Shown one piece after another: positions 1-64,000 of a DNA stretch of 64,000 bases. Made by a program: the position numbers and the translations under genes. The notes beneath the pieces are model-generated. The model was not told where the DNA came from, ran no database searches, and saw nothing but the letters and a program-made list of their open reading frames with translations. Numbering within the stretch: position 1 is the stretch's first letter; each line of letters starts with the position of its first letter. Origin of the DNA: Arthrobacter sp. AQ5-05 (GTDB lineage: Bacteria; Actinomycetota; Actinomycetes; Actinomycetales; Micrococcaceae); the NCBI RefSeq assembly GCF_003287975.1, contig NZ_QMKQ01000003.1, forward strand, positions 62,001 through 126,000, in the 5' to 3' direction.

Positions 1-2
1 AC

Positions 3-206
3 AACTACCTCGACGGCACCAAGGCGGGATTGCTCTTTGCCTCCTACCAATGCGACGTCGATCGCCAGTTCGTCCCCATCCAGCAACGCTTGGATGCGGC
101 CGACCTGCTCAACGAGTGGACCACACCGATAGGGTCCGCGGTCTACGCGATCCTTCCGGGGTGCCGCGAAGGATCTTTCCTGGGCAAGGAACTGCTCGCC
201 ACCTGA
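3..206 (+). CDS. efeB: Dyp-type peroxidase / deferrochelatase EfeB, C-terminal end (partial)
   Basis: The window opens inside this gene; 67 codons remain before a TGA. The remnant reads like the last part of the EfeB/Dyp-type heme peroxidases: a GLLFASYQ strand, then FVPIQQRLDAADLLNEW, then a Gly-Ser-Ala-Val-Tyr-Ala segment ending in a PG loop. These match the conserved C-terminal core that closes the heme pocket in the family. In the EfeUOB iron system EfeB is a secreted, Tat-exported heme protein that works with the iron permease EfeU and EfeO; those genes would lie upstream, outside the window. The proximal heme ligand and GXXDG motif are also outside, so activity cannot be judged from here. 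Confidence 0.8.
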   Translation, partial: NYLDGTKAGLLFASYQCDVDRQFVPIQQRLDAADLLNEWTTPIGSAVYAILPGCREGSFLGKELLAT

Positions 207-218
207 TCCCCGGGTGCC

Positions 219-268
219 GGTCCCGAGGTGCCGGCAGGTGGCGTGAGCCACCTTGGCGCCTCGGGACC
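219..268 (+). terminator. Large hairpin after efeB, probable terminator
   Basis: GGTCCCGAGG (219-228) pairs with CCTCGGGACC (259-268), and inside it AGGTGGC (236-242) pairs with GCCACCT (247-253) around a GTGA tetraloop. There is no T-run after the stem, which is common for terminators in high-GC actinobacteria. It separates efeB from the CopD-CtaG gene. Confidence 0.55.
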
Positions 269-315
269 TGGCAATCGGTGGGAGAATGGATCGGCGAGGA
301 AGCTGAGAGGACATT

Positions 316-2445
316 GTGAACAAGTCACGGAACACGCAGGCCACGGCCACCAAGGTCGAGGCATCGATGCCAGGCAAGAGGCTCTGGCTCCTGCTGACCC
401 TTCCCGCACTCGTTGTCGGGGTGCTGGTGATCATTGCGGCCAGCTATTTTGCCGGTACCGCCCAGACCAGTGAGCTGGGGGACCCCGGGCCCTTCGTGCG
501 TTGGGCGCTGCCCGCCGCCAAGGCGCTTCACCACTCCTCGATGGCCATCACGATCGCCGCCCTGGTTTTCGCCGCAACCATCCTGCCGCGTTCCACCCGG
601 CCCAAGCGCCCGGAACCGGGCACGCACGACACCGACGGCGGCCAAACCCACCCCGTCTTTGCCCGCACCATGAACCTGGCCGCCGCTTCCGGAATGGTCT
701 GGACTGTGTCTGCGGCCGCGGTGCTGGTCTTCACCTTCTGGGACCTGGTCGGCAAGCCGATGAGCGCCGACCCCAGCTACACCTCCGCCATGCTCGACTA
801 CGTCCTGAACATCTCCGTGGGCCGGGCCTGGGCCTGGATGATCGTGATTGCCGCGATCACCTCCTCCCTGGCCTTCGGCGTGCGCTCCCCGGCCTGGGTC
901 GGGGCCACGACCGCCTTCTCCTTCGCCGGGATCCTGCCGATGTCGCTGATCGGCCACGCCGCCGGCGGAGACGACCACTGGGGTGCGGTCAACTCGATCA
1001 TGTTGCACCTGGCCGGGGTGTGCCTGTGGTTCGGCGGCATCGTGGTGCTGGCCGCGCTGGCACCGCTGCTGGCAACCAAGGCCCCGGGACGCTTTACCGG
1101 CACCCGGCCGATCCTGGCCGGCACCGTGCTGCACCGATTCTCCGCGCTGGCCACCATCTCCATCATCCTGGTTGCCGGCTCCGGCGTCGTGAACGCGACC
1201 ATCCGCATCACCGACTGGGACCAGTGGATGACCCCCTACGGATGGCTGGTGATCGCCAAGACCCTGGCCACCATCGCCCTGGGCGCGCTGGGCCTGGCCC
1301 ACCGCCGCCGGGTCATCCCCGCGCTGGAAGCCGGAAAGCTTGCGGCAACCCGCGCGGCCTGGCTGGTCGTGGGAGCCGAAACCATCATCATGGCCACGGT
1401 CATGGCCCTGGCCACCGTGCTGGCCCGCACCGCGCCGCCCACCCCCGACACCGCCCCGGTGCTGCCCACCCCGGCACGACTGCTCACCGGGTACGAACTG
1501 CCCCCGGAGCTGACCAACTCCAGCTGGATGGAGGTCTGGCGCTTTGACTGGCTGTGGATCGCCATCGTGCTTTTCCTGGCGATCGCCTACCTGTGGGCCG
1601 TGGTGACGGTGCGCCGGCGCGGAGACAAATGGTCGATCCTGCTGACCATCTCCTGGCTCCTCGGACTGACGGCCCTGTTCTACTTCACCTCGGGCGCGCT
1701 GGCCGTCTACGGCAAGATCCTGTTCTCCGTGCACATGGTGGACCACATGGCCCTGACCATGGTGGCCCCGCTGCTCCTGGTGGTCGGATCGCCCGTCACC
1801 CTGGCGTTGAAGGCACTGGGCTCGCGCACCGACGGAACCCGTGGGCCCCGTGAATGGATCCTGGTGCTGGTGCACTCGAAGTTCTCTGCCGTCGTCACCA
1901 ACCCGCTCTTTGCCGCGGCCAACTTCGCCGGTTCCATCATCATCTTCTACGAATCCTCGGCCTTCGGCTTCGCGCTGCGCAACCACATGGGCCACGAGCT
2001 GATGAACCTGCACTTCCTCATCACCGGGTACCTCTTTGCACTGTCCATGATCGGCACCGACCCCGTCCCGAAGCGGGCACCGTATCCGCTGCGCCTGGTG
2101 ATCCTGCTGGCCACCATGGCCTTCCACGCCTTCTACGGCGTCTCCATCATGAGCTCCACCTCGCTCTACCAGGCCGACTGGTTCGGCAACATGGGCAGGA
2201 CCTGGGGCGAGGGCGCGCTGGCCGACCAGCGGCTGGGTGCCGGGGCCATGTGGGGGATCGGGGAGATCCCGACGCTGCTGCTGGCGCTGGGCGTGATGGT
2301 GTCCTGGAACCGGGACGACACCAAGGAATCCAAGCGGAAGGACCGGCAGGCGGACCGCGACAACGACGCGGAACTGCACGCCTACAACGAGATGTTTGCC
2401 CAATTGAAGAAGCAGGACGAGGAGATTGTGCGCCGTGGCCGCTAG
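316..2445 (+). CDS. CopD-CtaG fusion: copper resistance / cytochrome c oxidase assembly membrane protein
   Basis: A 709-residue polytopic membrane protein made of two families. After an N-terminal membrane helix (about residues 16-38), residues 60-370 form a CopD-like copper resistance domain with eight or so helices and His/Met-rich segments. Residues 390-670 match the caa3-type oxidase assembly factor CtaG, including the HMVDHM motif near residue 473 and NHMGHELMNLH near 556. The C-terminal 45 residues are charged and cytosolic, probably a short coiled coil. CopD members are thought to move copper across the membrane and CtaG-type proteins help metallate oxidase; the fusion recurs in actinobacteria. 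The start is a GTG after AGAGGACATT. The stop overlaps the following lipoprotein gene, so the two are co-translated. Copper as substrate is inferred from family membership. Confidence 0.88.
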   Translation: MNKSRNTQATATKVEASMPGKRLWLLLTLPALVVGVLVIIAASYFAGTAQTSELGDPGPFVRWALPAAKALHHSSMAITIAALVFAATILPRSTRPKRPEPGTHDTDGGQTHPVFARTMNLAAASGMVWTVSAAAVLVFTFWDLVGKPMSADPSYTSAMLDYVLNISVGRAWAWMIVIAAITSSLAFGVRSPAWVGATTAFSFAGILPMSLIGHAAGGDDHWGAVNSIMLHLAGVCLWFGGIVVLAALAPLLATKAPGRFTGTRPILAGTVLHRFSALATISIILVAGSGVVNATIRITDWDQWMTPYGWLVIAKTLATIALGALGLAHRRRVIPALEAGKLAATRAAWLVVGAETIIMATVMALATVLARTAPPTPDTAPVLPTPARLLTGYELPPELTNSSWMEVWRFDWLWIAIVLFLAIAYLWAVVTVRRRGDKWSILLTISWLLGLTALFYFTSGALAVYGKILFSVHMVDHMALTMVAPLLLVVGSPVTLALKALGSRTDGTRGPREWILVLVHSKFSAVVTNPLFAAANFAGSIIIFYESSAFGFALRNHMGHELMNLHFLITGYLFALSMIGTDPVPKRAPYPLRLVILLATMAFHAFYGVSIMSSTSLYQADWFGNMGRTWGEGALADQRLGAGAMWGIGEIPTLLLALGVMVSWNRDDTKESKRKDRQADRDNDAELHAYNEMFAQLKKQDEEIVRRGR

Positions 2446-3205
2446 GACCAAGACGGGTGCCTTGCGCACCCTTGCCCTGACCCTTGCCCTGGGGCTGGCA
2501 CTTGCCGGCTGCGCCGGGGCCCCGCAAGCCGTGGAACTGCCCGAGGGGCACGCGCCGCTGCCCGCTGACGCCTCCGCCGCAACGCCCAGTGCTGGGGCCG
2601 CGGAACTGAACGTCTCCGAACTCTCGGTGGCCTCGGGCATCTCCATGGCCGCACGGCTGGGATTCGACAAGGCCCGGGTGATATCCGGGACCGAACTCAC
2701 CGACCTGAAGAAGGCCCCCGAGGACACCCTGGGCGGGGTTGCGGTGCTGCCCACCCAATGCGCGGATGTCATCGAGTCGCTGAACTGGTCCCCGGTGCAA
2801 ATGGGTGCCGAGGGCGCGCGGACCGACTTCCTGACCGAGAAGATCCCAGCCACCGGATCGGTCGAGGTCGCGAAGATCACCGACAAATCGGCGCTGGAGG
2901 CCCACTACGCCACGGTCCTGGCGATGCTCACCGAATGCAAGAAAGTGACCCTGCACCAGGAAACCGAGACCGTTCCCTTCACCACCGAGAAGCCGGTGCT
3001 GAAGGACGGGGACGCGGATTCGGCAATCCTGTGGACCCGCGGCAGGCAGGGCCAGGGAATGCGCCAGCAGGCCCTGGTGTTGATCAAGGCCAAGGGGGAT
3101 TACGTGGGAATGGTTTCGTTCATTGCCGCCGACGGCCTGAATGCACCGGAGTTCAGCCAAATGGCGGCCCAGGTGCTCGACGCCGCCCTGACCCAGGCCC
3201 GCTAG
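2435..3205 (+). CDS. Putative secreted lipoprotein of unknown function
   Basis: A 256-residue protein with a clear lipoprotein signal: positive N terminus, a Leu/Ala-rich core and an LAGC lipobox with Cys26 as the lipidated residue. The mature part is rich in Ala, Thr and acidic residues, has no enzyme motif I recognise, and contains two cysteines (in PTQCADV and TECKKV) that could form a disulfide. The GTG at 2435 is chosen over the TTG at 2426 because GAGGAG at 2419-2424 sits ten bases from it. The start overlaps the CopD-CtaG stop by 11 bases, which suggests translational coupling and perhaps a shared role in the envelope or in metal handling. No function can be assigned from sequence alone. 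Confidence 0.8.
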   Translation: MAARTKTGALRTLALTLALGLALAGCAGAPQAVELPEGHAPLPADASAATPSAGAAELNVSELSVASGISMAARLGFDKARVISGTELTDLKKAPEDTLGGVAVLPTQCADVIESLNWSPVQMGAEGARTDFLTEKIPATGSVEVAKITDKSALEAHYATVLAMLTECKKVTLHQETETVPFTTEKPVLKDGDADSAILWTRGRQGQGMRQQALVLIKAKGDYVGMVSFIAADGLNAPEFSQMAAQVLDAALTQAR

Positions 3206-3311
3206 CCAAGCGTCCGGATCGTCGCATCATGTCATGATGTCTGCTCCGGTTGGCAAAAACGGGATAATTGAATACAGCACAACGTCAGCCGACAAGCCCA
3301 GGAGCAGATCC

Positions 3312-5267
3312 ATGACAGCAACCCCCAGCACCGGAACCGAATCCGTACGCACCTCCTACAAGGTCCGTGCCTCAGAACTGGTTGGCCGCAACTGGCTGAA
3401 CACCGGGGGGAAGCAGCTGGCCCTGGAAGACTTCCGCGGGAAGATCCTGATCCTGGATTTCTGGACTTTCTGCTGCATCAATTGCCTGCACGTGCTGGAC
3501 GAGCTGCGCCCGCTCGAGGCCAAGTACTCCGATGTCCTGGTGACCGTGGGTGTGCACTCCCCGAAGTTCGAGTACGAGGCCGACCCGGTCGCGCTGGCCG
3601 CCGCCGTGGAACGCTACGAAATCGAGCACCCGGTGCTGGACGACCCGGAGCTGGTCACTTGGCAGGCCTACGCCGCCCGCGCCTGGCCCACCCTGGTGGT
3701 CGTGGACCCCGAGGGCTACATCGTGGCCCACCTCTCCGGCGAGGGCCACGCCGCCGGCCTGGAATCCCTGGTCGAGGAACTCATCGCCGAGCACGAGGCC
3801 AAGGGCACGCTGCACCGCGGCACCGGCCCCTACGTGGCGCCGCCCGCCCGTGAGGGCGACCTGCGCTTCCCGGGCAAGGCCGTGGCGCTTCAAAACGGGA
3901 ACTTCCTCGTCGGGGACTCGGGCCACCACCGCATCGTGGAACTGGGCAACGACCTGTCCACCGTGGTGCGCACCTTCGGCTCCGGCGTGAAGGGCTTCGC
4001 CGACGGGGACGCGGAAACCGCGCAATTCAACGAGCCACAGGGCCTGGCGCTGCTCCCGGCCGAGCTCGCCGCCACGCTGGGCTACCACGCGGTCATCGCC
4101 GACACCGTGAACCACCGCCTGCGCGGGCTGAACCTGCAGACCGGGAACGTGACCACGCTGGCCGGCAACGGCATCCAGCGGCTGCTCGACGCCGACCAGG
4201 CCCGCGCCGCTGTCGACGAGAACAACGAGGAGGCCTGGATCAGCGAGTTGGGCAGCGACCCGCTGGGCACCTCGCTGTCCTCCCCGTGGGACGTGCTGTG
4301 GAGCCCCAAGACCGGCGCCGTGGTCATCGCGATGGCCGGAACCCACCAGATCTTTGCCTTCAATCCCGTGACCTTCGCCCTGTCGGTCTTCGCCGGCACC
4401 GGCCTGGAGGGCCTGGCCGACGGCGGCCCGGAGGCCAGCTGGTTCGCCCAGCCCTCGGGCCTGGCCCTGGACAAGGAAGGGAACATCTGGGTCGCCGACT
4501 CGGAGACCTCCGCGCTGCGCCGCCTGGTGCTGGCCGATGACGGTTCGGTTGCGACCGTGGAATCGGCCATCGGCGCCGGACTCTTCGACTTCGGCTTCCG
4601 CGACGGCGCCGCCGCCGAGGCACGCCTGCAGCACCCGCTGGGCGTCGCTGCGCTGCCGGACGGCTCGATCGCCGTCGCAGACACCTACAACGGCGCGGTG
4701 CGCCGCTACGACCCGGCCACCGCCACCGTCAGCACGCTGGCCCGCGGCCTGAACGAGCCCGCGGACGTGCAGCTGGATTCCTCGGTGGACGGCGAACCGG
4801 TGCTGCTGGTCGTGGAGACCAACAACCACCAGCTGGTGCGCCTGCCGCTTCCCGCCGAGGCACTTCTCGTCGACGAGGGTGCCTCCCAGACCCAGCGCCC
4901 CAAGACCAAGGTCGCGGCCGGGGAGCACGCACTGACCGTGCGCTTCTCCGCGCCCACCGGGCAGAAGCTCGATGACCGCTGGGGGGATCCGACCCAGCTG
5001 AAGATCTCATCGTCCCCGGAGGAACTGCTGCTCTCCGGCGGCGGAACCTCCACCGGGCTGACCCGGACCCTGGAACTGAACCCGGACATCGCCGAGGGCG
5101 TCCTGCACATCACCGCGCGTGCGGCCGCCTGCGACGGCGAGCCCGGCGGGGAGATCCCCATGCACGCCGCCTGCCACCTCTACCAGCAGGATTGGGGCAT
5201 CCCGGTGCTGGTGGATGCCGAGGGCGAGACCGAGCTGGTCCTGGACCTGCGCGGCATGGACAACTAG
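3312..5267 (+). CDS. Thioredoxin-like / NHL-repeat protein (NHLRC2-like)
   Basis: A 651-residue protein resembling NHLRC2. Residues 20-160 are a thioredoxin-like domain with the cysteine cluster CCINC at 54-58 in place of a classical CxxC, followed by the usual cis-Pro segment WPTLVVV. Residues 180-520 carry NHL beta-propeller repeats with the recurrent signatures GDSGHHRIVEL, IADTVNHRLRGL, VADSETSALRRL and VADTYNGAVRRY. The last 130 residues form a beta-rich domain. There is no signal peptide, so it is probably cytosolic. The ATG at 3312 is preferred over upstream ATGs at 3234 because AGGAGCAG lies seven bases before it and homology begins there. Human NHLRC2 is involved in redox and ROS-linked processes; the bacterial substrate is unknown. 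Confidence 0.88.
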   Translation: MTATPSTGTESVRTSYKVRASELVGRNWLNTGGKQLALEDFRGKILILDFWTFCCINCLHVLDELRPLEAKYSDVLVTVGVHSPKFEYEADPVALAAAVERYEIEHPVLDDPELVTWQAYAARAWPTLVVVDPEGYIVAHLSGEGHAAGLESLVEELIAEHEAKGTLHRGTGPYVAPPAREGDLRFPGKAVALQNGNFLVGDSGHHRIVELGNDLSTVVRTFGSGVKGFADGDAETAQFNEPQGLALLPAELAATLGYHAVIADTVNHRLRGLNLQTGNVTTLAGNGIQRLLDADQARAAVDENNEEAWISELGSDPLGTSLSSPWDVLWSPKTGAVVIAMAGTHQIFAFNPVTFALSVFAGTGLEGLADGGPEASWFAQPSGLALDKEGNIWVADSETSALRRLVLADDGSVATVESAIGAGLFDFGFRDGAAAEARLQHPLGVAALPDGSIAVADTYNGAVRRYDPATATVSTLARGLNEPADVQLDSSVDGEPVLLVVETNNHQLVRLPLPAEALLVDEGASQTQRPKTKVAAGEHALTVRFSAPTGQKLDDRWGDPTQLKISSSPEELLLSGGGTSTGLTRTLELNPDIAEGVLHITARAAACDGEPGGEIPMHAACHLYQQDWGIPVLVDAEGETELVLDLRGMDN

Positions 5268-5290
5268 GCGACACGACCACGCGCCGATGC

Positions 5291-5324
5291 GAGGCCCGTC
5301 CCCCGAATCCAGGGGACGGGCCTC
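5291..5324 (+). terminator. Rho-independent type terminator
   Basis: A perfect 13-bp stem, GAGGCCCGTCCCC (5291-5303) with GGGGACGGGCCTC (5312-5324), and an 8-base loop, 23 bases after the NHL protein stop. The downstream sequence is only weakly T-rich. Confidence 0.8.
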
Positions 5325-5426
5325 GCTCGTGTTTGAACGCCGGGACCCGGCGTTAGGCATCTCACCCGTCGCCGAGGCACCCAAGGTGACTCCCGTCATG
5401 GCGGGAATATTTCGGTCCACGTATTG

Positions 5427-5439
5427 TTAGCAATGCTAA
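5427..5439. promoter_or_regulatory. Palindromic operator upstream of the MarR gene
   Basis: TTAGCAATGCTAA is an inverted repeat with arms TTAGC and GCTAA around AAT, in a locally AT-rich stretch about 60 bases before the MarR start. Its size and position fit a MarR-family dimer site that would autoregulate the MarR-MFS operon. Binding is inferred. Confidence 0.55.
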
Positions 5440-5497
5440 GTAACTAATGAGGTCGAAACCCAAGACGCCGGATAAGCGGCGCGATGAAGGAGGATCC

Positions 5498-5995
5498 GTG
5501 GCCAGCCCGGATCAAGTGAACGAAACCGATAACGCCCCGAACCCCGTAAGAATGGCCCCCACCCGGGTCAGCAATGCCACCAACACCGGCGACCTTGCCG
5601 CGGAACTGCGCGTGGCCGTGATGAAGACATCCCGCCGCCTGCGCCTTGAATCAAGCTCCGATACGCTGACCCCCGCCCAGTACTCCGTGCTCGCGGGCCT
5701 GCGGACCGAAGAACACACCATTGGGGAGCTGGCCGGCCGCGAACAGGTCGCCGCCCCGTCCATGACCCGAATCGTCAAGGGCCTGCTGGAAGCTGGCCTG
5801 GTCACCCGCACCAGCAGCGAGCACGATGGGCGCCTGGTGATGGTGGCACTGAGCCCGGAGGGGCGCCGGGCCTTCCACGCGGCCCGCAACCAGCGCACCG
5901 CCTGGCTGGCCGTGCGCCTGGAATCGCTCGATGCCAAGGACCGGGCAACCCTGGCGCGGGCCGCGGCCCTGCTGCAGGAAATGAGCGCCAAATGA
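5498..5995 (+). CDS. MarR family transcriptional regulator
   Basis: A 165-residue winged-helix regulator. A flexible N terminus is followed by the dimerisation helix (AAELRVAVMKTSRRLRLES), the recognition helix-turn-helix around TIGELAGREQVAAPSMTRIV, and the wing DGRLVMVALSPEGRRAF, then C-terminal dimer helices. This is the MarR layout. The GTG at 5498 is chosen because GAAGGAGGATCC directly precedes it; an ATG 51 bases upstream lacks a ribosome binding site. Its stop overlaps the MFS gene by four bases, so it most likely represses its own operon through the TTAGCAATGCTAA palindrome and is released by a drug or phenolic ligand. The ligand is unknown. Confidence 0.9.
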   Translation: MASPDQVNETDNAPNPVRMAPTRVSNATNTGDLAAELRVAVMKTSRRLRLESSSDTLTPAQYSVLAGLRTEEHTIGELAGREQVAAPSMTRIVKGLLEAGLVTRTSSEHDGRLVMVALSPEGRRAFHAARNQRTAWLAVRLESLDAKDRATLARAAALLQEMSAK

Positions 5996-7290
5996 GCAAG
6001 ATGTTCAGTGCCCTGAAGATCCCGAACTACCGGCTCTGGACCGCCGGCGCCCTGGTCTCCAACATCGGCACCTGGATGCAGCGTGTCGCCCAGGACTGGC
6101 TGGTGCTCACCATCCTGACCAACCACGACGGAACCGCCACCGGCATCACCACCGGTCTGCAGTTCCTGCCCATCCTGTTCCTGGGCCCGTTCGCCGGAGT
6201 GCTCGCGGATCGCATGAACAAGCGCAAGCTGCTGCTGATCACCCAGTCGTCCATGGGCGTCTTCGCCACCATCCTGGGCGTGCTGGTGGCCACCGGCACC
6301 GCCGAGCTCTGGCACGTGTACCTGCTGGCCTTCGGCCTGGGCGTGGCTAGCGCCTTTGACGCCCCGGCACGCCAGGCCTTCGTCTCCGAGCTCGTCCCGG
6401 CACGCGAACTGCCCAACGCGGTTGCCCTGAACAGCGCCTCGTTCAACCTGGCCCGCCTGGCCGGCCCCGGCGTCGCCGGGCTGCTGATCGCCGCCTTCGG
6501 CACCGGACCGGCATTCCTCATCAACGCCGCAAGCTTCGGGGCAGTGATCTTCTCGCTGGCCAAGATGCGCAGCGAACAGTTCCAGCCCACCATGCTGGTG
6601 GCCCGCCAGAAGGGCCAGATCCGCGACGGGCTGGCCTATGTGCGCAAGCGCCCGGACCTGCTGCTGATCTTCGCGCTGGCCTTTGTCGTGGCCACCTTCG
6701 GGCTGAACTTCCAGCTCACCAACGCCATGATGGCCACCGACATCTTCCACGTGGGGGCAGGGGCCTTCGGCCTGCTGGGAACCATCATGGCCGTCGGCAC
6801 GCTCGCCGGAGCCCTGTTGGCCGCGCGCCGCGGCAAGCCGCGGATGCGCTACCTGCTGGGCGGGGCCGTCGGATTCGGTGCCATGGCCCTGATCGCCAGC
6901 TTCATGCCCACCTTCTTCTGGTACGCGGTGATGATGGTTCCGGTGGGACTGGCCTCGCTGACGTTCCTGAACAGCGCCAACACCATGATCCAGCTCTCGG
7001 TCGACCCCGCCTACCGCGGGCGCGTTTTGGGCCTCTACATCATGGTGGTCCAGGGCGGAACTCCGCTGGGCGCCCCCCTGGTGGGCTGGCTCGGCACCGA
7101 GTTCGGTGCCCGCTGGTCGGTCGGCAGCGGCGCGGTGCTCTCCCTGGCGGCCGGTCTCATCGCCGTGGTCGTGGTGTTGCGCCGGGCGCGCCGCACCCCG
7201 AAGCCGGGCACCGGGACCCCGGCCCGGCACAAGGCCGCGACAAGATCCCGGTCCAAGGTCCGCGCCCTGGTTCCCTTGCTGGGCAGATAG
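5992..7290 (+). CDS. MFS efflux transporter
   Basis: A 432-residue major facilitator with twelve predicted helices, of the MFS_3 type that includes the EntS siderophore exporter and macrolide exporters. It begins KIPNYRLWTAGALVSNIGTWMQRVAQDWLV, here read in segments, and has the loop 2-3 signature GVLADRMNKRKLL at about residues 68-80. The C-terminal tail is short, basic and cytosolic. It overlaps the MarR stop by ATGA, so the pair is translationally coupled. Such MarR-MFS pairs are usually induced by the exported compound. The compound cannot be told from sequence. Confidence 0.88.
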   Translation: MSKMFSALKIPNYRLWTAGALVSNIGTWMQRVAQDWLVLTILTNHDGTATGITTGLQFLPILFLGPFAGVLADRMNKRKLLLITQSSMGVFATILGVLVATGTAELWHVYLLAFGLGVASAFDAPARQAFVSELVPARELPNAVALNSASFNLARLAGPGVAGLLIAAFGTGPAFLINAASFGAVIFSLAKMRSEQFQPTMLVARQKGQIRDGLAYVRKRPDLLLIFALAFVVATFGLNFQLTNAMMATDIFHVGAGAFGLLGTIMAVGTLAGALLAARRGKPRMRYLLGGAVGFGAMALIASFMPTFFWYAVMMVPVGLASLTFLNSANTMIQLSVDPAYRGRVLGLYIMVVQGGTPLGAPLVGWLGTEFGARWSVGSGAVLSLAAGLIAVVVVLRRARRTPKPGTGTPARHKAATRSRSKVRALVPLLGR

Positions 7291-7316
7291 GGGCATCGGG
7301 CCCGGGGCCGGGAATG

Positions 7317-8312
7317 CTACTCGCTGGAGACCGGGGTGACCCGGACCTTGGTGGTGCTGGCCTTGAGCACTGCGGTGAACCCGAAGCTGTCATCCACGGT
7401 CTGCTCGGTGTACCGCCCGGTGCGCAGGTCCTGTTCGGTGACGTCCAAACGTGCCTTCACCGTCAGGGGGCGCAGGGCCCAGGAACCGTCGTAGGCAACG
7501 ATCTCGGGAGAAGGGTAGTCAACGATGCTCCAGTGGATGGAATCCGAACGCACCCTCGCCGACGTGGAATAACTCATCGGGCAGCCCGCCGGCATGAGGA
7601 CCTGCTGCTGCGCACAGTCATCCAGGTACGCGGTGATCTGCTTGTTGACCTCGTCGAGCAGCTTCTTGGTGGGCTGCGTGCGGAGCTTCACCTCGGTGGC
7701 CTTCTTCGAGAACTCGGTGACCGCCAGGCCGCGGGAATCGGCGCGGAAATTCGGGGTGGCGAAGCTGGTGTCGATGACGGCCGGAACAAACACCGGGACC
7801 GTCGTCTTGCCCTTGACCAGCGGGGCGGGACGCGAATTCACGACCACCTCGTTGGTGGTGTTCGCGGAGATCGCCACGGTGGGCAGCGTCGTGGGGACAA
7901 AAGACCAGTTCTCGAAAAACAGCCAGCTGCGGCCCGCGCGTTCCAGCTGGTAGGTCGATTGCTGCTGCACCCCGTGGATGGAGTAGGTCGCCGTGACGGT
8001 TGCAAGGTCATCGGCGCCGGTGACCCGTTCGGGCTTGCCCACCGTGAAGTCCTTGATATCGGCGCTGGCGGCCTTCAGGCCCTCGCCGTCAAGCAGCAGG
8101 GCATTGCCCTTGGGAACCGTGGCCTGGAGCAGCCCCAGCGCCGCGGCGCCTTCGCCGCGGGTGAGATGCGCGTGCAGTTCCTTGACCTTCTGGGCGGGCC
8201 CGAAGGTGTTGTGGTTGACCAGGGCGATGGCAGCAAAGGCCAGGACGGCCAGCACCACAAGGGCCGCCGCCCATGTGGCGGCGACCCTTGTGGGAGATAA
8301 ACGTTCGCTCAT
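7317..8312 (-). CDS. Membrane-anchored protein of unknown function
   Basis: A 331-residue protein with a single N-terminal membrane helix (about residues 10-33) and a long extracytoplasmic part, giving a type II membrane topology. The outside domain is beta-rich with two NTF2-like looking segments (YSIHGVQQQSTYQLERAGRSW and RLDVTEQDLRTGRYTEQTVDDS, each read in parts) and two cysteines that may pair (DDCAQQQ and AGCPMSY). I recognise no catalytic motif. The ATG at 8312 is preferred: a TAGCCT -10 box ends eight bases before it and there is no ribosome binding site, which fits a leaderless mRNA. The TTG at 8321 would lie inside that promoter. It converges on the MFS gene. Confidence 0.75.
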   Translation of the reverse strand: MSERLSPTRVAATWAAALVVLAVLAFAAIALVNHNTFGPAQKVKELHAHLTRGEGAAALGLLQATVPKGNALLLDGEGLKAASADIKDFTVGKPERVTGADDLATVTATYSIHGVQQQSTYQLERAGRSWLFFENWSFVPTTLPTVAISANTTNEVVVNSRPAPLVKGKTTVPVFVPAVIDTSFATPNFRADSRGLAVTEFSKKATEVKLRTQPTKKLLDEVNKQITAYLDDCAQQQVLMPAGCPMSYSTSARVRSDSIHWSIVDYPSPEIVAYDGSWALRPLTVKARLDVTEQDLRTGRYTEQTVDDSFGFTAVLKASTTKVRVTPVSSE

Positions 8313-8359
8313 TGTGTTCAAGGCTACCGGGAATCCGGCGTGGTTCGCGCCGACCCTCC

Positions 8360-10063
8360 CTAGCGGCGGCGGCGCCGCTTGGTGCCGAACATGCCGCGAA
8401 ACAGCTCTCTGCCGATCATGTTTGCGGCCTGCAAGGCCATGTCAAGCACGGGATTGTCGGGTTTCGGCGCGGGAACCGGGGTGCCTGGACCGCGCTTGGG
8501 CGGATTTTTTGTTGCCACTGGTGGGTCGGGCATGGCGTAATCCGTGGCACCGGGTTCCGGTGCGGAACGCGGGATCGAGGAGGGGCGGCCCAGGATCGAT
8601 TCCTCGATTTCTCGGGCCGCGGCGTCGATGTCCGCCTGGCTTTGCCCCGGCCCCGGAACCCGCGCGGCGACCGATCCGCCCGTGGGGACCCGGGCAGCAG
8701 CCGGCGTCCGGGCACCCGCGGTGAGTTTCTCATACGCGGATTCGCGGTCCACGGCGGTGCCGTAGACCTGCATCAGGGCGGAGGTGCCAATGATCCCGGA
8801 AACGACCTCGGCGGAGGAAGGGCCCATGGTTGATTCCGGGCTCCACATCCGGGTCCAGGCCACAGGGGTCGGGGCGCCCTTCTCGTTCATCACGGTGACC
8901 ACCGCTTCACCGGTACCGGCCTGCGTCAGCGCCGCGTCCAGGTCGTAGTCGCTGGTGGGGAACGTGGAGATGGTCGCCTTCAGCGCCTTGGCGTCATCCG
9001 GGGTGAAGGCGCGCAGCGCGTGTTGGACGCGGTTGGCGAGCTGCCCGAGCACGTCCGCGGGGACGTCCTTGGGTGTCTGGGTCACGAAGAACACCCCGAC
9101 GCCCTTGGAGCGGATCAGCCGGACCGTGGCGGTGATCGAGGTCAGGAACGCCTTGGAAGCCCCGTTGAAGAGCAGGTGGGCCTCGTCGAGGAAGAACACC
9201 AGCTTCGGCTTTTCCGGGTTTCCGACCTCGGGCAGCTCCGAGAAGAGGTCGGCCAGCAGCCAGATCATGAAGGTGGAGAAGAGCACCGGCTTTTCCATCA
9301 GCGTGGGCAGTTCCAGGACACTGATGACCCCGCGGCCATCAGGTGCCTGCCGCAGCAACTCGGCGGTGTCGAACTCCGGTTCGCCGAAGAAGGACTCCAT
9401 GCCCTGGGCCTGCAGGGTGACCAGCTCGCGCAGGATCACCCCGGCGGTGGCCTTGGAGACCCCGCCAAGTCCCTCCAGTTCGGTCTTGCCCTCGTCGCTG
9501 GTCAAATGAGTGATGACCGCGCGGAGATCCTTCAGGTCGTGGAGCTCGAGGTCCTTGGTGTCCGCGTAGTGGAAGATCAGCTGCAGGCAGGATTCCTGGG
9601 TCTCGTTCAAGTCCATGATCCGCGAGAGCAGCAGCGGGCCGAAGGAGGAGATCGTGGCCCGGATCGGGATCCCCTGCCCGTCCCCGCCCAAGGAGTAGTA
9701 CTCCACGGGGAAGGACTTGGCTTCCCACGCCATGCCGACCGAGGCGGTTCGGGCGGCGAGTTTCTCGGTGGGTGTCCCGGGAGTGGACAACCCGGTGAGG
9801 TCCCCCTTGATGTCCGCCAGGAACACCGGGACCCCGTGGGAGGAGAGCTGCTCGGCCATCAATTGCAGGGTGATGGTCTTGCCCGTGCCGGTCGCGCCGG
9901 CCACCAGGCCGTGCCGGTTCATCATGCGCAGCGGCAAGCGGACCTGCGCCTCGGGGAAGAGCTGGTCATCGACCAGTGCAGCCCCCAGGATCACGGCCGG
10001 GCCCTCGAAGGCGTAACCGGCGGTTATGGTTTCCACGTGCTGGGATGTCGTCATCTTGGCCAT
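8360..10063 (-). CDS. HerA-like P-loop ATPase, DUF853 family
   Basis: A 567-residue ATPase of the HerA/FtsK superfamily, DUF853 (YjgR) branch. The Walker A motif is GATGTGKT at about residues 56-63 and the Walker B is KLVFFLDEAHLLF near 285; an Arg/Gln sensor segment (VFFVTQTPKDVPADVLGQL) follows at about 330. The C terminus is Pro/Ala-rich and ends in a run of Arg/Lys (KRRRRR) that could contact nucleic acid or lipid. HerA relatives are DNA-pumping hexamers, but the job of DUF853 proteins is not established. ATG 10063 is chosen over 10069 because TAGGCT at 10075-10070 is a plausible -10 box and no Shine-Dalgarno is present; this is a weak call. Confidence 0.85.
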   Translation of the reverse strand: MAKMTTSQHVETITAGYAFEGPAVILGAALVDDQLFPEAQVRLPLRMMNRHGLVAGATGTGKTITLQLMAEQLSSHGVPVFLADIKGDLTGLSTPGTPTEKLAARTASVGMAWEAKSFPVEYYSLGGDGQGIPIRATISSFGPLLLSRIMDLNETQESCLQLIFHYADTKDLELHDLKDLRAVITHLTSDEGKTELEGLGGVSKATAGVILRELVTLQAQGMESFFGEPEFDTAELLRQAPDGRGVISVLELPTLMEKPVLFSTFMIWLLADLFSELPEVGNPEKPKLVFFLDEAHLLFNGASKAFLTSITATVRLIRSKGVGVFFVTQTPKDVPADVLGQLANRVQHALRAFTPDDAKALKATISTFPTSDYDLDAALTQAGTGEAVVTVMNEKGAPTPVAWTRMWSPESTMGPSSAEVVSGIIGTSALMQVYGTAVDRESAYEKLTAGARTPAAARVPTGGSVAARVPGPGQSQADIDAAAREIEESILGRPSSIPRSAPEPGATDYAMPDPPVATKNPPKRGPGTPVPAPKPDNPVLDMALQAANMIGRELFRGMFGTKRRRRR

Positions 10064-10137
10064 GTCCATAGCCTACGGTCTGTAACGCGTCAGTGGTGGT
10101 GGGAGCTCCAATTCTTTTCCCGTAGCGGCGGCGGTCC

Positions 10138-10917
10138 CTAGAACGGGTTGAGCAGGCGGTGCACGAACTGCTTGGTGCGCTCGTTCCGCGGGTTGCGCAA
10201 CACCACCTCGGGATGTCCGCGCTCGACGACCACGCCCTGGTCCATGAACACGACCTCGTCGGCGACCTCCCGGGCGAAGGCCAGCTCGTGGGTCACCAGC
10301 ACCATGGTCCAGTCCTCGTCGGCGAGTTCCTTGATCACTTTCAGCACGTCTCCCACCAACTCCGGGTCCAGGGCCGAGGTCGGCTCGTCGAAGAGCAGCA
10401 GCGACGGCTTCAGCGCCAGCGCACGGACAATGCCCACGCGCTGCTGCTGGCCGCCGGAGAGCTGGTGTGGATACGCATCGCGTTTCTCGGCCAGCCCTAC
10501 CCGCGCAAGCAGCGACTCGGCCTCGGCGATCGCCTCGGCGCGCTTGCGGCGCTGGACCTGGACGGGCCCCTCGATGACGTTTTCCAGCACCGTCATGTGC
10601 GGGAAGAGGTTGTAGTTCTGGAACACCATGGCGCTGCGGGTGCGCAGCACCTGCGCCTGCTTCTGCGTGGTGCCCGGGGCGAAGGCCACCGCCGGCCCGC
10701 CGTCGAAGGCCACCTCGCCGCCGTCGGGGATTTCCAGGCCGTTGAGGCAGCGCAGCACCGTGGTCTTGCCGGACCCGGACGGTCCGATCAGCGCCAGCAC
10801 CTGCCCCTTGCCGATCAACAGGTCAATGGACTTGAGCACCTGGTGCTCGCCGAAGCTCTTTTGCAGGTCGGTGGCCCTCAGCAGGGGCCGGGCGTTGCCG
10901 TGGTCAGTGTGCGACAT
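10138..10917 (-). CDS. Polar amino acid ABC transporter, ATP-binding subunit
   Basis: A 259-residue ABC ATPase of the GlnQ/HisP type. Walker A is GPSGSGKT, the signature is LSGGQQQRV, Walker B is [13 protein letters not shown], and the switch His lies in VTHE. It energises uptake through the permease encoded just upstream. The ATG at 10917 lies inside the end of the permease gene (14-base overlap); an upstream TTG at 10926 is less likely. It is last in a three-gene operon of binding protein, permease and ATPase. The single permease gene suggests a homodimeric membrane part. Substrate is inferred from the binding protein. Confidence 0.93.
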
Positions 10918-11569
10918 AGCGGTCAAACCTTCTTTCCAGTCGGGTCTGGCCGGCCGAAAGCACCAGGCAGAGCACCCAGTAGACCATTGCCGCCTCGATG
11001 TAGATGAGCATGAATTCCTGGCTGAAGGCCGCGATTTCCTGGGCCCTGCGGAACAGCTCGGTCACCAGGATCAACGAGGCCAGCGAGGTGTCCTTGACCA
11101 GCGAGATGAAGGTGTTGGACAACGGCGGCACCGAGACCCGTGCCGCCTGCGGCAGGATGACCCGGCGCAGCGTGGTGGTCCGTGACATGCCGATGGTGTA
11201 GCCGGCCTCCCACTGCCCCTTGGGGACCGAAAGGATCGCGGCACGGATGACTTCGGCCGCGTATCCGCCGACGTTCAGCGAAAAGGCGATGATTGCGCTG
11301 GGCCACGGGTTCAGCGTCAGCCCGATGGAGGGCAACCCGTAGAAGATCACGAACAGCTGGACCAACAGCGGGGTTCCGCGGATCACGGAGATGTAGGCCC
11401 GGGCCAGGAAGGAAACCACCGGGTTGCGGCTCAGCCGCATCAACGCCATCACCAGGGCGATGGCCAGCCCAATGGCAAAGCTTGCCAGGGACAGGGGAAT
11501 GGTGCTGCTCAGCCCGCCCAAAACGATGGGCCAGAGTGAATCACCGAAGAGTTGCCAATCGATTTGCAT
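10904..11569 (-). CDS. Polar amino acid ABC transporter, permease subunit
   Basis: A 221-residue inner membrane permease of the HisM/GlnP family with five to six helices. The cytoplasmic EAA loop that docks on the ATPase is visible as [19 protein letters not shown] followed by Pro-Gln-Ala-Ala-Arg. The N terminus ([20 protein letters not shown]) is typical of the family. It lies 66 bases after the binding-protein gene and overlaps the ATPase gene. It forms the translocation path for the amino acid delivered by the lipoprotein. Confidence 0.93.
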
Positions 11570-11635
11570 GTGCCGGACTCCTTGGAAAGACGGGGTCGTG
11601 GACCGCTTGGCAGCGGCCCGCGGCCCCGCCGGGAA

Positions 11636-12457
11636 CTACTTGGTGACGTCGGCCCCGAAATACTTCTCGGAGATCGTGGACAGGGTCCCGTCGCTCGAGA
11701 GCTCATCGAGCGCCTTGTCCACGGCCTTGACCAGGTCCTCGCTGCCCTGGCGGAAGGCCATGGCGCTGAGCGACTTCTCGGCGGTCTCGGCGGCGATCTT
11801 GATTCCGTCGTCCGGTTTGGTCTGCTGCGCGTCCAGGTAAGTGAGCTTGTCGTTGATGGTGGCATCCACGCGGCCCTGCTTCAGCAACGTGATCGCCTGC
11901 GCCCAGCCCTCGACTGCCTCGACGTTCGCCCCGGAGTCCTTGGCCAGCTGTTGCCAATTGCTGGTCAGGGACTGGGCGGTGGTCTTGCCCTTCAAATCCG
12001 CGAAGGAGGAAATGTCGGTATTGCCGGATTTGGTCACGATCACCCCGGTGCTCACGGTGTAGGGCTTGGAGAACTCGTACTTGGCCTCGCGCGCCGGGGT
12101 GATGGAGACCTGGTTGGCGATCACGTCGAAGCGCCCGGCTTCCAGCCCGGCAAAGATCGCGTCCCACTGGGTCTCCTCGAACTGCGGCTTCACACCCAGC
12201 TTCTGGGCCACGGCGGTGACAACCTCCACGTCGAAGCCGGTCAGCGCCCCGGTGCCTCCCTCGTGGAAGGAGAACGGCTTGTAGGTTCCCTCGGTGCCGA
12301 TCTTCAGCACCCCGGCATCCTGGACCTGCTTGAGCGTCACGCCGGTCGCGGTGCCGCTGGCGGCAGGGGAACCCGATGGTTCGGTGGAGCCGCTGCAACC
12401 GCTGACCGACACGGCGAGCAATGCGGCGGTTGCCAGGGCGATGATGTGGCGCTTCAT
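11636..12457 (-). CDS. Amino acid ABC transporter substrate-binding lipoprotein, probably for cystine
   Basis: A 273-residue periplasmic-type binding protein (SBP_bac_3 fold) anchored as a lipoprotein: signal peptide with lipobox VSGC and Cys21. The two-lobe fold shows the hinge strands GFDVEVVTAVAQKLG, FDVIANQVSITPAR and GRVDATINDKLTYLD. The segment TSNWQQLAKDSGANVEAVEG resembles the cystine-binding TcyA/FliY group more than the Gln or His binders, so cystine is the best guess. It starts the operon, with GAAAGGACCGTTTCCC before the ATG. No SAM riboswitch or T-box is visible in the 200-base upstream region; a weak TAGCGT hexamer could be its -10 box. Confidence 0.88.
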   Translation of the reverse strand: MKRHIIALATAALLAVSVSGCSGSTEPSGSPAASGTATGVTLKQVQDAGVLKIGTEGTYKPFSFHEGGTGALTGFDVEVVTAVAQKLGVKPQFEETQWDAIFAGLEAGRFDVIANQVSITPAREAKYEFSKPYTVSTGVIVTKSGNTDISSFADLKGKTTAQSLTSNWQQLAKDSGANVEAVEGWAQAITLLKQGRVDATINDKLTYLDAQQTKPDDGIKIAAETAEKSLSAMAFRQGSEDLVKAVDKALDELSSDGTLSTISEKYFGADVTK

Positions 12458-12662
12458 GGGAAACGGTCCTTTCGGTCACGGTCGTTCACCCGCCGACCGG
12501 CACCTGCCGTCTTGAAGGTAGCAAGGCGGGTATCTGATGCCGAACAAGTGAACCTTGCTCAGACGCTAACACGGAGGCCGGAATCGCATAAGCCTTTTGT
12601 TCCGAAGTGCGTCGCGACTTCGCCTCCTGGCCCGCAATCCGGGGTGGATCAGGGAGAACAGG

Positions 12663-13589
12663 TCAGGAAAGGAGCAGCGGAACGAGCATCATGGCAGGGA
12701 CCGCCACGATGGTGGTGAGCAGGACGGTGTCCTTGGCCAGGACGATGCCGCGCTCGTAGCGCGAGGCGGTGACGAAGATGTTCTGGGCCGTGGGCAGCGC
12801 GGCCATGATGACCGAGACAAACACCGCGTAGCTGTCCAGACGGAACACCCACACGGCCAGCGCCCAGGCGACCACGGGCTGGAACACCAGCTTCATGCCG
12901 GTGGCCACCAGCGTGTCGGCCCTCCGGCCGCCGGCGGCCTCCAGGGGCTTGGAGCCCACCAGCGAAATGCCGAAGGCAATGAGCATGGCCGGGATCGAGG
13001 CCCCGGCGATCAGCTCGATGGGGTCGGCCAGCGGCTGGGGGAGCTTGATCTCGAACAACGCACACACCAGTCCGGCCAGCGAACCGACGATCATCGGGTT
13101 TTTCAGGGTCTGGACCATCATCGAAAACACCGTGGTGCGGTGCCGTGAGGTGCTGGCATCCAGGATGGCCAGGCAGACGGGGGAGTACAGGGCCAGCTGC
13201 CACAGGATCACCGGCGCCGCGTGCGCCATGTCGCCCAGCACGTACAAGGCAATGGGCAACCCGAGGTTGGCCGAGTTCACGGTGGAGGCACTCATGGCGC
13301 CGATGGTCGACTCGGTCAAGTCCCGCCGCAGCCACCAGCGGGTCACCAGCACGAAGGCGATGGCGGTGGCCAGCGAGGAAAGTGCTGCAACACCCAGGAA
13401 CGGGCCAAGCACCGAGGCGGGGTCGGAGTCGGCCAGGGTGGTGAACAGCAGGGCGGGGCTGGCGACGAAGAAGGTCAGGCGGTTGAGCACATAGCGCGCG
13501 TCGTCCCCCAGCACACCGGTTCTCCCGACCAGGTACCCCACGGCAATGACGGTCCAGACCACGGCAAAACCAGAGAGTACTCCGCTCAT
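12663..13589 (-). CDS. AEC family transporter (auxin efflux carrier type)
   Basis: A 308-residue membrane protein with about ten helices, matching the bacterial members of the auxin efflux carrier family. Typical features are the start VLSGFAVVWTVIAVGYLVGR, the broken helix NSANLGLPIALYVLGD with its Asn-Leu-Gly-Leu-Pro crossover, and GIVLAKDTVLLTTI near the end. Bacterial members move small organic acids such as malate or malonate, but the substrate here is unknown. It is a single-gene unit; the tRNA-Gly terminator lies upstream and the ABC operon downstream reads the same way after a 200-base gap. Confidence 0.88.
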   Translation of the reverse strand: MSGVLSGFAVVWTVIAVGYLVGRTGVLGDDARYVLNRLTFFVASPALLFTTLADSDPASVLGPFLGVAALSSLATAIAFVLVTRWWLRRDLTESTIGAMSASTVNSANLGLPIALYVLGDMAHAAPVILWQLALYSPVCLAILDASTSRHRTTVFSMMVQTLKNPMIVGSLAGLVCALFEIKLPQPLADPIELIAGASIPAMLIAFGISLVGSKPLEAAGGRRADTLVATGMKLVFQPVVAWALAVWVFRLDSYAVFVSVIMAALPTAQNIFVTASRYERGIVLAKDTVLLTTIVAVPAMMLVPLLLS

Positions 13590-13644
13590 GAGCTTTCAGG
13601 GCCCGCTTCCCGCTGTTGGTGGCCACGCACTGCGCGAATGCCTT

Positions 13645-13685
13645 AACGACGTGGGACCCGGCCACCGGCCGGGTCCCACGTCGTT
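13645..13685 (-). terminator. Terminator of tRNA-Gly
   Basis: A perfect 19-bp stem (13645-13663 with 13667-13685) and a 3-base ACC loop, starting five bases after the 3' end of the tRNA gene on the minus strand. It is the strongest perfect stem in the window and would isolate the tRNA from the AEC gene. Confidence 0.85.
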
Positions 13686-13689
13686 TGCG

Positions 13690-13760
13690 AGCGGGCGACG
13701 GGAATCGAACCCGCGTGTCCAGCTTGGGAAGCTGGCGCTCTACCATTGAGCTACGCCCGC
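13690..13760 (-). tRNA. tRNA-Gly(CCC)
   Basis: The minus strand folds into a full cloverleaf of 71 bases: 7-bp acceptor stem GCGGGCG/CGCCCGC, D-arm GCTCAATGGTAGAGC, anticodon stem CCAGC/GCTGG with loop TTCCCAA giving anticodon CCC, and T-arm CGGGTTCGATTCCCG. The discriminator base is T (U73), as expected for glycine. CCA is not encoded. It reads GGG codons. Confidence 0.97.
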
Positions 13761-13849
13761 AGTGCTCCGGGGAGTCTATTGACCGCCCGGGCAAAAAACA
13801 GCATATCCCAAGGTGGGGTGCGAAAACCTAATCGGCGATCCCGGGCGCG

Positions 13850-15037
13850 TCAAAAAGCGGTGTCCGGGGCGGGGGCCGTCTTGGGCAGGAACGGACGGGA
13901 CAGGGGCTCGGCCAGGCGGGCCGCCACGGGACCGAGGACCGCCAGCAGCAGAACGTAGGCGGTTGAGAGCGCGGCAAGCTCCCCGGTGATCGCCCCGGAG
14001 GCGACGGCCAGGCCTGCAATGACAATGGAGAATTCGCCGCGCGCAATCAACGCGAGACCGGCGCGGATGCGCCCGGGGACCCCGATTCCGACGCGCTTGG
14101 CGGCCCAGACGCCGGTGGCGACCTTGGTCAGCGAGGTGACCACGGCCAGCAGGATCGCCATGGGAAGCACCGCGGGAATCGTGGTGGGGTCGGTGTTCAA
14201 CCCGAAGACCACGAAAAACGTGGCGGCGAACAGATCGCGCAGCGGCTCGAGGACCTTGGTCGCCGAGTGGGCGGTGGACCCGGAAATCGCGATGCCGAGC
14301 ATGAATGCGCCCACCGCCGCGGAGACCTGCAGGGCCGAGGCGAGCCCCGACACCAGCAGGGCCGCACCGATGAGCTTGAGCAGGAAGTTTTCGCGGTCCG
14401 AGGAGTGGATAAGTCGGGAGATCTGCGGACCGAAGCGCAACGCCGCCAACAAGACCAGGGTGATGGTGCCCAACGCGATTCCCACGGCCCGCAACCCGCC
14501 CAGGAAGCTGAGCCCCGCCAGAGTCGCGGTGAGCACCGGCAGGTAGATGGCCATGGCCAGGTCCTCGAGCACCAGGATGGAGAGCACCACCGGTGTTTCC
14601 CTGTTGCCCAGCCGGCCCAGGTCCGAGAGGACCTTGGCAATGATGCCGGAGGAGGAGACATAGGTGACCCCGCCCAGGACCAGCGCCCCGGGAAAGCCCC
14701 AGCCCATGAGCAGGGCCAGTCCGGCGCCAGGGGTGAAATTCAGGACCAGGTCCACGACCCCGGCGAGCCAGGACCCCTTCAATCCGGTGACAAGTTCGCG
14801 GGCGGTGTATTCCAGCCCCAACATCAGCAGGAGCAGGATCACCCCGATCTCGCTGGCGATCTCCCCGAACTCGGTGATGCCCGCCAGATTGACCACCCCG
14901 CCGCTGCCAAAGAGCAACCCGCCGAGCAGGTACAACGGAACGGGGGACATGCCGACCCTGGCGGCCAGCCTCCCCAACAACCCAAGCCCCAAGAAAACGG
15001 CGCCAAGCTCAACCAATATCAGCGCAGTGCCGTCCAT
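13850..15037 (-). CDS. Cation:proton antiporter, CPA2 (KefB/KhtU-like)
   Basis: A 395-residue antiporter of the CPA2 family with about twelve helices, lacking the C-terminal RCK domain of KefB. Diagnostic segments are GVILLLLMLGLEYTARELV, the crossover GVTYVSSSGIIAKVL, LEDLAMAIYLPVL with the acidic pair used for ion exchange, and ARGEFSIVIAGLAVASG. The KhtT-like protein encoded 18 bases upstream supplies the regulatory TrkA_C part, so the two form a KhtTU-type K+/H+ antiporter. In Bacillus KhtU exports K+ under alkaline or methylglyoxal stress. GGAAAGG lies before the start. Confidence 0.9.
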   Translation of the reverse strand: MDGTALILVELGAVFLGLGLLGRLAARVGMSPVPLYLLGGLLFGSGGVVNLAGITEFGEIASEIGVILLLLMLGLEYTARELVTGLKGSWLAGVVDLVLNFTPGAGLALLMGWGFPGALVLGGVTYVSSSGIIAKVLSDLGRLGNRETPVVLSILVLEDLAMAIYLPVLTATLAGLSFLGGLRAVGIALGTITLVLLAALRFGPQISRLIHSSDRENFLLKLIGAALLVSGLASALQVSAAVGAFMLGIAISGSTAHSATKVLEPLRDLFAATFFVVFGLNTDPTTIPAVLPMAILLAVVTSLTKVATGVWAAKRVGIGVPGRIRAGLALIARGEFSIVIAGLAVASGAITGELAALSTAYVLLLAVLGPVAARLAEPLSRPFLPKTAPAPDTAF

Positions 15038-15055
15038 GCCCCGTGCACCTTTCCC

Positions 15056-15538
15056 TTATCCGTCGTTGATCAGGTGCGCTGCGTTTTCCAAACCTGCAGA
15101 GGTTCCGACAATGACCAGTACGTCCCCGGCGTTGAGCTCGAAGCCGGGGCTGGGGGAGGGGAAGACGCTGCCGCTGCGTGAGATCGCGACGACGGAGGCG
15201 CCCGTGCGGGTGCGCAGGTGCGTGTCACCGAGAGTCTGGTTCACGTACGGGCTTTCGTGGCTGAGCACGAATTGCTGCGTGTTGACCCCGGGCAGATCCC
15301 GGTGCTGGTCCGACAGCTGGGTGACCAGCTGCGGGGCACCGAGCATGGCGCCGATGGCCCCGGCCTCTTCGGTGCTCAACGGTATTGCCGCCGCACAGGC
15401 GTCCGGGTCCTCGCGCTGGGAAATGATCAGCTGCATGGTTCCGTCACGCAGGATCACCACGCCCACCCGGCGGCCGGACGCGAGGGTGATTTCGCGACGG
15501 ACGCCGAGGCCGGGCAGCGACGTATCTTCAAAATTCAT
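15056..15538 (-). CDS. KhtT-like regulatory subunit of the cation:proton antiporter (TrkA_C domain)
   Basis: A 160-residue soluble protein. The N-terminal 70 residues form a small domain starting LPGLGVRREITLASGRRVGV, as in KhtT proteins, and residues 75-160 are a TrkA_C (RCK_C) domain: TLGDTHLRTRTGASVVAI and FELNAGDVLVIVGT. RCK_C domains bind small ligands (c-di-AMP in KhtT) and gate the attached transporter. It precedes the antiporter gene by 18 bases. A TAGAGT -10 box ends six bases before the ATG, so the mRNA may be leaderless, although GGGAGC could also act as a weak ribosome site. Confidence 0.88.
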   Translation of the reverse strand: MNFEDTSLPGLGVRREITLASGRRVGVVILRDGTMQLIISQREDPDACAAAIPLSTEEAGAIGAMLGAPQLVTQLSDQHRDLPGVNTQQFVLSHESPYVNQTLGDTHLRTRTGASVVAISRSGSVFPSPSPGFELNAGDVLVIVGTSAGLENAAHLINDG

Positions 15539-15612
15539 GCTCCCACTCTAGTCCGCGCTTCAGCCAAAATGCAGGAGCGCGGATCCGCGGGCGGGCGGGA
15601 TGAACCCTGGGC

Positions 15613-16104
15613 CTACTTCGAGGGCTTCTTGAGGCTGCCGTCGAGGTTGAATTCCTGGCGGATGGTCTTGACCCCGGCGGCGTCGATCTCCAGGCAGAGC
15701 TCGTGGCCCGGGTTGATGACCAGCCCGGTGTCTTGCAGCGAGCGGATGATGGTGCCGCCCAGCAGCTGCACTCCGTAGGGCGCGACATCGATGTAGGCGC
15801 CCGGGATTCGGGCCAGGTGGGTGAACAGGGCGATGACAGGTTCGCCGGCGGCGTTCTGCAGCAGCATCGGCTGCGCGTTGGTGGTTTCGCCGGAGACCGC
15901 CTCGCGGCTGAGGAAATACACTTCCGAGTTCATGAAGCTGGCGATGACCTGTCCGTTCAGCGCCGGATCATTCTGAGCGGCACGGATCATCATCTCCAGG
16001 TGGGTGGCCGGCTCGTTGCCGACGGTCGTCGGTTCGATGCCCAAGGCCGCCTGGATGTCCTCGGCGTTGGTGCTGGTCTTGGCTTGCTCGTTCTCTTCGC
16101 TCAT
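15613..16104 (-). CDS. SseB-domain protein
   Basis: A protein of 163 residues if started at ATG 16104 (167 from the alternative ATG 16116). The core carries an SseB N-terminal domain: EPVIALFTHLARIPG, a beta strand with APYGVQLLGGTIIRSL, then the conserved GLVINPGHELCLEID. SseB domains occur in serine-sensitivity enhancing proteins and in type VII secretion neighbours, but their function is poorly known. The protein is probably cytosolic with a disordered acidic N terminus. It is divergent from fumarase and shares its upstream region. Confidence 0.75.
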   Translation of the reverse strand: MSEENEQAKTSTNAEDIQAALGIEPTTVGNEPATHLEMMIRAAQNDPALNGQVIASFMNSEVYFLSREAVSGETTNAQPMLLQNAAGEPVIALFTHLARIPGAYIDVAPYGVQLLGGTIIRSLQDTGLVINPGHELCLEIDAAGVKTIRQEFNLDGSLKKPSK

Positions 16105-16151
16105 GTCCCCAAGCATGTCGACTAAGCGACCGGCGGCGCAACCCGATGTCT

Positions 16152-16177
16152 GGTTGGAGGGCCAACCGTTCTAGAGT
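16152..16177 (+). promoter_or_regulatory. Candidate promoter with inverted repeat upstream of fumarase
   Basis: GGTTGG (16152-16157) and CCAACC (16162-16167) form an inverted repeat around AGGG, just before TAGAGT (16172-16177), a TAnnnT type -10 box. A start about seven bases later would leave a leader of roughly 30 bases that includes AAGGAAG. The repeat could be an operator. No good -35 box is seen. Confidence 0.35.
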
Positions 16178-16213
16178 GGAGGGACAAAATTGTTTCTGTT
16201 GCAAGGAAGCCTG

Positions 16214-17920
<1,707 letters not shown>

Positions 17921-17959
17921 GCATCACGCATCGAACCCTCCGGGGTTCCACGGCACCTA

Positions 17960-17995
17960 GGCGGGGGTGCGGGCATCGCTGCCCGCACCCCCGCC
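17960..17995. terminator. Bidirectional terminator between fumarase and mntH
   Basis: A perfect 16-bp GC-rich stem (17960-17975 with 17980-17995) with a TCGC loop, placed between two convergent genes. Confidence 0.8.
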
Positions 17996-18027
17996 GACGT
18001 CTTAAGGCCTTGCCTGTCCTTCGGATA

Positions 18028-19305
18028 TCAGCCCCGGACGGTGAGCACGATCAGCAGCACGTTCAGCGACACCAGGAGCACGGAGATCAGGATCCCGGCC
18101 CCGGTCGTGAACCAGCGGTTGGCGTGCTCGCCCATGACGGCCTTGCGGGCAGTGAGGTTCACCAGCGGGATCAGCGCGAAGGGGATGCCGAAGGACAGGG
18201 CGACCTGGCTGATGATCAGCGCGAAGGTCGGCTCCACGCCGGAGGCCAGCAGGGCCAGGGCCGGGGCGAGGGTGATCAGGCGCCGGGCCAACAGGGAAAT
18301 GCGCCGGTGCAGCAGCCCCGCCATGATCTCGGCACCGGCGTAGGCGCCCACCGCGGTGGAGGCCAGGCCGGAGGCCAGCAGGCCCACGGCGAAGAGCGTG
18401 GCGACCACGGGCCCCAGGGCAACCTCGAGCGCGGCGTGCGCCCCCTGAAGTGATTCGGTGCCCTCGACCCCGGCCAGGTTCACCGCCGCCAGCAGCAGCA
18501 TTGCGACGTTGACCGACCCGGCGATGAGCATGGCGATCGAGACGTCCCAGCGCGTGGCCTTCAACAGCCGGGGGATGGAGCGGAGCAGCGGCTTGGAGCC
18601 GAAGCGGTCCCGCGCCAACGAGGAGTGGGCGTAGATCGCGTGCGGCATGATCGTGGCACCGAGGATGGACACGGCCAGCAGCACCGAGTTGGTGTCGGCG
18701 AAGCGGGGGACCAGCCCGCCGGCCAACCCGGCCGCCTCGGGCGGTGCGATGAACACCCCGGCGCAGAACCCCACGGCAATGACCAGCAGCAGGCCGATCA
18801 CGATGCGTTCGAAGACCCAGGGGCCGCGGCGGGACTGGACCAGCAGAAGCCCCATGGAGACGACCCCGGTGATCAGGCCCCCGGCCAGCAGCGGCAAATC
18901 GAAGAGCAGGTAGAGGGCCACGGCCCCGCCGATGACCTCGGCGACATCGGTGGCCATGGCCACGGCCTCGGCCTGGAGCCAGTAGGCGATCCGGCCCGCC
19001 CGGCTGCCGAAGCGTTCGCGCAGCACCTCGGGCAGCGACTTTCCGGTCACCACTCCGAGTTTCGCCGAAAGGTACTGCACCAGCCATGCCATGATGTTGC
19101 CGCTGAGCACCACCCACACCAGCAGGTACCCGTATTGCGCCCCGGCGCTCATGTTGGCCGCGACGTTGCCCGGGTCCAGGTAGGCAACCCCGGCCACCAG
19201 GGCCGGGCCCAGCAGCCAGAGCAGGCGGCGGGTCGCCGGCAGGTGCGTGCCGGGGGTCGTGGATTGCCCCGTTGTTGCCGGGGCCTCGGGGGTGTCTTTC
19301 GCCAT
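18028..19305 (-). CDS. mntH: Nramp-type Mn2+/divalent metal transporter
   Basis: A 425-residue Nramp protein with eleven helices. The metal-site motifs are present: LDPGN in helix 1 (about residue 38) and ATIMPH in helix 6 (about residue 209). It imports Mn2+ or Fe2+ with protons across the cytoplasmic membrane. ATG 19305 is preferred to upstream ATGs: TATTCT at 19317-19312 is a -10 box seven bases before it, no Shine-Dalgarno is present, and the ATG at 19332 lies within an operator-like palindrome. This suggests a leaderless mRNA repressed by a metal-sensing DtxR/MntR-type protein. The substrate Mn2+ is inferred from the family. Confidence 0.92.
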   Translation of the reverse strand: MAKDTPEAPATTGQSTTPGTHLPATRRLLWLLGPALVAGVAYLDPGNVAANMSAGAQYGYLLVWVVLSGNIMAWLVQYLSAKLGVVTGKSLPEVLRERFGSRAGRIAYWLQAEAVAMATDVAEVIGGAVALYLLFDLPLLAGGLITGVVSMGLLLVQSRRGPWVFERIVIGLLLVIAVGFCAGVFIAPPEAAGLAGGLVPRFADTNSVLLAVSILGATIMPHAIYAHSSLARDRFGSKPLLRSIPRLLKATRWDVSIAMLIAGSVNVAMLLLAAVNLAGVEGTESLQGAHAALEVALGPVVATLFAVGLLASGLASTAVGAYAGAEIMAGLLHRRISLLARRLITLAPALALLASGVEPTFALIISQVALSFGIPFALIPLVNLTARKAVMGEHANRWFTTGAGILISVLLVSLNVLLIVLTVRG

Positions 19306-19322
19306 GGCTAAAGAATAGCTCG

Positions 19323-19340
19323 TTTTAGGCATGGCTAAAA
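19323..19340 (-). promoter_or_regulatory. MntR/DtxR-like operator in the mntH promoter
   Basis: TTTTAGGCATGGCTAAAA is an 18-base near-palindrome with one mismatch per half. On the minus strand it lies between a possible -35 (TTTTAG) and the -10 TATTCT, where a bound repressor would block polymerase. CATGGCTAAA is repeated at 19303-19312. Metal-dependent DtxR-family regulators bind such TTAGGC-type palindromes; the regulator itself is not in the window. Confidence 0.55.
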
Positions 19341-19440
19341 TACCTGGGTGGTTGGTGCGTGCCCGGCCTTGGCCGCCGCGGCAGGGACGGTTCACCCGGC
19401 GAAGCCTCGCCGGAAGGGAACGGGAAAGCCCCGTGGCGTG

Positions 19441-20274
19441 CTAGCGGGCGAAGTCGTAGCCGATCGACCAGTCGCGGTACGGCGGCAGGAACCGCAGCAC
19501 CAGCAGGGACTCGCGCTGCTTCTTGATCTCGGCGGCCGTCCGCGGCTTGACCTTGGACGCCTTGACCAGGGACGCGTGGAATGCCTCGAAGGTGCCGGCC
19601 TTGGACTTTGCCATGGCCTTGGCCTGATCCACGCCGATGTAGCGCAGGTGCCACGGCTCGTACTTGTATCCGGTCACCTTTTCTCCGTCGGCCGGGTAGC
19701 GGACGATGAAGCCGAAGTCCGCGGCGTTGGCGGCCAGCCACTTCCCGCCGGCGGTGTCGCCAAAGCATGCCTTGAGGTTGCAATATCCGCTGGACAGGCC
19801 GATGTCCGCGGCCAGCCCGATCTGGTGTTCGCTGGTTCCGGCCGGTGCCGACAACCGCGTGGCGTAGTCGGTCCCGTAGCGGGCCTTGTACCCGTTGAAC
19901 AAGGACAGCTGGCGGTCATAGGAGCGGTAGGCGCTGAGCACGGCCAGCGACTGGGAATCCTTGCGCGCCGCCTTGAGCATCGTCTCCAGTGCGGTGGCGG
20001 CATCCTTGCGCAATTCGTGCCCGCTGCCGGCCACGCCGCGCAGGTCCTTGGGCTTGTAGTTCACCGGATCCAGGGGGTGGTCCCGGCTCACCAGCGCGAG
20101 GTAGGACCCCTGGTCCTTGGTCAGCTCCTTGGTCGTCGGTGGTTTCGGCTGCTTTTCGACATGCACCTGCGCCGCAGCGGGTGCCGCGGGTGCGGCCTGT
20201 GCGGCGAGGGGGACTGCCAGCACCAGGCTGGCACCCAGCAACAGGGCGGGAATGCCGGCACGAAACAAAGACAC
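19441..20274 (-). CDS. Secreted M15 D-Ala-D-Ala carboxypeptidase (VanY type)
   Basis: A 277-residue exported peptidase. An N-terminal signal peptide (FRAGIPALLLGASLVLAVPL) ends at AQA-AP, followed by an Ala/Pro/Lys-rich linker and a VanY-type M15B catalytic domain. The zinc site is visible: SEHQIGLAADIG gives His and Asp ligands, and EPWHLRY gives the catalytic Glu and third His. It trims D-Ala from peptidoglycan stem peptides outside the cell. Two cysteines (GYCNLKACFG) may form a disulfide. GTG 20274 is chosen because GAAGGGACATC precedes it and the signal peptide begins directly after. It is divergent from dcd. Confidence 0.9.
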   Translation of the reverse strand: MSLFRAGIPALLLGASLVLAVPLAAQAAPAAPAAAQVHVEKQPKPPTTKELTKDQGSYLALVSRDHPLDPVNYKPKDLRGVAGSGHELRKDAATALETMLKAARKDSQSLAVLSAYRSYDRQLSLFNGYKARYGTDYATRLSAPAGTSEHQIGLAADIGLSSGYCNLKACFGDTAGGKWLAANAADFGFIVRYPADGEKVTGYKYEPWHLRYIGVDQAKAMAKSKAGTFEAFHASLVKASKVKPRTAAEIKKQRESLLVLRFLPPYRDWSIGYDFAR

Positions 20275-20453
20275 GATGTCCCTTCGGGGAATGAAGCAAG
20301 ATGGATCCCCTTCAGGATAGCCGCTGGGTTGGTGGTTCGCCCATGCCGGAGGGTGCACAGCACCCGGCCCACGACCCGATGCGGCACGGGTCGGCCGGCC
20401 CGGTGAGGTCACCAATGCCCGGTCCGCGTGCCCAATGGGATATTTTGGGTAGC

Positions 20454-21035
20454 GTGCTGATTTCTGATGGTGATATTCGACGCGAGCTGGCCTCCGAACG
20501 TATTAAGTTGGACCCCTACGACCCGGAGATGATCCAGCCGGCGAGCGTGGATGTGAGGCTTGATAGGTTCTTCCGGCTTTTCGACAACCACAAGTACGCC
20601 CACATCGACCCGGCCGCGGACCAGCCCGAGCTGACGCGCCTGGTGGAAGTCGCTCCCGACGAGGCCTTCATCCTGCACCCGGGAGAATTCGTGCTGGGCT
20701 CGACGTACGAAACCGTTACGCTGCCCACCGACATCGCCGCCCGGCTGGAGGGCAAGAGCTCACTGGGTCGCCTGGGCCTGTTGACCCACTCGACCGCCGG
20801 ATTCATCGACCCGGGTTTCTCCGGGCACGTGACCCTGGAACTGTCGAACATGGCGACCCTGCCCATCAAGCTGTGGCCGGGATCGAAGATCGGGCAGCTG
20901 TGCTTCTTCAAGCTGTCCTCGCCGGCCGAGCACCCCTACGGGTCCGGTGCCTACGGGAACCGCTACCAGGGCCAGCGCGGACCCACCGCATCGCGCAGCC
21001 ACCTGAACTTCCACCGCACGACGCTGGAAAACTAG
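20454..21035 (+). CDS. dcd: dCTP deaminase
   Basis: A 193-residue enzyme close to the usual 190 residues. It contains the trimer active-site segment [20 protein letters not shown], read here as the conserved [10 protein letters not shown] plus [13 protein letters not shown], and ends with [11 protein letters not shown]. Family members deaminate dCTP for thymidylate synthesis; actinobacterial ones such as the mycobacterial enzyme also cleave dUTP and release dUMP directly, which is likely here but not proven. GTG 20454 starts the conserved [18 protein letters not shown] -10 box ends seven bases before it and no ribosome site is present, so the transcript is probably leaderless. Confidence 0.95.
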
Positions 21036-21125
21036 CCACAACCATCTTGTGTTCGTGTGCGTGCGCAGGTCCGGGGGAACCGGGCCTGCGCACATGCTTA
21101 AGCGCCAGACCGGGACCGAACGTCC

Positions 21126-21611
21126 CTACAGCTGCAACTTCATGCCCTCGTGGCTCGCCTTGAATCCGAGCTCCGCGTAGAAGCGGTGCGCCTCGGCCCG
21201 GCTCTTGTCTGTCGTCAACTGCACCAACGAGCACCCCTGGGACCGCGCGTACCCGATGCACCACTGGAGGAATTTCTTCCCCAGTCCGCGCCCGCGGTAG
21301 TCCGCATGGGTGCGCACCGCCTCGAGCTGCACGCGCCGGGCCCCGCGGCGGGACAAACCAGGGATCAGCGAGAGCTGCAGCATGGCGATGACCTGCCCGG
21401 CAGCCCCGCACACCAGCAATCGGTGTGCCGGGTCCCGCTCGATGGCCTCGAAGGCCGCCAGGTACGGCGCCCAATCTTCTGTGGGTGCGTCCCGTGTTGC
21501 GCCACGTTGGTCATCGGCCAGCAGCTCCAGGAGCGTGGGCAGGTCGGCCCGCGCCGCGTCGCGAACTTCGATCTCCAACCCGGGGAGCTCCAAATAGGCC
21601 AGGTGCCTCAT
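21126..21611 (-). CDS. GNAT family N-acetyltransferase
   Basis: A 161-residue acetyltransferase. Motif A, which binds acetyl-CoA, is [18 protein letters not shown]; motif B follows as [19 protein letters not shown]. The N terminus gives [20 protein letters not shown], the usual first strand and helix. The acceptor substrate is unknown; similar small GNATs act on amino acids or antibiotics. The ATG overlaps the malate dehydrogenase stop by four bases (ATGA), so it is translated from the mdh message. Confidence 0.88.
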
Positions 21612-22669
21612 CGGCCGGTCCTTCCATGACCGCGTTCGATCAGCCCCATCGAGGCGACCATCTCGCGTTCCTCCGCCAGCTCGCTGACCGAGGCCGAGAT
21701 CCGGGCACGCACCTCGGCTCCCGGCTCCAGCCCCTGCTGGATCTGCCAGGCACCGTCGCGCGAGTGCACGGGGAAGGAACTGACCAAGCCCCGGGGCACC
21801 CCGTAGGATCCGTCCGAGACCACCCCCGCCGACGTCCACGAATCGGTGGTTCCCGAGACCCAGTCGTGGACGTGGTCGATGGCGGCGGCCGCGGCCGAGG
21901 CCGAGGCCGCCGAGGAGGAGCCGCGCACGGCAATGATCTCCGCCCCGCGCTTGGCAACCCGGGGAATGAAGGTCTCCGCCAACCAGGACTCGAGACTGCA
22001 GGTGCCGCCCAGCGCCTCGGTCAGTGCCTGGGGCAGCGGGCGGCGGGTGCCCTCGGGGCCCTGGACCCAGCCGTGGGAGATGTCCGGGACCTGGGAGGCC
22101 GAGTGGTTGCCCCAGATGATGACGTTGCCGATGCCCGCCACGGGGACATCCAGGGTGCGCGCCAGCTGCGCCAGCGCCCGGTTGTGGTCCAGGCGGGTCA
22201 TGGCGGAGAAGCGTTCGGGTGGAACGTCCGGGGCATGGGCCGCGGCGATCAACGCGTTGGTGTTGGCGGGGTTTCCCACCACCAGCACGCGCACGTCCTT
22301 AGCCGCATGGGCGTTGATGGCAGCACCCTGCGGGCCGAAGACCGCACCGTTGGCGGCCAGCAGGTCCCCGCGTTCCATCCCGGCCCCGCGCGGCCGGGAA
22401 CCGACAAGCAGGGCCACGTTGGCGCCCTCGAAGCCGCGGGAAGGATCGCTCGTCACTTCCACCGAGGCCAGCGATCCGAACGCACAGTCCTGCAGTTCCA
22501 GGGCGGTGCCCTCGGCCGATTTCATGCCGGCGGGGATTTCCAGCAGCTGCAATCTCACCGGTGTGCCGGGGCCGAACATGGCTCCGGAAGCGATGCGGAA
22601 CAGCAACGCATAGCCGATCTGCCCTCCGGCTCCGGTCACGGTGACGGTCACGGGGGTTGGTGTGCTCAT
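21608..22669 (-). CDS. mdh: Malate dehydrogenase
   Basis: A 353-residue NAD-dependent malate dehydrogenase of the cytosolic type. The Rossmann glycine motif is [12 protein letters not shown], the substrate arginine lies in [15 protein letters not shown], and the catalytic pair is in MTRLDHNRA and the His of [12 protein letters not shown]. It oxidises malate to oxaloacetate in the citric acid cycle. The chain is slightly longer than the usual 330 residues because of a C-terminal extension after [13 protein letters not shown] 22669 begins the homology. The downstream GNAT gene overlaps it. Confidence 0.95.
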
Positions 22670-22720
22670 GGTTTCATGCAACCACCATTGCGGGGCAAAA
22701 GCCACGGACCGCGAGGCAAC

Positions 22721-24043
22721 CTACGTGGATGTGCGCGGGCCCCGAACCGGGATCAACAGCAGCAGCCCCAGCAGCAGCACCACCAGGATGCCCAGGATGC
22801 CGTAGCGCTGGGCCTCGGCCACATGCGGGGTGGCCAGGGCGATGGAGGCGGCAAAGAGCGCCGGGGCGAGGAAGCTGACGGCGCGGCCAGTGGTGGCATA
22901 GAGCCCGAACAGCTCGCCCTCCTGCCCGGCCGGGGCCAGCCGGGCCAGGAAGGCGCGGCTGGAGGCCTGGGCGGGACCGACGAACAGGCACAGCAGCAAC
23001 CCGAAGATCCAGAAGCCCGAGGCCTCGGGGGAGAAGAACACGCCCAGGCCCGCAACAAGCAGCCCGACCAGGGAGATGACGATGACCCGCTTGGGCCCGA
23101 TCCTGTCATCGAGCATGCCGCCGACCATGGCCCCGGCCGCGGCGACCACGTTGCCGACGATCGCGAAGATGATCACCTGCTGCAGCGGGAAGCCGAAGGT
23201 GCCCGCGGCAATGATCCCGCCGAAGGTGAACACCGCCGCCAGCCCGTCGCGGAAGACCGCGCTGGCGAACAGGAAGTAGACCGTGTGGCGATCCGCGTGC
23301 GCCAGGGCCACGACCCGGCGCCACAATTCCTTGTAGGACTGCAAGATGGTGAAGCGCGGACCCCCCGGATCCCCGGGGATCTCGGGCACGGCAAAGAGCA
23401 CCGGCAGGCCGAAGCCCATGAACCACACGGCGGAGAACACCGCGACCAGGCGCAGGTTCAGTGAGTTGGCATCCGATGCCCCGGCCCAGTCGAAGATCGG
23501 GGTCACCAGGGTGAACAGCACGATCGCCAGTGCGAGGATGCCGCCGAGGTAGCCCATGCCCCAGCCGAAGCCGGAAACCTTGCCGATGGTGGAAGGGGTC
23601 GAAATCTGCGGCAGCATCGCGTTGTAGTTCACCGCGGCGAACTCCGAGAAGACCGAGGCCAACGCAATCAGGGTCACCCCGAGGACCAGGAAGCGCGGTT
23701 CGGGGAAAACAAAGAAGCAGGCGGCCGTGAGGAGGGCCACGATCACGGTGTTTACGCCCAGCCAGAATCGCCTCCGGCCCCCGGCATCCGAACGCAGCCC
23801 GGTGACCGGGGCCAGCAGCGCGATGGCCACCCCGGCGATCGCGAGGCCGTTGCCCAGGACCACCGAATTGGCGTCCTTGTTGCCGAAAAGGTCGCTGGTC
23901 AAATAGACGGTGAAGACGAAGGTCGTCATCACCGCGTTGATCGCGGCGGAACCCCAATCCCAGGAGGCCCATGCCAATACGGGTTTGGTGATTATCTTCC
24001 GCCGGTTGGTCGATGTCGAGGGTGCCGCAGGAATCTCGCTCAT
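22721..24043 (-). CDS. MFS transporter, UMF1/Atg22-like
   Basis: A 440-residue twelve-helix transporter with features of the UMF1 (Atg22-like) branch: it starts KPVLAWASWDWGSAAINAV and has an Asn-rich SEFAAVNYNAMLPQIS loop, a long central cytosolic loop after PEIPGDPGG, and ARLAPAGQEGELFGLYATTG in the second half. Yeast Atg22 exports amino acids from the vacuole; bacterial substrates are unknown. ATG 24043 is preceded by TACGAT ending six bases upstream with no well-spaced ribosome site, consistent with a leaderless mRNA. It is divergent from the mrp operon. Confidence 0.85.
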   Translation of the reverse strand: MSEIPAAPSTSTNRRKIITKPVLAWASWDWGSAAINAVMTTFVFTVYLTSDLFGNKDANSVVLGNGLAIAGVAIALLAPVTGLRSDAGGRRRFWLGVNTVIVALLTAACFFVFPEPRFLVLGVTLIALASVFSEFAAVNYNAMLPQISTPSTIGKVSGFGWGMGYLGGILALAIVLFTLVTPIFDWAGASDANSLNLRLVAVFSAVWFMGFGLPVLFAVPEIPGDPGGPRFTILQSYKELWRRVVALAHADRHTVYFLFASAVFRDGLAAVFTFGGIIAAGTFGFPLQQVIIFAIVGNVVAAAGAMVGGMLDDRIGPKRVIVISLVGLLVAGLGVFFSPEASGFWIFGLLLCLFVGPAQASSRAFLARLAPAGQEGELFGLYATTGRAVSFLAPALFAASIALATPHVAEAQRYGILGILVVLLLGLLLLIPVRGPRTST

Positions 24044-24288
24044 GGGTGCATCGTAACTCCCCGAAACAAACAACGGGGGATCACCGGTCAATTTCGTGTT
24101 CGTGCCGGAGAAATATTCTTTGTAAACCGGCGTCTTTAACAATCGGTAAACGCGTATTATTCCGCAAAATTTCATCATCTGAATCCCGTGCCAACAACGG
24201 ATCAACACCGGTCGGCTGTTAGGCTGGGAGCTGCCTTTTGACCGTTTTTGTTGCCAGGGCACTGGCCTGCCGACCATGGGAGATAAGT
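24044..24288. other. AT-rich divergent promoter region between the MFS and mrp genes
   Basis: This 245-base gap is clearly more AT-rich than its surroundings, especially 24100-24180, with a TATTAT hexamer at 24155-24160 on the plus strand and TACGAT for the minus-strand MFS gene. TAGGCT near 24221 is another possible -10 for the mrp operon. No coding potential was seen. Confidence 0.5.
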
Positions 24289-27276
24289 GTGCTCCTTGTC
24301 CTGATTGCGCTTTTTGTTGTGGCGGCAATTGCGCCATTGATTTTTCGGCTGCTGGGCCGTTCAACCTTTTATGTTTTGGCGGCGGTTCCCGCCTTGGCCT
24401 TCGTCTGGCTCGTGGCCAACTTTCCCTCGTTCCTGGGTGCCGACCAGGCCGCTGCGAGCGGCGAGCCCAACGCCCCGCCCTCCGAGCTCTACAGCTGGAT
24501 CGGACCGCTGAACGCGCATCTTGATTTCCGGATGGATGCCCTGGCCGCGGTGCTGTGCCTGCTGGTGCTCGGGGTCGGGTCCCTGGTGCTGTTTTACTGC
24601 GCACGCTACTTCAAGAACGAGGACCCGCACACCGGCGCGTTCGGCGCCCAGCTGCTGGCCTTTGCCGCCTCGATGTTTGGCCTGGTCACGGCCGACGACA
24701 TGATCATGCTCTTCATCTTCTGGGAACTGACCACGATCCTGTCCTTCCTGTTGATCGGGTTCAACCGCACCAGAATGAGCGCGCGCCGTTCGGCACTGAC
24801 CGCGCTGATGGTCACCACCTTTGGCGGCCTGACGATGCTCGCCGGGCTGGTCATGCTCGGCAACGCCGCCGGCACCTACCGCATCTCCGAGATCCTGGCC
24901 ATGGCTCCGGAACTCACCGCCCTGGGAACCTACATCGACGTGGCCATCGCCCTGGTGCTCATCGGCGCGATCTCCAAATCCGCGCTGGTGCCCTTCCACT
25001 TCTGGCTTCCCGGCGCCATGGCCGCACCCACGCCTGTCTCGGCGTACCTGCACGCAGCTGCCATGGTCAAGGCCGGCATCTACCTGGTGGCACGTCTGTC
25101 CCCGGGATTCAACGAAACCGCATTCTGGCAACCCCTGCTGCTCTGGCTGGGACTGGCGACCCTGCTGATCGGCGGTTGGCGCGCGCTGAAGCAACACGAC
25201 CTCAAATTGCTTCTGGCTTACGGCACGGTCTCCCAGCTCGGCTTCCTGATGCTGGTCATGGGCATGGGAAACCCCAACGCGGCACTCGCGGGCCTGGCCA
25301 TGATGCTGGCCCACGGGTTCTTCAAGGCAACACTGTTCCTGGTCGTGGGAATCATCGACCACAAATCCGGCACCCGCGACCTGCACCAGCTGTCCGGGCT
25401 CTACAGGTCCTCACCGGTTCTCTTCGCCATCGCCGCCATCGCCGCCGCCTCGATGGCCGGGTTCCCGCCGCTCTACGGCTTCGTGGCCAAGGAAGCGGTC
25501 TACGAAGCGCTGCTTGAACACGCCCAGGGCAACGGCGCCACCGGTGTGGTGCTGCTGGTGGGCGTCCTGCTCGGCGCCATGATGACATTCGCCTACTCCG
25601 CACGTTTTTTGTGGGGCGGATTCGCCTCCAAGCGGGGCATGGAACCGACCCCGTTCCCGCGCGTCCCGGCACTGTTCCTGGCCCCGCTGGTGGTCCTCAC
25701 CGGCGCCACAGTCGTGTTCGCCTGGATCCCGCAGGTGCTCGAGGGCGCCATCGCGCCCAACCTGGCACTGTTCGAATCCACCGAGACCCCCATCCACCTG
25801 GGCCTCTGGCACGGCTTGACCCCCGCGCTGGGGTTGAGCATCTTGACCATGGCCGTGGGCACGGGAATCTTCCTGGCACGGGAGAGGGTCTTCCACCTGC
25901 AGTCCCGGGTCCCGGCGCTGCTGGATGCCGAACGCGACTACAAGCTCCTGGTCACCGGCGTGGACAACCTGGCGATCTGGCTCACCGGACGCACCCAGCG
26001 CGGTTCGCTGTCCTTCTACCTCGTGGTGATCCTCATCGTGGCGCTGCTGCTGCCGGCCGGCACCGCGATCTGGCTCAGCACCCCGGCACCGGGGAACTTC
26101 ATCGCCTTCGACCACCCCGCCCAGCTGGTCATCGGGCTCATCATGATCCTCGGCGCCCTGGGCGCGCTGCAGGCCAACCGCCGCTTCCTGGCGGTGCTGA
26201 TGGTCTCGGTCAGCGGCTACGGCATGGCGGCGATCTTCGCGCTGCAGGGTGCACCGGACTTGGCCGTGACCCAGCTTTTGGTCGAAACCATCGTGCTGGT
26301 CGCCTTCGTGCTGGCGCTGCGCGCCCTGCCGGTGGAACTGTGGGCCAAGAATCCCACCGGGCACCGGCTGGGCCGGGCGCTGATCGGCATCGGGTTCGGC
26401 GCCTCCATGATCTACATCGCCGCGACCTCGATGGCCTCGCGCGTCGCGGAACCGATCTCCCTGGCCTACCCGGAGCTGGCCTACACCGGCGGGGCGGGCA
26501 AGAACATCGTCAACGTCACCCTGGTGGACATGCGCGCCTGGGACACCTTCGGGGAGATCACGGTGCTGGCCGCCGCCGCCACCGGCGTGGCCTCGCTGAT
26601 CTTCGTGCGCGGGCGCGGGGACAAGCGGGTGCGCGCCTCGAACGTGCCGCGCGGATCGGTCGACCACGGCTCCGAGGCCATCGGCGGGGCCAGCCCCAGC
26701 CGCGCCGGGCTCGCCGTGGCCAGGACCTTTGCGATTTCCAAGAAGGATTCCTGGTTGGTCGCCGGGCACACCCTGGCCCCGGAGCGCCGTTCGATCACCT
26801 TCGAGGTGGTGACCCGGCTGCTCTTCCACACCATCCTGCTGGCCTCGGTGTACCTGTTGCTGGCCGGCCACAACACCCCCGGCGGCGGCTTTGCCGGCGG
26901 GCTGCTGGCCGGGTTGGCGCTGACCATCCGCTACCTGGCCGGCGGCCGCGTGGAACTGGCCGAGGCCACCCCGGTGAGCCCGGGCACGCTGATGGGCACC
27001 GGGCTGGGCCTGGCCGCCCTGACCGCCGCAGCGCCGCTGCTCCTGGGCGCCCAGATGTTCACCTCCGCGGCCATCGAATTCACCTGGCCGATCTTCGGTG
27101 AACAGAAGTTCGTGACCTCCACGGTCTTCGACATCGGGGTGTACCTGGTGGTGGTCGGGCTGGTCATCGACGTGCTGCGCTCCCTGGGTTCGGAGATCGA
27201 TGACCGTTCCGAGGGCCGCAGCCCCACCGACTTGCATGACATGGTTTCCGACGCGGATACGGGAGTTGGACGATGA
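24289..27276 (+). CDS. mnhA: Na+/H+ antiporter subunit A fused to subunit B (MrpAB)
   Basis: A 995-residue membrane protein. Residues 1-600 form the NuoL-like MrpA core with the Glu and Lys of the proton path in FIFWELTTILSFLLIG and GAISKSALVPFHFWLP. Residues 600-790 are the MrpA C-terminal extension. From about residue 840, RSITFEVVTRLLFHTILL and GHNTPGGGFAGGLLAGLAL belong to MrpB, so A and B are one chain. The complex exchanges Na+ (or other cations) for H+ and supports alkali and salt tolerance. GTG 24289 is chosen because GGGAG lies six bases before it; TTG 24238 has no ribosome site. It overlaps the C subunit gene by four bases. Confidence 0.93.
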   Translation: MLLVLIALFVVAAIAPLIFRLLGRSTFYVLAAVPALAFVWLVANFPSFLGADQAAASGEPNAPPSELYSWIGPLNAHLDFRMDALAAVLCLLVLGVGSLVLFYCARYFKNEDPHTGAFGAQLLAFAASMFGLVTADDMIMLFIFWELTTILSFLLIGFNRTRMSARRSALTALMVTTFGGLTMLAGLVMLGNAAGTYRISEILAMAPELTALGTYIDVAIALVLIGAISKSALVPFHFWLPGAMAAPTPVSAYLHAAAMVKAGIYLVARLSPGFNETAFWQPLLLWLGLATLLIGGWRALKQHDLKLLLAYGTVSQLGFLMLVMGMGNPNAALAGLAMMLAHGFFKATLFLVVGIIDHKSGTRDLHQLSGLYRSSPVLFAIAAIAAASMAGFPPLYGFVAKEAVYEALLEHAQGNGATGVVLLVGVLLGAMMTFAYSARFLWGGFASKRGMEPTPFPRVPALFLAPLVVLTGATVVFAWIPQVLEGAIAPNLALFESTETPIHLGLWHGLTPALGLSILTMAVGTGIFLARERVFHLQSRVPALLDAERDYKLLVTGVDNLAIWLTGRTQRGSLSFYLVVILIVALLLPAGTAIWLSTPAPGNFIAFDHPAQLVIGLIMILGALGALQANRRFLAVLMVSVSGYGMAAIFALQGAPDLAVTQLLVETIVLVAFVLALRALPVELWAKNPTGHRLGRALIGIGFGASMIYIAATSMASRVAEPISLAYPELAYTGGAGKNIVNVTLVDMRAWDTFGEITVLAAAATGVASLIFVRGRGDKRVRASNVPRGSVDHGSEAIGGASPSRAGLAVARTFAISKKDSWLVAGHTLAPERRSITFEVVTRLLFHTILLASVYLLLAGHNTPGGGFAGGLLAGLALTIRYLAGGRVELAEATPVSPGTLMGTGLGLAALTAAAPLLLGAQMFTSAAIEFTWPIFGEQKFVTSTVFDIGVYLVVVGLVIDVLRSLGSEIDDRSEGRSPTDLHDMVSDADTGVGR

Positions 27277-27737
27277 GCACCAATATCACCTTGCTGGTCG
27301 TGATGGGGGTGCTCTTCGCCGTGGGCATCTACCTCCTGCTCGAGCGCTCGCTGACCCGCGTGCTGCTGGGCATCGTGGTGCTGGGCAACGGGGTGAACCT
27401 GTTGATCCTCACCGCCGGCGGACGGCGCGGGCAGGCACCGCTGTACCAGGATGGGCTGGCCGCGGAGGCCTACACCGACCCGCTGCCGCAGGCGCTGATC
27501 CTCACGGCCATCGTGATCACCTTCGCGGTGACAGCGTTCATGCTGGGCATCATCTACCGCTCCTGGGTCATCTCCCGGGCCGACGTGGTCGCCGACGACG
27601 ACGAGGACCTTCGCGTCTCGCAGCAATCGACCTTCGACTTCGAGGAAGACTCCCCGGTCCCCGAGGACACCACCGAATTCGAGGGCGAGGACTCCGCGCC
27701 CGCAGGGAACCACCCAGAGAAGGGGCCGCGCGCATGA
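27273..27737 (+). CDS. mnhC: Na+/H+ antiporter subunit C
   Basis: A 154-residue protein with three membrane helices, homologous to NuoK. It has the conserved VLGNGVNLLIL in helix 2 and AIVITFAVTAFMLGIIYR in helix 3. The C-terminal 45 residues are acidic and cytosolic, longer than in many MrpC proteins. It overlaps both neighbours by four bases, which keeps the antiporter subunits in proportion. Confidence 0.93.
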   Translation: MSTNITLLVVMGVLFAVGIYLLLERSLTRVLLGIVVLGNGVNLLILTAGGRRGQAPLYQDGLAAEAYTDPLPQALILTAIVITFAVTAFMLGIIYRSWVISRADVVADDDEDLRVSQQSTFDFEEDSPVPEDTTEFEGEDSAPAGNHPEKGPRA

Positions 27738-29359
27738 TCGATGCACCACTGACCGCCGTTTCATTCGCCCCGCTGGCCGTGGCCCTGCCGATCTTCGGTG
27801 CCGCGCTGGCCTTCATCCTGCGCCGCAAACGCCGCACCCAGCGACTGGTGACCATCGGGGTGCTGGTCATCACGCTGTGCCTGGAAGCCTGGATGCTGGC
27901 CACGGTCTGGGGCGGGGGGACCTACTCGGTGACCCTCGGCGGCTGGGCCCCGCCGTTTGGCATCTCCATGGTGGTGGACGGGTTCTCGGCCTTCATGCTG
28001 GTGGTCTCCTCCATCGTCTCCCTGGCCGTGCTGCTGTACGCCACCAGCCAGGGCATGGCCGACGGGGACGAGGACGGGCCCGTCTCGATCTTCCACCCCG
28101 CCTACCTGATCCTGGTTGCCGGGGTCTCCAACGCCTTTTTGGCTGGAGACTTGTTCAACCTCTACGTGGGCTTCGAGATCCTGCTGACGGCCTCCTACGT
28201 GCTGCTGACCCTGGGCGGGACCACTGCGCGGATCCGCGCCGGCACCACCTACGTGGTGGTCTCCGTCGCCTCCTCGATACTCTTCCTGATCGCCATCGGC
28301 ATGATCTACGCGGCCGCCGGCACCGTGAACCTGGCGGATCTGGCCGTGAAGCTGCCGGACATCTCCGAAGGCACGCAGACCGTGCTGCACGTGATGCTGC
28401 TGGTCGCCTTCGGGATCAAGGCAGCGGTCTTCCCGCTGTCCTTCTGGCTCCCTGACTCCTACCCGACCGCCCCGGCCCCGGTGACCGCGGTGTTCGCCGG
28501 GCTGCTGACCAAGGTCGGGGTCTATGCGATCATCCGCACCGAGACGCTGCTGTTCCCCGGGAACCGGCTCTCCGAACCGCTGATGGTCGTCGCCGGACTG
28601 ACCATGCTGGTGGGCATCCTGGGTGCGGTGGCGCAGACCGACATCAAGCGCATGCTCTCCTTCACCCTCACCAGCCACATCGGCTTTTTGATCTTCGGGG
28701 TGGCCGTGGGCAACCAGCTGGGGTTGGGGGCCACCGTCTACTACGTGGCCCACCACATCGTGGTGCAGACCTCGCTCTTCCTGGTCGCCGGGCTCATCGA
28801 GCGCCGGGCCGGGACCTCGAACATCGAGCGGCTCGGCTCGCTGGCCAAGCTCTCCCCGCTGCTGTCCCTGCTCTTCTTCATCCCGGCGATGAATCTGGGC
28901 GGCATCCCGCCGTTCTCCGGCTTCCTGGGCAAGCTCGGGCTGGTGCAGGGAGGCGCCGAACTGGGTTCGCCCGTGGCCTGGGTGCTGGTGGGAGTCTCCC
29001 TGTTGACCTCGCTGCTGACGCTGCTGGCCATCGCGCGTGTGTGGAACAAGGCGTTCTGGCGCAAGGCCGAGGACGCCACGGATCCGGACCCGCTGCTGCT
29101 GGTGGGCGTGGAAGCGGCGCGCGGGGCGACCTACGACATCGTGGCCGACGAGCCGGCCAGCCGCTATTCGGACCGCGGCAACACGGCGCTGCTGCCCAAC
29201 GGCATGCTGGCCATGACCGCGGCCCTGGTGCTGGTGGGCGTGGCGCTGACGGTGTTCGCCGGGCCGCTGTTCGAATTCAGCGACCAGGTCGCCGGCCAGC
29301 TGCTGGAGCGGAACAACTACATCGAGGCGGTCCTCGGAACCGGGCAGGGGGTACGGTAA
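27734..29359 (+). CDS. mnhD: Na+/H+ antiporter subunit D
   Basis: A 541-residue NuoM/N-like proton-translocating subunit with about fourteen helices. Conserved segments include LFNLYVGFEILLTASYVLL with its Glu, GIKAAVFPLSFWLPDSYPT with the Lys, and FTLTSHIGFLIFG with the helix 8 His. The ATG at 27734 overlaps the C subunit stop by ATGA. The next gene starts directly after its stop codon. Confidence 0.93.
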   Translation: MIDAPLTAVSFAPLAVALPIFGAALAFILRRKRRTQRLVTIGVLVITLCLEAWMLATVWGGGTYSVTLGGWAPPFGISMVVDGFSAFMLVVSSIVSLAVLLYATSQGMADGDEDGPVSIFHPAYLILVAGVSNAFLAGDLFNLYVGFEILLTASYVLLTLGGTTARIRAGTTYVVVSVASSILFLIAIGMIYAAAGTVNLADLAVKLPDISEGTQTVLHVMLLVAFGIKAAVFPLSFWLPDSYPTAPAPVTAVFAGLLTKVGVYAIIRTETLLFPGNRLSEPLMVVAGLTMLVGILGAVAQTDIKRMLSFTLTSHIGFLIFGVAVGNQLGLGATVYYVAHHIVVQTSLFLVAGLIERRAGTSNIERLGSLAKLSPLLSLLFFIPAMNLGGIPPFSGFLGKLGLVQGGAELGSPVAWVLVGVSLLTSLLTLLAIARVWNKAFWRKAEDATDPDPLLLVGVEAARGATYDIVADEPASRYSDRGNTALLPNGMLAMTAALVLVGVALTVFAGPLFEFSDQVAGQLLERNNYIEAVLGTGQGVR

Positions 29360-29974
29360 ATGCCCATGGAACAACGGCTGAAAGACGCCACCGACGAGTC
29401 CGGGGCACGCCAACGCGCCACCCTGCGCCAGGAGCTGCCGCTGCTGGCGGGCATGATGCTGGTCTGGGGTGCGCTCTGGCAGGACTTCGCCATCGGCAAC
29501 CTTGTCTTCGGGCTGCTGATCTCGCTGGTGTTGGTGCGGGTCTTCCGGCTGCCGCCGGTGATCCTCTCCGGGCGCTTCAATGTTTGGCGCGCCGCGGTGT
29601 TCGCCGGGGCGTTCCTGCGGGATGTGACCCTGGCCAGCTTCGAGGTCCTGTACCTGGCGGTGTTCCGCGGCCCGCGCACCACAAGCGCGATCATCACCGT
29701 CACGCTGCGCACGGAATCGGACTTGCTGGTCACCTTCGTGGGCCACGTGCTGACGCTGGTCCCCGGCTCCTACGTCGTGGAGGTGGACCGGCGGACCTCG
29801 ACCCTCTACCTGCATGTGCTCAACGTCAACGACGAGGCCGGGGTGGAGAAGGCCCGGGCCGCGGTGATGATGATCGAGGAACGGTTGATCCGCATGATGG
29901 GAACCAAGGAAGAACTGGCCGGGTTGAATGCCGAGAAGTCGGCCCCGGGCAAGGAACACGGAGAAACACCATGA
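29360..29974 (+). CDS. mnhE: Na+/H+ antiporter subunit E
   Basis: A 204-residue MrpE with two to three N-terminal membrane helices (GMMLVWGALWQDFAIGNLVF) and a cytosolic C-terminal domain carrying the family hallmark TLVPGSYVVEVDRR and LYLHVLNV. The ATG follows the D subunit TAA with no gap. An additional N-terminal stretch of about 25 polar residues precedes the first helix. Confidence 0.92.
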   Translation: MPMEQRLKDATDESGARQRATLRQELPLLAGMMLVWGALWQDFAIGNLVFGLLISLVLVRVFRLPPVILSGRFNVWRAAVFAGAFLRDVTLASFEVLYLAVFRGPRTTSAIITVTLRTESDLLVTFVGHVLTLVPGSYVVEVDRRTSTLYLHVLNVNDEAGVEKARAAVMMIEERLIRMMGTKEELAGLNAEKSAPGKEHGETP

Positions 29975-30234
29975 ACATCGTCCTGTGGATCTGCGGGATC
30001 ACGCTCTCGATCGCCGGCGCCCTGGCCATGGTCAGGCTGGCCAAGGGGCCCTCGATCCTTGAACGCGTCATCGCCACCGATGTGTTGCTGCTGATCGTCT
30101 CCGCGGCGCTGTGCGTCGACATGACGGTCAACAAGCACACCGACAATCTCATCTTCGTGCTGCTGGCCTGCCTGGTCGGGTTCGTCGGCTCGGTGACTGT
30201 CTCGCGCTTCGTCACGGACCGGAGGAACGCCTGA
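29971..30234 (+). CDS. mnhF: Na+/H+ antiporter subunit F
   Basis: An 87-residue MrpF with three helices. The GPSILERVIATDVL segment after helix 1 is the family signature. It overlaps the E subunit stop by four bases and shares one base with the G subunit start. Confidence 0.92.
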   Translation: MNIVLWICGITLSIAGALAMVRLAKGPSILERVIATDVLLLIVSAALCVDMTVNKHTDNLIFVLLACLVGFVGSVTVSRFVTDRRNA

Positions 30235-30641
30235 TGCTTGACACCGTCATCGACATCGTGGCCGGGACGTTCATGATCGTCGGCTGCCTGATGTCCCTGG
30301 CCGCGGGCATCGGCATGCTGCGCTTCCCGGACCTGCTCTCGCGCCTGCACGCGGCAACCAAGCCGCAGGTGCTGGGGCTGTTCCTGCTGCTGGCTGCGCT
30401 CGGGCTGGAACTGCGGTCCTGGGCGGTGCTTCCGGTCCTGGCCCTGGCCTGGCTGCTGCAGTTGCTCACCGCCCCGGTCTCGGCGCACATGGTGGGACGG
30501 GCCGGCTACCGGACCCGGCACCTGAAGCGCGAGACCCTCATCGCGGACGAACTGGCAGCGGTGGTCGAGGCCGCCGAGCAGCGTGAGGAGGCCGAACACG
30601 GCCGGAACGGCAACCGGGACCGCGCCGACTTCATCGACTAG
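30234..30641 (+). CDS. mnhG: Na+/H+ antiporter subunit G
   Basis: A 135-residue MrpG with three membrane helices; GMLRFPDLLSRLHAATKPQ is the signature loop and TAPVSAHMVGRAGYR follows helix 3. The C terminus has an acidic tail of about 30 residues. It is the last gene of the operon; a terminator follows after 60 bases. Confidence 0.92.
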   Translation: MLDTVIDIVAGTFMIVGCLMSLAAGIGMLRFPDLLSRLHAATKPQVLGLFLLLAALGLELRSWAVLPVLALAWLLQLLTAPVSAHMVGRAGYRTRHLKRETLIADELAAVVEAAEQREEAEHGRNGNRDRADFID

Positions 30642-30702
30642 TTCATCGACATCGACCGGGTCATCACTCATTCGCCCACCGCCGCCAACCGGTGCCGGGC
30701 AC

Positions 30703-30746
30703 ACCCAAGTGATCCGGCCGAACGCATCCGGCCGGATCACTTGGGT
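30703..30746. terminator. Terminator after the mrp operon
   Basis: A perfect 18-bp stem (30703-30720 with 30729-30746) with the loop AACGCATC. It lies between the convergent mrp operon and the DUF4235 gene and can serve both strands. Confidence 0.85.
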
Positions 30747-30754
30747 GCGGAAGC

Positions 30755-31015
30755 TCAGGCCTTCTTGGAGAACTTCGCGATGGCCCGCTGGGTGCCGCGG
30801 TCGGTGAGCACCTGGATCAACGCGGCGGTGACGGCCGAAAGCACGGCGAACCCGATGGCCTGTCGCATCGACGCCTCGGCCTGGGCTTCCTTGTTGCCGT
30901 GCTTGGGCGGCTGCTGGCCGGTGAAGCCGATCCAGGCCTTGTCGACGATCTTCCCTCCCAGGAAACCCGCGGCGATGGAAATTGCTGGACCGATCAGTTT
31001 CATCAGGCTATTCAT
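30755..31015 (-). CDS. DUF4235 small membrane protein
   Basis: An 86-residue protein of the DUF4235 family, common in actinobacteria: LMKLIGPAISIAAGFLGGKI, a short central loop, then AIGFAVLSAVTAALIQVLTD and a basic tail. It is probably an inner membrane protein with two helices. ATG 31015 is chosen because GGGAGTCCCC precedes it; the longer frame from 31087 lacks this. Function unknown. Confidence 0.82.
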   Translation of the reverse strand: MNSLMKLIGPAISIAAGFLGGKIVDKAWIGFTGQQPPKHGNKEAQAEASMRQAIGFAVLSAVTAALIQVLTDRGTQRAIAKFSKKA

Positions 31016-31045
31016 GGGGACTCCCAAATGTTGCGGCAAAGGTAC

Positions 31046-31074
31046 TTGGCCCAGCCTAGCTGAGGTAGCATCAT
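31046..31074 (+). promoter_or_regulatory. Candidate promoter of the thiamine riboswitch RNA
   Basis: TTGGCC (31046-31051) and CATCAT (31069-31074) are spaced by 17 bases and each match four of six consensus positions. Transcription would start near 31081, just before the riboswitch. Confidence 0.35.
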
Positions 31075-31089
31075 AGAACTGAAACAATC

Positions 31090-31194
31090 ACGACAGGGGA
31101 GCGTCGTGCGGGGCAACCCGCACCCAGGCGCTGAGAGTGCGGATAACCGCAGACCCTCGAACCTGCCCCGGCTAGTACCGGCGAAGGAAGTCGA
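31090..31194 (+). promoter_or_regulatory. TPP riboswitch (THI element)
   Basis: The conserved blocks of the thiamine pyrophosphate riboswitch appear in order: GGGGAGC (31096-31102), CTGAGAG (31131-31137), GACCC followed by GAACCTG (31152-31165), and a CCGG...CCGGCGAAGGAAG segment (31168-31190). CGAC (31091-31094) and GTCG (31190-31193) close the P1 helix, and the P3 arm TGCGGG/CCCGCA is visible. It senses TPP and controls the downstream thiamine-precursor transporter. Confidence 0.95.
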
Positions 31195-31234
31195 GTTCTC
31201 AGGGGTGCGCGCGGAATTTGCGGGCAATCCCTCC

Positions 31235-31254
31235 CCTCCTTGAATCCAAGGAGG
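31235..31254 (+). promoter_or_regulatory. Ribosome-site sequestering hairpin of the TPP riboswitch
   Basis: CCTCCTTG (31235-31242) pairs perfectly with CAAGGAGG (31247-31254) around AATC. The right arm is the Shine-Dalgarno sequence of the YkoE gene, nine bases before ATG 31264. This is a translational expression platform: when TPP is bound the hairpin would hide the ribosome site. Which anti-sequestering partner is used without TPP is not clear. Confidence 0.75.
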
Positions 31255-31263
31255 ATCAACACC

Positions 31264-31890
31264 ATGGGCATCACCCACCAGCCCGCCGGGCACAAAACGG
31301 CAACCACATCCTGGCGAGTCGTCGACATCGTCATCGCGGCCGTCATCGCCGTGTCCTCGGGCGTCATCTTCTGGGCGTGGAACAGCACCCACCACCTGCT
31401 TGACGTCCTGTTCCTGGCCTTCCCGCCCTCGGCCGCACTGGTCTCGGGCATGTGGCTCTTCCCAGCGGTGCTCGGCGCACTGATCATCCGCAAGCCCGGC
31501 GCGGCGCTCTTCTGCGAACTGGTCGCCGCGATGGTCTCCGCGCTCATGGGCTCGGAATTCGGGCTGACGGTCCTGGCCTCGGGCCTGATCCAGGGCCTGG
31601 GCGCCGAAGTGGTCTTCGCCGCGTTCCGCTACCGCACCTTCAACCTGCCCGTGGCACTGCTGGCCGGGGCCGGGGCAGGACTATTCGGAAGCGTCAACGA
31701 CACCTTCATCTTCCGCTGGTTCCCCGAATACACCACCGGCATGCTCTTGGCCTACATCGCCTTCATGACCATCTCGGGCATCGTCATTGCCGGGCTGCTC
31801 TCCTTCCTGGGAACCCGCGCGCTGGCCAAGACCGGTGCACTGGGAGCGCTTGCCAGCCGCAAGGCCGCCACCGAACCCATCCTCGGCTGA
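31264..31890 (+). CDS. ykoE: ECF transporter S component, YkoE family (thiamine/HMP uptake)
   Basis: A 208-residue membrane protein with five to six helices. It matches YkoE, the substrate-binding subunit of a thiamine-precursor ECF transporter: WRVVDIVIAAVIAVSSGVIF, AFPPSAALVSGMWLFPAVLG, ELVAAMVSALMGSEFG and GLIQGLGAEVVFAAFRYR. Control by a TPP riboswitch supports thiamine or hydroxymethylpyrimidine as substrate. ATG 31264 follows AAGGAGG. The stop codon overlaps the next gene start (TGATG). Confidence 0.92.
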   Translation: MGITHQPAGHKTATTSWRVVDIVIAAVIAVSSGVIFWAWNSTHHLLDVLFLAFPPSAALVSGMWLFPAVLGALIIRKPGAALFCELVAAMVSALMGSEFGLTVLASGLIQGLGAEVVFAAFRYRTFNLPVALLAGAGAGLFGSVNDTFIFRWFPEYTTGMLLAYIAFMTISGIVIAGLLSFLGTRALAKTGALGALASRKAATEPILG

Positions 31891-34277
31891 TGGACACGGG
31901 CATGGCCATGTCTTCAGCCTCGATGCTGCACCGCGAAAACGACACCGCGGCCACCTTGCAACACCGCAGCGGCGCGGTGTCCGTCAGCGCCAGGAACTGG
32001 GGGTGGCGGCACGCCGACCGCGCCCACGCGGCGCTCTCTGGCCTGGACCTGGAGATCAGGGCCGGGGAACGGGTGCTGCTGGCAGGGCCCTCGGGCGCCG
32101 GGAAATCCACGCTGCTCTACGCGTTGGCCGGCGTTCTCGACGAGGACGACGAAACCTATTCCTCCGGCGAACTGCTGCTGGACGGGGCACCGGCGACCCA
32201 GGGCCGCGGACTGGTCGGGCTCATGCAACAGGACCCCGAGACCCAGGTCGTCCAGGCCCGGGTCGGGGACGACGTGGCCTTCGGAGCGGAGAACCTTTCG
32301 ATTCCGCCCGCGCAGATCCAGCGACGGATCATCGAGGCACTCGACGCCGTGGGACTCGATGTCCCGCTGGACCACCCCACCTCCGCGCTCTCGGGCGGGC
32401 AGAAACAGCGCCTGGCCCTGGCCGGGATCCTGGCCATGGGCCCGGGACTGGTGCTGCTGGACGAGCCCACGGCAAACCTGGACCCCGACGGGGTGCTGGA
32501 GGTCCGCGACGCGGTGCTGGCCGCACTGGATTCCACCGGTGCGACCCTGTTGATCGTCGAACACCGGCTCGAGGCGTGGGCGCAGCACATGGACCGGGTC
32601 ATCGTGCTGGAACCCGGTGGCGGCATCGCCCACGACGGCACACCCGGCGAGCTCTTTGCCCCCGGCCCGGTCCGCGGGAAACTGATTGCCGCCGGGGTGT
32701 GGGTGCCCGGGTACACCCCGGCATTCGACCCGCTGCCGCCCCCCGAACAACCCGGCGCGTTGCTGCTGGAAGCCACCGACCTTGCCGTCACGCGCAAGCG
32801 CGGCGCGAGACCGGCCGCCTCCGGCCTGGCCCTGCGCCTTGGCGCGGGCGAGGCCTGGTGCGTGCGCGGGGCCAACGGCTCGGGCAAGTCGACCTTCGCC
32901 CTGACCCTCGGCGGACTGCTGCCGCCGGGATCCGGCACGGTGCTGGCCACCGGCGAACTGGCGGCCGGCGCCGAGGCCCGGCCGTACCACTGGCGCGCCA
33001 CCGAATTGGTGGGACGGATCGGCTCGGTCTTCCAGGAGCCCGAGCACCAATTCGTCACCAACACCGTGGCCGAGGAACTGGCCTACGGACCGCGGCACGC
33101 GGTCAAGCCAGGAACCCGGGAACCGCTGTTCACCGAGCAGGAGATCTCCTCGCGCGTCGAATCGCTGCTGTCCCGGCTGCGGCTGGGACACCTGGCGGAG
33201 GCGAACCCCTTCACCCTCTCGGGCGGGGAAAAGCGCCGGCTCTCGGTCGCCACGGTGCTGGCCGCGGGCCCGCAGGTCCTCATCCTTGACGAGCCGACCT
33301 TCGGACAGGACGCCAACACCTGGCGCGAATTGGCCCTGCTGCTGCGCGAGGAACTGGCCCGCGGAACCGCGATCATTGCAGTGACCCACGACGCCGACTT
33401 CGCCCGCGCCCTGGGCGCGCACGAATTCGTCCTGGCGTCTCCGGCCACCGCTGACGGCACCGCACCCACCGATGCACGGCCCGGATTGCTCGAGGCCGAC
33501 GTGCGCGGAGGGACAAGCTTCCTGGGCAGGGCCAACCCGCTGGCCAAGCTGGCCGCTGTCGCGCTGGCCACGATCCCGCTTGTCGCGTCCATGGACTGGG
33601 TCAGCAGCGGAATCGTGGTGGCCGCGACGATCCTGGCGCTGCCGCTGGCCGGGCTATCGATCCCGCGCTTCCTGGCCCGCGGCTGGCCGCTGCTGCTCGC
33701 CGCGCTCTTCGGGGCCTGGGGCACCGCGCTGGTGGGCAACGACTCCGGGGCGGTGCTGCTGGATCTTGGCCTCTTCACCATCACCCAGGGCTCGCTTGCC
33801 GCCGGTGCGGCCACCGGGATGCGCGCCTTCGCGGTGGCGATCCCGGCGGTGCTGGTGCTGTTCACCACCGACCCGACCGACCTGGCCAATGCGCTGGCGC
33901 AAAAGGCGCGGCTGCCGCACCGCTTTGTGCTCGGCGCGCTGGCGGGCATGCGGCTGCTGGGTCTGTTGATCGAGGAATGGACCACGCTGGGCATGGCCCG
34001 GCGGGCCCGGGGCGTGGGCAGCCGCGGCTCGGCTGCCGCCCGGCTGCGGGCGAACCTGGGGCAGGTCTTCGGGCTGTTGGTCCAGGCCATCCGGCGGGCC
34101 TCGCGGCTGGCGGTGACCATGGAAGCCAAGGGCTTCGGCACCGCCGAACGGACCTGGCTGCGCGCCTCGAGCTATGGCCGGCGGGATGCGGGGATCGTTG
34201 CCGCCGGGCTGCTGCTGGGCGTCGCCGCAACGTGGGCCGCGCTGGCCCTGGGCACCTGGAACCTGGTCTGGAGCTAG
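31890..34277 (+). CDS. ECF transporter: two ATPase domains fused to the T component (YkoD-YkoC)
   Basis: A 795-residue protein with three parts. Residues 25-265 are the first ABC ATPase (Walker A GPSGAGKS, signature LSGGQKQR, Walker B LVLLDEPTANLD). Residues 290-520 are the second (GANGSGKS, LSGGEKRR, VLILDEPTFGQD). Residues 540-795 are a membrane EcfT-type domain with five helices and the coupling motifs AxR-like MARRARGVG and TMEAKGFG. In Bacillus YkoD and YkoC are separate proteins; here they are one. With YkoE it would be a complete thiamine-precursor importer driven by ATP. It shares its first base with the YkoE stop. Confidence 0.93.
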   Translation: MDTGMAMSSASMLHRENDTAATLQHRSGAVSVSARNWGWRHADRAHAALSGLDLEIRAGERVLLAGPSGAGKSTLLYALAGVLDEDDETYSSGELLLDGAPATQGRGLVGLMQQDPETQVVQARVGDDVAFGAENLSIPPAQIQRRIIEALDAVGLDVPLDHPTSALSGGQKQRLALAGILAMGPGLVLLDEPTANLDPDGVLEVRDAVLAALDSTGATLLIVEHRLEAWAQHMDRVIVLEPGGGIAHDGTPGELFAPGPVRGKLIAAGVWVPGYTPAFDPLPPPEQPGALLLEATDLAVTRKRGARPAASGLALRLGAGEAWCVRGANGSGKSTFALTLGGLLPPGSGTVLATGELAAGAEARPYHWRATELVGRIGSVFQEPEHQFVTNTVAEELAYGPRHAVKPGTREPLFTEQEISSRVESLLSRLRLGHLAEANPFTLSGGEKRRLSVATVLAAGPQVLILDEPTFGQDANTWRELALLLREELARGTAIIAVTHDADFARALGAHEFVLASPATADGTAPTDARPGLLEADVRGGTSFLGRANPLAKLAAVALATIPLVASMDWVSSGIVVAATILALPLAGLSIPRFLARGWPLLLAALFGAWGTALVGNDSGAVLLDLGLFTITQGSLAAGAATGMRAFAVAIPAVLVLFTTDPTDLANALAQKARLPHRFVLGALAGMRLLGLLIEEWTTLGMARRARGVGSRGSAAARLRANLGQVFGLLVQAIRRASRLAVTMEAKGFGTAERTWLRASSYGRRDAGIVAAGLLLGVAATWAALALGTWNLVWS

Positions 34278-34289
34278 GCGCAGAAGCAC

Positions 34290-34339
34290 GGAAGGTCCCG
34301 GATCTCTGGCATCAATGGGCCAGGGATCCGGGGCCTTCC
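34290..34339. terminator. Terminator after the thiamine transporter operon
   Basis: A 21-bp stem with two G-U pairs (34290-34310 with 34319-34339) and an 8-base loop, between convergent genes. Confidence 0.8.
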
Positions 34340-34361
34340 CGTTTCCGGTACGTGCCCCGGG

Positions 34362-34823
34362 CTACCGGGTGAAGCCCAGGGACGCGATGGCCGGCAGGGT
34401 GCCGGCGGCAAGGTTTTGCAGTACGTAGCGCTCGTGCTCCGGCATCGGGTCGGGCAGGTCATCGAGGTCGAACCACTGCATGGCGGCGCACTTTTCCGGT
34501 TCCATGATGCGGGCCTCGCCCCGCCACACCGTGGTGGCGAAGAAGAAATCCACGCGCTGGGCACGCGGCGAATCCCCGCCGTTGGTGCGGTGCAGGGTGG
34601 ACAGCGGGACGAGGTCCGCCGGGTCCATCAGGACCCCGGTCTCCTCGGCGGCTTCGCGCACCGCCGCGGCGAGCACCGACTCGCCCGCCTCCACATGCCC
34701 GGCCGCGGCGCAGGCCCAGTGGCCGTCCATGAACCCGGTGTTCTGCCGCAATTGCAGCAGCACCTGCGAGTCGCGGCGAAACACCACGTAGGCGGCCGGA
34801 ACCACTTGGAACAGCTCGTGCAC
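34362..34823 (-). CDS. NUDIX hydrolase
   Basis: A 153-residue hydrolase. The Nudix box is complete, from Gly in GHVEAGES to REAAEETGV, so it should cleave a nucleoside diphosphate linked to another group with Mg2+. Flanking sequence (HWACAAAGHVE and WFDLDDLPDPM) is like small 8-oxo-dGTPase or dNTP-cleaving members, but the substrate is not defined. It starts with GTG after GAGGTTCCATC. Confidence 0.9.
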   Translation of the reverse strand: MHELFQVVPAAYVVFRRDSQVLLQLRQNTGFMDGHWACAAAGHVEAGESVLAAAVREAAEETGVLMDPADLVPLSTLHRTNGGDSPRAQRVDFFFATTVWRGEARIMEPEKCAAMQWFDLDDLPDPMPEHERYVLQNLAAGTLPAIASLGFTR

Positions 34824-34881
34824 GATGGAACCTCGAATCCGTTGCTTCGCCCCCGGCAGCGGGGGATTGCCGATGGGCAGC

Positions 34882-35757
34882 TTATTGGATGGCGTCGACC
34901 ATGGCCGTGAGCTCGGCGTGCAGCTGCCCGTCGCGGGCGATGGCGGTGCCGTCGATGGAGTTCACCGGGGTGAGCAGACGGACGCTGGAGACCAGCCACA
35001 CGCCCTCGGCATCCAGCAGGTTTTCCGGGGTCAGCGGCCCGTAGCCCAGCTCCCACCCGGCCTGGCGGGCGGCGGCGAAGATGGCGCCCTGGGTGGTTCC
35101 CGGCAGGATGCCGGTTTCCAGGGTCGGGGTGATCAGCCGCTTGGTGTCCCCGTCGCGGTGCGCGATCAGCACCGTGGAGGTGGGGCCCTCCAGCACGATT
35201 CCGTCGCTGGAGGTGAAGATGACGTCTTCGGCGCCCATCTTCTTGGCGTGCCGCAGCGCCGCCATGTTCACCGCGTAGGACAGGGTCTTGGCGCCCATCA
35301 ACAGCCAGGGGGCGCGCTCGGCCACCCTCGAGTCGTAGCCGCGGTCCAGGAAGATCACCGAGATCCCGCTCTGGCGCTGCCGGCGACCCAGCTCGGGGGC
35401 GGGGGAGACCGTGACCCAGGAGGTGCCGTGGCCGGTGCCCTCGGTGCCGCGGGTGGCCACGAGCTTCACCACCGCTTCCTCGGCCGGGGTTGCGGCATCG
35501 AATGCCGCCACGGCGGTGGCGATCGCCGCACGCCACGCTTCCTCATGCGGAACCAACAGGTCGCAGGTCGAGGCCGAGACGCGTAGCCGTGCCAGGTGGG
35601 CGTCGAGCTTGCGCACGATCCCGTCGGTGTACAGCGCGGATTCGAAGATCCCGTCCCCGCGGGTCACGCCCTGGTCAAGGACCGAGAGCTGGGCGGTGGC
35701 GGCATCGGCGACGCGGCCGGCGGGAAAATCGGGATCGAGGAACACAAGAGCAGTCAT
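34882..35757 (-). CDS. pabC: Aminodeoxychorismate lyase (class IV aminotransferase fold)
   Basis: A 291-residue PLP enzyme of fold type IV. The PLP lysine is in GAKTLSYAVNM, and the phosphate-binding loop follows as GILPGTTQGAIF. It matches 4-amino-4-deoxychorismate lyase, which releases pyruvate to give p-aminobenzoate for folate; branched-chain or D-amino acid aminotransferase activity is the alternative. The PabB-type gene 2.4 kb away supports the PabC call. ATG 35757 is preceded by TAATCT ending seven bases upstream without a ribosome site, so it looks leaderless. Confidence 0.85.
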   Translation of the reverse strand: MTALVFLDPDFPAGRVADAATAQLSVLDQGVTRGDGIFESALYTDGIVRKLDAHLARLRVSASTCDLLVPHEEAWRAAIATAVAAFDAATPAEEAVVKLVATRGTEGTGHGTSWVTVSPAPELGRRQRQSGISVIFLDRGYDSRVAERAPWLLMGAKTLSYAVNMAALRHAKKMGAEDVIFTSSDGIVLEGPTSTVLIAHRDGDTKRLITPTLETGILPGTTQGAIFAAARQAGWELGYGPLTPENLLDAEGVWLVSSVRLLTPVNSIDGTAIARDGQLHAELTAMVDAIQ

Positions 35758-35858
35758 GGATACCAGATTACCGCCGGGCACGCGGTTCCCTGGTGTTCCA
35801 CGCACTGGCGGTAGTCTGGGACAAGGGCCGGGAACCACACTCTGGCAAGGAGGGATCC

Positions 35859-37349
35859 ATGAACGAGGGCAACGACGCGCTGACGGTTGGCGCCGCCTTG
35901 TGGTCAGTGGCGGTGGGGATCGAGCTGACCATCCGCATCACCATGGTGGGCATCGTGCCTGGCAACCGCCGCCCCACCACCGCGATGGCGTGGCTGCTGG
36001 CGATCTTCTTCATCCCCGTGGTGGGCCTGCTGCTCTACCTGCTCTTTGCCAACATCAAGCTCTCGAGGCGCCGGATCGACCGGCAGCGAAACGTCAACGA
36101 ATCGATCCTCGAAGCCACCCAGCACATGATCGGTGGAAACCGCTCGCCCGAGGCCCCGGACTGGGTGCTCTCGGCGGCCGAGCTGAACCGGACCCTGGGG
36201 GCGCTGCCGCTGCAGTCCGGGAACGCGGTGGAATTCATCACCGGGTACCGCGAATCCCTCGATGAGATGCGCCTGGAAATCGACAAGGCCCGTCGCTACG
36301 TGCACGTGCAGTTCTACATCATCGGCGAGGACGATGTATACGTCGGCCCGATCCTCGAGGCCCTGGAACGCGCGGTCGCCCGCGGGGTCAAGGTGCGGGT
36401 GCTCTTCGACCACCTGGGATCGCTGCGCGTGAAGGGCTACTTCGGGCTGGTTCGGCGGATGAGTGCGGCCGGGATCAACTGGCGGCGGATGCTTCCGCTG
36501 GCACCCTTCCAGCGGCGGTGGCGGCGCCCGGATCTGCGCAACCACCGCAAGATCGTGGTGGTGGACGGGCAGGTCGCCTTCACCGGTTCGCAGAACCTCA
36601 TCGAGCCCGGATACAAGCGATCGTCCGCGCACAAGATCGGCCGCGAATGGGTCGAGCTGATGGCCAAGGTCCGCGGTCCGCTGGTGACCAGCCTGGACGT
36701 GGTCTTTGCCACCGACTGGTCGCAGGAATCCGACGAGGACCTGCTCCACGACCTGGCCGCGGTCGAGGATGCCATGCGCGAGGCGCCCGACGCGGGGGAG
36801 GACATCGGCCAGCTGGTGCCCAGTGGGCCGGGATTCGAGGCGGAGAACAACCTGCGGCTGTTCAACACGCTGATTTATTCGGCGACAGAGCGGCTTTCGA
36901 TCACCAGCCCCTACTTCGTCCCGGACGATTCGCTGCTCTATGCGATCACCACCGCCGCCCAGCGGGGGGTGGCGGTGGAGCTGTTCGTCTGCGAGAAGGG
37001 CGACCAGGCACTGGTGCAGCATGCCCAGCAGTCCTACTACGAGGCGCTGCTGCGCGCCGGGGTGCGGATCTACCGGTACAAGGCGCCCACGGTGCTGCAT
37101 TCAAAGTGCATGGCAGTGGACGACGAGGTGGTGGTCATGGGCTCCTCCAACATGGACATGCGTTCCTTCTCGCTGAACCTCGAGATCACCCTGATGCTCC
37201 TGGGCTCCGACCTGGTCAACGAGCTGATGAAGGTGCAGGACGGTTACCGGGCCAACTCCACCGAGCTGACCCTGGAACAATGGTCCAAACGCACCCCGGT
37301 GAGCCGTTGGATCGACAACGTCGCCCGGCTCTCGGCCACCCTGCAATAG
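35859..37349 (+). CDS. cls: Cardiolipin synthase (phospholipase D family)
   Basis: A 496-residue membrane enzyme. Two N-terminal helices (residues 8-60) precede two PLD domains with HKD motifs: NHRKIVVVDGQVAFTGSQN near residue 227 and LHSKCMAVDDEVVVMGSSN near 412. It joins two phosphatidylglycerol molecules, or PG and another lipid, to cardiolipin. ATG 35859 follows AAGGAGGGATCC. A TAGTCT hexamer at 35812-35817 could be the -10 box. It is divergent from pabC. Confidence 0.93.
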   Translation: MNEGNDALTVGAALWSVAVGIELTIRITMVGIVPGNRRPTTAMAWLLAIFFIPVVGLLLYLLFANIKLSRRRIDRQRNVNESILEATQHMIGGNRSPEAPDWVLSAAELNRTLGALPLQSGNAVEFITGYRESLDEMRLEIDKARRYVHVQFYIIGEDDVYVGPILEALERAVARGVKVRVLFDHLGSLRVKGYFGLVRRMSAAGINWRRMLPLAPFQRRWRRPDLRNHRKIVVVDGQVAFTGSQNLIEPGYKRSSAHKIGREWVELMAKVRGPLVTSLDVVFATDWSQESDEDLLHDLAAVEDAMREAPDAGEDIGQLVPSGPGFEAENNLRLFNTLIYSATERLSITSPYFVPDDSLLYAITTAAQRGVAVELFVCEKGDQALVQHAQQSYYEALLRAGVRIYRYKAPTVLHSKCMAVDDEVVVMGSSNMDMRSFSLNLEITLMLLGSDLVNELMKVQDGYRANSTELTLEQWSKRTPVSRWIDNVARLSATLQ

Positions 37350-37646
37350 GCGCCGGCACCCCGGACGGCGAACCGCCGGGCCTTGGTGCGGTGGCGCAGC
37401 GGGTCAAGGCACTGCCGTGCGCAGGACCAGTTCGAGCACCGGTTCCGGGTCCGGCCCCTTCAGCACCAAGCGGCCAGCATCGGGGGTGTGGCGACTCGAA
37501 GCAGAAGTCCGGGCCGGAGAGCACTCGGAGGACTGCCCGTCCGCATCCAACGCAGGACAGACAAGCCAAGCAGGATTCAAGAAGCGCTCCCCGTTGACTC
37601 CACCTAGAGTAAATGGCGTAACGCAGACGATTGAGAGGAACCAGCC
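37350..37646. other. Gap with a tRNA-like, hairpin-closed segment
   Basis: No gene is supported in these 297 bases. CTTGGTGC (37382-37389) and GCACCAAG (37463-37470) are perfect 8-bp arms enclosing 73 bases. Inside, GGTGGCGCAGCGGGTCAAGG and TTCGAG resemble a tRNA D-arm and T-loop, but no full cloverleaf forms. It may be a decayed tRNA or chance. Confidence 0.4.
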
Positions 37647-38063
37647 ATGAGCACGACCTTCAGCAAAGAGGAAAAGGCAGCGATGCGGGCCGCCGCAGCC
37701 GAGGCCAAGGCATCAAAGGCCGCGGCCGACCTGGAAGCGGCATGCCTTGCCGCGATCGGGGAGATGACCGGCACGGACCATGAACTGGCCGAGACCCTGC
37801 ACGAGCTGGTCAAGAAGCACACTTCCCTGGGGGCGAAGACCTGGTACGGCATGCCCGCCTACATCAATGCGGAGGGCAAGGTGGTGGTGTTCTTCCAGAG
37901 CGCCGCCAAGTTCAAGGTGCGCTATGCAACGATCGGGTTCCAGCCGGATGCCAACCTCGACGAAGGCAACTTCTGGCCAAGCTCCTACGCCGTGACCAAA
38001 CTGGCCGACGAGGACAAGAAGCAATTGGTTCAGCTGCTGAAGAAGGCCGTCGGCCAGGCATAG
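37647..38063 (+). CDS. DUF1801 (YdhG-like) protein
   Basis: A 138-residue cytosolic protein. After a basic, Ala/Lys-rich N-terminal helix (residues 5-30) a DUF1801 fold follows, with the hallmark GAKTWYGMPAYINAEGKVVVF, here read as GAKTWYGMPAY and KVVVFFQSAAKFKVRY, then TIGFQPDANLDEGNFWPSSY and a C-terminal helix. Family members in Bacillus act as frataxin-like iron chaperones, but the fold is broadly spread and the role here is unknown. AGAGGAACCAGCC precedes the ATG. Confidence 0.85.
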   Translation: MSTTFSKEEKAAMRAAAAEAKASKAAADLEAACLAAIGEMTGTDHELAETLHELVKKHTSLGAKTWYGMPAYINAEGKVVVFFQSAAKFKVRYATIGFQPDANLDEGNFWPSSYAVTKLADEDKKQLVQLLKKAVGQA

Positions 38064-38119
38064 TCCCCATGGGCTGCCGCCGGTCCGCCACGGCACAACA
38101 CCGCGGGCCGGCGTGCCTG

Positions 38120-40162
38120 TTAGCTGCCCGGGAAGGTTGTGCCCAGGGCCGAGAGCACGCCGAAGGCCTTGGTGCGGACCTCGTCCCATTCCTCCTCGGG
38201 GGAGGAATCCGCGGTGATCGCCCCGCCCACGCCCAGGGACAGGTCCCACGACCCGGCTTCGGCCCCGGGCAACCGGCTCATCACCAGGGTGCGGATCACC
38301 ACCGACAGGTCCGCGGACCCGCTGGCGGAGAAGTACCCGACGGCCCCGGAATACAGGCCGCGGGCCGCCCCGTCCTCCAGGGAATCAAGGATGGCCATGG
38401 TGGAGACCTTTGGCGCCCCGGTCATGGAACCGGCGGGGAACGCTGCGGCGATGGCCTCGGCGCGCGGGGCGCCCGGGCGCAGCTTCGCATCGATGGTCGA
38501 GACCATCTGGTGCACCGTCGCATAGCTTTCAATGGCACAGAGCCGCGGCACCGATAGCGTGCCGGGCACTGCGAAGTGCGAGAGGTCGTTGCGCAGCAAG
38601 TCCACGATCATGATGTTCTCGGCACGGTCCTTGGGCGAGGATACCAGGTCCCGGTGAAGCTGCCGGTCGGCCTCCGGTGTTTGACCGCGCGGCCGGGTGC
38701 CCTTGATGGGCTCGGCCCGCATCCAGCCGTTGGCGCCGATGGACATGAACCGCTCGGGGGAGGTGCTGGCCGCTGCCATGTTCCCGAAGCGCAGGTAGTG
38801 GGCGAAGGGCGCGGGATTGGCCGCGCGCAGGCGCAGGTAGTTTTCCCATGGGTCGCACGGCACACCCGGGGCGGCCAGCGCCGTGGTCAGGCAGACCTCG
38901 TAGCTGTTGCCCTGGCGGATCTGCTCCTGGGCCGCACGGACCTTGTCCAGGTAGCCGTCGCGCTCGTCGCGCACCGTGAACCCGGGTGCCGGCTGCAGGG
39001 CCGCGGGAACCGCCGGCGACTTCACGGCTCCGGGCAACACCTTGCCGACCCGGGCATGGAATCCGGCCGCGTCGCTGGTGGCCAGCAGGTGCACGGTGGA
39101 GGTGTGGTGGTCAACGACCACGACTTGGGAGGGCCTGAGCAGGGCCGCGTCGGCCGGCCCGCCGGGAACCCGTGCCGCGGCCACGTTGTCGCTGCCGCCG
39201 GTCTCCCGCTTGAGCTCGTAGCCCAGGTAACCCAGCCAGCCGGGAAGGAAGGGCAGGCCGGTCTGGTCCGGCTGGAAGCTTCCGGCTTCCCAGACCCGGG
39301 AGAGCCAATCGAAGAAGCCGCCGGTGAGCCGTGCGGTGGCGGTTCCCTCGGTGAGGATCCCGATCCCGCCGCGTTGTTCGTAGATGGCGCACTCATCGGT
39401 GTTGGCCGCGGCCATGATGGAATAGCGGTTGCGTTGGCGCGGGTCGATGAAGCCGAGGTTGCTCGATTCGAGCAGCACGGCATGCTCGTCCCCGGAATAG
39501 AGCGCCGCGAAGAGCGCAGCGGCATCCGGGGCGGCATCCATCGCCAGGTGGACCGGTTCCAGCGCCGCGGACTCGGCGCGCTCGGGAGCGAGCACGCGGT
39601 GGCAGGCCGGCAATGCCCGCAGCACCCGCAACACGTGCCCCGGGGCACTGCCGTCGGCCCGGTTCTCCACGGTGACATCGGCGTGGTCCTGCACCGAATC
39701 GGCGGCCAGATAGGCATCCTCCTGGGCGGCCCAGGCGTCCCAATGCGCGGCGAAGACCTCCCCGTCGCGTTCCAGGGCACGGGTCTTGCGGGTGTCGTCG
39801 GGCACCTGGACCCAGAGGAGGGCATCGAGCAGCGGGCGGGCTGCGGCACAGCCGGCCCCGACACCCTCGATGATGATGACCGGGGCGGGATCCAATGCTG
39901 CCCGGGTGCCGGTGGCGCTCGAGCCCCAGTCCCAGGTGTCCCAGCCGGCGGCCCGGCCCTGGGCCAGCGGGGTCAGGACCTGCTCGACGTAGGCTGCGGT
40001 GCCGGCGGCCAAGCCGTCCCATCCGGGGTAGATGTCCTCGAGGTGGAAGACGGAGACCTCGCGGTGGCGGCGCAGGACGGTGGCCAGCTCCGCGGCAAGG
40101 GTGCTCTTCCCGGCGCCGGAGCGGCCGTCGATGCCAAGGAGCAGAACGGGGCTAGTTGCCAC
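38120..40162 (-). CDS. pabB: Fusion of a P-loop kinase-like domain with aminodeoxychorismate synthase component I
   Basis: A 680-residue two-domain protein. Residues 5-190 look like a uridine/adenylate-kinase type P-loop domain: GIDGRSGAGKST (Walker A at 13-20), FHLEDIYPGWDGL with the acidic lid residues, and VIIIEGVGAGCAAARPLLDALLW, read in parts. Residues 215-680 are a chorismate-binding enzyme with PIKGTRPRG near 482 and SMTGAPKVSTM near 579. The Lys of PIKGT is the PabB hallmark (TrpE has Ala there), so it should make aminodeoxychorismate with ammonia from a PabA found elsewhere. The role of the kinase domain is unknown. GTG 40162 overlaps the phosphatase gene end by 11 bases; ATG 40216 is an alternative. 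Confidence 0.88.
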   Translation of the reverse strand: MATSPVLLLGIDGRSGAGKSTLAAELATVLRRHREVSVFHLEDIYPGWDGLAAGTAAYVEQVLTPLAQGRAAGWDTWDWGSSATGTRAALDPAPVIIIEGVGAGCAAARPLLDALLWVQVPDDTRKTRALERDGEVFAAHWDAWAAQEDAYLAADSVQDHADVTVENRADGSAPGHVLRVLRALPACHRVLAPERAESAALEPVHLAMDAAPDAAALFAALYSGDEHAVLLESSNLGFIDPRQRNRYSIMAAANTDECAIYEQRGGIGILTEGTATARLTGGFFDWLSRVWEAGSFQPDQTGLPFLPGWLGYLGYELKRETGGSDNVAAARVPGGPADAALLRPSQVVVVDHHTSTVHLLATSDAAGFHARVGKVLPGAVKSPAVPAALQPAPGFTVRDERDGYLDKVRAAQEQIRQGNSYEVCLTTALAAPGVPCDPWENYLRLRAANPAPFAHYLRFGNMAAASTSPERFMSIGANGWMRAEPIKGTRPRGQTPEADRQLHRDLVSSPKDRAENIMIVDLLRNDLSHFAVPGTLSVPRLCAIESYATVHQMVSTIDAKLRPGAPRAEAIAAAFPAGSMTGAPKVSTMAILDSLEDGAARGLYSGAVGYFSASGSADLSVVIRTLVMSRLPGAEAGSWDLSLGVGGAITADSSPEEEWDEVRTKAFGVLSALGTTFPGS

Positions 40163-40661
40163 GTTGGGGCATGATGTGGGCGCGCACGTAGTCGAGCACT
40201 CCCGGGATGGCGGCATTGACCATTTGCCAGCACAGGCGGAAATCCGCCGAGTCGCCGAACCATGGATCGTAGATGCCCTGGTCCTCGAGCGGGGTCGCGG
40301 ACAGGGCGGTGTCGAAGGAGCGCATCATGCGCAGTTCGGGTCGTGGAGCCGAGGCGTCGGTGGGCAGCAGCTTCGCCAGCGCCGCGTAGTGGTCCTGGTC
40401 CATGGCCAGCAGCAGGTCCACCCCGGGCAACGAATCCGGGTCAAGGACGCGGGCGACGTGTTCCTCGGCATCGATGCCGTGGGACTGCAGGACGGCCGCG
40501 GCCCGCGGGTCGATGCCGTGGCCTGCCTCGCCGTCGCTGGTGCCGGCGGACTCCACCGAGACGTCAGTGATCCCGGCATCGTTAAGTGCCGTGCGAAGCA
40601 TGTACTCGGCCATGGGGGAGCGGCAGATGTTGCCCGTGCACACTGTCATTATCCGAAACAT
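40152..40661 (-). CDS. Low molecular weight protein-tyrosine phosphatase
   Basis: A 169-residue phosphatase with the active-site loop CTGNICRS at residues 8-15 (Cys8 nucleophile, Arg14) and the catalytic Asp in YDPWFGD near 130. It removes phosphate from tyrosine, arginine or exopolysaccharide-linked kinases. The start ATG has TAGACT six bases before it, with CTGTCA 18 bases further up, and no ribosome site, so the message is probably leaderless. The 3' end overlaps the kinase-PabB gene, which would be co-transcribed. Confidence 0.93.
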   Translation of the reverse strand: MFRIMTVCTGNICRSPMAEYMLRTALNDAGITDVSVESAGTSDGEAGHGIDPRAAAVLQSHGIDAEEHVARVLDPDSLPGVDLLLAMDQDHYAALAKLLPTDASAPRPELRMMRSFDTALSATPLEDQGIYDPWFGDSADFRLCWQMVNAAIPGVLDYVRAHIMPQRGN

Positions 40662-40776
40662 GGTTTTAGTCTAGGGCCCTTACGCACCTAGTGACAGGCC
40701 TAAACACGCTTCCACCCGATGGTTATCGGATTGTGCCCTTCCTCCGTGCCTGCCGACCGCGGTGCGGTGCGAGGCG

Positions 40777-41397
40777 TCAGTGGATGAAGACCAGCAGGGC
40801 GGCGACGAAAATGAACAGGGTGCCGAAGGTCAGGTTCAGGATCTTTTGCCCGCGCTCGGTGGCGGTGAAGCGGCTGAAGCTCTTGGCCGAGGCGGCAAAG
40901 AACAGCCACATCACCACGATGTCCACGGCCACGATGGTTCCGATGAAGACCAGGTACTGGGGCACTGCCGGGGCATCGAGGCGGATGAACTGCGGGGTGA
41001 AGGCCAGAAAGAACACGATGGCCTTGGGGTTGAGCAGGTTGACCCACAGTCCGCGGCGGAACATCGAAAGGGAAGATTCGCGCCCGCGCAGGTCGATTTC
41101 CTCGCTTCCCTGCGGCTTGGCCAGGATCAGCCGCACGCCCAGGTACACCAGGTAGGCGGCACCGGCGTAGCGGATGCCGGTGAAGACCAACGGGGAACGG
41201 GACACCAGCAGCCCCACGCCGGCGGCCACCACGATCACATGGATGAGCAGGGCGGCCTGCTGGCCCAGGATGCCCCACATGGATCGGCGGAATCCGGAGT
41301 TCAGCGAGTTGGTCATGGTGTTGATGGCCCCGGCGCCGGGGGTGAAGCTGATCAACGTGGAAGCGCCGAGCAGCGAGAGCCAAAGGGAAAGAGTCAC
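40777..41397 (-). CDS. LysE/RhtB family amino acid exporter
   Basis: A 206-residue exporter with six helices. The N terminus has STLISFTPGAGAINTMTNSL, where the usual PGP is PGA, followed by GILGQQAALLIHV; the central WVNLLNPKAIVFFLAF is conserved. It exports an amino acid or homoserine-like compound. A GTG start is used; TAAACT ends six bases before it and there is no ribosome site, so it may be leaderless. Confidence 0.88.
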   Translation of the reverse strand: MTLSLWLSLLGASTLISFTPGAGAINTMTNSLNSGFRRSMWGILGQQAALLIHVIVVAAGVGLLVSRSPLVFTGIRYAGAAYLVYLGVRLILAKPQGSEEIDLRGRESSLSMFRRGLWVNLLNPKAIVFFLAFTPQFIRLDAPAVPQYLVFIGTIVAVDIVVMWLFFAASAKSFSRFTATERGQKILNLTFGTLFIFVAALLVFIH

Positions 41398-41477
41398 CGG
41401 ACAAGTTTAGGGGAGCGCGGGCCCGCGCCCGTACTCGCCCGTCCCGGCATCCCGGCAGGTGAGACGGCCGGCGAACG

Positions 41478-42968
41478 CTATTCCCAGGCCGGCACCCGGT
41501 GCGAGGAGGCAACCTGCGCATACCAGCGGGCCGAGGCCTTGGGGATGCGGGCCTGGGTGTCGTAGTCGACCCGGACGATCCCGAAGCGCTTGTCGTAGCC
41601 AAAGGCCCACTCGAAGTTGTCCAGCAGCGACCACACCAGGTACCCGCGCACCTCGGCCCCGTGTTCCATGGCCCGGTGCACGGCCCGCAGGTGCGCATCG
41701 ATGAACGCCAGCCGCCCGGCACTGTCATCGACGAACCCGCTCTCGTCGGGATCATCGTCGTAGGCGGCGCCGTTCTCCGTGATGACCATGGGGATCCCGG
41801 CCGGCCCCGTGTATTCCTCCTGCAGGCGCAGCAGCAACCGTTCGAGCCCCTCTGGTTGGACCTCCCAGCCCATGGCGGTGCGCGGCAGGGGCCGGTCGAT
41901 GTTTTGCACCCGCTCGCTGCCCACCGCGGGGCTCCGGCGCGGGAGTCCGCGCTCGGAGGTGGACACCAGCGACTGCTCGGATGCCTGCGGATCCCGGGGC
42001 GCGGCAACCAGCACCCCGTTGTAGTAGTTCACGCCCAGCACGTCGATGGGCGCGGCAATGGTTTCCAGGTCGTTGTCCCGGATGTGCCCGGCCAGGCCGG
42101 CGGCGGCCATGTCCTCAAGGACGTCTTCGGGGTATTGGCCGCGGAAGATCGGGTCAAGGAAGACCCTGTTGAAGGAGCCATCGATGCGCCGGGCTGCATC
42201 CACGTCCCGGGGGTTGGCCGGGTCGGCGGGATCGGCGACGGTGAAATTCAGCGTGATGCCCAGCCGGTGCTCCCTGCCCGCGGACTCCCGCATTGCCTCG
42301 GTGGCCAGTCCGTGGCCCAGCAACAGGTGGTGCGCGGCGGCCACCGCCTCGGCGGGGTCGGTGTGCCCGGGGGCATGCTCGCCGCCGGCATGGGAGAGGA
42401 AGGACGAACACCATGGCTCGTTCAGCGTCGTCCAGTCCGTGACCCGGTCCTTCAGGTGCTCGAACACCTCCAGCGCGTAGTCGGCAAAGCGGTATGCGGT
42501 GTCGCGGTTCGCCCAGCCGCCGCGCTCGCCCAGGGCCTGCGGCAGGTCCCAGTGGTAGAGCGTGAGCCACGGGGAGATCCCGTTGCCCAGCAGCTCGTCG
42601 ACCAGCCGCGAGTAGAAGTCCAGTCCCCTGGGGTTCAGCTCCCGGTCCCCGGGCTTGATGCGCGCCCAGGAGGTGGAGAACCTGTAGGTGTCCAGGCCCA
42701 GCTCCGACATGAGCGCCACGTCCTGGGGCATCCGGTGGTAGTGGTCGGCGGAAACCGATCCGTCGTGGCCGGAAAACACCGCGCCGTCGACCCGGCAAAA
42801 CGCATCCCAAATGGAGTCCTCCCGGCCGTCCTCGTGGCTTGCGCCCTCGATCTGGAAGGCGGCGGTTGCCGACCCGAAGCGGAATCCGGGGGGAAATTCC
42901 AGGGTGCGCGTGGAATCGAATCCGGCGGCAAGGGGGTGGGGCGTGCCCGTGGTGGGTAGTTCGGTCAT
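41478..42968 (-). CDS. GH1 beta-glucosidase
   Basis: A 496-residue glycoside hydrolase family 1 enzyme. The acid/base Glu is in TLNEPW (about residue 182) and the nucleophile Glu in ITENGAA (about 397). The N terminus has FRFGSATAAFQIEGA, and SWARIKPGD and GVNYYNG are also typical. It hydrolyses beta-linked disaccharides or aryl glucosides in the cytosol; no signal peptide is present. No sugar transporter is adjacent. The imperfectly spaced GAGGA upstream is its ribosome site. Confidence 0.93.
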   Translation of the reverse strand: MTELPTTGTPHPLAAGFDSTRTLEFPPGFRFGSATAAFQIEGASHEDGREDSIWDAFCRVDGAVFSGHDGSVSADHYHRMPQDVALMSELGLDTYRFSTSWARIKPGDRELNPRGLDFYSRLVDELLGNGISPWLTLYHWDLPQALGERGGWANRDTAYRFADYALEVFEHLKDRVTDWTTLNEPWCSSFLSHAGGEHAPGHTDPAEAVAAAHHLLLGHGLATEAMRESAGREHRLGITLNFTVADPADPANPRDVDAARRIDGSFNRVFLDPIFRGQYPEDVLEDMAAAGLAGHIRDNDLETIAAPIDVLGVNYYNGVLVAAPRDPQASEQSLVSTSERGLPRRSPAVGSERVQNIDRPLPRTAMGWEVQPEGLERLLLRLQEEYTGPAGIPMVITENGAAYDDDPDESGFVDDSAGRLAFIDAHLRAVHRAMEHGAEVRGYLVWSLLDNFEWAFGYDKRFGIVRVDYDTQARIPKASARWYAQVASSHRVPAWE

Positions 42969-42995
42969 GGCGGGGACTGGTCCTCAACGATCATG

Positions 42996-43011
42996 AACGC
43001 ACCAGCGTTCG
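42996..43011. promoter_or_regulatory. Palindrome upstream of the beta-glucosidase
   Basis: GAACGC (42996-43001) and GCGTTC (43006-43011) form a 6-bp inverted repeat around ACCA, about 30 bases before the GH1 start. A TAGGCT -10 box on the minus strand (43034-43029) lies just upstream. It could be a sugar-responsive repressor site. Confidence 0.35.
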
Positions 43012-43071
43012 GCCGACGGTTGCCACGAGCCTAGTGCGGATCCCCGCTGCGGGCCAGGCCAGCGGTGGCGG

Positions 43072-43536
43072 CTACGCGTGTTCCGCGTCGTGCCTGGCCT
43101 TGTCCACGCCGGCCGTCGCGTCGGCCATGAAGCGGGACACCAGCTTCACTTCCTGATCGGTGTAGGTGGAAATGACCTCCATCATGCTCGCCGCCAGGGG
43201 TGCGAACATGGCGCGCCCGTCGGCCTGCGCCTTGGGGGTGAGCTTGACGCGGACCACACGGCGGTCCTTGTCGATGCGCAGGCGCTCGATGTGTCCGATG
43301 CGCTCGAGACGGTCCAGCATGGCGCTGGTGGCCGGTGAACTGAGTTGCAGGGTCCGAGAGAGGTCCCCCGGGGTCGGCGGGGTCCCTGCGCGTTCGAAGC
43401 GCATGATGGCGGCCAGCGCATTCATGTCCGTGCGGTGGGTCTTGTGCCGGGTGCCGGTGGACTCGACGTAGCGGTCCGATGCCTGCCCGAACTGCTGAAG
43501 CAGCAGGACGAGTTCGAAGGCGGCGGCGGGATCCAT
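43072..43536 (-). CDS. MarR family transcriptional regulator
   Basis: A 154-residue MarR protein: dimer helix, then helix-turn-helix (TPGDLSRTLQLSSPATSAML), wing (DKDRRVVRVKLTPKAQADG) and C-terminal helices. It is divergent from an MMPL exporter and probably represses it and itself through the palindrome between them. ATG 43536 is preferred because TAGAAT (43549-43544) is a -10 box ending seven bases before it; the ATG at 43545 lies within that box. The ligand is unknown. Confidence 0.9.
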   Translation of the reverse strand: MDPAAAFELVLLLQQFGQASDRYVESTGTRHKTHRTDMNALAAIMRFERAGTPPTPGDLSRTLQLSSPATSAMLDRLERIGHIERLRIDKDRRVVRVKLTPKAQADGRAMFAPLAASMMEVISTYTDQEVKLVSRFMADATAGVDKARHDAEHA

Positions 43537-43567
43537 GGGGACCATTCTATGCCGAGGCTTGAAATGG

Positions 43568-43580
43568 TTCCATCATGGAA
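43568..43580. promoter_or_regulatory. Palindromic operator between marR and the MMPL gene
   Basis: TTCCATCATGGAA has arms TTCCA and TGGAA around TCA, in the middle of the 110-base divergent region. It overlaps the expected -35 region of the MarR promoter, so a MarR dimer bound here could repress both genes. Confidence 0.55.
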
Positions 43581-43646
43581 ATACTATTTGATACAGGCAT
43601 AGCGGAATGCGGGCCTAGAATCGACCGCACAACGAGGAGTTGGATC

Positions 43647-45791
43647 GTGGGAAATCAGGTCAAGGACGCAGTGGCGGGCACCGGCAGGCGGGGAAATAGG
43701 CGCCGGCCGGGCACCGGCAAGGCCGTCTTGCGCGCGGCGCTGGCCATCGTGCTCGTCGCGATCTGGCTCGGCGTCGCCGGAGTGGGCGGGCCGACCTTCG
43801 GCAAGCTCGGCGACGTGCAGACCAACGACCAGGCGGCGTTCCTGCCGACCAGCGCCGAGGCGACCCGGGCCCTGGAATGGCAGGCCAAGTTCCGCACCTC
43901 TGACGCCATTCCGGCCGTGGTGGTGATCGCCGGAGACTCGGCCCTTGACCAAGCAGCCATCAAGGAAGTGGTTGCATCGCTCACGGACCTGAAGGACCTT
44001 GACGGCGACATCGTCGGGCCCTTCGCTTCCGAAGACGGACTAGCCGCGCAGCTGCTCGTCCCGCTGGACGGCAACGTGGAAGTCGACGAAGCCGTCGGCT
44101 CCCTGCGGGCGGAACTCGCCGATCGGATCCCCGAGGGGACCCGCGCCTACGTCACCGGCCCCGCCGGGTTCAGCGCCGATCTGGTCGAGGCCTTCGGTGG
44201 CATCGACGGTGTGCTGCTCGGCGTGGCGCTCGGTGCCGTGTTCCTGATCCTGCTGCTGGTCTATCGCTCAGTCCTGTTGCCGGTCACCGTGTTGTTCACT
44301 TCGGTCGCCGCTCTCTGCGCGGCCATCCTGGCCGTGTACTTCATGGCCAAGGAAGGTTGGATCCGGCTGGACGGGCAAAGCCAGGGCATCCTCTCGATCC
44401 TTGTCATCGGCGCTGCAACCGACTACTCGCTGTTGCTGGTCGCCAGGCACAAGGAGGCGCTCGCCGGAGGGCAAGGCCGCTGGGAGGCCGCGGCCACCGC
44501 ATGGAAGCGGTCCGTGGAACCCATCCTGGCCTCCGGCGGCACCGTGACCGCGGGCCTGCTGTGCCTGCTCTTCTCGGACCTGAACTCCAACAAGGCGCTG
44601 GGGCCCATCGGGGCCAGCGGCATCATCTTCTCCATCATCGCCGCCCTGACGTTTCTGCCGGCTGCCCTGGCGCTGCTGGGAAGGGCTGCCTACTGGCCGT
44701 TCCCGCCGAAGCCGCAGGCCCCGCTTGGGCCCGAGGAGCTTCCCGCGGGATTGTGGGGTCGCGTCGCGGGATTCGTCGGCCGCCACCCCCGGCCGATCTG
44801 GGTGCTCACCGCGCTGCTGCTGGCTGCCGGGGCCCTGGGCATGACCCAGCTCAAGGCCTCCGGTGTGCCGCAAAGCGAACTGGTCCTGGGCCAGACCGAT
44901 TCCCGGGACGGGCAGATCGCGCTCGGCGAGCATTTCCCCGGCGGAACCGGCAGCCCGCTGTTCGCCGTCGTCGACGAAGCAAGGGCGGCCGACCTGGTGC
45001 CCCTGGTCGAGGACGTCGACGGGGTGGCTTCGGCCTACCTCCAGGCCGCGGACGGGGGACCGGCGCTGGCCCGGGCCGGTGGTGAACCTCAGGTCGTCGA
45101 GGGACGCTCCCTGATGTCGATCACGCTTGGTGACGCCGCCGACTCGGACGCCGCCAAGTCGACGCTGCTCGACCTGCGGAGGCTGCTGCACCACGAAGAC
45201 CCCGGGTCGCTGGTGGGTGGAACCACCGCCACGCTCAGCGACACGGCGACCACCGCCCAGGCGGACCTGGTCAAGATCATTCCGCTGGTCCTGGGTGCCA
45301 TCCTGGTCATCTTGATGTTGCTGCTGCGCTCGATCCTCGCACCGGTGCTCCTGGTGGCGACCACCCTGCTTTCCTACGGGACGGCGATGGGGGTTTCCGC
45401 CTGGGTCTTCAACGGCATCTTCAACTTCGTCGGGGCCGACCCGTCCGTTCCGCTATTCGGGTTCGTGTTCCTGGTGGCGTTGGGCGTGGACTACAACATC
45501 TTCCTGATGACCCGGGTCCGGGAGGAATCCCTGAAGCATGGCACGCGTGCGGGCGTCCTGCGAGGCCTGGCCGTCACCGGAGGCGTCATCACCTCGGCGG
45601 GCGTGGTGCTGGCGGCCACATTTGCCGCGCTGGGCATCATCCCCATCATGTTCCTTCTGCAGCTCGGATTCATCGTCGCCTTCGGCGTGCTGCTTGACAC
45701 CCTGGTGGTCAGGTCGCTGCTGGTGCCGGCCCTGATCCATGATCTCGGCAGGAAGGCGTGGTGGCCGAGCAAGCTGGGACGCGCAAGGTAA
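43647..45791 (+). CDS. MMPL/RND family transporter
   Basis: A 714-residue membrane protein with two repeats of one helix plus a soluble domain plus five helices, as in MmpL and related RND proteins. The paired acidic motifs of the proton relay are GAATDYSLLLVARHKE in the first half and LGVDYNIFLMTRVREE in the second. It probably exports lipids, drugs or organic solutes. GTG 43647 is chosen because GAGGAG lies seven bases before it; the ATG at 43575 lies inside the operator region. The divergent MarR gene is its likely regulator. Confidence 0.92.
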   Translation: MGNQVKDAVAGTGRRGNRRRPGTGKAVLRAALAIVLVAIWLGVAGVGGPTFGKLGDVQTNDQAAFLPTSAEATRALEWQAKFRTSDAIPAVVVIAGDSALDQAAIKEVVASLTDLKDLDGDIVGPFASEDGLAAQLLVPLDGNVEVDEAVGSLRAELADRIPEGTRAYVTGPAGFSADLVEAFGGIDGVLLGVALGAVFLILLLVYRSVLLPVTVLFTSVAALCAAILAVYFMAKEGWIRLDGQSQGILSILVIGAATDYSLLLVARHKEALAGGQGRWEAAATAWKRSVEPILASGGTVTAGLLCLLFSDLNSNKALGPIGASGIIFSIIAALTFLPAALALLGRAAYWPFPPKPQAPLGPEELPAGLWGRVAGFVGRHPRPIWVLTALLLAAGALGMTQLKASGVPQSELVLGQTDSRDGQIALGEHFPGGTGSPLFAVVDEARAADLVPLVEDVDGVASAYLQAADGGPALARAGGEPQVVEGRSLMSITLGDAADSDAAKSTLLDLRRLLHHEDPGSLVGGTTATLSDTATTAQADLVKIIPLVLGAILVILMLLLRSILAPVLLVATTLLSYGTAMGVSAWVFNGIFNFVGADPSVPLFGFVFLVALGVDYNIFLMTRVREESLKHGTRAGVLRGLAVTGGVITSAGVVLAATFAALGIIPIMFLLQLGFIVAFGVLLDTLVVRSLLVPALIHDLGRKAWWPSKLGRAR

Positions 45792-46047
45792 CGGATCTCT
45801 CGTTCGGTGAGGCCCCGGGTGCTGATAAGCTGGGTACTTGTAGATCGGTAAGGTGCGAGCACTCTGCTTGCAGTCCGAGGGTCTATGCGTCGACAGATTA
45901 GATTTCCCGATCCGCCGTATGCCTTGCTTCCTTTCAGGGGAGCGAACGCGGCCGGTCAATGTGCGCTTAGCGCCATCTTGGCTCTCTCTTTCTTCGGCGA
46001 CCACGCGCGCCGAAACCGTCGTGCGAAGCTTTGAGAGAAAGTACCAC
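45792..46047 (+). promoter_or_regulatory. Long structured leader of the DEAD-box helicase
   Basis: A 256-base non-coding stretch. TAAGCT at 45826-45831 is a possible -10 box, giving a leader of about 210 bases. It contains an 8-bp hairpin (45854-45861 with 45865-45872, loop CTC) inside a longer-range pairing GATCGG (45843-45848) with CCGATC (45907-45912). Long leaders of this kind are known for cold-shock inducible RNA helicases; the specific fold here is not one I recognise. Confidence 0.5.
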
Positions 46048-47835
46048 GTGAGTCCTTCATTCACTTCCCTTGGCGTGCCCGCAATCTTCTCCGAGGTCCT
46101 CGCGGCCCAGGGAATCGAATCGGCATTCCCCATTCAGGAAGCCACGCTGCCCACCACCCTCAACGGCGGAGACGTCCTGGGTCGCGGCCAGACCGGCTCG
46201 GGCAAGACCCTGGCCTTCTCCCTTCCGGTGGTTGCCCGCCTGGCCGCCAACCCCAAGCCACGCAAGGCCCGCTTCCCGCGCGCCCTGATCATGGCACCCA
46301 CCCGCGAACTGGCCACCCAGATCGCCAAGGTCGTAGAGCCGCTGGCCAAGGCCGTGGACCTGCGCACCGCCGTCGTCTTCGGCGGCGTCTCGCAGGTGCG
46401 CCAGGAAAAGGACCTCAACGCCGGCGTTGACATCCTCATTGCCTGCCCGGGCCGCCTCGAGGACCTGCTCAAGCAGCGCGTCGCCGATCTCTCCCGCGTG
46501 GAAATCTCCGTGCTGGACGAGGCCGACCACATGGCCGATCTCGGCTTCCTGCCGGTCGTCAAGCGCATCCTGGACCAGGCCCCGCGCGGCATCCAGCACA
46601 TGCTCTTCTCCGCCACGCTGGACAACGGCGTGGACAAGCTGGTCCAGCGCTACCTGGAGAACCCGACCGTGCACTCGGTCGATGCACCTTCGGCTTCGGT
46701 GAACACCATGGAGCACCACGTGTTCCTGGTGTCCAACGACGACAAGAAGGAACTGGTGCGCACCCTGGCTTCCGGCTCCGGACGCCGCATCATGTTCATG
46801 CGCACCAAGCACCACGCCAAGAAGATGGCCGTCTGGCTGTCCAAGTGCGGGATCCCCACCGTGGACCTGCACGGCAACCTGAGCCAGAACGCCCGCGACC
46901 GCAACCTTGCCGCCTTCTCGGCCGGCGATGCCCGCGTGCTGGTGGCCACCGACGTTGCCGCCCGCGGCGTGCACGTCGACGGTGTCGAGCTCGTGGTCCA
47001 CATCGACCCGCCGGCAGAGCATAAGGCCTACCTGCACCGCTCGGGCCGCACCGCCCGTGCCGGTTCCAGCGGAACCGTCGTCACCATCGCCACCCCGGAC
47101 CAGCAGAGCGACGTCAAGTCGCTGCTGAAGGCCGCGGGCATCAAGGTGCCGATGGTCAAGGTCACCCCGAACGCCCAGGTCGTCTCCGACGTTGTCGGCG
47201 AGCGGGCCGAGCCCGTTGCCTATGTTGCCCCGCAGCTGCGCAGCACCGCCAGCGTCCGCAAGGACACCCTGAACGATTCCGACGCAGCAGGCGGCCGTGG
47301 CCGTCGCCGCGGCGGACGCGGCACCGCCAAGAGCGCCGGTGGCGAGGCACCTCGCACCCGCGACGAAAACCGCGGTGAGCGTCGCACCGAGAGCCGCGGC
47401 GGCAACGCCTCGGCAGGACGTGGCGGTGAGCGTCGCACCGAGAACCGCACGGAGAACCGTGGCGAAGGCCGCGGCTACGCCGCTGCCGGCGGTCGTGGTG
47501 GAGAACGCCGCAATGACAGCCGCGGTGCCTCGGCTTCGCGTGGCGGCGAACGTCGCACCGAGAACCGCGCCGACAACCGCGCCGACCGTCGTGTCGACGT
47601 GCGCCAGGACGACCGCGACGTAGCCCGTCGCAGCCCCGTTCCGAACCGCGGTTCGGCAGCTGCACGCAACAACTCCGGCCAGCGCCAGGGTTCGGGTGCC
47701 GGCTCCCGCCCGCGCGGCGGCAACACCATCGCCGAAGCACTGGGTGCCTCCAAGGTTGAAGCCGCAGCCGGTGCAGGTCGTGGACGAGGTCCGCGCCGCG
47801 CCTCGGCTCCGGCCTCGAACGGCCGCAACTTCTAG
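46048..47835 (+). CDS. DEAD-box RNA helicase with Arg/Gly-rich tail
   Basis: A 595-residue ATP-dependent RNA helicase. Core motifs are all visible: Q motif FPIQEATLP, Walker A GQTGSGKT, PTRELA, LDEADHMADLGF, LFSAT, TDVAARG and HRSGRTARAG. Residues 400 onward form a low-complexity tail of Arg, Gly, Asn and Glu with repeated GGERRTENR units, suited to binding RNA or forming condensates. It likely remodels structured RNA in ribosome assembly or cold adaptation. GTG 46048 is chosen: homology begins there and AGAGAAAG lies eight bases before it. Confidence 0.93.
   Translation: MSPSFTSLGVPAIFSEVLAAQGIESAFPIQEATLPTTLNGGDVLGRGQTGSGKTLAFSLPVVARLAANPKPRKARFPRALIMAPTRELATQIAKVVEPLAKAVDLRTAVVFGGVSQVRQEKDLNAGVDILIACPGRLEDLLKQRVADLSRVEISVLDEADHMADLGFLPVVKRILDQAPRGIQHMLFSATLDNGVDKLVQRYLENPTVHSVDAPSASVNTMEHHVFLVSNDDKKELVRTLASGSGRRIMFMRTKHHAKKMAVWLSKCGIPTVDLHGNLSQNARDRNLAAFSAGDARVLVATDVAARGVHVDGVELVVHIDPPAEHKAYLHRSGRTARAGSSGTVVTIATPDQQSDVKSLLKAAGIKVPMVKVTPNAQVVSDVVGERAEPVAYVAPQLRSTASVRKDTLNDSDAAGGRGRRRGGRGTAKSAGGEAPRTRDENRGERRTESRGGNASAGRGGERRTENRTENRGEGRGYAAAGGRGGERRNDSRGASASRGGERRTENRADNRADRRVDVRQDDRDVARRSPVPNRGSAAARNNSGQRQGSGAGSRPRGGNTIAEALGASKVEAAAGAGRGRGPRRASAPASNGRNF
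47360..47620 (+). repeat. Degenerate repeats coding for GGERRTENR units
   Basis: Within the helicase tail the segment GGTGAGCGTCGCACCGAGA and close variants recur at least four times, coding GERRTESR, GERRTENR, GERRNDSR and GERRTENR. Such internal repeats can expand or contract. Confidence 0.7.
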
Positions 47836-47872
47836 GATCGTTCCGGCCACCGCTGGTGGCCAGCCTGATCCG

Positions 47873-47922
47873 ACAGGTGGGCCCGGGAATGCAACAATCG
47901 TTGCAATCCAGGGCCCACCTGT
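47873..47922 (+). terminator. Terminator after the DEAD-box helicase
   Basis: ACAGGTGGGCCC (47873-47884) pairs with GGGCCCACCTGT (47911-47922), and an inner TGCAAC/GTTGCA stem adds to it. A short GTATTT follows. Confidence 0.8.
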
Positions 47923-48133
47923 GTATTTAAGGGACCTCGGCGAGGCTTGCGGAATCATCCCTTTGGTTGAATCCGGGCTGGCCCGGGGCCCCGGGAGATC
48001 ATCCTATGGATGCCCGGGGCGGGAGGGAAGAACCAATAATCTGGGGAAATGACACCGCGGCAAGCGCTCGAATCATTCGATCCGCAGGGAAACCGCGCAG
48101 CTGGCCACGACCTGACGACATTGGAGACCCACC

Positions 48134-48607
48134 TTGATTGAATCGCTGCAGCAGTTCACCGCCGAATTCCCGCCAGCACTTCAGTGGGTCGCCGTGATGC
48201 TGGCCGCGGCCATCCCCTTCATCGAGTCCTACTTCGGCTCGGCGCTCGGAGTGGTCATCGGGATCCACCCGGTGATTGCCGTGGGGGCCGCTGTCATTGG
48301 AAACGTCGCCTCGATGCTCCTGCTGGTCAACGGGGCCCACCTGGTGCGCCGGAAGGTTGCCAAGGAGAATGCCTCCCCGTCGGTGAAATACGCCAAGTTG
48401 CGTTCGGCCTTCGACAAGTACGGCATCGCCGGCGTCAGCCTGTTGGGGCAGACCATCCTGCCAAGCCAGATCACCTCGGCAGCACTGGTGTCCTTCGGCG
48501 CCGCCAAGGAAAAAGTGATCTTCTGGCAGGTCATTTCCATCATGCTGTGGGGAACCGTGTTCGCGGTGCTCGCCTCACTTGGGGTCAACACGGTGCTGGG
48601 CCGTTGA
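48134..48607 (+). CDS. Small multidrug export-type membrane protein
   Basis: A 157-residue protein with four or five helices, matching the putative small multidrug export family: AAAIPFIESYFGSALGVVIG near the N terminus, GVSLLGQTILPSQITSAALV in the middle, and a C-terminal helix. The name reflects family annotation only; transport has not been shown widely. A TTG start is used, with GGAGACCCACC before it. It is followed by a terminator that marks the left edge of the restriction island. Confidence 0.8.
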   Translation: MIESLQQFTAEFPPALQWVAVMLAAAIPFIESYFGSALGVVIGIHPVIAVGAAVIGNVASMLLLVNGAHLVRRKVAKENASPSVKYAKLRSAFDKYGIAGVSLLGQTILPSQITSAALVSFGAAKEKVIFWQVISIMLWGTVFAVLASLGVNTVLGR

Positions 48608-48657
48608 TAGGCGCCCAGCTGCCTGAATGACAGCAAACTACTCAACAGTGAACGACC

Positions 48658-48686
48658 CGGCCCGGCTTCCAAGCCAGGCCGGGCCG
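48658..48686 (+). terminator. Terminator left of the restriction operon
   Basis: CGGCCCGGC (48658-48666) pairs with GCCGGGCCG (48678-48686), with an 11-base loop that can itself pair. TCTAGCTTTAA follows. Confidence 0.65.
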
Positions 48687-48805
48687 TCTAGCTTTAACGC
48701 CGATGCCACAAGGGTCGAACCGTGGAGCGCCCTGGCCGGCAACGTAGCGAATGAAAGGTGGACTTGAGCAGCGAAGGTCAGGAAACTCTTGATTTTTATT
48801 TGCAG

Positions 48806-48842
48806 TATCACACTTACTGATCATGTGTGATATATTTTTATC
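48806..48842 (+). promoter_or_regulatory. Operator and leaderless promoter of the type I restriction operon
   Basis: TATCACAC (48806-48813) and GTGTGATA (48825-48832) are perfect 8-bp arms spaced by 11 bases. TATATT (48831-48836) is a good -10 box that overlaps the right arm and ends six bases before ATG 48843. No ribosome site exists. The layout suggests a repressor controlling a leaderless message. The region is strikingly AT-rich compared with its surroundings. Confidence 0.65.
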
Positions 48843-49466
48843 ATGAACAACCAGAAGGTCCAGCAGGTGCAGTTGGGAGAAGTCTGCGCAGTGCGATCGG
48901 GATTTACCAGTCGCACTCGTCTGGAAACGGCTGCACTTGACGGCACGCTGACTGTGCAGCAGGGCGACATCAACGCGGACGGGCAATACGCTAGCGAAAC
49001 TGCACTGCGCACGATGACCCCGGCCGCATCCAAGCAGCACTACGTGGATCAGGGTGAACTGGTATTTCGTTCCCGTGGCCCGTTTTGGGGTGCATGCGCA
49101 ATCACTGGCATCGACGAACCTGTGTTGGCTGTCGCGCCGCTGTTCATTCTCCATCCCGATCCCGACGTTTTGGATCATGGCTACCTGGCATGGTTCCTTG
49201 GACGCCCCTTGGCTCGCCACTATTTCGATAGTGAAGCGCAAGGCACCGGCGTGAAGATGGTGACAAAGCCTGCCCTCGAAGCCCTCCAAATAAGTCTTCC
49301 GTCCCTCGATATTCAGCATCGAATTGCTGCCGTCGCAGCCTTGTCCGCCGAGGAAACTCGCATACGCGATCGGGTCGCAAGTCTTCGACAGGCCGTTGTT
49401 GGGCACCACCTCGACCGGCTTGCCCTCCACTCAATATCAGCACTCGACTCCGAGGAGATCCGATGA
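48843..49466 (+). CDS. Half-size type I specificity subunit (single-TRD HsdS)
   Basis: A 207-residue protein with one HsdS-type target recognition domain: QLGEVCAVRSGFTSRTRLE at the start, QGDINADGQY, YVDQGELVFRSRGPFW, and ALEALQISLPSLDIQHRIAAVAAL, which is the join to the conserved coiled-coil helix. A normal HsdS has two TRDs and about 400 residues. A single-TRD protein could dimerise and recognise a palindromic site, or assist the methyltransferase separately. It overlaps hsdM by four bases. A second, full-length HsdS lies 2.5 kb downstream in the same operon. Confidence 0.82.
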   Translation: MNNQKVQQVQLGEVCAVRSGFTSRTRLETAALDGTLTVQQGDINADGQYASETALRTMTPAASKQHYVDQGELVFRSRGPFWGACAITGIDEPVLAVAPLFILHPDPDVLDHGYLAWFLGRPLARHYFDSEAQGTGVKMVTKPALEALQISLPSLDIQHRIAAVAALSAEETRIRDRVASLRQAVVGHHLDRLALHSISALDSEEIR

Positions 49467-50980
49467 ACAACAACGTCACGCAAGACCGCATCAACAGGGC
49501 AGCCTGGGCGGCCTGCGATACCTTCCGCGGGGTCGTCGATGCAACCCAGTACAAGGACTACATCCTGGTGATGTTATTCCTGAAGTACATCTCGGACATC
49601 TGGAACGACCACAAGGAATCGTACGAGCAGGAGTACGAAGGCGATGAGCGCAAGATCGCGACCAAGCTAGGCCGGGAGCGCTTCCCGCTCCCGGAAGGTG
49701 CGAGCTTCTATACCTTGTACGAGCAGCGCAATGCTGAGGATATCGGTGACCAGATCAACCGGGCGCTCGAATCGATTGAAGACGCCAACCGCGCCAAGCT
49801 CGACGGGGTCTTCCGCAACATCGACTTCAATTCGGAAGCAAACCTGGGCCAGACCAAGGAGCGCAACCGGCGCCTCAAGCACCTTCTCGTGGATTTCAAC
49901 AAGCCGGAATTGGATCTGCGCCCTTCGCGGGTCAGCGACGACATCATTGGCGAAACCTATATCTACCTGATCTCGCGATTCGCGTCCGACGCCGGCAAGA
50001 AAGCCGGGGAGTTCTATACCCCGCGTTCGGTCTCCGAGCTGTTGGCGAAGCTCGCTAAGCCGGAGCCCGGCGACACGATTTTTGACCCGGCTTGCGGATC
50101 CGGGTCCCTGCTGATCCAGGCCGCGGCCGAGGTCGGCACCAACAACTATGCGCTGTATGGTCAGGAAGTCAACGGTGCCACGTGGGCCCTGGCTCGCATG
50201 AACATGTTCATGCATGCCAACGATTCAGCGCGCATCGAATGGGGCAACACCCTCACGGCACCGACACTGCTCGAGAACGACCGTCTGCGGCAGTACGACG
50301 TCGTGGTTGCCAACCCACCGTTTTCGCTGGATAAATGGGGTGCCGAGGACGCCGAAGCTGATGAGCACAAGCGTTTCTGGCGCGGCGTTCCGCCGAAGAG
50401 TAAGGGCGACTATGCGTTTATCACCCACATGATCGAGGTTGCCAAGCGGCAGTCCGGGCGCGTTGCCGTGATCGTGCCGCACGGTGTGCTGTTTCGTGGT
50501 GCTTCCGAAGGACGTATCCGCAAGGCGCTGATCGAGGAGAACCTTCTCGATGCCGTAATCGGCCTGCCGGCAAACCTGTTCACCACCACGAGCATTCCCG
50601 TCGCAATTCTCATCTTTGACCGATCGCGTGAGGCCGGCGGAGCCAACTCCGGACGAACCGATGTCCTCTTCCTCGATGCCAGCAGTGAGTTCACTGCGGT
50701 GAAATCGCAGAACCTGCTGGAAGAATCCCACATCGCCAAGATCCTTGGCGTCTACAACGGGCGTTCAGAGATCGAACGCTACTCGCATTTGGCGAGCCAC
50801 GAAGAAATAGTTGGTAATGACTACAACCTGAACATCCCGAGGTACGTGGACACGTTCGAACCCGAGGAAGAAGTCGATGTCGCCGCTGTCCAGCGCGAGA
50901 TCAACAAGCTTGAGACCGAACTTGTGACCGTGCGAGCACGCATGGCAGGTTATCTGAAGGAGCTGGGCCTCGATGACTGA
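49463..50980 (+). CDS. hsdM: Type I restriction-modification methyltransferase subunit HsdM
   Basis: A 505-residue N6-adenine methyltransferase. The N-terminal helical domain (residues 1-160) has VDATQYKDYILVMLFLKYIS, here noted as the HsdM_N hallmark, and the catalytic domain has FDPACGSGSLLIQAA (AdoMet motif I, about residue 210) and VVANPPFSLDKWG (motif IV, about 280). It methylates adenine in the site chosen by HsdS. It overlaps RhuM by eight bases. Confidence 0.95.
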   Translation: MNNNVTQDRINRAAWAACDTFRGVVDATQYKDYILVMLFLKYISDIWNDHKESYEQEYEGDERKIATKLGRERFPLPEGASFYTLYEQRNAEDIGDQINRALESIEDANRAKLDGVFRNIDFNSEANLGQTKERNRRLKHLLVDFNKPELDLRPSRVSDDIIGETYIYLISRFASDAGKKAGEFYTPRSVSELLAKLAKPEPGDTIFDPACGSGSLLIQAAAEVGTNNYALYGQEVNGATWALARMNMFMHANDSARIEWGNTLTAPTLLENDRLRQYDVVVANPPFSLDKWGAEDAEADEHKRFWRGVPPKSKGDYAFITHMIEVAKRQSGRVAVIVPHGVLFRGASEGRIRKALIEENLLDAVIGLPANLFTTTSIPVAILIFDRSREAGGANSGRTDVLFLDASSEFTAVKSQNLLEESHIAKILGVYNGRSEIERYSHLASHEEIVGNDYNLNIPRYVDTFEPEEEVDVAAVQREINKLETELVTVRARMAGYLKELGLDD

Positions 50981-51983
50981 TTCGATCGGGGAAGTAATCC
51001 TCTATACGACTGATGACGGTCTGGCACATGTGCAGCTGCATGCCATAGGGGGCACTGCTTGGCTTGCCCAGCGAGAGATCGCGGAACTGTTCCAGGTTTC
51101 CCCGCAGGCCATCACCCAGCATATTGCGGCTGTCTACTCCGAGGGAGAACTCTTGGAAGCGGCAACTTGTAACGATTACTTACAAGTTCGATCTGAGGGC
51201 GGGCGCGATGTGCGCCGTTCTGTGAAGCGCTATAGCCTCGACGTGATCTTGGCTGTGGGCTTTCGTGTGCGTTCGCCACGCGGCACCCAGTTTCGCCGGT
51301 GGGCGACGACGGTACTTGCGGAGTACCTGGTCAAGGGCTTTGCTATGGATGATGCCAAGCTCAAGGGTGCCGAACAATGGAACTATTTTGATGAGTGGCT
51401 CGAGCGCATCCGGGACATTCGGGCCTCGGAGAAGCGCTTCTACCAAAAGGTACGCGATCTCTACATGACGGCGGTCGACTACGATCCCACAACGGACGAG
51501 GCCAAGTTGTTCTTCGCCAAGGTGCAGAACAAGATGCTCTGGGCCGTGACCGGAAAAACTGCCGCCGAACTTGTCAAGGATCGTAGCGACGCGGATGCAC
51601 CCAACATGGGACTCACTAATTGGGAGGGATCCATTGTGCGCAAGGGCGATGTTGCGACGGGCAAGAACTACCTGTCGCAGGGCGAAGTGGATGAGCTCAA
51701 CCGCGTTGTCACCATGTATCTTGACTACGCCGAGGACCAAGCCAAACGACGTCAGACCGTGACGATGGAGCAGTGGAGCGAAAAACTCGATGCGTTCTTG
51801 GAATTCAATGGACGTGAACTCCTCACGAACGCTGGAAGCGTCAGCGCTGCCGTCGCAAAGAAACTAGCTGCCGAGCGCTATGACGAGTTCGACGCCAAAC
51901 GTAAGGCAACCGCTGCCATCGCGGCGGATGAAGCGGACATTGCGGAGCTCGAGCGACTGGTGTCGCCACGAAAGGACGATTGA
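50973..51983 (+). CDS. RhuM family protein
   Basis: A 336-residue RhuM protein. The N-terminal 100 residues hold a helix-turn-helix like region, AWLAQREIAELFQVSPQAIT, followed by DVRRSVKRYSLDVILAVGFR, a typical KilA/Bro-like DNA-binding fold signature of this family. The middle contains FYQKVRDLYMTAVDYDP and GKTAAELVKDRSDA, and the C terminus is a long helix. RhuM genes often lie within type I restriction operons, but their role is unknown. It is placed between hsdM and hsdS, overlapping the former and one base from the latter. Confidence 0.88.
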   Translation: MTDSIGEVILYTTDDGLAHVQLHAIGGTAWLAQREIAELFQVSPQAITQHIAAVYSEGELLEAATCNDYLQVRSEGGRDVRRSVKRYSLDVILAVGFRVRSPRGTQFRRWATTVLAEYLVKGFAMDDAKLKGAEQWNYFDEWLERIRDIRASEKRFYQKVRDLYMTAVDYDPTTDEAKLFFAKVQNKMLWAVTGKTAAELVKDRSDADAPNMGLTNWEGSIVRKGDVATGKNYLSQGEVDELNRVVTMYLDYAEDQAKRRQTVTMEQWSEKLDAFLEFNGRELLTNAGSVSAAVAKKLAAERYDEFDAKRKATAAIAADEADIAELERLVSPRKDD

Positions 51984-51984
51984 C

Positions 51985-53196
51985 ATGAAGAGTTTTCCCG
52001 TGAATTGGTCAGTCCACGAGCTTGCCGAGCTCGTGACCATAAAATCTGGCAGCACGCCATCCAAAGCACGCCCTGACTTCTGGGGCGGAGACACACCCTG
52101 GATTACCGCCCGGGATATGAAGACGCCGCATATTTCCAGCACGACTGCATCCCTGACATCAATCGGAGCGGAGAAGGCTCGTGTCATGCCTGCGGGGACA
52201 GTGTTTGTACTTACGCGAGGGATGACTCTATTTAGAGATTTGCCTGTCGTTCGCAATACGAAACCAGCTGCCTTCAATCAAGACGTGAAAGCACTAATTA
52301 GCAACCCGAATTTAGATGCTAATTTCCTTGCTTGTACCCTTATAGCAAGGAAATCTGAGCTTTTGCAAACTGTGACCCAGGCTGGCCACGGTACGGGAAG
52401 ACTTGATACAGAGAAGCTGGAAACATTTCCGCTTCCGTTGCCACCGCTCAATGAACAGCGAAAAATCGCAGCTGTCATTGCTACTTGGGACGAAGCAATT
52501 GAGCAGACAAATGCGTTAAAGGACGCCCTGTTGCGCCAGCGCGATTGGTTACGAAATACAGCGCTAACTGGAAGAAAACAGGAATCTGCATGGAAGCACG
52601 TTCCCCTGAGTGAAGTGATGACCGAACACAAGTTAAGAAGTAGCGGTACAGAGGAAGTTTTCTCAGTGTCGGTTCATAGGGGGCTTATCAATCAGGTTGA
52701 GCATCTAGGTAGATCCTTTGCCGCAGCAAAGACGTCTCATTACAACCTCGTCCAGCCAGGAGATGTTGTATATACCAAGAGTCCGACAGGCGGTTTTCCG
52801 TTCGGAATTATTAAGCAAAGCACAATTTCACATGACGTTATTGTTTCGCCGCTTTATGGCGTCTACGCCCCGGCTACCGAAGCGATTGGGGCGATTTTGA
52901 ATGCTGTTTTCGAATCGCCAAGGCTGGCACGGAACTACTTGGCTCCGCTCGTTCAGAAGGGAGCAAAGAATACTATATCGATCACTAATGGCCGTTTTCT
53001 TGAAGGATTGGTGAAGCTGCCGACGGACCCGGAAATGCAAACGCGACTTGCAGAAACCTTCAAGGTATCATTCAAGGAAATCGGTATGCTCGATGTGCAG
53101 ATTGAGCTCCTCCGGACTCAGAAAAGTGCGATCATGCAGAAGCTTCTTACTGGCGACATCCGAGTCGCCGTCGGCGAGGAGCCCAATGATGGCTGA
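51985..53196 (+). CDS. hsdS: Type I restriction-modification specificity subunit HsdS
   Basis: A 403-residue subunit with two target recognition domains. TRD1 spans about residues 1-155 and ends in LPPLNEQRKIAAVIATWDEA; the central helix follows (residues 160-195); TRD2 spans about 200-370 and ends in a second conserved helix, RTQKSAIMQKLLTGDIRV. The pair sets a two-part DNA target. The gene is clearly lower in GC than the rest of the window, especially 52150-53050, as expected for exchanged TRDs. AAAGGA precedes the ATG and its end overlaps hsdR. Confidence 0.95.
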   Translation: MKSFPVNWSVHELAELVTIKSGSTPSKARPDFWGGDTPWITARDMKTPHISSTTASLTSIGAEKARVMPAGTVFVLTRGMTLFRDLPVVRNTKPAAFNQDVKALISNPNLDANFLACTLIARKSELLQTVTQAGHGTGRLDTEKLETFPLPLPPLNEQRKIAAVIATWDEAIEQTNALKDALLRQRDWLRNTALTGRKQESAWKHVPLSEVMTEHKLRSSGTEEVFSVSVHRGLINQVEHLGRSFAAAKTSHYNLVQPGDVVYTKSPTGGFPFGIIKQSTISHDVIVSPLYGVYAPATEAIGAILNAVFESPRLARNYLAPLVQKGAKNTISITNGRFLEGLVKLPTDPEMQTRLAETFKVSFKEIGMLDVQIELLRTQKSAIMQKLLTGDIRVAVGEEPNDG

Positions 53197-56100
53197 GCAG
53201 GCATACGATCCGAGCGAAATCTTCCAATCCCAGATGCCTGCCCTTCAGGTATTCACGGGACTGGGGTATATTGCGCTCTCACCAACCGAAGCGCTTGCCT
53301 TGCGAGGTGGCCGCCGGCGCAATCCATTACTTGAAAGCGTGCTTGCCGAACAACTTGTTCGGCTCAACAAAATCACCTTCCGTGGCAGCGAATACCCACT
53401 TGACCCGGCAGATGCGCACGAAGCAATCCGCAAGCTCTTTCCCGAGCCCGAACAGCAGAAGGGCTTGAAAGCTAGCAACCAAGAGGTCTATGACAGTCTG
53501 GTGCTCGGCGCAACCATCGCAAAAACGATTGACGGTGACACCAAGAGCCACCAAGTGAAGTACATCGACTGGGAGATCCCGTCGAATAACGTCTTCCACG
53601 TCACCACCGAATACGTGGTTGAACGTACTGGCAGTATGAAAACCCGCCGACTGGACGTCGTTGCCTTTGTCAACGGCATCCCGTTTGTTGCCGTTGAATG
53701 CAAGCGGCCGTCCGAGGAAATCAAGAAGGCCGACCACCAGCTGATCAGGTACCAGAAGCGCGAGAACATTCCGGAGTTTTTCCATTTCGCCCAGCTCCTG
53801 ATTGCCACCAACCGACGCGAGGCAACTTATGCGACGGTCGGAACTCCCTCCAAGTTCTGGAGCCCGTGGCGCGAGGAGGACGATCATGAAAAGATCGTTG
53901 CAGTAGTCGCCAACACCCCGCTGGGGCGCGGCACTGTCGAGACGCTTTTTCGTGGCACGGAAGAAGCCGAAGCGGCAACGGCCTATTTTGACGCCCAACA
54001 AGCGGGAGGCGCCCGGGCTGTCAGCGAGCAAGACAGCTTGCTCCATTCCCTGTGCCGACCCGAGCGTTTGCTCGAACTCATCCGGACCTTCACGGTGTAT
54101 GACAACGGCACACGGAAAATCGCGCGGCACCAGCAGTACTTCGCGGTAAAGCGTGCCATTGAACGTGTCACATCAGGCGTCGAAGGCGAGCACCGGCCCG
54201 GGGGCGTTGTGTGGCACACCCAAGGCTCCGGCAAATCACTCACCATGGTGATGTTCGCCAAGGCCCTCGAATTCGAGCCCGGCATACGCAACCCACGGAT
54301 CATCCTGGTGACCGATCGGGATGATCTTGATCTGCAGATCCGAGACACCTTTCGGGCCTGCCAGTTGGACCCGGTTCGCGCTCGAACCGGAAAGCACCTG
54401 GCAGAGCTCATCCACGCACGGGCCCCATTGGTCACCACCATTGTCAACAAGTTCGAAAACGCCTCTAAGCTGCTGTCGCAAAGCGGGGCGAGCAATGGCG
54501 CCTCCAACATCGACAAGGACCCCAACCTGTTCGTGTTGGTCGACGAGAGCCACCGAAGCCACTCAACCCATCTGGGCCAATTCGGTGCGCTGTCCAAACG
54601 GATGCACCAGGTGCTGCCGATGGCCAGCTACATCGGTTTCACCGGTACGCCGCTGCTGAAAAAGGAGAAGAACACTTTCCGGACCTTTGGTGGACCCATC
54701 CATACCTACACCATCGCGGATGCCGTGCGGGATGAAGCCGTGGTGCCGCTGCTCTATGAAGGTCGCATGGTCGAGCAGCAAATATCGGAAAACATCATTG
54801 ACCGGTGGTTTGAGAAGATCTGCCAGGGGCTCACCGCTGAACAGCAAGCCGATCTGAAGCGCAAATTCTCGCGTGCCGACGTGCTCGCCGGTGCCGGGCA
54901 GGTCATCCGGGCCAAGGCCTTCGACATTTCCGAGCATTACCGCCAGTATTGGCAAGGCACAGGATTTAAGGCCCAGCTGGTTGCTTCCAACAAAGCTGCA
55001 GCCATTCGTTTCAAACAGGTACTGGACGAGATTGGCCATGTCACGAGCGAGGTCATGATTTCTGCGCCGGGCGAGAGCGAAGATGAGACCGCTGACTCCG
55101 TGGACCGTGAATCGCTCGACGTGGTTCAGAAGTTCTGGGACGCCGCCATGGAACGCTACGGCGGGGTCGCTGCCTACAACAGGGATGTCGTCAAGGCATT
55201 CAAGTCCAGTGGTGGTCCGGAAATCCTGATTGTTGTTTCCAAGCTGCTGACGGGATTCGATGCACCCCGGAACACCGTGCTGTATCTGTGCCGCTCCCTG
55301 CGTGAGCACACATTGCTGCAGGCGATAGCCCGGGTGAACCGACTTTTTGACGCCGAGGACGGCGAGGATGCAGTGGTTCGTTCCAAGGAATTCGGTTACA
55401 TTATCGACTACGAGGGACTACTGGGTGAGCTCGACGCCGCACTGACCACGTATTCGTCCCTTGAAGGCTTTGAGCTTGAAGAGTTGCTGGATGCCGTCAT
55501 CGACGTCCGTGAGCAGATCCGTTTGCTCCCGGAGCGCTGGAATGCGGTCTGGTCGCTGTTCCAAGGTATCCGCCATGATGACATGGAGGCACTCGAGCAG
55601 GTCCTGGCCGACAAGGCCCTCCGCGACGAATTCTATGACTGCCTGTTGGACTTCACGCGTACGTTGCACATTGCGCTCTCCAGCGACAAGGTTGAGGAAG
55701 TGATTCCAGCCGATCGCCTGGAACGCTACAAGGCCGATTGGAATCGGTTCGTGAACCTGCGTCGATCTGTCCAATGGCGCTATCTTGAAACCGTTGACCT
55801 GAGGGATTACGAACCCAAGATCAAAAGACTTCTGGACGACCATTTGCAGGCTATGCCCGCTGAGGTCTTGATACCCGAGCTGAATCTCAATGATCCTGCC
55901 TCACTACAGGCAGTCGTGGACGAGACGGGTGCGGGAGCTGCGGCGAAGGCGGATCGAATTGCCGCTGCGACCAGGAAACGCATTACCGAGCGCATGAGTG
56001 AGGATCCCGCGCTATATGCGCGTTTTGCCGCGCTGCTCCAAGAAGCTATCAATGAGTATCGCGCCCGGAGGCTCTCCGAGATTGAGTACCTCAATAGCAT

Positions 56101-56470
56101 TCTGTCCCTGACCGAGCGCGTGGCCAGCGGCGACCGAGGCCGGGCGCTGCCCGACGCGGTAGCGCATGACGACGACGCGGCCTCGTTCTTCGAGGCAATT
56201 GCGGATCGTTTCATGGACGAGAAAGGCCAGGGCGCGGACTCGGGGGAGAACCAAGCGGCGGCCGTTGCCGTCGGCCTTGTGGATATCGTGCGTAGCCACA
56301 TGATCGTTGGCTTTTGGCAAAACGAACCAGCACGGATGGGGCTGCTCAACGCCATCGATGACTACCTCTGGGATGTCGTTCCTACGATGAATGGTGCCAG
56401 TCTCTCTGCCGAGGACGAGGAAGCAATCCGTGAAAGTGTCGTCCGAATCGCCAAGGCACGGTTTCCATGA
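53186..56470 (+). CDS. hsdR: Type I restriction endonuclease subunit HsdR
   Basis: A 1094-residue motor and nuclease. The PD-(D/E)xK nuclease core is in the first 200 residues: RLDVVAFVNG followed by FVAVECKRP. The translocase has Walker A HTQGSGKSL near residue 348, the DESH box LFVLVDESHRSH near 450 and YIGFTGTPLL near 485; LTGFDAPRN is the motif VI region. It cuts DNA after ATP-driven translocation from unmodified sites. ATG 53186 is followed by a second ATG at 53189 with slightly better spacing to GAGGAG. It overlaps hsdS by 11 bases. Confidence 0.95.
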   Translation: MMAEQAYDPSEIFQSQMPALQVFTGLGYIALSPTEALALRGGRRRNPLLESVLAEQLVRLNKITFRGSEYPLDPADAHEAIRKLFPEPEQQKGLKASNQEVYDSLVLGATIAKTIDGDTKSHQVKYIDWEIPSNNVFHVTTEYVVERTGSMKTRRLDVVAFVNGIPFVAVECKRPSEEIKKADHQLIRYQKRENIPEFFHFAQLLIATNRREATYATVGTPSKFWSPWREEDDHEKIVAVVANTPLGRGTVETLFRGTEEAEAATAYFDAQQAGGARAVSEQDSLLHSLCRPERLLELIRTFTVYDNGTRKIARHQQYFAVKRAIERVTSGVEGEHRPGGVVWHTQGSGKSLTMVMFAKALEFEPGIRNPRIILVTDRDDLDLQIRDTFRACQLDPVRARTGKHLAELIHARAPLVTTIVNKFENASKLLSQSGASNGASNIDKDPNLFVLVDESHRSHSTHLGQFGALSKRMHQVLPMASYIGFTGTPLLKKEKNTFRTFGGPIHTYTIADAVRDEAVVPLLYEGRMVEQQISENIIDRWFEKICQGLTAEQQADLKRKFSRADVLAGAGQVIRAKAFDISEHYRQYWQGTGFKAQLVASNKAAAIRFKQVLDEIGHVTSEVMISAPGESEDETADSVDRESLDVVQKFWDAAMERYGGVAAYNRDVVKAFKSSGGPEILIVVSKLLTGFDAPRNTVLYLCRSLREHTLLQAIARVNRLFDAEDGEDAVVRSKEFGYIIDYEGLLGELDAALTTYSSLEGFELEELLDAVIDVREQIRLLPERWNAVWSLFQGIRHDDMEALEQVLADKALRDEFYDCLLDFTRTLHIALSSDKVEEVIPADRLERYKADWNRFVNLRRSVQWRYLETVDLRDYEPKIKRLLDDHLQAMPAEVLIPELNLNDPASLQAVVDETGAGAAAKADRIAAATRKRITERMSEDPALYARFAALLQEAINEYRARRLSEIEYLNSILSLTERVASGDRGRALPDAVAHDDDAASFFEAIADRFMDEKGQGADSGENQAAAVAVGLVDIVRSHMIVGFWQNEPARMGLLNAIDDYLWDVVPTMNGASLSAEDEEAIRESVVRIAKARFP

Positions 56471-57177
56471 GCCATGTTGTTGAGTATGGGTCCAAAAGCA
56501 TTGGCTTTGTCCTGGAGCGGCGGGAACGAACGACCCTGGAAATCACTGTCAGTCCTGACGGAACCGTCGGAGTGATCGCCCCTGTGGACTCAACCGACGC
56601 CGAAATCAATTCACGCGTGCTGAAACGGGCCAGGTGGATTCTCAAGCAACAGAGTTTCTTTGCCCAGTTTCTGCCGCGCACACCACCTCGGGTCTGGGCA
56701 CCGGGGGAAACCCATCTTTATCTCGGGAGGCAGTATCGACTGCGCATCGGAGAAGCCGAAGGCCCTGCCAGGGTGCGACTGATTCGCGGGTTCATTCTTG
56801 TTGACGGAATCGACTTCTCCGATCGGACCTCCATCGAAGCATTGGTAACGACGTGGTACCGCGAGCATGCAGCGGCCCAGTTCAAAAACAGGATTGAAGT
56901 TTGCCGGGCGAAGTTTCAGGGACCCGAGTTTTTTGCCCCGGCATCAGTGCAAATCCGGCGCATGAATTCACGGTGGGGCTCGATGTCGCCAGCGGGGATG
57001 CTGAGTCTGAACCCGGAGCTGGTGAAGGCCCCCGTGGAGTGCATCGACTACGTCATCACGCATGAACTCTGCCACCTCCGCGTTCCGCACCATGGACCGG
57101 AATTCATCGAACTTCTCTGCACTGTCATGCCCGATTGGGAATCGCGGAAGCTGCGGATGGAACGCATGCTGTCGTGA
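56467..57177 (+). CDS. YgjP-like zinc metallopeptidase (M48/DUF45)
   Basis: A 236-residue protein of the YgjP (DUF45) group. The zinc motif is HELCHLRVPHHGPEF, giving HExxH and a downstream His, preceded by the helix signature RRMNSRWGSMSP. It is cytosolic without membrane helices. Members are often encoded at the end of type I restriction operons and may process or degrade a component, though this is not shown. It overlaps hsdR by four bases, so it belongs to the operon. Confidence 0.9.
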   Translation: MSHVVEYGSKSIGFVLERRERTTLEITVSPDGTVGVIAPVDSTDAEINSRVLKRARWILKQQSFFAQFLPRTPPRVWAPGETHLYLGRQYRLRIGEAEGPARVRLIRGFILVDGIDFSDRTSIEALVTTWYREHAAAQFKNRIEVCRAKFQGPEFFAPASVQIRRMNSRWGSMSPAGMLSLNPELVKAPVECIDYVITHELCHLRVPHHGPEFIELLCTVMPDWESRKLRMERMLS

Positions 57178-57320
57178 CTTCCAGTGAACGGGACAACTAC
57201 ATTCCTGGTTTTCCGATCGAAGGCACCCTTGCCGCCAGTGGGCCGCCTCACAGTTCGGTGCGGACTGCAAGGCCCTTGCGGGCCGTTCCCTGTTGGCGAA
57301 CAAGGCTCACGGGAAATTCC
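57178..57320. other. Non-coding stretch after the restriction operon
   Basis: No gene or clear element is seen apart from a small GGCCC/GGGCC hairpin near 57270. It forms the right edge of the island. Confidence 0.4.
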
Positions 57321-57348
57321 AAGAACCGCGGAACCATACGGTTCTTTT
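57321..57348 (+). terminator. Terminator of the restriction operon
   Basis: AAGAACCG (57321-57328) pairs with CGGTTCTT (57339-57346), loop CGGAACCATA, followed by TT. This T-ended shape is closer to the classical intrinsic terminator than the others in the window. Confidence 0.7.
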
Positions 57349-57381
57349 GGTCGCAATGTTTCGTTTTGGCACTCCGAACCC

Positions 57382-57410
57382 CAAAGTTGAGCCATGCTCG
57401 CTCAACTTTG
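57382..57410. promoter_or_regulatory. HAIR element 1 (HspR binding site)
   Basis: CAAAGTTGAGC (57382-57392) and GCTCAACTTTG (57400-57410) are perfect 11-bp arms around a 7-base spacer. This has the spacing of the HspR-associated inverted repeat, CTTGAGT-N7-ACTCAAG. It sits directly upstream of the dnaK -35 box. Confidence 0.85.
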
Positions 57411-57412
57411 AA

Positions 57413-57440
57413 TTGACATCGGTTTTGCGGTGGGTAAACT
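57413..57440 (+). promoter_or_regulatory. dnaK promoter
   Basis: TTGACA (57413-57418) is a perfect -35 box and TAAACT (57435-57440) the -10, with a 16-base spacer. This is the strongest promoter in the window. Transcription should start near 57447, inside HAIR element 2. Confidence 0.8.
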
Positions 57441-57459
57441 TGAGTCCAGAACGCTCAAC
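57439..57459. promoter_or_regulatory. HAIR element 2 (HspR binding site)
   Basis: CTTGAGT (57439-57445), a 7-base spacer, and GCTCAAC (57453-57459) match the HspR consensus with two mismatches in the right half. It overlaps the -10 box and start site, so bound HspR would block transcription. Confidence 0.85.
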
Positions 57460-57504
57460 CGATGTGAATCGCGCTGGCGTTGGAATATTTTCCCAAGGTA
57501 ATGA

Positions 57505-59361
<1,857 letters not shown>

Positions 59362-59375
59362 GGGGCGCATCAACC

Positions 59376-59933
59376 ATGTCAGAGGAAAACCACGACGAGG
59401 GCATCTCCAAGGACGAGGTGACTCCCGTTGACGAGGCCCACGACTCGGGCGACGCGTTGAGTCAGGCCGAGGCCATCCTCAACGAGGCCGCAGCCGACGC
59501 CGAGGCGCCGGAGGCAAGCGACAAGGAAGCCGAATTGCGCGACGACCTGTTGCGCCTGCAGGCCGAGTATGTCAACTACCGCAAGCGCGTCGAGCGCGAC
59601 CGCGACGTGGCACGGGACGTCGCCGTGCAGTCGGTGTTCGTCAACCTGCTGCCGGTGCTTGACGACATCGACGCGGCCCGCGCCCACGGCGACCTGGCCG
59701 AAGGCCCCTTCGCCTCGATCGCCAACAAGCTCGACGCGGTGCTCGAGGGCCTCGGCCTGGAGCGCATCGCCGATGCCGGGGTGCTCTTCGACCCGAACAT
59801 CCACGAGGCGCTGATCCAGCAGCCGCACGCGGAGATCCCGGCGGACCACGTGGCCCAGGTGCTGCGCACCGGGTTCAAGAAGGGCGAGCGCATCCTGCGC
59901 GCAGCCCAGGTGATTGTTTCCCTCGGGGAGTAA
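59376..59933 (+). CDS. grpE: Nucleotide exchange factor GrpE
   Basis: A 185-residue GrpE. The acidic N terminus leads into the long dimer helix (LRDDLLRLQAEYVNYRKRVE), then VFVNLLPVLDDIDAARAHGD and the beta domain with the signature FDPNIHEALIQQPHAE and RTGFKKGERILRAAQV. It releases ADP from DnaK. It lies in the dnaK operon and a large hairpin separates it from dnaJ. Confidence 0.97.
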   Translation: MSEENHDEGISKDEVTPVDEAHDSGDALSQAEAILNEAAADAEAPEASDKEAELRDDLLRLQAEYVNYRKRVERDRDVARDVAVQSVFVNLLPVLDDIDAARAHGDLAEGPFASIANKLDAVLEGLGLERIADAGVLFDPNIHEALIQQPHAEIPADHVAQVLRTGFKKGERILRAAQVIVSLGE

Positions 59934-59979
59934 GCACCACCGGCAACGACTGCAGCAATGCACGAATTGCACCACCGTA

Positions 59980-60029
59980 TGCGGCGGATCGCTTCGCTTC
60001 CCCTTCGGGGGAACCGGCGATCCGCCGCA
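59980..60029 (+). other. Extended UUCG hairpin between grpE and dnaJ
   Basis: TGCGGCGGATCGC (59980-59992) pairs with GCGATCCGCCGCA (60017-60029) for 13 bp, and an inner TTCCCC/GGGGAA stem is capped by a TTCG tetraloop (60004-60007). It may terminate part of the transcripts or protect the dnaK-grpE mRNA 3' end. Confidence 0.75.
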
Positions 60030-60059
60030 CACTTGGTGAAGCACCACCCACAGATTTCT

Positions 60060-60085
60060 GGTCCGCCGCGAATACCCGGCGGGCC
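60060..60085 (+). other. Second hairpin before dnaJ
   Basis: GGTCCGCCG (60060-60068) pairs with CGGCGGGCC (60077-60085), one G-U pair, 8-base loop. It lies about 35 bases before the dnaJ start. Confidence 0.5.
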
Positions 60086-60121
60086 GTCCACAGCGAATTT
60101 CACCACCAAAGGAGGCGCCTG

Positions 60122-61093
60122 ATGGCAAGTCAGGACTGGGTCGAAAAGGATTTCTACGCCATTCTTGGCGTCTCCAAGGACGCCAGCGACGCGGACATCA
60201 AGAAGGCGTACCGGAAGCTTGCCCGCAAGCACCACCCGGACACCAACGCCGGGGACCCCGCGTCCGAGCGCAAGTTCAAGGACATCACCGAGGCGCACTC
60301 GGTGCTCTCGGATCCCGAGGACCGCCAGCAATACGACGCCATCCGGGCCATGGGCTCCGGGGCGCGCTTCAGCGCCGGGGGACAGGGCGGGGCACCGGGC
60401 AACGGCGGATTCGAGGACGTCTTTTCCAACCTCTTCGGCGGCGGTGGCGGCGGCGGAGGAAGCCGGCGCGGCGGCCAGGTGCCGCCGGAATTCGCCGACC
60501 TGTTTGGCAGCGGCGGCGGCTTCGGGGGCTTCGGCCAGCAGGCGCCGCGCAAGGGCGCGGACCGCACCGCAAGCACCACCATTTCCTTCGCCGGCTCCAT
60601 AAAGGGAACCACCATCGGCCTGCGCGAGGCCAACGGCGAGGTCATCGACGTGCGGATTCCCGCGGGGATCAAGGACGGGCAGTCGGTTCGCGTGCGTGGC
60701 AAGGGCTCGCCCGGTTCCGCCGGCGCCGGAGACCTGATCGTCAAGGTCACCGTCGGCCCGCACCCGGTCTTCATCCGTGAAGAGAACAACATCCGCATCC
60801 ACGTCCCGGTCACCTTCGACGAGGCGGCACTGGGTGGCCAGATCGAGGTGCCGACTCTGACCGGGGAAAGCGTCAAGATGAAGGTCCCCGCGGGATCGGC
60901 AACCGGCCGCACGCTGCGGCTCAAGGGCCGCGGCGTCAAGACCACCAAGGCCACCGGCGACCTGCTGGTCACCTTGGACGTGGTCGTCCCGCAAAACCTC
61001 TCCAAGGAAGCCAAGGCGGCCGTCGAGGCCTTCGCCGAGGCAACCAAGGGTGAGAACCCGCGCGAGTCCCTGGTCTCCCGCGCAAAACTCTAA
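60122..61093 (+). CDS. DnaJ-type co-chaperone without zinc finger (CbpA-like)
   Basis: A 323-residue J-domain protein: J domain residues 10-75 with HPD in KHHPDTNAGD, a Gly/Phe-rich region (about 80-140), then two C-terminal beta domains, with DVRIPAGIKDGQSVRVRGKG and KVTVGPHPVFIREENNI. There is no cysteine, so the zinc finger of classical DnaJ is absent and the shape is that of CbpA. It stimulates DnaK ATPase and delivers clients. It sits in the dnaK operon position where DnaJ1 normally lies. AAAGGAGGCGCCTG precedes the ATG. Confidence 0.95.
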   Translation: MASQDWVEKDFYAILGVSKDASDADIKKAYRKLARKHHPDTNAGDPASERKFKDITEAHSVLSDPEDRQQYDAIRAMGSGARFSAGGQGGAPGNGGFEDVFSNLFGGGGGGGGSRRGGQVPPEFADLFGSGGGFGGFGQQAPRKGADRTASTTISFAGSIKGTTIGLREANGEVIDVRIPAGIKDGQSVRVRGKGSPGSAGAGDLIVKVTVGPHPVFIREENNIRIHVPVTFDEAALGGQIEVPTLTGESVKMKVPAGSATGRTLRLKGRGVKTTKATGDLLVTLDVVVPQNLSKEAKAAVEAFAEATKGENPRESLVSRAKL

Positions 61094-61101
61094 ACACCTC
61101 C

Positions 61102-61136
61102 GGGCCCCGCGCCGCTTGACCGGCGACACGGGGCCC
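61102..61136 (+). terminator. Hairpin between dnaJ and hspR
   Basis: GGGCCCCG (61102-61109) pairs with CGGGGCCC (61129-61136), and an inner CGCCG/CGGCG stem (61110-61114 with 61121-61125) adds stability with a small bulge. It may lower read-through into hspR. Confidence 0.6.
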
Positions 61137-61164
61137 TTGGCCCCACCGGGATATTGGCTACGGT
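61137..61164 (+). promoter_or_regulatory. Candidate hspR promoter
   Basis: TTGGCC (61137-61142) and TACGGT (61159-61164) are spaced by 16 bases. A separate promoter would keep some repressor made independently of dnaK read-through. Weak match. Confidence 0.35.
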
Positions 61165-61192
61165 GGATGAAACCGGATGAAAGGCAGGGATC

Positions 61193-61624
61193 ATGGGCAA
61201 TGACCGACTAAGGCCGATCTTCGTCATTTCAATTGCAGCCGAATTGGCCGACATGCACCCGCAGACGCTGCGCCAATACGACCGCCTCGGCCTGGTATCA
61301 CCCTCCCGCCAGGGCGGCAAGCAACGCCGGTACTCCGAGCACGACGTTGAACTGCTCCGCGAGATCCAGCGCCTGTCCAAGGACGGGGTCTCGCTTGAAG
61401 GCATCAGGCGCATCATGGCCCTGGAAAACCAGGTCGCAGCCCTGCGCATGCGGATCGGCGAACTGAGCAACGAGGTCTTCGCCCTGCGCAGCGCCCGCCA
61501 AGCCGTGGGCCTGGGACGCGTCTTTGCCGCCGGGAGCACCGGGGACGTGGTCTCCCTGGCCCGCGGACAACGTCCGCGCGGCCGCAGCCAAGCCGTGGTG
61601 GTATGGAAACCGCGCGGCAGGTAG
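61193..61624 (+). CDS. hspR: Heat shock repressor HspR (MerR family)
   Basis: A 143-residue MerR-type regulator. The helix-turn-helix is SIAAELADMHPQTLRQYDRL, followed by the wing GLVSPSRQGGKQRRYSEHDV and a coiled-coil dimer helix; the C terminus is basic. HspR binds HAIR sites and represses the dnaK operon with DnaK as co-repressor. The two HAIR elements at 57382 and 57439 are its expected targets. GGCAGGGATC precedes the ATG. Confidence 0.95.
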   Translation: MGNDRLRPIFVISIAAELADMHPQTLRQYDRLGLVSPSRQGGKQRRYSEHDVELLREIQRLSKDGVSLEGIRRIMALENQVAALRMRIGELSNEVFALRSARQAVGLGRVFAAGSTGDVVSLARGQRPRGRSQAVVVWKPRGR

Positions 61625-61633
61625 CCACGGGCG

Positions 61634-62563
61634 ATGCCGGGCGAGAGCTGCGCCATGCCGGCGCGTGAGAGCTACGCCGGGCTCTCCGCCGCGGCCCGGC
61701 GTCGCTTCGAGGCGTTGTGCAAGATCCGCGGACGGCTGCGCACCACCCACCGCCAGGCCCTCGACGGGACCGCCCATGCGCTGCGCCCCGGAGCCATGGA
61801 ACCGGCCATTCCCGAACGCCACCTGCTGTACCTGGATTTGTCCGGCCGCGAGCCGCTGGCCGCGGTCGCCGTGGGCGACCTGGACACCGCCACGCACGTG
61901 ACCTTCCAGCTTTCCGGAACCGGGATCAGGGCGCGCAACGCGTTGTGGGGCAGCGTCCGGGAAGCCGGACAGCTCTACCTGGAACAACGAAAGGTCGGGA
62001 TCGCCAAACCCGCGGTGGTCGCATGGCTGGGATACCCCGCCCCGAACCTGGCCAGCGCCCTGCTGGACAATGCCGCCCGGCGGGGCCTGGCGCGGCTCGG
62101 GCAGGACCTGGGCACCTTCGCCCGCTTGAGGCCCGACGCCCCGCACCTGGCACTCGAAGCCCACTCCTACGCCGCCACGCTTGCTGCCCAGGTTCTCGAT
62201 CCGGCATCCGGGTACGCGGTGCACGCCCAGGCGCTGGCGACCATCGGCTCCGCCGGGATTCCCCGGCAGCTGTCCCGCGCCCCGGGTCGGCTGAACGTGC
62301 CGCCACACAACATCTACGAGGCCATCGCCCCTGGCGACCGATTGGCGTGGTTCGGCCGCGCGCTCTCGGGCCGCAAGCTGCTTTCGGGCCACGGGTTCAG
62401 CGTCGGTGCCATCCCGGAGCTGGGACTGCATGCGGCCACCGGGCACACCACCTCCCAGCATCTGCCGGGGAATCCGGACTCGCCCCGGGGCTACCGGGAC
62501 CCCGACACGCTGTGCCTGCGCAACCTGGCGTTGATCACCACCGGGCAGCAGCCCCTGGCTTAA
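61634..62563 (+). CDS. DUF1023 alpha/beta hydrolase-like protein
   Basis: A 309-residue protein (303 if ATG 61655 is used). It matches DUF1023: YLDLSGREPLAAVAVGDLDT, the strand THVTFQLSGTGIR, and the nucleophile elbow EAHSYAATLAA, where the usual GHSYG is altered but Ser is kept. The C terminus contains GHGFSVGAIPELGLHAATGH. Enzymatic activity is expected to be esterase-like but unproven. It is 9 bases after hspR, at a place where clpB is common in actinobacteria, and may share the heat-shock message. Confidence 0.8.
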   Translation: MPGESCAMPARESYAGLSAAARRRFEALCKIRGRLRTTHRQALDGTAHALRPGAMEPAIPERHLLYLDLSGREPLAAVAVGDLDTATHVTFQLSGTGIRARNALWGSVREAGQLYLEQRKVGIAKPAVVAWLGYPAPNLASALLDNAARRGLARLGQDLGTFARLRPDAPHLALEAHSYAATLAAQVLDPASGYAVHAQALATIGSAGIPRQLSRAPGRLNVPPHNIYEAIAPGDRLAWFGRALSGRKLLSGHGFSVGAIPELGLHAATGHTTSQHLPGNPDSPRGYRDPDTLCLRNLALITTGQQPLA

Positions 62564-62618
62564 GCACGGCGGTCGGTGCCGGACCGAAGCCCGACACCGC
62601 CCGCCGCAACACGACCGG

Positions 62619-63476
62619 CTACGGCGCCTTGCGGTAGGCCAGATCGAAGATCATCCGGCCTGCCTTGAGCGCCTTGCCCTCGAAACTGGTCAGCGTGCGG
62701 CCCTCGAAGCGGGGAGCCCAGCCCCCGCGCTCGTCGATGAATTCGGGATCCTTCTCGTCCTTCTCCAGGCCCAGGCGGCGGACCTTGGTGAGGTTGCTGT
62801 CCTCGCCGGCCAGCTCGCCGGGGTGCAGGCTGGTGAAGGCGTCGGCCGCATCAAAGACCTCGCGCATTTGCTCGGCGTAGTTGGACCAGTCGGTGGCGAG
62901 GCGGACCACGCCGCCGGGGACCAGTACGCGCTCAAGCTTCTTCACGAACGAATCCTTGATCAGGCGGCGCTTGTGGTGGCGGATCTTGTGCCACGGGTCG
63001 GAGAAGAAGATCCAGACCTCGTCGGCCGAGGCCGCCGGGAGCATCGAGTCCAGGACCTCCGGTGCGTTGGCCTGGACCGCGCGCACATTGGACAGCTCGT
63101 TGTTTTCCACCCGCACCATGAGCGCTGCCAGCCCGGGGCGGTAGACCTCGACGGCCAGGAAGTCCTTGTCGCGGTGCTCGGAGGCGGCAACGGACATGGC
63201 TTCGCCCAGGCCCGAGCCGATCTCGACGATCAGCGGGGCCTTGCGGCCGTAGATGGCCTCCTGGTCGAACTGGTAGCCCTCGGCCACGGAGGTGTCGGTC
63301 TGCTCGCGCGGCGGCTCGATGATGTACTTTTGGGCGGTGCGTTCCCAGGCGTCGGCACGGCGGCCCTGCAGGCGGTTGCCACGGCGGACAAACGAGACTG
63401 GTTCGGTTCGGTAAAAGGCGAGGTCTTCGACGGCGCGGCCGCTGACCGGCATCTTGCGCTCTGGGGGAATGCTCAT
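62619..63476 (-). CDS. trmB: tRNA (guanine-N7)-methyltransferase
   Basis: A 285-residue SAM methyltransferase that forms m7G46 in tRNA. The SAM motif is VEIGSGLGEAMSV near residue 85, and the family signature IFFSDPWHKIRHHKRRLI lies near 158, followed by FEGRTLTSFEGKALKAGR at the C terminus. ATG 63476 begins the conserved start; TACCCT ends seven bases before it and no ribosome site is present, so the mRNA looks leaderless. The deacetylase stop lies 20 bases upstream. Confidence 0.95.
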   Translation of the reverse strand: MSIPPERKMPVSGRAVEDLAFYRTEPVSFVRRGNRLQGRRADAWERTAQKYIIEPPREQTDTSVAEGYQFDQEAIYGRKAPLIVEIGSGLGEAMSVAASEHRDKDFLAVEVYRPGLAALMVRVENNELSNVRAVQANAPEVLDSMLPAASADEVWIFFSDPWHKIRHHKRRLIKDSFVKKLERVLVPGGVVRLATDWSNYAEQMREVFDAADAFTSLHPGELAGEDSNLTKVRRLGLEKDEKDPEFIDERGGWAPRFEGRTLTSFEGKALKAGRMIFDLAYRKAP

Positions 63477-63496
63477 GGGCTTAAGGGTAGCGAACT

Positions 63497-64000
63497 TCAC
63501 CGGGTGGCTTTGGCTCCCTTGGCACCGGAGGCTTTTGCCGGTTGCGGGGCGCGGGCGTAGCTCTCCCCGGCCTCGAGTCCCGAATCACCCATGAGCTCGG
63601 TGACGGTGACAAAGGTATAGCCCTTGGCGCGCAGGCCGGAAAGGATCTTGGGGACCGCCGCCACGGTGCTGGAATGGATATCATGCATCAACACGATAGA
63701 CCCCGGTGTGGTCTGGGAAACCGCGGCGGCGACGACCTTTGCGGTGTTGCGGTGCCTCCAGTCCAGGGTGTCGACGTCCCACAGGATCACCGGGGTGCTC
63801 GCGAGCCGGTCGCTGATGGAGTTGTGTGCGCCGAAGGGAGGGCGCATCAAGGTGGCCGACTGGTCGACGGCCTTGGTGATCGCTGCATTGGTGCGGTCAA
63901 TCTCACGTTGGATCTGGGCCGAGGACAGCGAAGTGAGCGAGCGGTGGTTCCACGTGTGGTTCCCGATTTCGTGGCCCTCGGCCACCATGCGGGCCAATAT
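63497..64000 (-). CDS. Polysaccharide deacetylase, C-terminal part (5' end beyond window)
   Basis: The last 167 codons of a NodB-type deacetylase, open at the window edge. EGHEIGNHTWNHRSL is the second NodB motif with the zinc His residues, RPPFGAHN is motif 3, WDVDTLDWRHRN is motif 4 and IVLMHDIHSST motif 5. The catalytic Asp motif 1 lies beyond the edge. It removes acetyl groups from peptidoglycan or chitin-like sugars and is probably secreted. The Ala/Lys-rich C terminus is disordered. Confidence 0.9.
   Translation of the reverse strand: MLARMVAEGHEIGNHTWNHRSLTSLSSAQIQREIDRTNAAITKAVDQSATLMRPPFGAHNSISDRLASTPVILWDVDTLDWRHRNTAKVVAAAVSQTTPGSIVLMHDIHSSTVAAVPKILSGLRAKGYTFVTVTELMGDSGLEAGESYARAPQPAKASGAKGAKATR

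Follow-up and report, generated by a model that had tools for sequence, protein, structure and literature searches.

A conserved single-TRD HsdS-like protein at the head of a type I restriction operon in Arthrobacter sp. AQ5-05 and of related operons: a candidate autoregulator with palindromes in its own promoter

Results

We analyzed a window of 64,000 nucleotides (nt) from Arthrobacter sp. AQ5-05; positions are counted within it. Six genes follow one another on its plus strand. The first encodes a single-TRD, HsdS-like protein, here called half-S (48843 to 49466; 207 amino acids; one Methylase_S domain at E = 4e-6). Next come the genes for HsdM, an N6-adenine methyltransferase (49463 to 50980; N6_Mtase, E = 6e-101), a RhuM-family protein in the slot between hsdM and hsdS (50973 to 51983; Virulence_RhuM, E = 1e-109; PADLOC candidate PDC-S05), the full-length HsdS (51985 to 53196; 403 amino acids), HsdR, the restriction/translocase subunit (53186 to 56470), and a YgjP/SprT-like metallopeptidase (56467 to 57177; E = 2e-51). 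In the list of open reading frames (ORFs), the frames of the full HsdS and HsdR open earlier, at 51880 and 53048, and we chose the ATGs at 51985 and 53186 instead. With these starts, neighboring genes overlap by 4, 8, 11, and 4 nt, and rhuM and hsdS are 1 nt apart. An earlier note on this DNA had described six overlapping or nearly touching genes, and all six are present.

HsdR, HsdM, and a full-length HsdS are encoded together, as in type I restriction-modification (RM) systems. Pfam scores only the first TRD of the full HsdS, and its best PADLOC model spans residues 3 to 395. As to membership of the type IC family, HsdM scored 240 bits with the EcoR124II M subunit versus 76 with that of EcoKI; higher scores were obtained with chain 3lkd (307) and with 7vru/PacII (293 and 286). 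The G+C content of the operon is 0.53 to 0.60, versus about 0.67 in its flanks. When 396 genomes of the same order, including the window's own, were searched for half-S, 10 matched at E = 1e-5. The operon looks acquired, because the nine matches outside the window were few, weak (best, 1e-9), and in ORFs of 396 to 756 amino acids.

The AlphaFold2 model of half-S has a mean pLDDT of 95.7 and ends in a 52-residue C-terminal helix (residues 155 to 206). A single TRD with a long helix is the architecture of NgoAV-type homodimers; the fold is that of a TRD protein, neither helix-turn-helix nor RptR-like. Methylase_S is the only Pfam match, and the best-matching PADLOC model is 208 long. Among solved structures, those nearest in fold are single-TRD Esub1 and S subunits. 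Esub1 (PDB 8VSQ; 8VSR with Prx), a single-TRD S-like protein for which no paper was found in the literature searched, is the closest, with a TM score of 0.72 to 0.73 by query length and 16% identity. The earlier note had stated that half-S proteins can dimerize, and this has been published for type IC systems (PMC3874165, partial text).

A short-peptide search of the genome collection with half-S gave no match, and HsdM was then used as the query, with a cutoff of 530 bits that was fixed after the search results had been inspected. In 129 of 147 loci, half-S immediately precedes hsdM; the count is 114 of 132 when the window and loci L012 to L025, which were chosen for having half-S, are left out. 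The other 18 same-clade HsdM loci, a few of them at contig edges, do not have half-S, and neither do L186, L187, L203, and L204. Half-S mostly overlaps or touches hsdM, the commonest offsets being −3 and 0, and 113 of the 115 chosen half-S ORFs encode 183 to 223 amino acids. The skeleton half-S, hsdM, (cargo), full hsdS, (cargo), hsdR, ygjP was found in 14/14 plasmid loci read and also in loci whose titles name about 10 phyla. YgjP is present in 59/59 testable operons and RhuM in 18 of 74 complete ones (L068 and L054 were excluded from this count and from the trees but kept in the motif counts). RhuM and the peptidase, both placed inside the operon by the earlier note, are therefore optional cargo and core last gene, respectively, and its proposed check on gene order came out in favor of a five-gene core and against the exact six-gene order with rhuM. 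Other cargo genes encode SMODS/SAVED proteins of CBASS type, Shedu, Fic, kinases, Schlafen, Piwi, and KwaB-like proteins.

In 149 pairs of loci whose half-S proteins are at least 60% identical, median identities were 79% for half-S, 93% for HsdM, and 35% for the full HsdS. Judged by these identities, half-S is conserved while the full HsdS diverges, unlike what a diversifying second specificity would be expected to do. In the EQ motif of S proteins, E precedes Q in 3/76 half-S motifs versus 101/118 motifs of full S proteins, so that at the sequence level the motif is mostly lost in half-S.

We found a bipartite palindrome, GTA-N7/8-TAC (mostly with CWGTA arms), often present twice, in the promoters before half-S. 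The region from −120 to +25 of the half-S start was scanned in 91 half-S clusters, formed at 70% identity. GTA-N7-TAC occurred in 24 clusters and GTA-N8-TAC in 14; 200 shuffles gave means of 1.8 and 1.6, respectively, with a maximum of 6 for each. Each form occurred once in 90 far-upstream control regions and in none of 91 stretches inside hsdM, and other GTA-TAC spacings from 3 to 16 occurred in 0 to 4 clusters each. Among the clusters that had not been used to form the idea, 30/84 carried the palindrome, versus 2/83 far upstream and 0/84 inside hsdM. When 896 triplet-spacer combinations were ranked on those 84 clusters, GTA-N7 came first (z = 14.5; largest value in 40 shuffles, 4.9), and ranks 2 to 8 were other registers of the same palindrome. 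G+C-rich triplets had high z values far upstream because the means were taken from promoter shuffles.

Two sites, 51 to 77 bp apart, were present in 21 of the 37 positive clusters, and 15 of these 21 pairs flank a TTGAC/TTGAT box. The remaining 54 of the 91 clusters have no perfect GTA-N7/8-TAC. Up to 7 of these belong to a second class with a GCA core (see below); among the others, some showed imperfect forms by eye, and the rest showed nothing clear. Less specific searches gave broader signals. Palindromes with any 5-base arms were in excess at spacers from 4 to 12, not confined to N7/8 (26 to 37 of 91 clusters versus 18 to 20 in shuffles). Inverted repeats with arms of at least 7 were found in 51/115 promoters versus 69/575 shuffles, 28/114 far-upstream regions, and 11/115 hsdM stretches. 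This general excess is moderate, and the signal is clear only once core and spacing are resolved.

Unlike most positive clusters, the window carries only one such site, a predicted operator CAGTA-N7-TACTG at 48803 to 48819 (plus strand). CWGTA-N7-TACWG has this single match in the 64 kb, with 0.01 expected; the window itself is among the clusters that yielded the pattern. The site overlies the −35 element of a predicted sigma-70 promoter at 48807 to 48836 (plus strand; −35 ATCACA, 18-nt spacer, −10 TATATT with TG), which has 9/12 consensus matches, with 0.1 expected in shuffles. The predicted operator lies upstream of 48843, just outside the interval that the earlier note covered. A longer inverted repeat, TATCACAC-N11-GTGTGATA (48806 to 48832, plus strand), overlaps it. 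This repeat was first taken as the operator and was dropped in favor of CAGTA-N7-TACTG; arms of 8 or more occurred in 21/575 shuffles, and the repeat may be due to chance.

One clade of half-S proteins (SH-aLRT, 99) has a different palindrome. GCAYYA-N7-TRRTGC, with at most one mismatch, was found in 7 of its 9 members, in 0/82 other clusters, and in 0/90 far-upstream regions; since the pattern was derived by eye from the clade's own members and L205, its test is these controls and not its count. No member of this clade has a perfect GTA site, but in one, L061, an imperfect site also scores as positive with the GTA matrix. On the half-S tree the spacer changes between 7 and 8 three times (shuffled mean, 10.4; smallest, 6); on the HsdM tree, from which one more row was dropped for a short HsdM, it changes five times. 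The operator class changes once on each tree. The two trees are told apart by the spacer counts and by visual inspection of three loci. In A1, inspected by eye, no insertion accounts for a spacer of 8 versus 7.

To obtain fresh half-S loci, we searched 396 genomes of the phylum; apart from the window's own there were 10 matches, of which few were true half-S. We had predicted GTA-N7/8-TAC in at least 25% of fresh loci, and it was found in 1 of 9, several of the nine being weak matches or away from the operon start. L206 had a GTA site and L205 a GCA site; L189, L190, L191, L197, L198, L202, and L207 had neither. Because this prediction missed, we slightly lowered our confidence in the reading of half-S as an autoregulator.

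Discussion

Autogenous control by the first gene of an RM operon has precedents. The enteropathogenic Escherichia coli (EPEC) island rptR-hsdM-hsdS-darTG-hsdR-M48 begins with a demonstrated autorepressor that acts on short palindromes (PMC12255303, partial text). It shares with the operons described here a head gene for an autorepressor (a putative one here), the promoter palindromes, the gene skeleton, the defense cargo between hsdS and hsdR, and a metallopeptidase as the last gene (M48 in EPEC). RptR is a 79-amino-acid helical repressor that reads TAGCTA, whereas half-S is a 207-amino-acid TRD protein and its predicted site a bipartite N7/N8 palindrome. C proteins of type II RM systems and a C-family gene on the Mycoplasma gallisepticum hsd locus likewise exert head-gene control, but C proteins are helix-turn-helix proteins (PMC12707154, partial text). 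Half-S shares with C proteins and RptR its place as operon head gene with palindromes in its own promoter. In BlihIA, a full and a truncated HsdS occur in one locus, as here, and the authors speculate on regulation via a hybrid dimer; the available part of that report mentions no promoter sites (PMC12429846), and our comparison with BlihIA is by description.

The form of the palindromes points to half-S itself. In type IC systems, single-TRD S proteins (EcoR124I delta50, the EcoDXXI truncation, and NgoAV) dimerize and read A-N7-T or A-N8-T palindromes; GAA-N7-TTC and GCA-N8-TGC are among the published homodimer sites, and their inner edges are A and T (PMC3874165). Both predicted operator classes, GTA and GCA, share this form, which is the predicted half-S target and is enriched at the promoter. 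The type IC half-S proteins replace the full S and direct methylation (PMC3874165), whereas here half-S is encoded beside a full HsdS and is predicted to read a site in the promoter.

We consider it somewhat probable that half-S, alone or with HsdM, binds the promoter palindromes and autoregulates the operon. Half-S would homodimerize via its long C-terminal helix, and the two identical TRDs of the dimer would read the mirror-image halves of a bipartite site, CAGTA-N7-TACTG in the window. By itself or in complex with HsdM, it would cover the promoter's −35 element; in many relatives, a second site about 50 to 80 bp downstream would be bound too. Half-S may need HsdM, because the S and M subunits of EcoKI alone do not bind DNA (PMC3874165). 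Binding would repress transcription of half-S-hsdM-cargo-hsdS-cargo-hsdR-ygjP, or gate it via adenine methylation, and the feedback loop would set the dose of the nuclease and the embedded defense cargo.

The strongest alternative, to which we give about half as much credence, is that half-S serves the methyltransferase structurally or in assembly, joining HsdM and the full HsdS for correct methylation, the palindromes being another regulator's site or a by-product. Its main evidence comes from Staphylococcus xylosus hsdRSMS (PMC10030836, partial text), which has the same order, hsdS_short, hsdM, hsdS_long. There, hsdS_short (191 amino acids, single TRD) is conserved while hsdS_long varies, as with half-S and the full HsdS here. 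In E. coli, with expression driven by a foreign promoter, type I methylation was complete only when hsdS_short was present; in constructs that lacked it, methylation was partial, altered, or absent, and hsdM transcripts were at 0.36- to 1.23-fold. A pure repressor role would fail to explain these data, and the findings in this distant system favor a role of half-S in methylation, either instead of regulation or in addition to it; that half-S mostly overlaps or touches hsdM fits such a role as well. The relationship is weak, hsdS_short scoring 37 bits with the half-S model; the S. xylosus HsdM (466 bits) is outside our clade, hsdR is upstream, and no YgjP/SprT is among the annotated genes of the hsd stretch. 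Control by hsdS_short of its own promoter is not reported in the available text (PMC10030836), and the palindrome near it is GTA-N12-TAC, not N7/8. Against an assembly role are the same-clade HsdM loci, active or not, that do without half-S, the half-S homodimer geometry of the palindromes, the separate palindrome of one half-S clade, and the loss of most of the full-S EQ motif.

The earlier note was right that a single HsdM and a single HsdR are matched with two specificity proteins, a full HsdS and a genuine one with a single TRD; their core order proved conserved. It proposed that the cell could have two methylation specificities or that half-S may tune assembly, and the S. xylosus data lend the latter outside support (PMC10030836). 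On the former view, a half-S homodimer with HsdM would methylate the palindrome genome-wide, and the promoter copies would be incidental. The truncated type IC S subunits named above do provide such a specificity (PMC3874165), and the palindromes have an adenine at the inner edge. We nevertheless think a second, diversifying specificity unlikely as the main reading: half-S is conserved where the full S diversifies, its EQ motif is mostly lost, and sites of the expected type are concentrated, often paired, at its own promoter. The 4.6-Mb Arthrobacter genome also has only 7 CWGTA-N7-TACWG sites, versus 14 for the reversed pattern, although the count of sites would rise if the protein reads fewer bases.

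BRO-type DNA-binding parts may be present in RhuM relatives, and Bro-N matched 3/103 cargo ORFs, so a cargo regulator such as RhuM, or a host regulator, could read the palindromes. This is quite improbable: the motif occurs in 24/65 clusters without RhuM (13/26 with it), it is nearly absent from HsdM-clade loci without half-S (1/21), and the hosts are very diverse. The idea that half-S represents an HsdS in decay after truncation, which only its size favors, is hardly credible given its place before hsdM, narrow length range, confident predicted fold, and sequence conservation; the conserved gene order answers the pseudogene test that the earlier note had set.

If half-S is the autoregulator, a TRD of a restriction enzyme would have been turned into a transcription regulator. 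More tentatively, and with real doubt, the operator could be methylated by HsdM, forming an epigenetic self-switch that reads the HsdM level or the unmethylated state and releases the RM-plus-cargo operon; this switch would be spread over about 10 phyla and control an interchangeable defense cassette. The literature searched, which lacked preprints and most subscription papers, gave no report of a half-S with this regulatory role. The results give a precise candidate operator and a candidate regulator for a type I family that is widespread and carries embedded defense genes. They suggest how such islands are kept silent once transferred, why operons retain a single-TRD S protein beside a full HsdS, and that TRD proteins can act as transcription factors.

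Conservation and exchangeable cargo of the operon

The six genes of the operon, encoding half-S (a 207-aa single-TRD HsdS-like protein), HsdM, RhuM, full HsdS, HsdR, and YgjP, were confirmed in the order given in an earlier note, at 48843-57177 on the + strand. Their G+C content is 0.53 to 0.60 (about 0.67 in the surroundings), and among 396 genomes of the order, its own included, a close half-S was found only in the window's own genome; weak matches in nine further genomes lie within ORFs of 396 to 756 aa. The operon looks horizontally acquired. An inverted repeat of 23 nt (47873-47922; 91% complementary, arms 4 nt apart) lies downstream of an ORF that by eye is helicase-like.

Half-S matched 41 plasmid records by tblastn, of which 14, picked for variety, were read first. 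The order half-S, hsdM, full hsdS, hsdR is present in all 14 loci, with 0 to 1 genes in the hsdM-hsdS interval, 0 to 2 in the hsdS-hsdR interval, and SprT/YgjP as the last gene wherever the stretch reaches that far; L021 additionally has a small hypothetical gene between half-S and hsdM. An HsdM alignment scan gave the best 80 genome loci and the best 80 viral-contig loci, and a cutoff of 530 bits left 147 loci among the matches listed, counting the window and the 14 plasmids. Half-S is directly upstream of hsdM in 129 of these 147 listed loci (114 of 132 when the 15 chosen for having half-S are removed), most commonly with -3 or 0 nt between its stop and the hsdM start; a few of the other 18 are at contig edges. 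Where the HsdM of a viral locus scored under 460 bits (28 loci), the arrangement was not found, except that in L174 a 149-aa S fragment precedes hsdM. Record titles, many of them of MAGs and partly subject to our interpretation, suggest that half-S loci occur in Pseudomonadota, Bacteroidota/Rhodothermota, Verrucomicrobia, Nitrospirota, Latescibacterota, Bacillota, Desulfobacterota, Fibrobacterota, Planctomycetota, and Bdellovibrionota.

Half-S is not universal in the HsdM clade, because two E. coli loci (L186 and L187), one of Vibrio (L203), and one of Ruegeria (L204) have hsdM (838 to 883 bits), hsdS, hsdR, and M48/SprT without it. At L067, a further clade locus without half-S, a protein that by eye is CI-like (9002-9883) ends 117 bp ahead of hsdM and is perhaps a replacement regulator.

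YgjP follows HsdR in 59 of the 59 clusters (half-S grouped at 70% identity) where this could be judged; under a stricter distance rule the count was 37 of 56, since gene starts are blurred in stop-to-stop ORFs. RhuM is present in 18 of 74 complete operons, and gaps of at least 250 nt occur between hsdM and hsdS in 44 of the 74 and between hsdS and hsdR in 60. Among the 103 of 171 cargo ORFs scanned for domains, DUF3800 was found in 11, RhuM in 9 (some RhuM ORFs were not in the pick), YhcG nuclease, SMODS, and Schlafen AlbA in 6 each, Fic in 5, kinases and DUF6119 in 4 each, KwaB in 3, and Abi, Shedu, SAVED, and Piwi in 2 each. The PADLOC families matched most by cargo, PDC-S05 and PDC-S23, are both matched by the window's RhuM too. 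Across L012 to L157, the two exchangeable slots (hsdM-hsdS and hsdS-hsdR) contain many defense genes, encoding Shedu, SMODS/SAVED, Fic, kinases, Schlafen, Abi, Piwi, and KwaB-like proteins, and DUF3800 and DUF6119 are recurrent among the cargo. Because RhuM is infrequent, the cargo is diverse, and YgjP is constant, YgjP counts as part of the system and RhuM as one exchangeable passenger among many. The earlier note was right that RhuM and a peptidase sit inside the operon, but only the peptidase is core, and the gene order whose conservation it proposed to check is kept for half-S, hsdM, hsdS, hsdR, and ygjP but not for rhuM.

Half-S differs from full HsdS

Sequence comparison indicates that half-S evolves under a regime different from that of full HsdS. 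In 149 locus pairs whose half-S proteins are 60% or more identical (pairs that share members and so are not independent), median identities were 79% for half-S, 93% for HsdM, and 35% for full HsdS, and full HsdS was less conserved than half-S in 147. Within the motif P-x-L-x-x-Q, E precedes Q in 101 of 118 full-HsdS motifs versus 3 of 76 half-S motifs; the motif is absent from 15 of 91 half-S proteins. The AlphaFold2 model of half-S (39 sequences, mean pLDDT 95.7) has one TRD plus a helix at 155-206; among solved structures, it is most similar in fold to Esub1 (single-TRD, 8VSR/8VSQ) and to S subunits.

A palindrome in half-S promoters

A predicted operator, CAGTA-TCACACT-TACTG (48803-48819), spans the -35 box of a promoter predicted at 48807-48836, from which transcription would start at about the ATG. 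It is the sole CWGTA-N7-TACWG in the 64 kb (0.01 expected), where the N8 version was not found; genome-wide, the N7 pattern occurs 7 times versus 14 for the reversed control pattern. An inverted repeat at 48806-48832, TATCACAC-N11-GTGTGATA, overlaps this site and the -10.

When the 14 plasmid loci were read, CTGTA-N7/8-TACAG was spotted upstream in most of L012 to L019, often twice. Between -120 and +25 of the half-S start, GTA-N7-TAC occurs in 24 and GTA-N8-TAC in 14 of 91 clusters, versus 1.8 and 1.6 in shuffles (largest, 6), 1 and 1 of 90 far upstream, and 0 and 0 of 91 inside hsdM; other spacings of GTA gave 0 to 4 of 91. With N7/8, GTA was far ahead among the 64 triplets (37/91 versus 3.2; z, 20), the second being CAA (z, 4.8). 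For any 5-base arms, the excess was broad across spacers 4 to 12. Leaving out the seven clusters holding the window or L012 to L019 gave 30 of 84 positive (far upstream, 2/83; hsdM, 0/84). A matrix trained on one half of the clusters, in six random half-splits with the threshold set so that 2% of shuffles exceed it, found 17 to 23 of 46 held-out promoters, 0 to 1 of 45 to 46 far-upstream controls, and 0 of 46 hsdM controls. The half-site is mostly CWGTA. Two sites, 51 to 77 bp apart, are present in 21 of the 37 positive clusters, and in 15 of these clusters, by our count, the two sites flank a TTGAC or TTGAT box.

No perfect GTA site was found in 54 of the 91 clusters; a second class, GCAYYA-N7-TRRTGC (GCA), covers up to 7 of these and an imperfect CAGWAA..TTACWG, seen by eye, several more, with no clear form apparent in the remainder. 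A prediction made beforehand, that the motif would occur in 25% or more of fresh half-S loci, was missed: nine such loci, several of them weak model matches or not first in the operon, gave one GTA site (L206), one GCA site (L205), and neither in seven. One of these seven, an E. coli chromosomal locus (L207, 7846-14475), has half-S, hsdM, hsdS, hsdR, and then an incomplete YgjP-like gene, and its upstream stretch has no GTA-N7/8-TAC. A GTA-N12-TAC palindrome precedes S. xylosus hsdS_short, directly upstream of position 17260 on the minus strand of L200; this spacing was found in 0 of the 91 clusters.

Which protein reads the palindrome

A single-TRD S homodimer would be expected to target a bipartite palindrome. 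The half-S homodimer targets described in PMC3874165 are all type IC (GAA-N7-TTC for EcoR124I delta50, GCA-N8-TGC for NgoAV, and others), with methylated A residues 7 or 8 nt apart; in the operators here, the inner edges are A and T, with 7 or 8 nt separating them. HsdM scores 240 bits to EcoR124II M versus 76 to EcoKI M; other chains score higher.

Nine half-S proteins (L020, L022, L023, L061, L072, L077, L083, L090, and L094) form a clade (SH-aLRT, 99) in which no perfect GTA site was found. The GCA pattern, with at most one mismatch, is present in 7 of the 9 and in none of the 82 other clusters or 90 far-upstream regions. Because it was derived by eye from clade members and L205, the 7/9 is not independent, and its absence elsewhere serves as the control. 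L022, L023, and L083 have two GCA sites each, and L061 passes the GTA matrix too, via an imperfect site. The half-S of L205, which has the exact GCA pattern, is nearest to those of L061 (71%) and L022 (65%). The spacer switches between 7 and 8 three times on the half-S tree (shuffled labels: mean, 10.4; smallest, 6) and five times on the HsdM tree; operator class changes once on each. By eye, three loci have a half-S of a clade other than their HsdM implies: L064 has a GTA-N7-TAC site although its HsdM is near the GCA group, L024 has no GCA site although its HsdM is in that group, and L053 has GATGTA-N7-TACATC although its HsdM is among N8 loci. Of 21 HsdM-clade loci that lack half-S, 1 has the motif. 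RhuM was rejected as the reader because the motif occurs in 24 of 65 clusters that lack RhuM, versus 13 of 26 that have it.

Our best reading is that half-S, as a dimer with or without HsdM, would bind operators overlapping and adjacent to the promoter and thereby autoregulate the operon. The corresponding first gene of the EPEC island (RptR-HsdM-HsdS-DarTG-HsdR-M48) encodes RptR, a demonstrated autorepressor (PMC12255303). Evidence against a purely repressive half-S comes from the distantly related S. xylosus hsdS_short (37 bits; HsdM of that locus, 466 bits), which was required for methylation to be complete under a foreign promoter and was toxic when expressed from a plasmid (PMC10030836). 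A dual role of half-S, as methyltransferase partner and operator reader, would fit both cases. There are precedents for type I systems, for half-S homodimers, and for first-gene autorepressors individually; an S-derived protein reading its own operon's operator was not found in our literature search. If the dual role is true, the operator would be a methylation site.
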